Assembly: GCA_017477465.1 (NCBI GenBank)
Contig: JAFUVU010000040.1
Span: 1-32,268 of the forward strand
Direction: 5' to 3'
DNA: 32,268 nucleotides
DNA from: Bacteroidales bacterium
Lineage (GTDB): Bacteria > Bacteroidota > Bacteroidia > Bacteroidales > UBA932
This document shows positions 1-32,268 of this stretch, one piece after another. The position numbers and the translations under genes were made by a program. Under the pieces are notes generated by a model. The model did no database searches. It saw only the letters and a program-made list of their open reading frames with translations, and was not told the origin of the DNA. The stretch's first letter is position 1, and every line of letters begins with the position of its first letter.

Positions 1-273
1 ATGCTTACATGCTTGACCGATTTATTTCCATTTCCGGGAAATCCCCGAAACTGCGAAAAAATGACACTGATTTCAAAGAACTATTATTCCTGGGCGTCCG
101 TGACGCCGCTTGAACTTTTATAAAATTAACGTACTATTGTACTTAAATTGTACAAAAATACGTAAAAAAAGCGTAAGTTTGTAAAAATCCGCGCGGCGGT
201 TTAAAAGCTGATTGCAAATAATCGGCTCACATCCGAAAAAAGGTAGTAACTTTGCAAGAGTAAAATTGGTTAT
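1..273. other. Intergenic / 5' flank upstream of asd
   Basis: No convincing gene is seen in this stretch; the small minus-strand ORFs have no recognisable content. It holds two weak inverted repeats: 31-50 (8-bp arms with one mismatch) and 93-107 (6-bp perfect stem GGCGTC/GACGCC, 3-nt loop). Neither is followed by a clear T-run, so a terminator for an unseen upstream gene is only possible. From about 108 the sequence becomes AT-rich up to the asd promoter. Confidence 0.5.
247..254 (+). promoter_or_regulatory. Bacteroidota -7 promoter box for asd
   Basis: TAACTTTG matches the Bacteroidota primary-sigma -7 consensus TAnnTTTG and lies 19 nt before the asd ATG. No clear -33 TTTG is found about 20 nt upstream, so the call rests on the -7 box and its position. 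Confidence 0.6.
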
Positions 274-1263
274 ATGAAAGTAGCAGTAGTAGGTGCGACA
301 GGCTTGGTTGGCCAGAAAATGTTGCAAGTTTTGCAGGAGAGGCAGTTTCCGGTGACGGAATTGCTTCCCGTAGCATCGGCCCGTTCATGGGGAAAGAAGG
401 TGCAGTTCCAAGGCAGGCAGTGGACAGTAATAAGTGCCGACGAGGCCATAGCCCAAAAACCCGTCCTGGCAATTTTCAGCGCCGGCGGCAGCGTATCGGC
501 CCAGCTGGCCCCGCGCTTTGCGGCCATTGGTTGTTACGTAGTGGACAACTCTTCCTATTGGCGCATGGATCCCTCCGTCCCCCTGGTAGTCCCGGAAATC
601 AATGCCGATGTCCTGACGAAAGCCGACCACATCATCGCCAACCCCAACTGCTCGACAATACAGATGGTGTTGCCGCTCGCCCCTCTGCATCGCGAATTTG
701 GCATAAAGCGCATTGTGGTAAGCACTTATCAGAGCGTGACGGGCGCCGGACAAAAGGGAATCGAACAATTGGAAGCGGAACGTGCAGGCGGCTCAGGAAC
801 CAAGTTTCCGCACAGAATCGACATGAACGTCCTCCCGCACATCGATTCCTTCCTTCCCGACGGCTACACCAAAGAGGAGATGAAGATGGTCAACGAAACC
901 CGCAAAATCCTGAGGGATAACACTATAGCGGTATCGGCAACCACTGTGCGCGTGCCGGTTGAAGGCGGCCATTCGGAAAGCGTGAACATAGAGTTCCGCA
1001 AGCCCTACGACCTTGCCAAAGTCCGTAGCCTGATGGCCGATATGCCCGGCGTAGTAATCCAGGACGACCCTGCCAACAATCTCTACCCCATGCCGATTAC
1101 GGCCTGGGACAAAGACGAAGTGTTTGTGGGCCGTATCCGCCGTGACCCTTCAGTGGGAAACGGCCTCAACCTCTGGTGCGTAAGCGACAACATCCGCAAA
1201 GGCGCCGCCACAAATGCAGTGCAGATAGCCCAGGTCCTGTTGGAAAAAGGCTGGTTATCATAA
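274..1263 (+). CDS. asd: Aspartate-semialdehyde dehydrogenase
   Basis: NADPH-dependent reduction of aspartyl-4-phosphate to aspartate-4-semialdehyde, the branch point to lysine/DAP, threonine and methionine, in the cytosol. The N-terminus has the Rossmann motif VVGATGLVGQ (residues 5-14). The catalytic cysteine is C126 in NPNCSTIQ, and the substrate-binding histidine is near H233 in EGGHSESV. The 329-residue length is normal for the bacterial enzyme. The ATG at 274 starts exactly at the conserved MKVAVVGATG and sits 19 nt behind a -7 box. Downstream are a hairpin-repeat pair, an M20 deacylase and dapB, which fits an aspartate-family cluster. Nothing is missing from the active site that can be seen by eye. 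Confidence 0.97.
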   Translation: MKVAVVGATGLVGQKMLQVLQERQFPVTELLPVASARSWGKKVQFQGRQWTVISADEAIAQKPVLAIFSAGGSVSAQLAPRFAAIGCYVVDNSSYWRMDPSVPLVVPEINADVLTKADHIIANPNCSTIQMVLPLAPLHREFGIKRIVVSTYQSVTGAGQKGIEQLEAERAGGSGTKFPHRIDMNVLPHIDSFLPDGYTKEEMKMVNETRKILRDNTIAVSATTVRVPVEGGHSESVNIEFRKPYDLAKVRSLMADMPGVVIQDDPANNLYPMPITAWDKDEVFVGRIRRDPSVGNGLNLWCVSDNIRKGAATNAVQIAQVLLEKGWLS

Positions 1264-1268
1264 GCGCG

Positions 1269-1348
1269 AGGTGCGCTTTAGGCCGATTTCGCACCTGAAG
1301 CGGCAGAAAATAAGGCTCTGAGGTGCGCTTTTGGCCGATTTCGCACCT
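1269..1348. repeat. Hairpin repeat array 1 (two 28-bp units, 52-bp period)
   Basis: Two units, 1269-1296 and 1321-1348, each AGGTGCG-N14-CGCACCT, so each is a perfect 7-bp inverted repeat around a 14-nt centre. The unit starts are exactly 52 bp apart, with a 24-nt spacer. The centres differ by one base. The array starts 5 bp after the asd stop and ends 21 bp before the ATG of the M20 gene. The same core and the same 52-bp period recur at 7841-8024. A transcription-terminating or mRNA-stabilising role is possible but unproven. Confidence 0.9.
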
Positions 1349-1369
1349 GGGAGATTGAAAATATCGACA

Positions 1370-2548
1370 ATGATGAATTGGGAATTGTTTAAAGCTATGC
1401 TGTCCATTGATTCCACTTCCGGAAAGGAGCGGGAAATGGCGCTATGGCTGTACGACAGGCTGGAAGCTCCTGAAAAAGAACTGATGGAGGTTGGTGACGG
1501 CACCCTGAACCTTTTCCTTCGCTGGGGCACGCCGAAAGTGGTTTTCTGTACCCACATGGACACGGTTCCGCCTTACATCGCCCCTGTTTTTCCGGAGGAT
1601 ATCACCTCCGGAGGAACTCCGTTCGCTTCGCTCTCTCCGGCCCCTCCCACCGGCCTGCAGCCGGCGGGCCCCTCCCCCTACCCATGTGCGGGGGTGCACA
1701 TGTCCTCCGAAGGTGACATCCTCCGGAAAATTGAAGGCCGTGGAAGCTGTGATGCGAAAGGGCAGATTTTTTCCATGTACACAGCATGTAAAGAACTTGA
1801 AGCCCAAGGCTTTACTGATTTTGGCCTTCTGATTCTTGCAGGGGAGGAAACCGGCTCGTGGGGCGCAAAGGCCTTTTCCAAAACAGGCTTCGAGGCGCCG
1901 TTTCTCATAGTCGGCGAACCTACGGAGAACAAGATGGTATCGGCCTCCAAGGGGACCAAGTCCTATACACTCACTTTCCGCGGCAAGGCTTTCCATTCCG
2001 GTTACCCGCAGTATGGCGTAAGTGCCGTGGATTTGTTCAACGAGTTTTACAACAAACTGAAAGCCAAGGATTTCGGCACAGATCCAGAACTTGGCGAAAC
2101 CACTTGGAACATAGGCCTTCTCCACAGTGACAATCCGCAGAACATCCTGTCTCCTCAGCTGAGTTGCCGCCTGTATTTCCGTACAACTTTCCTGTCGCAC
2201 CAGGCCGTGCAGGACTGGATGGAAGCCGTGGGGATGGAAGGCTTTTCTGGAGCATTTGCCCGGACAGGGTCGCAAAGCGACGCGGAAGAAAACGCAGCTG
2301 CACTCACTGTAACCGCTAACGGAACGGGCGACGCTCCGGCACATTATGTTACATTGCCAGGATTCGAATCGGCCCCCGTGGCGTTCGGCAGCGATGCTCC
2401 ACACCTTAGCGGCTTCGGCCACAAGATTATTTGCGGGCCGGGTACCATCCGCGTCTCGCACAGGGATGACGAGCATATTCTTGCAAGCGACCTGGAGACG
2501 GCTGTAGAGCAGTACGTGAGAATGTACCGTTGTCTAACAAATGCCTGA
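1370..2548 (+). CDS. M20-family metallo-deacylase (ArgE/DapE-like), with in-frame palindromic insertion
   Basis: Zinc-dependent amidohydrolase of the M20 peptidase/ArgE/DapE superfamily, 392 residues from this start. Metal and catalytic motifs are visible: THMDTVPP (H62, D64), GRGSCDAKGQ (bridging Asp), AGEETGSWG (catalytic and metal Glu pair), and a C-terminal GPGTIRVSHRDDEH metal His. The dimerisation-domain motif region KGTKSYTLTFRGKAFHSGYP is present. A TTG 39 nt upstream is in frame but lies inside a hairpin repeat, so ATG 1370 (or 1373) is the better start. Residues from about 74 to 120 are a Pro/Ser/Gly-rich block that interrupts the family fold and coincides with an inverted-repeat element (1588-1730). 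Its place between asd and dapB suggests a role in lysine/DAP or arginine synthesis, such as succinyl-DAP desuccinylase or N-acyl-ornithine deacylase. The exact substrate cannot be read from sequence. Confidence 0.85.
   Translation: MMNWELFKAMLSIDSTSGKEREMALWLYDRLEAPEKELMEVGDGTLNLFLRWGTPKVVFCTHMDTVPPYIAPVFPEDITSGGTPFASLSPAPPTGLQPAGPSPYPCAGVHMSSEGDILRKIEGRGSCDAKGQIFSMYTACKELEAQGFTDFGLLILAGEETGSWGAKAFSKTGFEAPFLIVGEPTENKMVSASKGTKSYTLTFRGKAFHSGYPQYGVSAVDLFNEFYNKLKAKDFGTDPELGETTWNIGLLHSDNPQNILSPQLSCRLYFRTTFLSHQAVQDWMEAVGMEGFSGAFARTGSQSDAEENAAALTVTANGTGDAPAHYVTLPGFESAPVAFGSDAPHLSGFGHKIICGPGTIRVSHRDDEHILASDLETAVEQYVRMYRCLTNA
1588..1730. repeat. Palindromic (MITE-like) element inserted in frame within the M20 gene
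   Basis: Arms 1588-1615 and 1703-1730 are 28-bp inverted repeats matching at 26 of 28 positions. Each arm can itself fold: CCGGAGG-N6-CCTCCGG at 1592-1611, and a matching imperfect hairpin at about 1706-1725. A third hairpin, CATGTGC-N6-GCACATG, lies at 1683-1702. The element has no stop codon in the host frame and encodes a Pro/Ser/Gly-rich segment between the metal-binding THMDTVPP and GRGSCD motifs, where M20 proteins normally have only a short linker. It resembles the protein-coding palindromic elements known from other bacteria, but no second copy was found in this window. Confidence 0.75.
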
Positions 2549-2570
2549 AAGTCAATAATATAAGCATTTC

Positions 2571-2594
2571 GACCCATGTGAAACTACATGGGTC
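2571..2594. terminator. Strong hairpin between the M20 gene and dapB
   Basis: Perfect 9-bp stem GACCCATGT / ACATGGGTC with a 6-nt loop, 23 nt after the M20 stop and 46 nt before the dapB ATG. It is followed by AAAACACG rather than a T-run, and a short TTTTT occurs only about 12 nt later. A weak terminator or an mRNA-processing hairpin is equally possible. Confidence 0.45.
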
Positions 2595-2639
2595 AAAACA
2601 CGTAAGTTTTTAATAGTCAACAGAATACAGTACAACGCT

Positions 2640-3302
2640 ATGATAAAGGTGATCATCAGTGGCTACGGGAAAATGGGCCACATGATTGAAAAGGAACTCC
2701 AAAGAAAGGGCATAAGCCTTGTTGAGGCAAGCGAAGACATCACGGCCACCGATCCGGCCGTCGCAAAGGAATGTGTCTGCATAGATTTCACCACCCCGGA
2801 TGCTTTCCGCGCCAATTACCCGTTCATAGCCAAACATTTCAAAGCGGCTGTAATAGGAACGACAGGTTGGAACGACATAAAGGACAAAGTCCTGGCCGCT
2901 TTCCGGGAAGCCGGTACGCCTATGATCTACGCCTCCAACTTCTCACTTGGCGTAAATGCACTTTTCAAGGCTCTTCAAAAGGCATGTGAACTCCTCAAGG
3001 ATGCAGGCTATACACCGGAGATTGAGGAAATCCACCACATTCATAAACTGGACGCCCCGTCCGGTACGGCCAAAACAATGGCCGAGCTGGTGGAACAGTA
3101 CCTTGGTGAAACCACGGAAATCAATTCAATCAGAGAAGGGGAAGTGCCTGGTATCCATACGCTTACGCTGACATCGGCCTGCGATAAATTAACGCTTCGG
3201 CATGAGGCGTTTTCCCGCGAGGGCTTTGCAAAAGGCGCCGTGGTCGCCGCTCTTATGACGGAGGGGCTGCAAGGCTGTCACATGTTCGGCGAACTGTTAT
3301 AA
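2640..3302 (+). CDS. dapB: 4-hydroxy-tetrahydrodipicolinate reductase
   Basis: NAD(P)H-dependent reduction of 4-hydroxy-tetrahydrodipicolinate to tetrahydrodipicolinate in the DAP/lysine pathway, in the cytosol. The N-terminus has the dinucleotide motif GYGKMG (residues 8-13). The centre has the family signature EEIHHIHKLDAPSGTAK (from about residue 129) with the catalytic His and Lys. The 220-residue length is short of the about 270 of E. coli DapB; the central Rossmann region is compact, as I recall for Bacteroidota homologues. ATG 2640 begins directly at the conserved strand. It follows a strong hairpin and precedes the cdaA promoter. No TAnnTTTG box was found just upstream, so it may be read through from asd. 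Confidence 0.95.
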   Translation: MIKVIISGYGKMGHMIEKELQRKGISLVEASEDITATDPAVAKECVCIDFTTPDAFRANYPFIAKHFKAAVIGTTGWNDIKDKVLAAFREAGTPMIYASNFSLGVNALFKALQKACELLKDAGYTPEIEEIHHIHKLDAPSGTAKTMAELVEQYLGETTEINSIREGEVPGIHTLTLTSACDKLTLRHEAFSREGFAKGAVVAALMTEGLQGCHMFGELL

Positions 3303-3315
3303 ACGAATAATTTCG

Positions 3316-3323
3316 TATCTTTG
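3316..3323 (+). promoter_or_regulatory. -7 box for cdaA, near-leaderless start
   Basis: TATCTTTG is a perfect TAnnTTTG box. Only 6 nt separate it from the ATG at 3330, so transcription should begin within a few bases of the start codon. No good -33 element was seen. Confidence 0.65.
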
Positions 3324-3329
3324 CAGACT

Positions 3330-4145
3330 ATGACACAAGTGCTGGGCATATTCGGCTTTCTGAGTTTCGGCTGGGCGGACCTGCTGGACATACTCATGGT
3401 AGCCGGCGTCATCTTCTTCCTGATACGCGCTATCAGGGGAGATTCTTCGGTGCTCAACATTGTCCTGGTCCTGGTGGTTCTCCTGCTGGCGCAGGCAATA
3501 GTCAGCGCCTTGAACATGAGAATGATGACGGCCCTTCTCAACGCCCTGCTCGATGTGGGTGTCCTGGCCATCATCATCCTTTTCCAGCCGGAAATCCGCC
3601 ACCTTCTCAACCGTTTTGCCGTATCGTCCGGCCTCACACGCCGAACGGGCGAGCTTTTCAACCGCATCCTCGGCATCAAGGAAGAGAAGATGGGCAGCCG
3701 CAGCGTGGAGGAGCTTGGAGAAGCGGTCCGCGCCATGTCGGCAGAAAAGTGCGGCGCTCTTATTGTGCTGCAGCACAAGTCCTCCATGGAAGAATACATG
3801 GCAACGGGCGACCGTTTCGAGGCCGATATCAACCGCCGCCTCATCCAGAACATATTCTTCAAGAATTCCCCTCTGCACGACGGTGCCATGATAATAGTGG
3901 GCGACCATATAGCCGCCGCCCGCTGTCAGCTTCCTATGACCAACCGTACGGACATCCCGGCCCATTACGGGATGCGTCACCGTGCCGCCATCGGCCTTAG
4001 TGAAGACACAGATGCGGATATCCTTGTGGTTTCCGAAGAGACCGGCAACGTGAGCTTCGTGCGCGGCGGGGAAATCCACACTGTCAACGATATGCCGGAA
4101 CTCCGTAAGCTCCTGAGTTCCATTATGAAAGAGGAAAGCAAGTAG
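3330..4145 (+). CDS. cdaA: Diadenylate cyclase CdaA (membrane DAC enzyme)
   Basis: Makes cyclic di-AMP from two ATP at the inner face of the membrane. Residues about 15-90 hold three hydrophobic segments, then a linker and the DAC domain. Both catalytic motifs are intact: DGA (D184-A186 in SPLHDGAMII) and RHR (R216-R218 in GMRHRAAIG). The 271-residue length is typical of CdaA/DacA. An in-frame TTG lies 9 nt upstream, but it overlaps the -7 box TATCTTTG, so ATG 3330 is chosen. The mutS2 ATG follows the stop codon directly, so the two genes are co-transcribed. No CdaR/YbbR gene lies beside it in this window. Confidence 0.95.
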   Translation: MTQVLGIFGFLSFGWADLLDILMVAGVIFFLIRAIRGDSSVLNIVLVLVVLLLAQAIVSALNMRMMTALLNALLDVGVLAIIILFQPEIRHLLNRFAVSSGLTRRTGELFNRILGIKEEKMGSRSVEELGEAVRAMSAEKCGALIVLQHKSSMEEYMATGDRFEADINRRLIQNIFFKNSPLHDGAMIIVGDHIAAARCQLPMTNRTDIPAHYGMRHRAAIGLSEDTDADILVVSEETGNVSFVRGGEIHTVNDMPELRKLLSSIMKEESK

Positions 4146-6659
4146 ATGGACGCAAGGCTGGAGGCAAAACTGGGATTCGACAAGGTGCGGGCCGCTGTTC
4201 AGGCCCGCTGTTCCACCGAATATGCCGCCACGCGCGTTGCGGAGGAAGAGTTCTGCACAGAGGACGATCAGATCCGCCGCCGCCTGCTTCTGACAGACGA
4301 GATGCGCCTTATCCTGATGTTCGAGGAAAACTTCCCCACGGCAGGATACATTGACGCCATTCCTTTCCTGGAACCTATCGGCAAGCATGCTTCCATTGAC
4401 GTCTTGTCTTTGGGAAAGCTTCGCACTTTGCTTGAGACTCTGCGCAAGACGCTGCATTTCTTCCACACTGTGAAGGAGGGCATCTACCCCAATCTGCAGC
4501 ATCTTTCCGCAGGGATAAGCGCCCCGGCCGAGGTTATCAGCCGCATAGATTCCATCCTCGACCGCCACGGAGAAATCAAAGACACAGCCTCCGACGAGTT
4601 ATACAAAATCCGCCGCAGCATCCGTGACAAGGAACTCAGCGTTTCCCGCCGCATGAACGCCATCCTTAGGCAGGCGCAGCAAGATGGCCTGGTAGAGGCC
4701 GATGCAGCCGTAAGCATCCGCGACGGAAAAATGCTGATTCCGGTGACATCGGCAAAGAAGAGGCAGTTCCAGGGATTCGTGTACGACGAGTCGGCCACCG
4801 GAAAGACCACCTTCATGGAACCGGCCGAGGTTGTAGCCCTGCAGAACGAAATTTCCGAGCTGCATTTTGCCGAGACAAGGGAAATTGCCCGCATACTGTA
4901 CGAGTTCGCGGAATTCCTGCGCCCTTGGGTGCCGGAGCTTATCGCCGGCGCCACTTTCATAGGGGAGCTGGACTTCAATATGGCTAAGGCCCACGTATCG
5001 CTGGATTACATTGCAGGCATGCCTGTCCTTTCGGCCGATGGTTCGCTGAGCCTTAGAAAAGCCCGCCATCCGCTGCTGGAAAAAAGCCTCAGGAAAGACG
5101 GAAAAGCAATTGTCCCTCTGACGGTTACGCTTACTCCCGAGAAGCACATCCTTCTGATTTCCGGCCCCAATGCCGGCGGAAAGAGCGTGTGCCTCAAAAC
5201 TGTCGGCCTGCTGCAGTACATGTTCCAGTGGGGCATGCTTATTCCAACCTCCGAGACATCGGAACTGCCTGTCTTTGACAGGATTATGGTGTCGATAGGG
5301 GACGACCAGTCCCTGGAAAACGACCTTTCCACCTACAGCGGCTTCCTGTCGGACATGAAGGCGATGCTGGAAGTGGCCGACGGACGCACCCTCGTGCTGA
5401 TAGACGAGTTTGGCTCAGGAACAGAGCCGGCGGCCGGCGGTGCCATAGCGGAAGCTATTCTGCATCAATTGGATACAAAAGGCGCTTATGGCGTCATAAC
5501 CACCCATTATACTAATCTCAAGCTTTATGCATCGGCCTCCGATACCGGCGTGGTAAACGGCGCTATGCAGTTCGACGTGGCAACCGTGGCTCCGCTCTTC
5601 AAGCTGGAAATCGGCCTGCCGGGCTCTTCCTTCGCATTTGAGCTGGCCCGCAAGATGGGCCTTCCCGAAGCCCTGGTCCACGATGCCGAGCAGCGTGCCG
5701 GCGAGCAGTTCGTGGGCATCGAACGCAATCTTAGAAAAATTGCCCGCAGCCGCCGTCAGCTGGATGAAAAGCTGACCCGTATCCGCGCCACCGACAAGAC
5801 CCTGGAAGGCCTCACGGACCGCTACGAGAAGGAATTGGAGGACATCCGCCAGATGCGCAGCCGCATCCTTGACGAGGCCCACGAAGAAGCGGAGAAGATT
5901 GTCCGCGGGGCAAATCGGCAGGTGGAAAGCACTATCCGCACCATCCGCGAGTCCCAGGCCGAAAAGCAGCAGACCCAGCAGGCGAGGGCGGAACTGCAGG
6001 ACTTCCTAGGCGCCCTGGTCGAAAACCGCGGCAAGAGGGATGCCTACATAGACAAAAAGCTGCAGACGGTCAAGGAGCGCAAGGAAAGGGAGAAGGTGCG
6101 CAAAGTAAGGCGCGAAGGCGGGGAAACCGTCCGTCAGATGCAGGAGCAGGAGGCCGAAGCCAGGAAACTGGCCGCATTCCGCAGCGCCCCGCTGAAGGTG
6201 GGCGAAAAAGTGCGGGTGAAGGAAAACGGCATGGTGGGCGAAGTGTCCAAGGTAAGCACCAAGGCTGTGAGCGTGATCATCGGCAACATTACCACAAAAC
6301 TGCCTCTGGACCGCGTGGAACGCATAACTGCCAATGAGTACAAGGCCGTGGCCAAGGCACCGTCGGCACGTCCGCGCCAGGTTGTCGATGCCGGAATCAG
6401 CGAGAGAAAAGCGGCCTTCAAGCTGGAACTCGACGTCCGCGGCGAAAGGGTGGGCGAGGCCATTGAACATGTAATGAAATATATTGACGATGCAATCATG
6501 CTTGGCGTTCCGGCGGTGCGAATTTTGCATGGTAAAGGAACGGGCGCTTTGCGTGAGGAAATACAGAAATATCTGCGCACCGTCCCCGGCGTCAGCTCAG
6601 CGGCCGACGAACACATCCAATTCGGCGGTTCGGGCGTGACGGTAGTAAAATTAGACTAG
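4146..6659 (+). CDS. mutS2: MutS2-family ATPase/endonuclease with Smr domain
   Basis: MutS2 proteins act on branched DNA or stalled ribosomes rather than in mismatch repair. This 837-residue protein has the full architecture: an N-terminal core/clamp region (about 1-320), Walker A GPNAGGKS (340-347), Walker B LVLIDEFGSGTEP (about 417-429), a long charged coiled-coil segment (about 510-650), and a KOW-like region VGEKVRVKENGMVGEV. It ends in a C-terminal Smr domain with LDVRG (about 762) and HGKGTG (about 795). The usual Smr LDLRG is LDVRG here, a mild change. The ATG abuts the cdaA stop with no spacer, so translational coupling is likely. A yraN-family gene follows 12 bp later. Confidence 0.96.
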   Translation: MDARLEAKLGFDKVRAAVQARCSTEYAATRVAEEEFCTEDDQIRRRLLLTDEMRLILMFEENFPTAGYIDAIPFLEPIGKHASIDVLSLGKLRTLLETLRKTLHFFHTVKEGIYPNLQHLSAGISAPAEVISRIDSILDRHGEIKDTASDELYKIRRSIRDKELSVSRRMNAILRQAQQDGLVEADAAVSIRDGKMLIPVTSAKKRQFQGFVYDESATGKTTFMEPAEVVALQNEISELHFAETREIARILYEFAEFLRPWVPELIAGATFIGELDFNMAKAHVSLDYIAGMPVLSADGSLSLRKARHPLLEKSLRKDGKAIVPLTVTLTPEKHILLISGPNAGGKSVCLKTVGLLQYMFQWGMLIPTSETSELPVFDRIMVSIGDDQSLENDLSTYSGFLSDMKAMLEVADGRTLVLIDEFGSGTEPAAGGAIAEAILHQLDTKGAYGVITTHYTNLKLYASASDTGVVNGAMQFDVATVAPLFKLEIGLPGSSFAFELARKMGLPEALVHDAEQRAGEQFVGIERNLRKIARSRRQLDEKLTRIRATDKTLEGLTDRYEKELEDIRQMRSRILDEAHEEAEKIVRGANRQVESTIRTIRESQAEKQQTQQARAELQDFLGALVENRGKRDAYIDKKLQTVKERKEREKVRKVRREGGETVRQMQEQEAEARKLAAFRSAPLKVGEKVRVKENGMVGEVSKVSTKAVSVIIGNITTKLPLDRVERITANEYKAVAKAPSARPRQVVDAGISERKAAFKLELDVRGERVGEAIEHVMKYIDDAIMLGVPAVRILHGKGTGALREEIQKYLRTVPGVSSAADEHIQFGGSGVTVVKLD

Positions 6660-6671
6660 AACCTATAACCC

Positions 6672-7046
6672 ATGAATGTTCTCAGAACCAGTAAAATAGG
6701 GGTATTGGGAGAACAAATGGCCTGCGATTTTCTCCTGTCCCGCGGGCATCAGATTCTGGACCGCAACTGGCGGGCCGGACATCTGGAACTGGATATAGTG
6801 ACAGAAGCCCCGGACGGTCTTCATTTCGTGGAAGTGAAAGCCCGCACCGCTCCCGTAACAACCACTGTGCTGGACCAGGTGAACCCTGTTAAACAAAAAC
6901 GCATTTGCGCAGCTGCGCTTCAATATCTCAATAAAAAACATCTATGCGGCGGGGAAGTCTTCTTCGACATAGTTTCAGTGCTTTTCAACGGCACCGAAAC
7001 CGTAGTCAGATATTTCCCCCAGGCCTGGATTCCCATGTATGTCTGA
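6672..7046 (+). CDS. YraN family protein (UPF0102), endonuclease-like fold
   Basis: Small 124-residue protein of the YraN/UPF0102 family, which has a restriction-endonuclease-like fold and an unsettled role. Visible family motifs are GEQMACDFLLSRGHQILDRNWR near the N-terminus and the nuclease-type core E-x(n)-D-IV-x(n)-FVEVKAR (GHLELDIV then HFVEVKARTA). The conserved tail motif is FFDIVSVLF. Length and motif order are normal. It follows mutS2 with a 12-bp gap, and its end overlaps the next gene by 8 bp, so the three are one transcription unit. Whether it cuts DNA is not shown by sequence alone. Confidence 0.9.
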   Translation: MNVLRTSKIGVLGEQMACDFLLSRGHQILDRNWRAGHLELDIVTEAPDGLHFVEVKARTAPVTTTVLDQVNPVKQKRICAAALQYLNKKHLCGGEVFFDIVSVLFNGTETVVRYFPQAWIPMYV

Positions 7047-7821
7047 TATGAACCCTACGCATAAATACTGTGTTATAATGGCCGACGGAACCGGTTCTCC
7101 CAGCCAGCTCCGCTATACCTACGACCGCTTCTGCCAAGTAGTGCCGGAAGAAAACATCCTGGTAGTCACGCTGGCCCGTTTCGCTTCCGAGGCACGGCGA
7201 GTACTCCCCGGCCTTGCGCCGCAGAACCTCCTTCTGGAACCATCGGCCCGGAAAACGGCCCCCTGCATGGCCCTGGCCGCTTATACCCTGCTTACAAGAG
7301 ACCCCGAGGCCGTGATTGTGGCCACTCCCTGGGACTTGGTAATAAGGGACGAAGCCCTTTTTGCCCGCACTCTGGCCGACGCCTTCGATTACGTAGAGGA
7401 AAACGACGTGCTCATGACCCTTGGCATCGTCCCCAAGACTCCCGATGTGAACTTTGGCTATATCCAGGTTAAGGAAGGCCGTAACGCCCATCTTATGGCC
7501 GGCCCTCTGCAGGTGAAAACCTTCACCGAAAAGCCTCCGCTGGAACTGGCCGAGGTATTCGTCCGCACCGGCGAATTCTTCTGGAACAGCGGTATCTTCA
7601 TCTGGAAGGCCGCCACCATAGTAGCGGAAATGGAAAAATACATCCCCGACGTCACCGAAATGTTCAAAGGCTGGCAGCAGCACATATCGGAGCCCGCCTT
7701 CATAGAAAGGGCATACGCGGAATGCCCCAAGGTATCCCTGGACTACGGCGTAATGGAGCACACCTCCCGCGCATGGCTCTATCCCGCCCGCTTCGGCTGG
7801 GCCGACATAGACCGCCTGTAG
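7039..7821 (+). CDS. Degenerate mannose-1-phosphate guanylyltransferase-like protein
   Basis: Homologous to GDP-mannose pyrophosphorylase: the middle is clear (YDRFCQVVPEENILVVT, LLLEPSARKTAPCMALAAY, KTFTEKPPLELA, GEFFWNSGIFIWKA). However, the N-terminal nucleotide-binding signature (GGxGxR...PKQ) is replaced by MADGTGSPSQLRYTYDRF, a deletion of roughly 20 residues. The PSDH metal/substrate motif reads TPWDLV. The protein also stops at GWADIDRL, where relatives continue past GWSDLGTW for several dozen residues, leaving 260 residues against about 350. The stop codon sits 20 bp before a hairpin-repeat array. It is probably catalytically inactive, either a decaying gene or a repurposed fold. It overlaps the YraN-family gene by 8 bp (ATG 7039; an internal ATG at 7048 is possible). 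Confidence 0.75.
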   Translation: MSDMNPTHKYCVIMADGTGSPSQLRYTYDRFCQVVPEENILVVTLARFASEARRVLPGLAPQNLLLEPSARKTAPCMALAAYTLLTRDPEAVIVATPWDLVIRDEALFARTLADAFDYVEENDVLMTLGIVPKTPDVNFGYIQVKEGRNAHLMAGPLQVKTFTEKPPLELAEVFVRTGEFFWNSGIFIWKAATIVAEMEKYIPDVTEMFKGWQQHISEPAFIERAYAECPKVSLDYGVMEHTSRAWLYPARFGWADIDRL

Positions 7822-7840
7822 TCATCCGAATAGCCTTCTC

Positions 7841-8024
7841 AGGTGCGCTTTTGGCGTTTTCCGCACCTCACAGCGGTACGAACAGCCTTCTCAGGTGCGT
7901 TTTGAGCCATTTCCGCACCTCGCAGCGGTACGAAGAGCCTTCTCAGGTGCGTTTTGAGCCATTTCCGCACCTCACAGCGGTACGAACAGCCTTCTCGGGT
8001 GCGTTTTGAGCCATTTCCGCACCT
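7841..8024. repeat. Hairpin repeat array 2 (four 28-bp units, 52-bp period)
   Basis: Units at 7841-7868, 7893-7920, 7945-7972 and 7997-8024 are each (A/G)GGTGCG-N14-CGCACCT with starts exactly 52 bp apart. Units 2-4 have the same centre, TTTTGAGCCATTTC; unit 1 differs. The three 24-nt spacers are near-identical: the first and third are identical and the second differs at two bases. A partial spacer copy (CGAATAGCCTTCTC) precedes unit 1. The array fills the gap between two convergent genes. It shares core and period with 1269-1348. The 52-bp unit is not a multiple of three, and no protein reading is plausible. Confidence 0.92.
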
Positions 8025-8035
8025 CGCGGGACCGT

Positions 8036-10099
8036 TTATCGCAGAATGTCGTTGAGGATACTGGAGGCGGCGTCGCGTGCGCCTTCGCCGGGGCCTTGAA
8101 TCACAAGTGGATACGGATGGAAGGCGCTGCGCACTATGATGGCGTTCTCCGTGCCTTTCAGATGATATGCGGGATGAACCGGCGGTACATTCCTAAGGCC
8201 GATGCAGGCGCGGTAACCGCCGTCGGCCTTTTCAAGGCTGGCTACAAAACGGCGTCTGAAGCCTTGGACGGCCGATTCGCGCTCCTCTCTGGCAAGAAGC
8301 CCTTCACAGGCTTCGAGGCCACGATAGAAATCTTCAAGCGAGCCGCCAAGTATCTCTTTGGGTACGATAGGCTGAATCTCCACGTCTTCTTCTTCGAGGC
8401 GTACGCCCGCTTCACGCGCAAGTATCAGAAGCTTTCTGAGGACGTCCTTTCCGCCGAGGTCCAGGCGAGGGTCGGCTTCCGTGAGACCGGCTTCCTGAGC
8501 ACGGCGTACCAAAGTTGCAAACGTCTCACCGCCAGGATGATAATCGCTCAGAATCTGGTTGAGGGTGCAGGAAACCACAGCCTCAAGGGAGAGGATTTCG
8601 TCGCAGCTGTTTGCGCCTCTTGCGATGGAATCCAGAATAGGCAGGGCGCTGCCGACGGTTGTCTCGTAACGAAGGGCCGCCCCGTTTTCCCTTGCCGATG
8701 CATGCAGCCCGGCCCAGTCGCAGTAAGGAATGGCGAAGGAGCGCCTGTTTGACGAAACCACATCGATCCCCGCGGCGAAAAGCTTGGGATAACTTTGCCA
8801 GAGAGTTTCACTGTCGGTGCAATCGACAAAGACTGAGCCTTTTGGAGCAGATGCGCAGACGGCATCAATGTAATCGCCCGTTGTGTCCGGGCTGGAAGGA
8901 TTGCCGCCTAAATCTATGCTATACAGGCGCGAATTGGCCTTCCCGACTATTCTGAGGCGTTTTCCTGTACGCTCTGCAATGCCTGCACGCGCGGCGTCTA
9001 TCACATCATACAGCGCATGGGCAACTTGCCCGTCACCGGCTATGAAAAGATTCACATCCTGCACCGGGAGCTCCTGGAAAAAAGCCCTGTGCAGCGCATT
9101 CAGGGCTGCGACTTCAACGGCTGGCCTGACGGTGAGCAGGATGTTTCCATCCTCTTCCCAAACCCTCAGTGGGCCGATTCCAGCCCCGCTCAGGGCCTTT
9201 GCGACAGCATCGGCATTTTTGCCGCCAACGAGGCAGATTTCCACGACGCTTCCCTTAGGCAGAGAAGCCAGCCCCACCGGCCCGGATTCTTTAGTCCTTG
9301 CCGATATTACCGTTTTCCCTCCTTCCGGGGCAAAAGTATTCCGTATTTCGATTGCTATTCCGGCCTCCATTGCTGGAGCGACAGTGGGTGCGTAAAGCAC
9401 TTTGGCGCCATGCCGGGCCATTTTGAGGGCCGAGTCGTAACTCATTTCCGGGATGGTCCTGGCCTTGGAAACCTGCTTGGGGTTTGCCGTCATGATTCCG
9501 GGAACGTCGGTCCAGATTTGCAGGCTGGCGGCATTCACGGCGGCGGCATAAAGGGCAGCGCTGTAGTCCGAACCTCCACGGCCCAGTGTGGAGATTGCAC
9601 CCTCGGAATCCCTGCAGATAAAGCCCGGGGCTACGAAGACAGATGCATCGGCAGAACATACTGCCGTGGCTATTTTCCCGAGGGTAAGCGCCTCATTATC
9701 TTTTACTACCAGTTCGCGGGAATCCAGCCAGAGGGTGCTGTAGCCCTCCGTCTTGAGCTTGGCTTCGAGGATGGTGGTGGAGAGAATTTCGCCGTAAGTG
9801 ACCTGCTCATCGGCCGGAGCTTGGCGCAGTTCGCGGAAAATGGCGTCCACCTTGTCCTGCACCCACTTTCTCTCTACGCCGGTGAAAAGGCGGCGTACAA
9901 TGTCCCTGTGGCGCTGCTCCACGTCGGAGAGAAGGGCCTGGTCGCCGCTCAGGAGCGCATCTGTGCAGCCGCTGATGGCCGAACTTATCAATATCACCTG
10001 CCTGCCCCCTGCGGCTTCTTTTTCCACAAGGTCCAGCACACGTGACATGTTGGTGGCGGAAGCAACTGAAGACCCGCCGAATTTGAGAACACTGTACAT
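8036..10099 (-). CDS. thrA: Bifunctional aspartokinase / homoserine dehydrogenase (shortened regulatory region)
   Basis: Aspartokinase phosphorylates aspartate; the fused homoserine dehydrogenase reduces aspartate semialdehyde to homoserine. From this start the protein has 687 residues, against about 810-820 for usual ThrA/MetL. The aspartokinase domain (about 1-290) has KFGGSS at its N-terminus and TLGRGGSDYSAA. The homoserine dehydrogenase domain (about 365-687) has YETTVGSALPILDSI and TEADPRLDLGGKDVLRKLLIL. The stretch between them is only about 75 residues, so most of the tandem ACT allosteric region is missing. The NAD(P) loop reads GDGQVA, lacking the usual last Gly. A longer ORF start exists at 10144, but MYSVLKFGGSS begins 6 nt behind a -7 box, which fixes the start at 10099. 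Confidence 0.9.
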   Translation of the reverse strand: MYSVLKFGGSSVASATNMSRVLDLVEKEAAGGRQVILISSAISGCTDALLSGDQALLSDVEQRHRDIVRRLFTGVERKWVQDKVDAIFRELRQAPADEQVTYGEILSTTILEAKLKTEGYSTLWLDSRELVVKDNEALTLGKIATAVCSADASVFVAPGFICRDSEGAISTLGRGGSDYSAALYAAAVNAASLQIWTDVPGIMTANPKQVSKARTIPEMSYDSALKMARHGAKVLYAPTVAPAMEAGIAIEIRNTFAPEGGKTVISARTKESGPVGLASLPKGSVVEICLVGGKNADAVAKALSGAGIGPLRVWEEDGNILLTVRPAVEVAALNALHRAFFQELPVQDVNLFIAGDGQVAHALYDVIDAARAGIAERTGKRLRIVGKANSRLYSIDLGGNPSSPDTTGDYIDAVCASAPKGSVFVDCTDSETLWQSYPKLFAAGIDVVSSNRRSFAIPYCDWAGLHASARENGAALRYETTVGSALPILDSIARGANSCDEILSLEAVVSCTLNQILSDYHPGGETFATLVRRAQEAGLTEADPRLDLGGKDVLRKLLILAREAGVRLEEEDVEIQPIVPKEILGGSLEDFYRGLEACEGLLAREERESAVQGFRRRFVASLEKADGGYRACIGLRNVPPVHPAYHLKGTENAIIVRSAFHPYPLVIQGPGEGARDAASSILNDILR

Positions 10100-10105
10100 A
10101 GATTG

Positions 10106-10113
10106 CAAAGATA
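10106..10113 (-). promoter_or_regulatory. -7 box for thrA, near-leaderless start
   Basis: On the minus strand this reads TATCTTTG, with the thrA ATG (10099) 6 nt downstream. The spacing is the same as for cdaA. It rules out the upstream in-frame start at 10144, which would precede the promoter. The 10100-10190 gap carries no other feature I can support. Confidence 0.65.
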
Positions 10114-10190
10114 GTGAAAAAACACTTACCTCCGACTTTCTCAAAAACAGAAAGGCTGCTTCCGCTCACCGTGCCATAAAAAGAAGGCGG

Positions 10191-11015
10191 CTATTTGTCA
10201 AAAGGGTTTCCTGCAGGGTCGCGGGAGACTATCCAGCGGAGTGCATTCACAAACAGCAGTTTTTCAGTAGCGTCGGTGAACTGTTCGTCGCCGTGTCCCA
10301 TGTTGATGTAGAGCATGCGGTAGTTGCGGTTGGTCCACACCACGGGGAAATCTCCACCATAGATAATGTCTTTAAGGCCGATAGGATAGTTCTTGGCCGA
10401 CAGGGTCATGAGCACTTCCACGTCGGGGTTCTGGCGGGGCTCTTCGGCCCACTGGTAGAACTCGCTGGCAGGGGCTACGTAGCTTGCAGGAAGGTTTTTG
10501 GTGACGGGATGGTCGCAGCGGTCAAGTTCCACGAGGGCGGGCTGCGGCGGCCAGTTGTTGGCCTTGAACACGCCTGCGCCGAGGAATTTGTTGAACCAGG
10601 GCCACTCGGTGGAACGGTCGTTGTATCCGGCCGCGTGGAAGCCAAGCCAGCCGCCGCCGTTTTCCATGTACTGCTCAAAGAGCTGACGTGAAGCGCGTGA
10701 GGGACTTGCATTCAAGGCCACCAGCACGGTGTACTGCTGTAGCTGTTCCAGGCTAAAGCTGTCAAGAGTCTGCGTCGAGTCAACGATAAATCCCTCACCT
10801 ACAGTTAGTTTATTAAAAAACTGTATGGCTTGATGTGCAAATTGGACGTGGGCCAGTTCGGCGGTATCGTCGTACAGGAGCAGCATCTTGAAACGGGGGC
10901 CGTTCTTGGCGTAATTGGCCTGGCGCTCCACGCCCCTGGCCGGCTGAGTTGAACCACCGCTCCGGCCGCAGGCGGCAAGAAGCAGTATCAATATGAAATA
11001 GTACAGTTTTTTCAT
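10191..11015 (-). CDS. ThuA-like domain lipoprotein
   Basis: Secreted lipoprotein of the ThuA-like (trehalose-utilisation, class-I glutamine amidotransferase-like) fold, 274 residues from MKKLYYFILILLLAACG, whose lipobox ends at LAAC. Family features are the FKMLLLYDD strand, ENGGGWLGFHAAGY, HPVTKNLP, and GDFPVVWTNRNYRMLYINMGHGDE. It shares the block order HP..LP - PR.NPD..VL - GD.PV.WTN - GH with the second ThuA-like lipoprotein at 18116. The start 11015 lies 1 bp after the nitroreductase stop; a longer in-frame start would overlap that gene and hide the signal peptide. It is the last gene of the GH18-ROK-GH9 operon. Its biochemical role is unknown; association with sugar metabolism is from family context. 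Confidence 0.85.
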   Translation of the reverse strand: MKKLYYFILILLLAACGRSGGSTQPARGVERQANYAKNGPRFKMLLLYDDTAELAHVQFAHQAIQFFNKLTVGEGFIVDSTQTLDSFSLEQLQQYTVLVALNASPSRASRQLFEQYMENGGGWLGFHAAGYNDRSTEWPWFNKFLGAGVFKANNWPPQPALVELDRCDHPVTKNLPASYVAPASEFYQWAEEPRQNPDVEVLMTLSAKNYPIGLKDIIYGGDFPVVWTNRNYRMLYINMGHGDEQFTDATEKLLFVNALRWIVSRDPAGNPFDK

Positions 11016-11016
11016 A

Positions 11017-11607
11017 TTACCAGCGGTTTTTGTGAATCTTTTCGGGATCCCATTTATCCTTGGGCTCTTCTGCTCCATTTTCTATGCCAACGGGGATTAC
11101 GGAGAAAGGAATAATGTCCTCAGGCAGTCCCAGGGCAGCCTGAGTCTGGGGATGGAAGAAGGGGTAGGAAGCATTCCACACGGCTCCCAGGCCGATAGCC
11201 TTTGCGGCAAGGAGGATGTTCTCGGTGACGGCGGCGCAGTCGGCCTGCCAGAGGGGATTCTCATCGTTTTTTTCGCCCATGGTGGTCTTGCCGCATACTA
11301 CGATTACGGTGCCGGCGGCTTTCCATGTGTCGGCTCCCCAGGGAGTCATTGCGTCCATGACGGCGGGGTCGTCCACTACCACGAAGCGCCAAGGTTGCTG
11401 GTTCATGCCCGAAGGGGCGGCCATGCCGGCGCGAAGAAGCGTTTCAAGCTGCTCCTCGCTCACTTTTTCGCCTGTGTAGCTGCGCACGCTGTAGCGGGAC
11501 ATGATAACATCGATGGCCGATTTGGGCGCCTCGGCATTGTTGCAGCAAGATGAAGCCAAGCCCGAGAGAATTGCGGCACAAGCCGCCAGAGTAAATAATC
11601 GTTTCAT
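11017..11607 (-). CDS. Exported nitroreductase-family flavoprotein
   Basis: FMN-dependent nitroreductase-fold oxidoreductase, 196 residues from ATG 11607. After an N-terminal export signal (MKRLFTLAACAAILSGLASS then Cys, a plausible lipobox ASSC), the domain shows the FMN-binding SRYSVRSYTGEKVSEEQ, the AAPSGMNQQPWRFVVV motif, and IGLGAVWNASYPF near the C-terminus. The longer ORF start at 11706 would bury the signal sequence and reach into the GH9 gene, so it is rejected. It lies 14 bp behind the GH9 stop and 1 bp before the ThuA-like start, so it is part of the operon. An exported nitroreductase in a glycan locus is unusual and its substrate is unknown. Confidence 0.87.
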   Translation of the reverse strand: MKRLFTLAACAAILSGLASSCCNNAEAPKSAIDVIMSRYSVRSYTGEKVSEEQLETLLRAGMAAPSGMNQQPWRFVVVDDPAVMDAMTPWGADTWKAAGTVIVVCGKTTMGEKNDENPLWQADCAAVTENILLAAKAIGLGAVWNASYPFFHPQTQAALGLPEDIIPFSVIPVGIENGAEEPKDKWDPEKIHKNRW

Positions 11608-11621
11608 ATCATAAAGTTTTG

Positions 11622-13916
11622 TTACAATTCCGAAATAAGCGAGAGGTATTTTCCGGCCACGGTAACCCATACTTCCTTGTAGCAGGCGTTGTTCACCTGG
11701 GGCCACCAGGGCTCGTCAGTGTCTGCCCAGGTGCGGATTCCTACGGGCATCATGCCGGTAAGGGGGCCACTCGAGAAACTGTCCATGTCGGGATAGTTCC
11801 AGCCTTCTCCATACACCATGGACTGGCCGAAAGGATTTTTCCCAAGCATCCAGTAAATCTGTTCGCGGGCAATGTCCAGAAGCTCCTCGTCGCCCAGATA
11901 TCGGCCGCAGAGGGCTGCGTTTTTGCCCATCGAAAGGAGGACGGCGTTGTTGCCGTTGAAGATATTGAACCACACCGGGAAGCGCTTGACATAGCGTGTG
12001 CTGTCAAGACGGACGCCCTGCTGCAGCTGGAGCGTATAGCGCTCTGTGGCGTCGGACGGAGGGAAAAGATGGAGGGCGAAGAACCCCTCGCTGTCTTTCC
12101 ACTCGTCTGCATTGTAAACTCCGCTCGGGAGCATGCCGTAGGGGGCGGTGTAGCTCATGAGTGCCTTGAGGTAGTCGCCATGAAGGCGCACAGCCTTTTC
12201 CCAGAGTGCATGGTCGGGGTGAGAAGGCTGTGTAAGGCAAAGTTCGGTAAGCGCCTGCATGTAAAGCTGCTCGCGTGACTGGTGGATGTAGTGTACCACC
12301 GAGCGGCGGGTGGTGTCGCGGTAGAAGTAGCCGTTAAGTCCTTTGGATTCAGTCTCTTGACACTCAAGTGTATAGCGGATGGCATCGGCCGCTTTCAGGG
12401 CATACTTCTCCTCCCCGGTGAGCCGGTACAGCTGGCTTGCCGCCCATGAGACTGTGGCGTGCCACTGGCTGCGGGAGGTGTTGTAGCAGTGTTCGTATAA
12501 GAAACGGAAACGGTCGTAGCCGTCGGCTGCGAATTTTTCTTCGGCGAAGGCGAAATCGGCCTCTGCGGTGCGCAGGAGGTATTCCTGAAGGCCGGGGTCT
12601 TCGCTCAGGATGCGGGCGGCGTAGGCCTCGTAGCCTGCCTGGAGGTAATTGTCAAAGGCGTTGTTCTGCACCCGGACGGTGTGGATGTCGTCAAAACTGT
12701 CCAGCTTTCCGTCCTGCCAGATGAGCAGGCCCACGCTGGAGGCGCGGTAGCCGTCGCCGAAGCGGGTGCGGAGGATGAAGTCCAGCCCCCACAGTCCCTC
12801 TTCCCGGAGCCGGGCGCTGAGGGCGGGATGGCTGTCCTTGAAGTGTTCCGACGCTTCCAGCAGGGCATAGGCCACGTCGCCGGTCTGCAGGGACTGCTGC
12901 GACAGGTCGCCGGCATCGTGCCAGCCGCCTCCGAAGGAGATGGCCTCACCCCTGTGGTGGGCCAAGAGGTCCAGGTGGCAGCGTCCGTGCACGGACGGCA
13001 CCGGGAAACCGCAGCGCTGCCCAAAGATGTAACTGAGCGCCTTCCAGGCCGATGATTCAAATACCCGCGCCCCGATACGGAAAGGCCGGGAACGGTACTC
13101 GCCGGCTTCCAGGATGTATGTTCCCTCGCGGGTGAAGGCGCTGAAGTCGGCCACGCCGAAGCGGCCCAGGGTGGTGCTGTCTTCCCGGATGCGTCCTCTG
13201 AAAACCGTTTTCCCTTCCGGGGTCTTTAGGCAGAACGCCCCTTGGCGCTCTTTCAGGACGGCCGTTTTGGGGCCTGCGGCCGTGTAGCCGGCGGTGGAGA
13301 GGGCGGCCGAGTCCGGCATCCAGCCTTTTTCGGATGGAATGCCGGCGGTTTTCTGGAGGCGGATGCTGTCGATGCGGAATCGGCAGCTGTCGCCGGTCGT
13401 AAGGTCGCGGCCGCGAAGCGTGGCCGTCAGGCGCAGGAACTGTTCGCTGTCCCTGCTGTAATCATTAAGGTTTAGGGTACAATGGTTCCACTTCCTGTTT
13501 TCAAGTGAAATAAGGTGGTTTGCCGGAAGGCAGGGAAGGTAACAGTCGATATTAACAACCCTGGCGCCGTCGCATTCGGGATAAATGCTGAAGGCGATGC
13601 GGTCGTAATCCTGCACCCGGTAGCCGGACAGGTCCATCTGGACGCTGCGGTGGCCGTAGTTTGCGTAGTCGGGGTCGTTGGCCGACCCTTTGGCGCGCGA
13701 AGTCGGAGTGGTTGAGAAACGCAGCTCAAGAGTGCCATCAACCTCCTGTTCCTGAAGTACTTGCCTCTCAAGTTCGGCGGTTTCGAAAGAGCGGCTCCTG
13801 TCCAGGGGAAGGGGCCAGCTCTCCTCCGCCTTGGCCGGGCTTGTCCTTTCACCCGAGGACAAGCCGCAGCTGACCATGGCGTTACCCATTATTATTAACC
13901 AAGCCAGTGGCCTCAT
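11622..13916 (-). CDS. Glycoside hydrolase family 9, probable lipoprotein
   Basis: GH9 enzyme of 764 residues. It has an export signal MRPLAWLIIMGNAMVSC with a weak lipobox, a beta-rich sugar-binding-like region (about 45-190), a cellulase N-terminal Ig-like domain (about 200-285), and an (alpha/alpha)6 barrel. Catalytic features are GGWHDAGD (D334, D337) and a C-terminal Glu in CYKEVW (E748). GKNPFGQSMVYGEG is a further family motif. GH9 includes endoglucanases and exo-beta-glucosaminidases; the neighbouring amino-sugar genes favour the second activity, by inference. It starts 6 bp after the ROK kinase stop. A paralogue with the same architecture lies at 23649-26090. Confidence 0.92.
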   Translation of the reverse strand: MRPLAWLIIMGNAMVSCGLSSGERTSPAKAEESWPLPLDRSRSFETAELERQVLQEQEVDGTLELRFSTTPTSRAKGSANDPDYANYGHRSVQMDLSGYRVQDYDRIAFSIYPECDGARVVNIDCYLPCLPANHLISLENRKWNHCTLNLNDYSRDSEQFLRLTATLRGRDLTTGDSCRFRIDSIRLQKTAGIPSEKGWMPDSAALSTAGYTAAGPKTAVLKERQGAFCLKTPEGKTVFRGRIREDSTTLGRFGVADFSAFTREGTYILEAGEYRSRPFRIGARVFESSAWKALSYIFGQRCGFPVPSVHGRCHLDLLAHHRGEAISFGGGWHDAGDLSQQSLQTGDVAYALLEASEHFKDSHPALSARLREEGLWGLDFILRTRFGDGYRASSVGLLIWQDGKLDSFDDIHTVRVQNNAFDNYLQAGYEAYAARILSEDPGLQEYLLRTAEADFAFAEEKFAADGYDRFRFLYEHCYNTSRSQWHATVSWAASQLYRLTGEEKYALKAADAIRYTLECQETESKGLNGYFYRDTTRRSVVHYIHQSREQLYMQALTELCLTQPSHPDHALWEKAVRLHGDYLKALMSYTAPYGMLPSGVYNADEWKDSEGFFALHLFPPSDATERYTLQLQQGVRLDSTRYVKRFPVWFNIFNGNNAVLLSMGKNAALCGRYLGDEELLDIAREQIYWMLGKNPFGQSMVYGEGWNYPDMDSFSSGPLTGMMPVGIRTWADTDEPWWPQVNNACYKEVWVTVAGKYLSLISEL

Positions 13917-13922
13917 TTGAGA

Positions 13923-14864
13923 TTACATATTCATGGCGACTGCGGCTGCGCCCAGCAGGCCCACGAATTTCGGATTCAGTTTGGTGAGGACGACGCCGTT
14001 GGTGACAAAGCGCATCGTATTCTGGTTCAAGGCGGCCAGGATGCGGTCAAAAATGAACTCGTTGCCCACGATGCTGCCGCCCATGACCACCGTGTCGGGG
14101 TCGGTGATGCGCACTAGGTTCATGATTAGGTTGGCAATGCCTTCGGCCGCATTCTGAATGAGCACGTTGCAGAGCGGATCTCCCTTTCCGCACAGGTCCA
14201 CTACATCCTGTACGTTCACCCGCGCCCCATTCTCCATGGGGATGACCAGACGGGTTTCGTAACGGTCTTTCAAATACCGGGCGCATTTGTCGATGCCCAT
14301 GCCCGAAGCGATGGTCTCCACGCAGTCGGTGCGTCCGCAGCCGCAGGTGATGCCCACGTTCACGCCCACGCGCATGTGTCCCGCCTCGCCGGCGTTGAAA
14401 TGGCTGCCGCGGATCTGTCTCCCGTTCACCACCGTTCCCACGGCAATGCCGGTCCCTACGTTAATGTAAACGAAGTTCTTGGAGAACTGTCCCACGCCCC
14501 AGACCCTTTCGGCCCGGGTGGCGCTTTTTACGTCGTTGTCAATCCGGCAGGGGATTCCGTAAATCTTCTCCAGCTCGGACGCCAGGGCGATAGACTCTGT
14601 CCGGTGCGGATCGATCTGGAGCCACACGCCGGAGTTGGGATCGACCCGGCCGATGAGCCCGACGCCCATCGACACCGGCTTGTCGCCCACCCAGCCCACC
14701 GAGGCGATATAGTCATCCAGCGACTCGCGGATGATTGTGTAGGCGGCCTGTTGGTTGAAAAACCCCGATTTGTAATGCTTGTAACGCAAGATGTTTCCGT
14801 AGCGGTCCACCTCCCCGATGAGGAGTTTGGTTCCGCCCATGTCAAGTCCCAGATAAGTCTCCAT
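13923..14864 (-). CDS. ROK-family sugar kinase (probable amino-sugar kinase)
   Basis: Cytosolic ROK kinase of 313 residues. It has the ATP motif LDMGGTKLLIGEV (from residue 7), a catalytic Asp in CRIDNDVKSATRAE (D111), the ROK signature EAGH (160-163), and the structural zinc motif CGCGRTDC (C174, C176, C181). All are intact. Substrates in the family include glucose, GlcNAc, ManNAc and glucosamine. The GH18 and NagB-like neighbours make GlcNAc or GlcN the best guess. It sits between GH18 (6-bp gap) and GH9 (6-bp gap), so all three are surely co-transcribed. Confidence 0.92.
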   Translation of the reverse strand: METYLGLDMGGTKLLIGEVDRYGNILRYKHYKSGFFNQQAAYTIIRESLDDYIASVGWVGDKPVSMGVGLIGRVDPNSGVWLQIDPHRTESIALASELEKIYGIPCRIDNDVKSATRAERVWGVGQFSKNFVYINVGTGIAVGTVVNGRQIRGSHFNAGEAGHMRVGVNVGITCGCGRTDCVETIASGMGIDKCARYLKDRYETRLVIPMENGARVNVQDVVDLCGKGDPLCNVLIQNAAEGIANLIMNLVRITDPDTVVMGGSIVGNEFIFDRILAALNQNTMRFVTNGVVLTKLNPKFVGLLGAAAVAMNM

Positions 14865-14870
14865 TTCCTG

Positions 14871-15947
14871 TCAATTCTTTTGTTCTTTCATGCCGGGAGC
14901 GGGCAAGGTCCCGTTCAAAGCCTGATACACGGTTCTCCGGAGGTCGCCGGCGGCATTGTCTCCGTTGTAAGACCAGTACATGGCGCCCTTCATCCCTTTT
15001 TCCGCTGCAAAGAGGGCTTTGAGCCGGAGGGATTTCTCGTCCTCATAACCGAAAGCGAATTGTCCGCCGGCATCGTCCGTCAGGTAGGGAACCTGGGCCA
15101 CGCTGTCCCAGTGGTACGTATACCCCGGCAACAGATGGGCCTTCGTCAGATCCACCCCGCGCGGAAAGCCTTCCACGCCATGGCCGTAGAAGGGGAGTCC
15201 CAGCACCATCTTCCCGAGGGTGGCGCCGGCGCGTAGATGCGCCTCCACACACTGGGAAACCGATATGGACGCGGGATCCAGCAAATCGGAAGGATAGAGG
15301 GGAGAATTGTGGTAAGGGGCCCAGCCCAGATCGTAGGACATCACATTGGTCCAGTCTATGTAGCGCTCCAGCTCTTCGAATTCGTAATACTTTCCAAACC
15401 CGCCCGTTGCGTGCGTAAGCAGTTTATCCGGGCCGATCGCCGTGCGGATATCCCGCATGAGCAGGGTATAGTTCCTCCTGTCCCGCTCCGAGGCCGATAT
15501 GCCAGCCACCGTGTCACCGGGATACTCCCAGTCAATATCAATCCCGTCCAGGCCGAACTGCTCCACCACCCGGCGGCAGTCCCGCGCGAAACTCCCGCAC
15601 AGGGAATCGCTGTCACTCATCTCGCTGAAGTTTCCACTGCCCCAGCCGCCGATAGAGAGGAGGATTTTCACATGCGGGTAATCCTTCTTGATGCCCACCA
15701 GGCGCCGGAGCTCTTCCGGCTGGTCCAGCCGGACGCCGTCAAAACGGTCATTGACATGCCCGAAAGCATAGTTGATGTGGGTGAGATAGCTGGCATCCGG
15801 CGTATCCTGCATCCGGAAGACATAGGCAATGAGGTATTTTTCTTCGGGATCCCCGTGTTTTGTTCCGGGGGGCGGCGTGCTCTGTCTGCAGGCGCCCATC
15901 AGCCAGCAGGAGAGCAGAAGTCCAGGAATCAGTTTGTACAAATGCAT
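14871..15947 (-). CDS. Glycoside hydrolase family 18 lipoprotein (chitinase-like)
   Basis: GH18 enzyme of 358 residues, cell-surface or periplasmic lipoprotein: signal MHLYKLIPGLLLSCWLMGAC with Cys20. The catalytic DxxDxDxE motif is complete (D134, D137, D139, E141 in DGIDIDWEYP), preceded by the SxGG strand ILLSIGGWG. Later motifs are TNVMSYDLGW and a C-terminal GAMYWSYNGDNA. GH18 covers chitinases and endo-beta-N-acetylglucosaminidases acting on beta-1,4-linked GlcNAc. The longer ORF start at 15983 overlaps the -7 box, so ATG 15947 is chosen. It is the first gene of the minus operon and is transcribed away from the nagB-like gene. Confidence 0.93.
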   Translation of the reverse strand: MHLYKLIPGLLLSCWLMGACRQSTPPPGTKHGDPEEKYLIAYVFRMQDTPDASYLTHINYAFGHVNDRFDGVRLDQPEELRRLVGIKKDYPHVKILLSIGGWGSGNFSEMSDSDSLCGSFARDCRRVVEQFGLDGIDIDWEYPGDTVAGISASERDRRNYTLLMRDIRTAIGPDKLLTHATGGFGKYYEFEELERYIDWTNVMSYDLGWAPYHNSPLYPSDLLDPASISVSQCVEAHLRAGATLGKMVLGLPFYGHGVEGFPRGVDLTKAHLLPGYTYHWDSVAQVPYLTDDAGGQFAFGYEDEKSLRLKALFAAEKGMKGAMYWSYNGDNAAGDLRRTVYQALNGTLPAPGMKEQKN

Positions 15948-15966
15948 ACCGTGTCGTTTTCTCCCA

Positions 15967-15974
15967 CAAAGATA
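15967..15974 (-). promoter_or_regulatory. -7 box for the GH18-ROK-GH9 operon
   Basis: Minus-strand TATCTTTG, 19 nt before the GH18 ATG. A TTTG lies at 16000-16003, a little far (25 nt) for a standard -33. Together with the nagB box it makes the 15948-16117 gap a divergent promoter region. Confidence 0.6.
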
Positions 15975-16105
15975 GCAAGGCATTTTGAGGGGGGATAGTC
16001 AAAAAATGGTAAAAAAAGTTCAAATTCTGCCAGTTTAGGGGCAGATTGACAGATAATCAAACCTTTTTTGGCATTTTTTCAACCTTGCTTCCAAGGCTTT
16101 CGGCC

Positions 16106-16113
16106 TACCTTTG
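16106..16113 (+). promoter_or_regulatory. -7 box for nagB-like operon, likely leaderless
   Basis: TACCTTTG, with TTG at 16085-16087 as a possible -33 element 18 nt upstream. Only 4 nt separate the box from the GTG at 16118, so the transcript probably begins at or next to the start codon. Confidence 0.6.
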
Positions 16114-16117
16114 TTCT

Positions 16118-16837
16118 GTGAGAATATTTCCGACAGAACAAGCCTTTGACGAGGCGGCCGCCCGGTGCATCTACGACTGCATCGGTGCCAAAAAGAATGT
16201 TGTCGTGGGCCTCTCCACGGGGCGCACGACCAAAAACATGCACAACATCCTGGCCCGGATGCTGTGCGACAGGCCCTTGGACCTGAGCGAAGTAACCTTC
16301 TTCGGCCAGGATGAGATTGGCGGCGTGCCCCGCGAATACTGGGGGGCCTGCTATACGATGCTCAAGACCGAACTGCTGGATGCGCTTCCGCTCCGCGAAG
16401 ATCAGTTCCTGATGCTTCCCACCGCGTCGGACGATTATCGGCGGGACTGTCAGGCGTTCACCGCCGAGTTGGAGCGCCGCGGAGGCGTGGACCTGCTGGT
16501 CCTGGGTCTTGGCGAGAACGGCCACCTGGGCTTCAACCAGCCGGGAACGCCCTTCGGCTCCACCGCCTGGGCCTCCACCCTTTCCCCGGAGCTGGACGCC
16601 CGGGTCAGAAAAGACCTCTCCCTGGGGGCCGATGCGTCCCTGTGCGGCGTCACGATGGGCCTGAAGGACGTGATGCACGCCCGCCGGCTGCTCCTCGTCG
16701 CCAAAGGCGACCACAAGGCCGCCATGGTGAAGGAAATCCTGCAAGGTCCTGTCACCGAGGCGGTTCCGGCCAGCATTCTTCAGTTACATCCTTCCTGTGA
16801 ATATTATCTGGATGCCCGGGCGGCGTCTCTGTTATAA
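16118..16837 (+). CDS. nagB: Glucosamine-6-phosphate deaminase-like protein
   Basis: Glucosamine-6-phosphate deaminase/isomerase family, converting GlcN-6-P to Fru-6-P and ammonia in the cytosol; 239 residues. Motifs are VVVGLSTGRTT, the FFGQDEIGG motif holding the catalytic Asp, and LGLGENGHLGFNQPGTPF around the active-site His. In the usual FNEPG the Glu is replaced by Gln here, which may affect catalysis. A longer ORF starts with TTG at 16046, but GTG 16118 gives VRIFPTEQAFDEAA, matching the family start MRLI, and lies 4 nt behind the -7 box. The galactosamine-6-phosphate isomerase subfamily is an alternative. An MFS permease follows after 11 bp. Confidence 0.85.
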   Translation: MRIFPTEQAFDEAAARCIYDCIGAKKNVVVGLSTGRTTKNMHNILARMLCDRPLDLSEVTFFGQDEIGGVPREYWGACYTMLKTELLDALPLREDQFLMLPTASDDYRRDCQAFTAELERRGGVDLLVLGLGENGHLGFNQPGTPFGSTAWASTLSPELDARVRKDLSLGADASLCGVTMGLKDVMHARRLLLVAKGDHKAAMVKEILQGPVTEAVPASILQLHPSCEYYLDARAASLL

Positions 16838-16848
16838 ATACGAGATTT

Positions 16849-18114
16849 ATGCTTGCACAAGAAAAGAAAACCCCTTCCTACCTGGGCCCCTTCCTCACCA
16901 TGGTCTTCCTTTTCCTCATCGTAGGATTCCTGACCACGGCCAATACCCAGTTTCAGGGGCCGCTCAAAGAAGCATTCCTCCGGGGAGCCGGCTCCCTGAA
17001 GAACACCTTTGCCACCCTCATCACTTTTTCCTGGTTCCTGGCCTATCCCCTCGCCGGCCCGGTGGGCTCCCGCTGGGTGAACAGCCACGGATATAAAGGA
17101 ACGCTCCTGCGGGGGCTCATCGTCATGGCGGCGGGCCTGCTGCTGTCCTTCCTCTCTTCCTGGATGACCGTCCGTTTCCCGGGCGCCGTCCTCAGTCTGG
17201 GCAGCATCAGTTTCCACTGGGGCTTCGTCATTTTCCTGCTGGGTTCGTTCGTGACCGGCGCATCGGCCACCATCCTGCAAGTGGTGATCAATCCGTACCT
17301 GAGCGCCTGCCATGTGAAGGGGACGCAGGCCATCCAGCGCATGGCGATGGGCGGCACGGCCAATTCCGTAGGTACCACCCTGGCGCCGTATTTCGTGACG
17401 GGCGTGGTGTTCGGCGGCCTGGCCATGGAAGATGTCCACATTGAGCAGATCCAGCTTCCCTTCCTGTGCCTCGCGGGCGTCATCGTGCTCCTGACGGTCC
17501 TGCTGACCCGCTTCACCCTGCCGGATATCGAAGGCACCCGCAACGAGGGCAACGTCCGGCTGGAAAGGAGCGTGTGGTCGTTCCGCCACCTCACCCTGGG
17601 CGTTGTCGCCATCTTTTTCTACGTGGGCGTGGAGGTGTGCATCGGCGGGAATATCAACCTGTACGCCATTGACAAGGGCTTGGCTTCGCCGGCCCTGTTG
17701 GCCACCCTTTACTGGGGCGGGATGCTAATCGGTCGCAGCGTGGGCAGTTCCCTGAGCAAGATTTCGCCCCGCACCCAGCTTGTCACCACCACCGTCAGCG
17801 CGGCCGTCCTGGTCAGTGCAGCCATGCTGCTGGACAACCCCTGGATCCTGGTGGCCGTGGGCCTGTTCCATTCCATCATGTGGGGCGCCATCTTCACCCT
17901 GGCCACGGCCCATCTGAGTAAATACACCTCCATCGCCTCCGGCGTATTCATGATCGGCGTCGTGGGTGGCGCCATCCTTCCCCTCCTGCAGGGCGTAATT
18001 GCCGATGCTACCGGCCTCTGGCGCCCGTCCTGGCTCATCGTCCTCGTGGGCGAACTGTTCATGCTGTACTATGCCCTCTGGGGTTCCAAGGTTCTTGAAA
18101 AAGCCGATGAATAA
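16849..18114 (+). CDS. MFS sugar permease, FucP/NagP type
   Basis: Inner-membrane major facilitator of 421 residues with about 12 hydrophobic segments, most like the FucP/GluP/NagP sugar:H+ symporters. Supporting traits are the N-terminal FLFLIVGFLTTANTQFQGPLK, FVTGASATILQVVINPYLS, and a C-terminal half with GGMLIGRSVGSSLSKISPR and GVFMIGVVGGAILPLLQGV. Given the NagB-like enzyme 11 bp upstream, GlcNAc or GlcN is the likely cargo, by inference. Its stop overlaps the region of possible starts of the next ThuA-like gene, so the operon continues. Confidence 0.9.
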   Translation: MLAQEKKTPSYLGPFLTMVFLFLIVGFLTTANTQFQGPLKEAFLRGAGSLKNTFATLITFSWFLAYPLAGPVGSRWVNSHGYKGTLLRGLIVMAAGLLLSFLSSWMTVRFPGAVLSLGSISFHWGFVIFLLGSFVTGASATILQVVINPYLSACHVKGTQAIQRMAMGGTANSVGTTLAPYFVTGVVFGGLAMEDVHIEQIQLPFLCLAGVIVLLTVLLTRFTLPDIEGTRNEGNVRLERSVWSFRHLTLGVVAIFFYVGVEVCIGGNINLYAIDKGLASPALLATLYWGGMLIGRSVGSSLSKISPRTQLVTTTVSAAVLVSAAMLLDNPWILVAVGLFHSIMWGAIFTLATAHLSKYTSIASGVFMIGVVGGAILPLLQGVIADATGLWRPSWLIVLVGELFMLYYALWGSKVLEKADE

Positions 18115-18115
18115 A

Positions 18116-18880
18116 ATGAAAATCAGACAGTTCCTCTTTGCGGCGGCCATTTTCCTCCTTACGGCCTGCTCGCCAGCGCCGAAAACCGCTGTCCTGGTCC
18201 TGTACGAGGACGGCGGCTGGCACAAACCTTTTACCGACGTTGCCGTCCCCTATCTGGAAAAGATAGCGCCGGAGTATGGGCTGGAGATTACGGCCATAAC
18301 CCGCGTGACGCCCGTCAATAAGGAGTACCTGAAACAGTTCGACGTCATCCTCCAGCTGGACTATGCCCCCTACAACTGGCCCGAGGAGGCTTTTGCAGCC
18401 TTCGAGGACTACATTGACAACGGCCGTGGCGGCTGGGTGGGCCTGCACCACGCTACCCTGCTGGGCGAATTCGACGGCTTCACCATGTGGCAGTGGTTCA
18501 GCGACTTCATGGGCGGCATCCGCTACGAGAACTATATGGCGGACCTGTCGGACGGAACGGTGCGGGTGGAAGCACCCTCCCATCCCCTTTTCCAGGGAGT
18601 CCCGGAAAGCTTCGTGATTCCCGACGACGAGTGGTACATCTACGACAGGAACCCGCGGGACAATCCTGATATCAAGGTACTTGCCAGTGTTGACGAGGCG
18701 TCCTACACCAACCCCCAGGGGATTGGCATGGGCGACCATCCGGTCATCTGGACCAACACTGCCAAGAAAGCGCCGAATATCTATTTCCAGTTCGGCCATA
18801 GCCCCAAGCTGATGGAAACGCCCGCCTTTGTGGACCTGCTGACGAACGCCCTGCTCGTTGCAGCCGGGCGGAAACAATAA
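18116..18880 (+). CDS. ThuA-like domain lipoprotein (second copy)
   Basis: Lipoprotein of 254 residues: MKIRQFLFAAAIFLLTAC gives a clear lipobox (LTAC). The ThuA-like domain shows KTAVLVLYEDGGWHKPF, FDVILQLDYAPYNWPEEA, GRGGWVGLHHATLLG, HPLFQGVPESFVIPDDEWY, and GDHPVIWTN near the end. It is shorter than the copy at 10191 but has the same block order. Start 18116 is 1 bp after the MFS stop; ATG 18107 is in frame and would overlap by 8 bp. The 50-bp gap to susC carries no terminator. Function is unknown; a ThuA-like protein in both arms of the locus implies a role linked to the glycan. Confidence 0.86.
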   Translation: MKIRQFLFAAAIFLLTACSPAPKTAVLVLYEDGGWHKPFTDVAVPYLEKIAPEYGLEITAITRVTPVNKEYLKQFDVILQLDYAPYNWPEEAFAAFEDYIDNGRGGWVGLHHATLLGEFDGFTMWQWFSDFMGGIRYENYMADLSDGTVRVEAPSHPLFQGVPESFVIPDDEWYIYDRNPRDNPDIKVLASVDEASYTNPQGIGMGDHPVIWTNTAKKAPNIYFQFGHSPKLMETPAFVDLLTNALLVAAGRKQ

Positions 18881-18930
18881 ACAAAACACCTATATAATAA
18901 TAACCATTAACACCAATTCATTAACTGACT

Positions 18931-21900
18931 ATGCGAGTAAAACAATTCTTGCTGACTCTGTCTCTCAGTTTGCTGTCTGTCGCTTTGGGCGCACAGAACA
19001 TCCAAGTGAGCGGCGTTGTCAAAGATGCGCAGACCGGTGAGCCTGCCGCATTCGCTCTGGTTCTGGAACAAGGCACCAACAATGCCACCAGTACCGACGC
19101 AGAAGGTGCCTATTCCATTCGGGTGGCGCCCAATGCTTCCCTCCTCTTTACCCTGGTGGGCTACGAGGATGCCATTGTCCCCGTTCAGGGACGCGGCACC
19201 ATCAACGTGACCCTGACGATGAGTGAGAATTTCCTGGATGAAGCCGTGGTCTCCGCTCTCGGTATCACCCGCAGCGAGCGCTCCCTCACCTATGCGGCCC
19301 AGACGGTCTCTTCCGAGGACATCAGCGCCAACCGCGCGGCCAACATGATCACCGCCCTGGCCGGCAAGGCCGCCGGTGTCACCGTGAACGGATCTGCCGC
19401 CGGTATGGGCGGATCGGCCCGGGTGTCTATCCGTGGCTTCCGTTCCGCGCAGGGTAACAATGCCCCGCTGTACATCATCAACGGTGTGCCTATGAACAAC
19501 TCCAAGAAGACTTCCCCGGGCTTCTACGGCGGTACGGCCGAAGCCGGTTACGACACCGGTGACGGTATCTCCAACATCAACCCGGACGATATCGAGTCGA
19601 TCAGCATCCTGAAGGGCGCTTCCGCGTCGGCCCTGTACGGTACCGAGGCTGCCAACGGTGTCATCATCATCAACACCAAGAAAGGCGCTGCCGGCAAGAT
19701 GCAGGTGGAATATGGCAACACCACCACTTTCGAGACGGCCGCCTATGGCATGGCCCTGCAGCACACCTACGGGGAAAGCGCAGGCTTCCAGAGCTGGGGT
19801 GACAAACTCTCCGCCCCCGCCACCATCCTCGCCGAAAAGTTCTTCAAGACGGCCCTCACCGAGACCAACACCATCTCTGTGCGCGGCGGCAACGACAAGA
19901 ACCAGACTTATCTGTCCTATGCCAACACCTACGGCAACAGCATTCTGGAGAACAATGGCCACCTGAGCCGCCACAATGTGACCCTGCGGAACACCACCCA
20001 GCTCACCTCCAAGCTGACGCTGGACGCTTCCGTCCAGTTCACTTCCCAGTATGTGAAGAACCGTCCGGCCCTGGGCGGCGCCTACATGAACCCGCTCTTC
20101 GGCGTGTACCACTTCCCGGTGGGCCGCGAATTCGAGAGCTGGAAGAAGGACTTCGAGGTGTACAGCGCCGAGCGCAACCTCATGGCCCAGAACTGGATCA
20201 AGACCCCCGACTCCAATACCGACCAGAACCCCTGGTGGCTGCTGAACCGGGTGAACTTCGAGGCCTGGCGCAGCCGCGTCATCGCTTCCGCTTCCCTGCG
20301 CTGGGACATCACTTCCGACCTGTATGCCCAGGTGCGCGGCGGCGTGGACTACATCTCCGACCGCGACGAGCGTCGTACGCACGCCACCGCTCCCGCCGAC
20401 CTCACCATGTCTGCCAACGGCCGTTATGCCACGACCACCAAGACGGAAGGCAACTACTACGCCGACTTCCTGATGGGCTACAAGCATGCCTGGGGCGACT
20501 TCGGCCTCAGTGCCACCATCGGTAGCAGCTACAAGTACGGCAACAGCTACAATGTGGGCTTCGACTCCTACTGGGGCAACGGCCTGCGTTATGCCAACAT
20601 CTTCACGGTGTCCAATATCGTGAACCCGACCGACTACACCCCGCAGTCCTACTACGAGAATACGCTGGTGGGCCTGTTCGGCACGGCTACGCTTTCCTTC
20701 AAGGACTGGCTCTTCCTGGATCTGACCGCCCGTAACGACTGGTCTTCCTCCCTGGCTTTCACCAAGAGCTTCAAGAGAGGTTTCTTCTATCCTTCCGTGG
20801 GCCTGTCCGTCCTGCTGAACGAAGCCCTGTCCCTGCCCAAGTGGGTGGACCTGGCCAAGCTTCGCGCCTCTTACGCCGTCGTGGGTAATGACATCCCTTC
20901 CCGCATCACCAATCCGACCGGAAACGTGAACCGCAACGGTATCATCGAGTCCAACACCACCGCTCCCTTCGGTGAGCTGAAGCCCGAAACTTCGGGTTCC
21001 TTCGAACTGGGTGCCGATGTCCGCCTGTTCGGCAACCGGCTTTCCTTTGACGTGACCTACTATCAGACCAATACCACCAACCAGCTGTTCAACATCCCCG
21101 CTCCGTCCGGTTCCGGTTACACCACCTACTGGGTAAACTCCGGCAGCATCGTGAACAAGGGTGTTGAGGCTACCATCGGCTTTGTCCCGGTCGAGACCTG
21201 CGACTTCCGCTGGAGCAGCCATCTGAACCTGTCCCACAACAGCAATAAGATTGTCTCCCTGCACGAAACCATCAAGCAGATGGTCCTGTTCGGCAACGAA
21301 GACCAGAACCAGGGTTATTCCCTGCGCCTGGTGGAAGGCGGTTCCTACGGTGACATCTACGGCACCGTGTTCGCCCGTGACGATGCCGGCAAGCTCATCC
21401 TCGATGACGCCGGCCTTCCTACCAAGGCCGAGGCTTACGGATACATCGGCAATACGCAGCCTAAGCTGAACGTTGGCTGGAACAACAGCATCGAGTACAA
21501 GAACGTCTCCCTGTCCTTCCTCATCGATGCCCGCATCGGCGGCAGCGTGATGTCCTTCACCCATGCCGACCTGGACCAGTTCGGTACTTCCCAGGCCACG
21601 GCCGATGCCCGCGACAGAGGGTATGTGGAGTTTGAGGGAATCAAGTTCAATGACGTGAAAGCTTTCTACGACCGCGTGTCCGGCCGCGCCGGCATCAAGG
21701 AGTACTACACTTACGATGCCACCAACGTCCGCCTGCGGGAAGTGACCCTGGGCTATTCGCTGCCCAAATCCTGGCTCAAGGCCATCCCTCATCTGAGCGG
21801 CGTGAATGTGTCCCTGGTGGGCCGCAACCTGCTGTTCTTCTACAAGAATACGGACTTTGATACGGATGCCTCCATGTCCGTAGACGACTCTTACACGGGT

Positions 21901-21963
21901 CTGGAAGCCTTCAATTCTCCCGGCACCCGCCAGCTTGGCTTCAACGTGAAGATTACCTTCTAA
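18931..21963 (+). CDS. SusC/RagA-family TonB-dependent outer-membrane transporter
   Basis: Outer-membrane oligosaccharide importer of 1010 residues. It has signal peptide MRVKQFLLTLSLSLLSVALG, a carboxypeptidase-regulatory-like domain (IQVSGVVKDAQTGEPAAFA, about 24-100), and a TonB-box-like segment DEAVVSALGITRSERS, where many homologues read DEVVVTALG. The plug domain has VSIRGFRSAQGNNAPLYIING and IESISILKGASASALYGTEAANGVIIINTKKG. A long beta-barrel follows, ending GTRQLGFNVKITF with the expected terminal Phe. No frame breaks were noticed. susD follows after 7-19 bp. The cargo is not readable from sequence; neighbours suggest amino-sugar oligomers. Confidence 0.96.
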   Translation: MRVKQFLLTLSLSLLSVALGAQNIQVSGVVKDAQTGEPAAFALVLEQGTNNATSTDAEGAYSIRVAPNASLLFTLVGYEDAIVPVQGRGTINVTLTMSENFLDEAVVSALGITRSERSLTYAAQTVSSEDISANRAANMITALAGKAAGVTVNGSAAGMGGSARVSIRGFRSAQGNNAPLYIINGVPMNNSKKTSPGFYGGTAEAGYDTGDGISNINPDDIESISILKGASASALYGTEAANGVIIINTKKGAAGKMQVEYGNTTTFETAAYGMALQHTYGESAGFQSWGDKLSAPATILAEKFFKTALTETNTISVRGGNDKNQTYLSYANTYGNSILENNGHLSRHNVTLRNTTQLTSKLTLDASVQFTSQYVKNRPALGGAYMNPLFGVYHFPVGREFESWKKDFEVYSAERNLMAQNWIKTPDSNTDQNPWWLLNRVNFEAWRSRVIASASLRWDITSDLYAQVRGGVDYISDRDERRTHATAPADLTMSANGRYATTTKTEGNYYADFLMGYKHAWGDFGLSATIGSSYKYGNSYNVGFDSYWGNGLRYANIFTVSNIVNPTDYTPQSYYENTLVGLFGTATLSFKDWLFLDLTARNDWSSSLAFTKSFKRGFFYPSVGLSVLLNEALSLPKWVDLAKLRASYAVVGNDIPSRITNPTGNVNRNGIIESNTTAPFGELKPETSGSFELGADVRLFGNRLSFDVTYYQTNTTNQLFNIPAPSGSGYTTYWVNSGSIVNKGVEATIGFVPVETCDFRWSSHLNLSHNSNKIVSLHETIKQMVLFGNEDQNQGYSLRLVEGGSYGDIYGTVFARDDAGKLILDDAGLPTKAEAYGYIGNTQPKLNVGWNNSIEYKNVSLSFLIDARIGGSVMSFTHADLDQFGTSQATADARDRGYVEFEGIKFNDVKAFYDRVSGRAGIKEYYTYDATNVRLREVTLGYSLPKSWLKAIPHLSGVNVSLVGRNLLFFYKNTDFDTDASMSVDDSYTGLEAFNSPGTRQLGFNVKITF

Positions 21964-21982
21964 TCCCCAAATGCAACGATCT

Positions 21983-23590
21983 ATGAAACATATATTCAAA
22001 ACTGCGACAATTGCTCTTTCCGCCCTGCTGGTGGTGACCTCCTGTGCCAAATGGGAGGAGCAGAACACCGACCGCTTCGGCGTGACAGATAAAATGCTGG
22101 AAGCCGACTACAACAACATCGGCGCTTACTATCCGCAGATTCTCCAGTCCGTGTACTTCAATTTCGGCGACTATGCATGGGAGTTCCAGCTGAACGAGAA
22201 CCTGACCGCCGACACCTGGGTGGGCTATTGCGGCAATGCTTCCCTTTTCGCCAACAACATCAACTGCACCACATACGCCATGCTGGACGGTTGGATCGGC
22301 AACCTGTGGAACATCTCCTATAACTATGTGATGGCTCCTATCTTCAATTCCATCCAGCCGCAGACGGACAATGACGAGTACTACTACTTCTATGCTCCGG
22401 CCCTCATCGCCAAGGTGATGACCATGTCCCAGGTGGTCAACGCTTACGGTCCGGCCATCTATTCCGCTTACGGGGCCGATGCCACCGTCAACACCTACGA
22501 CAGTGTAGAGGATGCCTACAAGCAGTTCTTCGTGGACCTGGACACCGCCATCGCAAACCTGGACCGTTTCATCAAGGAGAATCCCGATTCCAAGCCTTTC
22601 AAGAATTTTGACGAATGGTGCGACGGCGACTTCACCAAGTGGATCCGCCTGGCCAATACCATCCGCCTGCGTCTGGCGATGCACATCGTAAAGGCCGATC
22701 CCGCCACCGCGAGGGCCCAGGCCGAAAAAGCCATCTCCAACAGCTATGGCGTCCTGGAGGGTTCGGAAGTCGTGGCCGAGCATGGCGCCAGCTGGAAACA
22801 TCCCCTGTACACGCTGGTCGCCTGGACCGACTGCTTTGCCGGTGCTGTCATCACTTCCTACATGAGCGGTTACAACGATCCCCGCGCAAAGAAATACTTC
22901 ACCGCCGCAACGGACGAAAGGGCTGCTGCCGCCAATGTGGACTATGTGGGCGTCCGTATGGGTATTCCCGTGATAGACGGCAAGGACACCAAGGGCGAAT
23001 ACATGGGCTACTCGGTCCCGGCCAACGGCCATGAGGACCCTTATACCCTCTGTTCAGCCGCCGAGGCCTACTTCCTGCGGGCCGAGGGTGTCCTGCGCGG
23101 GTGGAACATGGGCGGCCTGTCGGCTCGCGAATACTATCAGGCCGGCGTAATGGCATCCTTCACCGCCCTGGGCGTCAAAGGCGCCGAGGATTATCTGGCG
23201 AGCGACGCCACCATGGCCGACTACAAAGACTTCGCCAACCCGGCCAACGATATCGCCGCCGTGAGCGACGTGACGCCCAAATGGGATGAATCGCTGTCCA
23301 ACGAGAAGAAACTGGAGAAAATCATTGTCCAGAAGTACATTGCCATCTATCCCGACGGCGAAGAAGCCTGGACCGAGATGCGCCGCACCGGCTATCCCAA
23401 GATTTATCCGATCCTGGTGAACAATAGTAACGGCGTGCTGAAGGACAATGACATTGTCCGCCGTATGCCTTACCATGAGGGCTTGAAGGCCAACGATCCT
23501 ACGGGATACGCTTCGGCCGTCTCCAAACTGGGCGGAGCGGACAATGCCGCCACCCGCCTGTGGTGGGACAAAGATACGCCGAACTTCTAA
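21983..23590 (+). CDS. SusD/RagB-family glycan-binding lipoprotein (SusD_2-like)
   Basis: Surface lipoprotein that forms the lid of the SusC transporter, 535 residues from MKHIFKTATIALSALLVVTSC (lipobox VTSC). Sequence blocks NLWNISYNYVMAPIFNS, VNAYGPAIYSAYG, IRLANTIRLRLAMHIV and EEAWTEMRRTGYPKIYPI fit the SusD-like type 2 group rather than classical starch SusD. ATG 21971 is in frame and would add MQRS before the signal; 21983 gives the cleaner signal peptide. A strong terminator follows 14 bp after the stop. Confidence 0.95.
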   Translation: MKHIFKTATIALSALLVVTSCAKWEEQNTDRFGVTDKMLEADYNNIGAYYPQILQSVYFNFGDYAWEFQLNENLTADTWVGYCGNASLFANNINCTTYAMLDGWIGNLWNISYNYVMAPIFNSIQPQTDNDEYYYFYAPALIAKVMTMSQVVNAYGPAIYSAYGADATVNTYDSVEDAYKQFFVDLDTAIANLDRFIKENPDSKPFKNFDEWCDGDFTKWIRLANTIRLRLAMHIVKADPATARAQAEKAISNSYGVLEGSEVVAEHGASWKHPLYTLVAWTDCFAGAVITSYMSGYNDPRAKKYFTAATDERAAAANVDYVGVRMGIPVIDGKDTKGEYMGYSVPANGHEDPYTLCSAAEAYFLRAEGVLRGWNMGGLSAREYYQAGVMASFTALGVKGAEDYLASDATMADYKDFANPANDIAAVSDVTPKWDESLSNEKKLEKIIVQKYIAIYPDGEEAWTEMRRTGYPKIYPILVNNSNGVLKDNDIVRRMPYHEGLKANDPTGYASAVSKLGGADNAATRLWWDKDTPNF

Positions 23591-23604
23591 ACCTTCTCAC
23601 TTTG

Positions 23605-23635
23605 GGACGGTCCGTTCATCCGGACCGTCCTTTTT
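23605..23635 (+). terminator. Rho-independent terminator after susD
   Basis: Perfect 10-bp stem GGACGGTCCG / CGGACCGTCC, 6-nt loop, then TTTTT. It lies between susD and the GH9 gene, so the GH9 transcript should be reduced or need its own promoter. Confidence 0.9.
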
Positions 23636-23648
23636 AATTATCAACAAA

Positions 23649-26090
23649 ATGAAAATCAAAAGTTTATCCTGCCTTTTAACGGGCCTTCTCTGCTTGGAAG
23701 CCCTTCCCCTGAACGCCCAATTGGACCCCCAGCTGCGGGCCGATGTCCAAGCTACCGGATTCATCCACCGTCCCCTTCCCGTCCGCGAGGACAAGGCCTT
23801 TGAGACGGCCGCCGCCACGAAGCCGGCCGCCGAGTCCGTCCTGCTGTGCGACATGGAGAGCCTGGACGGCTGGAGCCACCTGGGCTACGGCGGCATCTCT
23901 CTGACGGACGAGCGTGCCACACAGGGCCGTCACAGCCTGCGGCTGGAAGGGCCGTCCATGCCGGAGCGTTTCCTGGACTGGGGAATCGGCCGGGGCACTT
24001 CCTTGGCCCGCTACGAACTGGGCGGGGTAGACTGGAGAGGGTATAACCGCCTTCGTTTCAGCGTTTTCCCCTCCTGCGAAGGGGCCCGTACCGTGTATCT
24101 GAACCTGTATCTGGAAAACGATGGCGCGGTGAAGGTCCCCGACGAATACGGACGGGAAGGATTTCACGAAATCAACCTGAAAAACAACCAGTGGAACCAC
24201 TGTTTCCTGGAATTTGACGGCTTGGACCGGGACAAGGTCACCTGCCTGAAATTCGCCATCGAAATCTTCGGGCGGGAACTCACCATGGGGGACACCCTGC
24301 GCTTTGACATCGACGATGTGCTGCTGGAAAGAATTGCCGATCCCGAACCCGTCGAGAGCTGGCAGCCCGGGAAGAACCGGATCATCTTCTCCACCTCCGG
24401 CTACACCACCCGGGCCCGGAAGACGGCCCTCGTCAACCTGGACAGCCGGCCTGCCGCCTTCACCGTCCGTAATGCCCGCACCGGCGCCGTCGCCTACCGC
24501 GGGAAGGTCCGGGAAGAGCAGACCCGTGTGGGCACGTTCTATACGGCCGATTTCTCCTCCCTGGAAAAACCCGGGCAATATTATATTGAAGCCGGCGGCG
24601 TGAAAACCTGGCCTTTTTACATCCACGACGATGTGTGGGAAGACTCCGCCTGGCGGCTCTGCAATTTCCTTTTTGTCGAGCGCTGCGGCTATCCCGTCCC
24701 GGGGAAGCACGGCACCTGCCATACGGACCTTCACGCGGTCCACGAGGGGCGCATCTATCCGCTGAGCGGCGGCTGGCACGATGCCGGCGATATGTCCCAG
24801 CAGACCCCGCAGAGCGCAGAGATTGCCTACTCGCTCCTGCAGATGGCCCGGTCGGCCTTGGCCAAGGGACACATGGACCTTTATAACCGACTGATGGAAG
24901 AGGCTTTATGGGGGATGGACTTTGTGCTCAGGAGCCGCCTCGGCAACGGCTACCGGGCCATGTCCTGGGGGACTAACCTGTGGACGGACCGGGCGCTCTT
25001 CACCGAGGACGATGCCGGCCGACGGGAGAACCACGTGCACAACGGCGCCCTGGAAAACTTCCTTTTCGCAGGCATCGAAGCTTACGCGGCCCTGCTGATC
25101 CGGGACGACCCGTCCCTGGCGGAAAACCTGGCAAAAGTGGCCCGGGAGGACTTTGCCTTTGCCAAAGAGCGCTATGACCAGTACGGCTACCGGGAGCTGC
25201 GCCTCATCCCCAACCGGGGACACATCTCCATGACCTCCGAGAGCCAGTATCACGCCAACATTTCTTGGGCCGGCAGCATGCTCTACAAGCTCACCGGCGA
25301 GAGCGAATATGCCGATTTTTCGGCCGACGCCATCCGCTATACCCTTGCCTGCCAGGAGACTGCACCCGTCAAAGGCCTGGCGGGATACTTCTACCGCAAC
25401 CTGGACAAGAAATCGATCGTGCACTACAACCACCAGTCCCGCGACTATGCTTATGCCGAGGCGCTGGCCGCTCTCCTGGAGACCCAGCCCGGTCATCCGG
25501 ACAGCGGCGAGTGGAAAGCGGCCCTGGGCCTGATCGGGGATTACTTGAAGGGCCTCATGCCCTATGTGGCGCCCTACGGGATGGCCCCCAGCGGCGTTTA
25601 CCTGACCTCCGAAGCGGACGACCGGGAAGAGTTCCTGTCCTGGCAAATCTGGATTGACGGCGACAAGAAGGCCGATTTTATGGCACAGCTGGAAAACGGG
25701 GTCAAACTGGACGACACCCACTATCTGCGGGCTTTCCCGGTGTGGTTCTCTTTCAAAGGAAACACGGCCGTGAGCCTGGCCACCGGGAAAGCCGCTGCCA
25801 TCTGCGCCCGCGTGCTGGGTGATGCGGAGCTGAAAGACATTGCCGAGCGGCAGCTGGCCTGGGTGGTGGGGTTCAACCCCTTCGGCCAGTCGCTCATCTA
25901 TGGCGAGGGCAGCAACTGGTGCCAGCTGTACAATGCCCTGCCCGGAGAAACCGTGGGAGAAATCCCGGTGGGCATGCAGAGCCGGTACAACGGCGACGTC
26001 CCCTACTGGCCGCAGTTCAACACGGCTACCTATAAAGAAGTGTGGGGCGGGACAGCCGTCCGCTGGCTCATGCTGGCCGCTGAATTCTAA
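23649..26090 (+). CDS. Glycoside hydrolase family 9, second copy (exported)
   Basis: GH9 enzyme of 813 residues with a Sec signal (MKIKSLSCLLTGLLCLEALP then LNAQ) and no lipobox at the cleavage site, so probably periplasmic. It has a beta-rich N-terminal region (about 60-235), an Ig-like cellulase N domain (about 243-325) and a GH9 catalytic barrel. Active-site residues are D378 and D381 in GGWHDAGD and E797 in ATYKEVW. VGFNPFGQSLIYGEG matches the paralogue at 11622. The ORF can extend to 23544, but that would overlap susD and the terminator. Its stop overlaps the stop of the convergent regulator gene by 4 bp. Soluble and lipid-anchored paralogues suggest work in different compartments. Confidence 0.92.
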   Translation: MKIKSLSCLLTGLLCLEALPLNAQLDPQLRADVQATGFIHRPLPVREDKAFETAAATKPAAESVLLCDMESLDGWSHLGYGGISLTDERATQGRHSLRLEGPSMPERFLDWGIGRGTSLARYELGGVDWRGYNRLRFSVFPSCEGARTVYLNLYLENDGAVKVPDEYGREGFHEINLKNNQWNHCFLEFDGLDRDKVTCLKFAIEIFGRELTMGDTLRFDIDDVLLERIADPEPVESWQPGKNRIIFSTSGYTTRARKTALVNLDSRPAAFTVRNARTGAVAYRGKVREEQTRVGTFYTADFSSLEKPGQYYIEAGGVKTWPFYIHDDVWEDSAWRLCNFLFVERCGYPVPGKHGTCHTDLHAVHEGRIYPLSGGWHDAGDMSQQTPQSAEIAYSLLQMARSALAKGHMDLYNRLMEEALWGMDFVLRSRLGNGYRAMSWGTNLWTDRALFTEDDAGRRENHVHNGALENFLFAGIEAYAALLIRDDPSLAENLAKVAREDFAFAKERYDQYGYRELRLIPNRGHISMTSESQYHANISWAGSMLYKLTGESEYADFSADAIRYTLACQETAPVKGLAGYFYRNLDKKSIVHYNHQSRDYAYAEALAALLETQPGHPDSGEWKAALGLIGDYLKGLMPYVAPYGMAPSGVYLTSEADDREEFLSWQIWIDGDKKADFMAQLENGVKLDDTHYLRAFPVWFSFKGNTAVSLATGKAAAICARVLGDAELKDIAERQLAWVVGFNPFGQSLIYGEGSNWCQLYNALPGETVGEIPVGMQSRYNGDVPYWPQFNTATYKEVWGGTAVRWLMLAAEF

Positions 26091-26743
26091 ACCCGGCTGG
26101 GACTGACCCCGAACTGCTTTTTGAAGCAGACGCTGAAGTACTTGGCGTCGGAGAAGCCTACGGCGTCGGCCACTTCTGCGATGGACTGGGTGTGCTGCAA
26201 GAGCAGCTCATGGGCGCGGTTGAGGCGGAAGATGCGGATGTAGTCGTTGGGGCCTACGCCGGTGAGGGACTTGAGCTTGTTGAAGAAGGACGAGCGGCTC
26301 ATCGCCATTTCCTTGCACAGGTCGGCCACCTGGAAATCGGCGTCGGACAGATGCGCTCCCACGACGGCCTGCACCTTTTTCATGAAGCGGCGGTCCAGTT
26401 CGTTGCCGAATTCCGCTCCCTCTTCCTCCACCTTGTCCATGACGATGGCGGCCTGCAGCTGGGAACGCTGCTTGAACAGGTTGCGGATGCGGGCCCGCAG
26501 GACGGCCATGTCGAAGGGCTTGACGATGTAGTCGTCGGCCCCGGCTTCCAGGCCCAGGATGATGCTTTCTTTTTCGCCCATCGCGGTGAGGAGGATGACG
26601 GGGATGTGGCTGGTTTCAACGGCGCCCTTGATCCGGCGGCAAAGCTCGTCCCCCGTCAGGCGGGGCATGACAAGGTCCGTCACAATGAGGTCCGGGTTCT
26701 TTTCCAGGGCCAGCTCATAGGCGGACTGTCCGTTGTCGGCCAT
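26087..26743 (-). CDS. Receiver fragment + AraC-type DNA-binding domain (3' part of broken HTCS)
   Basis: 218 residues. It has an incomplete receiver with phospho-acceptor D23 (DLIVTDLVMP), T53 (LLTA) and K75 (VKPF), then an AraC/HTH_18 domain (about 120-218) with DLCKEMAMSRSSFFNKLKSL and VADAVGFSDAKYFSVCFKKQFG. The first strand and helix of the receiver, with the acidic DD pocket, are absent. Reading the minus strand just before the ATG gives QYTIL in this frame, so the receiver originally continued upstream. Its ATG overlaps the histidine-kinase stop (TGATG). HTCS proteins fuse these parts in one chain, so this is the C-terminal end of a gene split by an internal deletion. It is likely impaired in phosphorylation, though DNA binding may remain. 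Confidence 0.85.
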   Translation of the reverse strand: MADNGQSAYELALEKNPDLIVTDLVMPRLTGDELCRRIKGAVETSHIPVILLTAMGEKESIILGLEAGADDYIVKPFDMAVLRARIRNLFKQRSQLQAAIVMDKVEEEGAEFGNELDRRFMKKVQAVVGAHLSDADFQVADLCKEMAMSRSSFFNKLKSLTGVGPNDYIRIFRLNRAHELLLQHTQSIAEVADAVGFSDAKYFSVCFKKQFGVSPSRV

Positions 26744-29313
26744 CAGGATCGTGTACTGCCGCCCTCCGGACCGGCCTCGTAGCGGATGCTGCCGCGCAGG
26801 CTGTGCACCAGCTGGCGCGTGATCAGTAGGCCGATTCCGTAGCCCGTGTTGTCGGCGCTGCGGGCGTTGTCGGCCCGGAAGGCGTCCTTGAAGATGCGGC
26901 CGCGGGCCTCTTCGGGAATGCCGATGCCGGTGTCCTGCACCGTCAGCGTCCAGCGGTTGCCTTCGGCGGCGGTCCGTACCGTGATGGCCCCTTTTTCCGT
27001 GTACTTGAGGGCGTTGGAAAGGAGGTTCCCCAGGATCATGTCCATTTTCCGCACGTCGGTGAAGACCGTATGCGGCCCCTTGGCGGTATCCTGCTCCAGG
27101 GAGATGCCCTTGCTCTGGGCCGACAGATAGTAGTCGTCCAGCTGCTCTTCGATGTAGCTGTCCAGCGTGCAGGGGGACACTTCCAGCACATCTTCGCCGG
27201 ATTCGAATTCCCTGAGCTGCAGCAGTTCGTTGAGCATGGACATCAGCTTGTCGGCATTCTTGCGGGCCACTTTGAGGCTTTCCCGGCTCTCGGAGGAGAG
27301 GGTTTCCTGCAGCTCCATGTCGGACAGGGGGGCCTTGATGAGGGTGAGCGGGGTCTTGATGTCGTGGGCGAAGCTGGTGAAGTTCTCGATGCGCTCCCGG
27401 GTCATGCGGGCTTCTTTCTTGCGGCGCTGCAGCAGGCGGAGCTGGTACAGGAACAGGCCCAGCAGGAGGGCATACAGAAGGAAGGCCCAGGGCGTGAGCC
27501 AGAGCGGTTTTCGGATGCGGATGGGGAGGCTCCGGGTGCCCAGCTCCGCGCCGGTAAGCGTGTCCAGCGCCGTCACTTCAAAAAGGTATTTCCCGGGCCT
27601 GAGGCCGGTGTACTCCACCATGGTGGCCGACAGGCTTTCCCGCGGTTGCCGGTCCTCTCCTTTGAGCTGATAGCGGAAGCTGACCCGCGCCTGGGCGTGC
27701 AGGTTCAGCGCCGAGAATCCCAGCGAGAACGAGCGGGCCGATGCGGGGAGCACCAGCCGTTGGAAGGTGTTGACGGACTTCCCCTTGAGGATTTCTTCGG
27801 CTTTCCCCGAGGGGAGGTGGAACTGGGTGAGGACGGGGGTGATGGTGCCCATCGGCCGCCGGTCCAGCTGGTCGGGATGGAAGAGGAGGGCGCCGTTGGC
27901 CGTGCCGAAGAGGAAGCGTCCGTCCCGCAGCCGCCGGGCCGCCGTGTGGTTGAATTCGCCCGGGCCCATGCCGAGGAAGCGGTTCATGACCACGGGCTTG
28001 TCGGCCTCCGGGGCCAGGCGGAACAGGTCTTCGCCGTTGACGGCCCAGATGGAGCCGTCGCGGCAGGGGAGGATGGCAAAGACGGTGCCTTCCAGGGGGA
28101 TGACGCGCATGCTGCCGTCGGAGGGGCGGTAACGGAGGATGCCGCCGTTCTCCAGGCCGGCCCAGATGTCGCCGTTCCCGTCCCGGGCGATGCACCAGGC
28201 GCCGGCGGCTCCCTCCGGGAAGTCCAGCCAGCGGATGCGGCCGCCGTCGGCCTGTCCGAGGCCGGTGTGGGAAGCCACCCACATGCTCTCCCCGTCCGGA
28301 TAGAGGTCCCAGACGGAGGGCTCCTGGAAGCTGAGGACTTCGCCGCCCGAAAGGCTGCGGGCGGTGAGCGGCTGGTTCAGGTCGCCAATCCAGAGCTGCT
28401 TCCCTTGGACGGCCATGGAGAATACGTATTGGAAGGAGGCGTTGTCCAGGGGCCGGACGCGGTCGTGCCGGTCGATGGAGAAGACCGGGTGGCCGTAGCC
28501 GCCGGCCCAGAGGGTGCCGTCTTCGTCCTCGGCCAGGGTAAGGACGACGTTGGAGCCGGAGGGGGCGTCGAAACTGCGCCACTGTCCGCCGTCCAGCCGG
28601 CTGATGCCCTGGTTGGTGGCGAACCACAGGCGGGAACGGCTGTCTTCCCAGATGGAGTTGACGTGGTTGGACACCAGGGAGGGGCTGTCGCCGGGGTTGT
28701 GGCGGATCCATTCCGGCGAGAGGCTGTTGGCGTCCCGGTAGCAGATGCCGTCGGTGGTGGTGCTCACCCAGAGCACCTGGTCCCGGTCCAGCAGGAGGTC
28801 GCTGACGGTGTTGGCGCACAGGCTGCCTTCCTTGTCGGCCGCCTGCAGCGTGGCGGTGATGGTCTCTGTGAAAGAGTCGTAGACCACGATGCCGGCCCCG
28901 TCCGTGCCGAACAGGAGATTCCCCTTCTCCCGGACAATCTTTCGCACCGGGACATGGGGGAAGCCCGGCAGCGCCTGACTCTTGCCGGTCCGGGGGTTGT
29001 GGCAGAAGGCGCCGTCGGCAAACGTGCCGATGTATAAACGCCCGTCTTCCAGGAGTTTAAGGGCGGTTATCTCCCCGGCGGGGATGCCGGGAAGGGGCTC
29101 ATTCCCCTCCGGGCCCACGGAGAAGACGCCCGCGTCGGTTCCGGCGTAGAGCCTCTCCGACGACCCTTCCAGGCAGAAGACGGTCCTGCCCGGGAGGAGG
29201 GTCTTCCCCTCCGGGAGGGAGACCAGCCCTTTGGAGGTGCCGGCCCAGCTGCCGCTGTCGGCGTACAGGACGCAGTAGAGGTAGCCGTCGGCCAGGGTGG
29301 CGGCGAGTTCCAT
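26743..29313 (-). CDS. Hybrid two-component sensor kinase (5' part of broken HTCS)
   Basis: 856 residues from the first in-frame ATG. It has a periplasmic beta-propeller of Reg_prop-type repeats (for example VNSIWEDSRSRLWFATNQG), a Y_Y_Y-like domain, and a TM helix (about 602-624). The HisKA domain has H650 in FAHDIKTPLTL. The HATPase has NLLSNALKYT, DTGIGIP and GYGIGLLITRQLV. It ends abruptly at GPEGGSTRS, where the HATPase tail, linker and receiver should follow. The true N-terminus lies upstream: the frame is open through 29314-29637 and encodes a signal peptide and first propeller repeat, but lacks a start codon because of an A7 tract. HTCS proteins bind glycan fragments and switch on PUL genes. 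Confidence 0.85.
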   Translation of the reverse strand: MELAATLADGYLYCVLYADSGSWAGTSKGLVSLPEGKTLLPGRTVFCLEGSSERLYAGTDAGVFSVGPEGNEPLPGIPAGEITALKLLEDGRLYIGTFADGAFCHNPRTGKSQALPGFPHVPVRKIVREKGNLLFGTDGAGIVVYDSFTETITATLQAADKEGSLCANTVSDLLLDRDQVLWVSTTTDGICYRDANSLSPEWIRHNPGDSPSLVSNHVNSIWEDSRSRLWFATNQGISRLDGGQWRSFDAPSGSNVVLTLAEDEDGTLWAGGYGHPVFSIDRHDRVRPLDNASFQYVFSMAVQGKQLWIGDLNQPLTARSLSGGEVLSFQEPSVWDLYPDGESMWVASHTGLGQADGGRIRWLDFPEGAAGAWCIARDGNGDIWAGLENGGILRYRPSDGSMRVIPLEGTVFAILPCRDGSIWAVNGEDLFRLAPEADKPVVMNRFLGMGPGEFNHTAARRLRDGRFLFGTANGALLFHPDQLDRRPMGTITPVLTQFHLPSGKAEEILKGKSVNTFQRLVLPASARSFSLGFSALNLHAQARVSFRYQLKGEDRQPRESLSATMVEYTGLRPGKYLFEVTALDTLTGAELGTRSLPIRIRKPLWLTPWAFLLYALLLGLFLYQLRLLQRRKKEARMTRERIENFTSFAHDIKTPLTLIKAPLSDMELQETLSSESRESLKVARKNADKLMSMLNELLQLREFESGEDVLEVSPCTLDSYIEEQLDDYYLSAQSKGISLEQDTAKGPHTVFTDVRKMDMILGNLLSNALKYTEKGAITVRTAAEGNRWTLTVQDTGIGIPEEARGRIFKDAFRADNARSADNTGYGIGLLITRQLVHSLRGSIRYEAGPEGGSTRS

Positions 29314-29642
29314 CGCGTCGGCCTCGCGCCGGTAGCGGTAGATGCGGCCGTTGGTCTGGACTACGTTCAGGACGCCGTCCCGGTCCAGGCAGAGGGTGTT
29401 GGCGGTGGCGAGGAACCTGCCCTGCGTGGCCTCCGGAGGGAGGATATAATGGCGGAATTCGAATCCGTCATAGCGGTCGATGCTGCCCTGGGTATAGATC
29501 CAGATGTAGCCGTCCGCGTCCTGGGCCAGCTGGTAGGCTTTCCGGTTGCCGAGGCCGTCGGAGACATTCTTGGGGACAAAGCGCTGGGCCTCCGCCGGGA
29601 GGACGGAGACGAGAAGGGCCAGGATAAGAAGATTTTTTTCAC
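29314..29642 (-). pseudogene. 5' end of HTCS gene, out of frame with its GTG start
   Basis: GTG at 29642-29640 is followed by seven A residues (29639-29633 on the minus strand) and opens MKKIFLSWPF, which is then nonsense. One extra A would give MKKNLLILALLVSVLPAEAQ, a perfect signal peptide, followed by VPKNVSDGLGNRKAYQLAQD and DGYIWIYTQGSIDRYDG, and would join the kinase frame without a stop. The restored kinase part would be about 966 residues. A CTG at 29661 is the only near-start codon seen in the kinase frame upstream. The cause may be mutation, phase variation at the A tract, transcriptional slippage or a base-calling error. Confidence 0.8.
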
Positions 29643-29683
29643 GATGGGTTTTCCGTGTCAGTTGGTTTTGTGGTCTTTCGTAA

Positions 29684-29691
29684 CAAAGATA
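29684..29691 (-). promoter_or_regulatory. -7 box for the HTCS gene
   Basis: Minus-strand TATCTTTG, 41 nt before the GTG. Its intact promoter supports 29642, not 29313, as the original gene start. It is divergent from the rplC promoter; the two -7 boxes are about 60 bp apart. Confidence 0.6.
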
Positions 29692-29727
29692 AGGAAAAGA
29701 TTGTTGTGAAAAAAGCTGTTGATAACT

Positions 29728-29759
29728 TTTGGATATTCAGGAAATTATCCGTATCTTTG
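29728..29759 (+). promoter_or_regulatory. Complete Bacteroidota promoter for the rplC operon
   Basis: TTTG (29728-29731), 20-nt spacer, TATCTTTG (29752-29759): an exact match to the -33/-7 consensus. It gives a leader of about 70 nt before rplC and shows the ribosomal operon starts here. Confidence 0.8.
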
Positions 29760-29767
29760 CGGTCCGC

Positions 29768-29793
29768 AATTGCGCCCTGTTGGGCCTACAATT
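29768..29793 (+). promoter_or_regulatory. Leader hairpin upstream of rplC
   Basis: AATTG-c-GCCC-TGTT-GGGC-cta-CAATT: an interrupted stem of 9 pairs with a TGTT loop at the very start of the rplC transcript. Ribosomal-protein leaders often bind a product such as L4; that role is only a suggestion here. Confidence 0.45.
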
Positions 29794-29833
29794 AGCGTTA
29801 AAACATTAAGTAACAATTAATTAACAAACACCA

Positions 29834-30457
29834 ATGCCTGGTTTAATTGGAAAGAAAGTCGGAATGATTTCCGTCTTCGGTGCCGACGGGAAGAATATCC
29901 CGTGCACCGTCATTGAGGCTGGTCCGTGTGTTGTCACGCAGGTTCGCACTGTGGAAACCGATGGTTACGCAGCAATTCAGCTTGCCTATGACGAAAAGAA
30001 AGAGAAACGCACCAGCGCGGCCCTGAAAGGCCATTTCGAAAAGGCTGGAACTACTCCCAAGAAGAAACTTGTGGAATTCCCCGCAGACTTCGCAGGAGAG
30101 CTCAAGCTCGGAGACACCCTCACAGTGGCAGACGTCTTCACAGATGTCAAGTTCATCGATGTGGTGGGTACTTCTAAAGGTAAGGGTTTCCAAGGCGTAG
30201 TCAAACGCCACGGATTCGCAGGCGTAGGCGGTGAGACCCACGGTCAGCACAACCGTCTCCGTCACCCCGGTTCCATGGGTGCATCCTCCTGGCCTTCCCG
30301 CGTTTTCCCGGGAATGCGCATGGCAGGTCACATGGGCAACGAGCGTGTGAAAGTATTCAACCTCGAGGTCCTCAAACTCATCCCTGAGAACAACCTCATC
30401 GTCGTAAAAGGTTCCGTACCCGGAGCCAAAGGTTCTTACTTAATCCTGGAGGACTAA
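29834..30457 (+). CDS. rplC: 50S ribosomal protein L3
   Basis: Primary 23S rRNA-binding protein near the peptidyl-transferase centre, 207 residues. The start [19 protein letters not shown] is the family start. The central signature is [17 protein letters not shown], then [41 protein letters not shown], and the tail is [17 protein letters not shown]. It is first in the operon and directly follows a consensus promoter; rpsJ, its usual upstream partner, is absent. rplD begins 3 bp after the stop. Confidence 0.98.
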
Positions 30458-30460
30458 ACT

Positions 30461-31087
30461 ATGGAATTAGCAGTTTACAAGATTGACGGATCCGAATCCG
30501 GAAAGAAAGTGGTCCTTGACGAAAAGGTCTTCGGCGTAGAGCCCAACGATCACGTCATCTACCTCGACGTCCTTCAGTATCTGGCCGCACAGCGTCAGGG
30601 CACAGCCAGGACAAAAGACCGCAGCGAAGTTGCCTACAGCACCAAGAAGCTCGGCCGTCAGAAAGGCGGCGGCGGTGCACGTCACGGCTCCCTTAAGGCC
30701 GGTATCTTCGTAGGTGGCGGCAATGTTTTCGGCCCCAAACCGCGCGACTATCGTTTCAAACTCAATAAGAAAGTAAAGCAGCTCGCACGCGTGAGCGCCC
30801 TTTCTTACAAGGCTCAGGAAAATAAGATCGTCATTGTGGAGCCCTTCGCAATGGACGCTCCCAAGACCAAAGAGTTCAAGAGCATCCTCGCCAACATCAA
30901 AGCCGGCGACCGCAAAGTCCTCTTTGTGCTCCCCGAGAACTCCAACAATATTTTCCTGTCATCCCGTAACCTCACCAATGTTCAGGTGATCACCGTTGAC
31001 GAGATCAATACCTACGCTATCATGAATGCCCATTCTCTGGTGCTTGTGGACGGCGTGCAGGACATCCTCGCAGCAAGAGTAAAGTAA
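30461..31087 (+). CDS. rplD: 50S ribosomal protein L4
   Basis: Exit-tunnel protein, and in several bacteria the autoregulator of this operon; 208 residues. Family motifs are the N-terminal strand VYKIDGSESGKKVVLDEKVFG, the tunnel loop GTARTKDRSEVAYSTKKLGRQKGGGGARHGS, and RDYRFKLNKKVKQLARVSALS. Length and layout are normal. It has a 3-bp gap after rplC and 13 bp before rplW. Confidence 0.98.
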   Translation: MELAVYKIDGSESGKKVVLDEKVFGVEPNDHVIYLDVLQYLAAQRQGTARTKDRSEVAYSTKKLGRQKGGGGARHGSLKAGIFVGGGNVFGPKPRDYRFKLNKKVKQLARVSALSYKAQENKIVIVEPFAMDAPKTKEFKSILANIKAGDRKVLFVLPENSNNIFLSSRNLTNVQVITVDEINTYAIMNAHSLVLVDGVQDILAARVK

Positions 31088-31100
31088 AGGAGAAAGAACA

Positions 31101-31391
31101 ATGGGTATTTTAATTAAGCCAATCGTAACCGAAAAAATGACGGCTGAGGGCGAAAAGCTCGGTCGTTACGGTTTCATCGTGGACCGCAAGGCCAACAAGC
31201 TCCAGATCAAAGCTGCCGTAGAGCAGATGTACGGCGTTTCAGTAGCAGACGTCAACACTCTCAACTATCACGGCAAGCGCAAACAGCGCTACACCAAGAG
31301 CGGCCTCCTGCGCGGTCGTATGAATCACTTCAAGAAGGCATACGTCACACTTGCAGGTGAAGACAAGATTGATTTCTACGCAAACATCTAA
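31101..31391 (+). CDS. rplW: 50S ribosomal protein L23
   Basis: Small subunit-surface protein at the exit tunnel, docking site for trigger factor and SRP; 96 residues. Motifs are KPIVTEKMTAEGEKLGRYGF, VDRKANKLQIKAAVEQMYGVSV and the C-terminal KKAYVTLAGEDKIDFY. An SD-like AAGGAGAAAG lies just upstream of the ATG, unlike most genes in this window. Normal length for Bacteroidota. Confidence 0.97.
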   Translation: MGILIKPIVTEKMTAEGEKLGRYGFIVDRKANKLQIKAAVEQMYGVSVADVNTLNYHGKRKQRYTKSGLLRGRMNHFKKAYVTLAGEDKIDFYANI

Positions 31392-31406
31392 GAAGGAGAA
31401 TAAACT

Positions 31407-32231
31407 ATGGCAATCAAAAAGTACAAGCCGGTAACTCCCGGTCAGCGCAACAAAGCTATCAGCTCCTTCGATGAAATCACAGCGAAGAAGCCCTACAAGA
31501 AGCTCCTTGCTCCCCTCAAATCCACCGGTGGCCGCAACAACACTGGTCAGATGACCGTGCGCTACCGTGGCGGCGGACACAAGAGAATGTACCGTCTCGT
31601 AGATTTCGTCCGCAACCGCGACGAATTCAAAGCAACTGTGCTCACAATAGAGTACGATCCCAACCGCAGCGCCCGCATCGCCCTCATCCAGTACGAGGAC
31701 GGCCTCAAGAGCTACATCATCGCCCCTAACGGCCTCAAGGTCGGTCAGGTGGTTGAAAGCGGCCCCAAGGCTTCCCCGGATATGGGTAACTGCCTCCCGC
31801 TCGCCAACATTCCCGTTGGTACCCTCGTTCACGCTATCGAGCTCCGTCCCGGTCAGGGCGCCGCAATGGCCCGTTCCGCCGGTACATACGCCCAGCTCGC
31901 AGCACGTGAAGGCAACTACGCCATCCTCCGTCTCCCTTCGGGCGAGACCCGCATGGTTCCCGTTACCTGCCGCGCAACTGTCGGCACAGTGTCCAACCCG
32001 GATCATAATCTGGAATCCGACGGTAAAGCCGGCCGCACCCGTCATCAGGGTCGCCGCCCGCACAACCGCGGTGTTGTCATGAACCCGCACGATCACCCGA
32101 TGGGTGGTGGTGAAGGCCGCGCCTCCGGCGGACACCCTCGTTCCCGCAAGGGTCTGCCTGCAAAGGGCTACAAGACCCGCAACCCGAAGGCCGTCTCCAA
32201 CAAGTTCATCATTGAAAGACGTAAGAAATAA
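31407..32231 (+). CDS. rplB: 50S ribosomal protein L2
   Basis: Universal rRNA-binding protein needed for subunit association and peptidyl-transferase structure; 274 residues. It has [36 protein letters not shown], the central [27 protein letters not shown], and the C-terminal [26 protein letters not shown] with the conserved histidine of the active-centre loop. AAGGAGAATA precedes the ATG as an SD-like site. It has a 15-bp gap after rplW. Confidence 0.98.
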
Positions 32232-32250
32232 CGGAATAAACTAACAGATT

Positions 32251-32268
32251 ATGAGTCGTTCACTTAAA
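32251..32268 (+). CDS. rpsS: 30S ribosomal protein S19, 5' fragment cut by window end
   Basis: Only the first six codons (MSRSLK) are inside the window. MSRS(L/V)KKG is the usual S19 start in Bacteroidota, and rpsS follows rplB in the S10 operon, so the identity rests on position plus these residues. Confidence 0.8.

Follow-up and report, generated by a model that had tools for sequence, protein, structure and literature searches.

What element produces the strictly spaced hairpin repeats that occupy the gap between two convergent genes at positions 7841–8024 of this Bacteroidales contig, and is it confined to that gap? The window (the whole stretch of 32,268 nucleotides that was analysed) contains the following features at this locus.

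7039–7821, plus strand: nucleotidyltransferase (mannose-1-phosphate guanylyltransferase-like), upstream neighbour of the array
7827–8025, minus strand (the linker orientation of the family consensus): whole tandem array, 3.8 x 52 bp, Tandem Repeats Finder
7841–7868, unstranded: core unit 1, 28 bp, 7-bp arms perfect, pattern scan of the window
7893–7920, unstranded: core unit 2, perfect arms, pattern scan of the window
7945–7972, unstranded: core unit 3, perfect arms, pattern scan of the window
7997–8024, unstranded: core unit 4, one arm mismatch, starting with G instead of A (GGGTGCG), pattern scan
8036–10144, minus strand: fused aspartate kinase/homoserine dehydrogenase, convergent neighbour of the array

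The AGGTGCG-N14-CGCACCT units recurred with a period of exactly 52 bp, separated by nearly identical 24-nt linkers. Tandem Repeats Finder, which was independent of the pattern scan, returned the same array (7827–8025, period 52, 3.8 copies, 93% matches). The strict period and near-identical spacers put forward in the original prediction were confirmed. The perfect 7-bp inverted repeat that it assigned to all four 28-bp units was present in three, the fourth having one mismatch. The flanking genes are convergent metabolic genes, as described, but the cores span only 184 bp of the 214-bp intergenic gap (7822–8035), i.e., most of it and not the whole. With up to three mismatches allowed, seven core matches were found in the window (six of them the units described here) against 2.14 expected, and none of 100 shuffles reached seven. 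The window has no predicted tRNA. Its right end (29834–32231) carries ribosomal protein L3- and L2-like genes, preceded by TonB receptor/SusD-like, GH9 and hybrid sensor kinase genes. The SusC/SusD-type genes indicate Bacteroidota, and the genus may be a Cryptobacteroides-like member of Bacteroidales.

The claim that an identical core and the same 52-bp period recur in the window with another spacer also held, in the form of two perfect units at 1269 and 1321 whose linker differs from that of the 7841 array.

274–1263, plus strand: aspartate-semialdehyde dehydrogenase (asd), neighbour of the second array
1269–1296, unstranded: core unit of the second array, perfect, pattern scan
1321–1348, unstranded: core unit of the second array, perfect, 52 bp further on, pattern scan
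1373–2548, plus strand: M20 family peptidase, neighbour of the second array, start inferred from the starts in relatives G005 and G003

The mechanical ORF start of the M20 peptidase, 1331, falls inside the second array, hence the use of the start at 1373 suggested by the relatives. Between the asd stop and this start lie 109 bp that hold the two units. In G005, whose asd is 89% identical, asd and M20 overlap by 4 bases, and in G003 (asd 77% identical) they are 11 bases apart, with no units between them in either genome. Gain of the units at the asd/M20 junction in the lineage of our genome would be the simpler reading of this comparison. No exact insertion boundary or target-site duplication was established at the junction, as G005 and G003 are too distant for either to be read. 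An equivalent empty-site comparison at the homoserine dehydrogenase (thrA) end was abandoned, the nucleotidyltransferase gene not being located beside thrA in the stretches from G005 or G003. Two other repeats were seen at these genes in relatives: the M20 gene of G005 has a different long palindrome near its start, and in the Asd of G009 (L263, C39) a different repeat, rich in Gly/Ala, forms an in-frame insert of ~80 residues.

A whole-genome search for copies and their spacing, set beforehand as the refutation test for the original prediction, revealed many further copies with non-random spacing, and hence more than a local duplication. Across the source genome (G000; 2.42 Mb in 73 contigs, 82.5% complete), the AGGTGCG dyad with at most one mismatch occurred at 45 sites, compared with one for a reversed control pattern. 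Once weaker units were added, on the criterion that they stood 52 or 104 bp (±2) away from a good one, the list comprised 49 cores in 18 groups, 16 of which had at least two units; four groups at contig ends (C9, C18, C67 and C72) share sequences in pairs and may represent two broken arrays, in which case there are 16 places and some units were possibly counted twice. Neighbouring units were 52 bp apart in all but one of 31 steps (53 bp). The original proposal of a specific element family was right in this respect: the units are dispersed and their period is fixed.

Oriented by its linker, the unit reads ...CNGCG-AGGTGCG-centre-CGCACCT-GAGAGGC... in this genome. Among 38 aligned units, the 14-nt centre has a G+C-rich middle with A/T-only positions on either side, which were T/T in 20 units, A/A in 11 and mixed in 7. 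Ten distinct A/A centres matched the T/T type better when inverted (mean 11.9 of 14 positions) than when compared directly (4.8). Complementing alone gave 11.1, and inversion was strictly better than complement for five of the ten; inversion of the centre is only suggested by these values. Manual inspection of open frames and Pfam matches placed the arrays in convergent gaps (the 7841 array), in codirectional ones (asd/M20, and the pair Na/Pi transporter and YhfC) and in divergent ones (mnmA-like/lplA-like, and PGA_cap/esterase). A clear position inside a gene was seen for none of the 18 groups, and no common gene function was seen near the sites. By eye, a second repeat resembling TGTCATTTCGACCGGAGCGAAG...GAGAAATCTC adjoins 5 of the 18 groups (L026, second group; L028, just right of 5080; L029; L032, both arrays; L085).

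We then asked how far the family extends. In 24 further genus members and 16 genomes from elsewhere in the order, the AGGTGCG dyad with at most one mismatch stayed near its control (0–2 per genome). A covariance model built from the 38 units gave weaker matches in 28 of the 199 other genus genomes, and DNA from some of these displayed the same architecture with other arms and a 51–52 bp period. A generalised 26-bp core, which undercounts as it finds nothing in the array-rich genome G009, was detected in 48 of the 199 (150 matches versus 11 for the reversed control), although 25 of these 48 had a single match that may be due to chance. It was richest in G142 (44 matches), followed by G157 (15). 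G009 itself was met through a protein search and had repeat arrays in most of its 13 stretches. Outside the genus (196 genomes), the generalised core gave 40 matches in 34 genomes, none above three, against 22 for the control, i.e., 1.8 times and close to control. The absence of a generalised-core match from 151 of the 200 genus genomes suggests that the family is not essential. Collection scans for a doubled core at 52-bp spacing, whose coverage may leave out G000, returned 11 genome records and one viral record, all judged unrelated chance or G+C-rich repeats. The palindromic family was seen in one genus only, and no description of such arrays in Bacteroidales was found in the open-access literature searched.

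The spacing was maintained across these genomes. When 46 arrays were rescanned without a period filter, 77 of the 99 core spacings between 35 and 70 bp were 52 bp and 15 were 51 bp, the remainder being 53 bp (2) or other values (5); 14 spacings outside this range were left out, and the arrays had been met via core, repeat or protein matches, with spans that were partly tandem-repeat calls, which favours regular arrays. Four of the arrays gave no core and two a single one, all six from G009.

Sister species also carry arrays in frame within coding sequence. Array-free orthologues were compared for three proteins: a PBP1C-like protein of G142 with seven 17-residue units, compared with PBP1C of relatives; MnmE, with arrays in three species (G127, G011 and G004), likewise compared with relatives; and LplA of G009, for which the G000 protein has no array. 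Further in-frame arrays were located in a MATE transporter (G142), a polyferredoxin (G164), an OMP-like protein (G204) and a FolC-like ligase (G188 and G184, at the same place, where three units at 52 bp together keep the frame), and a 51-bp repeat whose core is weaker occurs in an HrpB helicase of G135. PBP1C and FolC are names that we chose by interpretation; Pfam gives BiPBP_C and Mur ligase domains for these proteins. Upstream of residue 237, the G142 pbpC frame aligns to its relatives mostly through stop codons, and this copy may be frameshifted or misassembled; the G009 LplA frame stops before the C-terminal domain. Both may thus be damaged genes. At the position of the G142 array, the PBP1C of G005 contains a different insert that is unrelated to it. 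Several period-51 arrays, in G009 and other genomes, had no gene assignment, which bears on whether period 51 is a purely coding feature. For one of the period-51 arrays, first read as tRNA-adjacent, ARAGORN identified no tRNA.

Arm sequences differed by genome: GGGGCA in G142, AAGTGCA in G157 and G156, GGGTGCA in G127, GTGTGCA in G004 and GGGGTGCA in G009. Inside G000, none of the seven arm pairs displayed a two-sided change. Across 63 units from 11 genomes, arm pairs 1, 2, 4 and 7 occurred as at least two Watson-Crick types between species (paired in 50, 58, 54 and 51 of the 63 units, respectively) and pairs 3, 5 and 6 were almost constant; these units were collected by stepping along the period from an anchor, and as several anchors came from a symmetric pattern or model fixing G3, G5 and C6, both the paired share and the constancy of pairs 3, 5 and 6 are biased upward. 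The MnmE set (G127, G011 and G004) was chosen by orthology and avoids this bias. Each of the three genes has two units 52 bp apart, and five of the six units are fully symmetric. Both units of G004 MnmE carry GTGTGCA/TGCACAC, the same arms as two units at another G004 locus (C9). In G127 and G011 the arms are GGGTGCA, with TGCACCC opposite in three of the four units. Linkers and centres at the MnmE site differ between the three genomes. Such a coordinated change, in which both units adopt the dialect of their genome on both arms, suggests either that the arms are matched to a trans-acting factor or that gene conversion acts over very short tracts.

The reading we favour, and consider fairly probable, is that the 7841 array belongs to a non-autonomous, REP/RPE-like family of palindromes that has been tandemly amplified and whose arms are read by a trans-acting factor. 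The unit consists of a 28-bp dyad core (7-nt arm, A/T tract, G+C centre, A/T tract, 7-nt arm) and a linker, 51–52 bp in total. Units would reach new sites through an insertion process that recognises the dyad, either as dimer-bound double-stranded DNA or as a single-strand hairpin, and arrays would then grow from the inserted units by tandem duplication. The factor, presumably symmetric and sequence-specific, with a specificity that differs between species, would hold the arms to a genome-wide dialect as centres and linkers drift; the period is equivalent to about five helical turns. For the most part the element would be tolerated as selfish-like DNA, retained in gaps and protein loops. Several observations count against this explanation: arm covariation is absent inside G000, clearly coding arrays come from sister species, with two of the genes possibly damaged, and the generalised core is lacking from most genus genomes and also exceeds its control outside the genus. 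Where arrays were duplicated recently, their regular period would need no cause beyond tandem duplication. No mobilising enzyme or binding protein for the 52-bp units was found.

A further-reaching account can be offered only tentatively. It takes the repeats for a previously undescribed DNA-level system of one genus, made of five-turn-phased dyads whose arms coevolve with a putative symmetric factor into species dialects, inherited coding sites included. The same factor would both spread the units and dictate the 51–52 bp period, with the in-frame 17-residue repeats as a by-product.

Alternatively, the units could form a functional protein-binding array, occupied by a dimeric regulator or a nucleoid/partition protein on one face of the helix with five-turn spacing, the sites being kept for their function. 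The period of about five turns, the covariation of the symmetric arms between species, the fixed placing of A/T-only positions in either strand and a dialect common to the loci of one genome would all be expected of such sites, and the symmetry and phasing of the units are compatible with an operator array. We nevertheless regard this as unlikely, given that match numbers range from ~45 to none between species of the genus (the patterns miss some dialects) and that the sites occupy convergent, codirectional and divergent gaps as well as, in sister species, gene interiors, with no shared gene function nearby. Among the kinds of element listed in the original prediction, a REP-like mobile unit or a protein-binding array comes closest.

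Mobilisation as a REP/BIME family by a RAYT (Y1 transposase) was the association that the original prediction had proposed to look for. The family does consist of short palindromes at dispersed sites, REPs too can be clustered or intragenic (PMC3733652), and Y1_Tnp matches were present in 31 of the 41 genomes searched, including 18 of 25 in the genus (G000 included, with one). Yet six RAYT-like loci from six genomes contained no exact AGGTGCG dyad and no 51–52 bp tandem, with isolated loose core matches only, and at two of them (G000 and G010) a different type of hairpin lies at both gene ends. Within 8 nt of the 49 cores of G000, GTAG never occurred, CTAC occurred once, CGTC five times and GACG once, i.e., there was no consistent tag, and the arrays run head-to-tail, unlike head-head dimers. 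RAYT as the mover of the 52-bp units, judged on six loci and a genome that is 82.5% complete, is not supported, and we consider this explanation improbable. The RAYT-like Y1_Tnp protein of G000 (339 aa; L085:4258–5277, C17) is flanked on both sides by hairpins resembling CCCCTATGC...GCATAGGGG (4169–4200 and 5300–5331), L090 is similar, and a stretch similar to the TGTCATTTCGACCGGAGCGAAG...GAGAAATCTC repeat is located downstream of the RAYT-like gene. In relatives, a genome can have as many as six Y1_Tnp matches, all weak. Padloc, applied to the RAYT-like protein and to one protein of the window, identified nothing.

An RNA-level role, with tandem hairpins ending or protecting transcripts, fares slightly worse and is in our view quite improbable. 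Six single units folded as hairpins of 6–12 pairs, and the 7841 array does lie between convergent genes. A three-unit stretch, however, folded into nested long-range pairs instead of three hairpins, the whole window had no Rfam match at gathering scores, two-sided arm changes were absent inside G000, and divergent and coding sites exist. The bidirectional terminator suggested originally can be set aside, as no T run follows the units on either strand by reading and codirectional and divergent sites occur; the same lack of a T run led us to reject an intrinsic terminator. A terminator scan that found none allows loops of 3–8 only, so a 14-nt loop is undetectable by it. Lastly, an ordinary minisatellite that does not move and is copied by slippage would account for the higher core identity within than between arrays (0.89 versus 0.78), but is scarcely credible for a single dialect dispersed over 16 or more places of the genome and for a junction that is empty in two relatives.

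The favoured reading, a mobile palindromic family, places the units beside several known systems. In PMC10969869 and PMC2996958, RPE are described as dispersed palindromic repeats of Rickettsia that occupy intergenic sites and also sit in frame within housekeeping genes of unrelated function. In-frame insertion with array-free orthologues is a feature shared with RPE, in sister species only (LplA, PBP1C and MnmE). The RPE described there are ~150 bp. The units of this Bacteroidota family measure 51–52 bp, form arrays that are strictly head-to-tail and differ in arm dialect from species to species, and no clearly coding copy was seen in G000. As with REP/BIME, which are dispersed, clustered, sometimes intragenic imperfect palindromes of 20–40 bp, there are many copies (49) of a short (28-bp) core. 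In contrast to the GTAG and CGTC superfamilies, GTAG tags are absent and CGTC is near few cores; the 14-nt centre with its two A/T tracts, the fixed period and the lack of a RAYT partner at the six loci are further differences. Clusters of REPs coding for 43–82 residues are reported from Thauera and R. conorii in PMC3733652, and coding clusters as such are therefore not new. PARCEL likewise comprises tandem palindromic repeats in coding sequence; according to PMC2996958, they encode an amphipathic domain of 25 residues (75 nt), and their host genes have no assigned function. Here the unit is 51–52 bp, many arrays are intergenic and others lie inside known housekeeping genes. A 28-bp dyad repeat with regular spacing also recalls CRISPR, a candidate that was rejected since the linkers repeat within an array, the cores vary and arrays occur at at least 16 places, in place of constant repeats with unique spacers. 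The units may also resemble AAGTGCGGT, a DNA uptake sequence of the Pasteurellaceae type, a class marked by a short motif in very many single, scattered copies; this candidate was set aside.

Judged from sequence, then, the family is of one kind with RPE and REP, to which it would add a period of about five turns, species dialects and a mixture of intergenic and coding arrays. To our knowledge, it is not settled how short palindromic repeats move without a RAYT partner. The MnmE coding site is available for comparison in three species. As one of them has another dialect, it becomes directly testable whether the arms follow a trans-acting factor. The in-frame arrays represent a natural route for tandem peptide repeats into housekeeping proteins.
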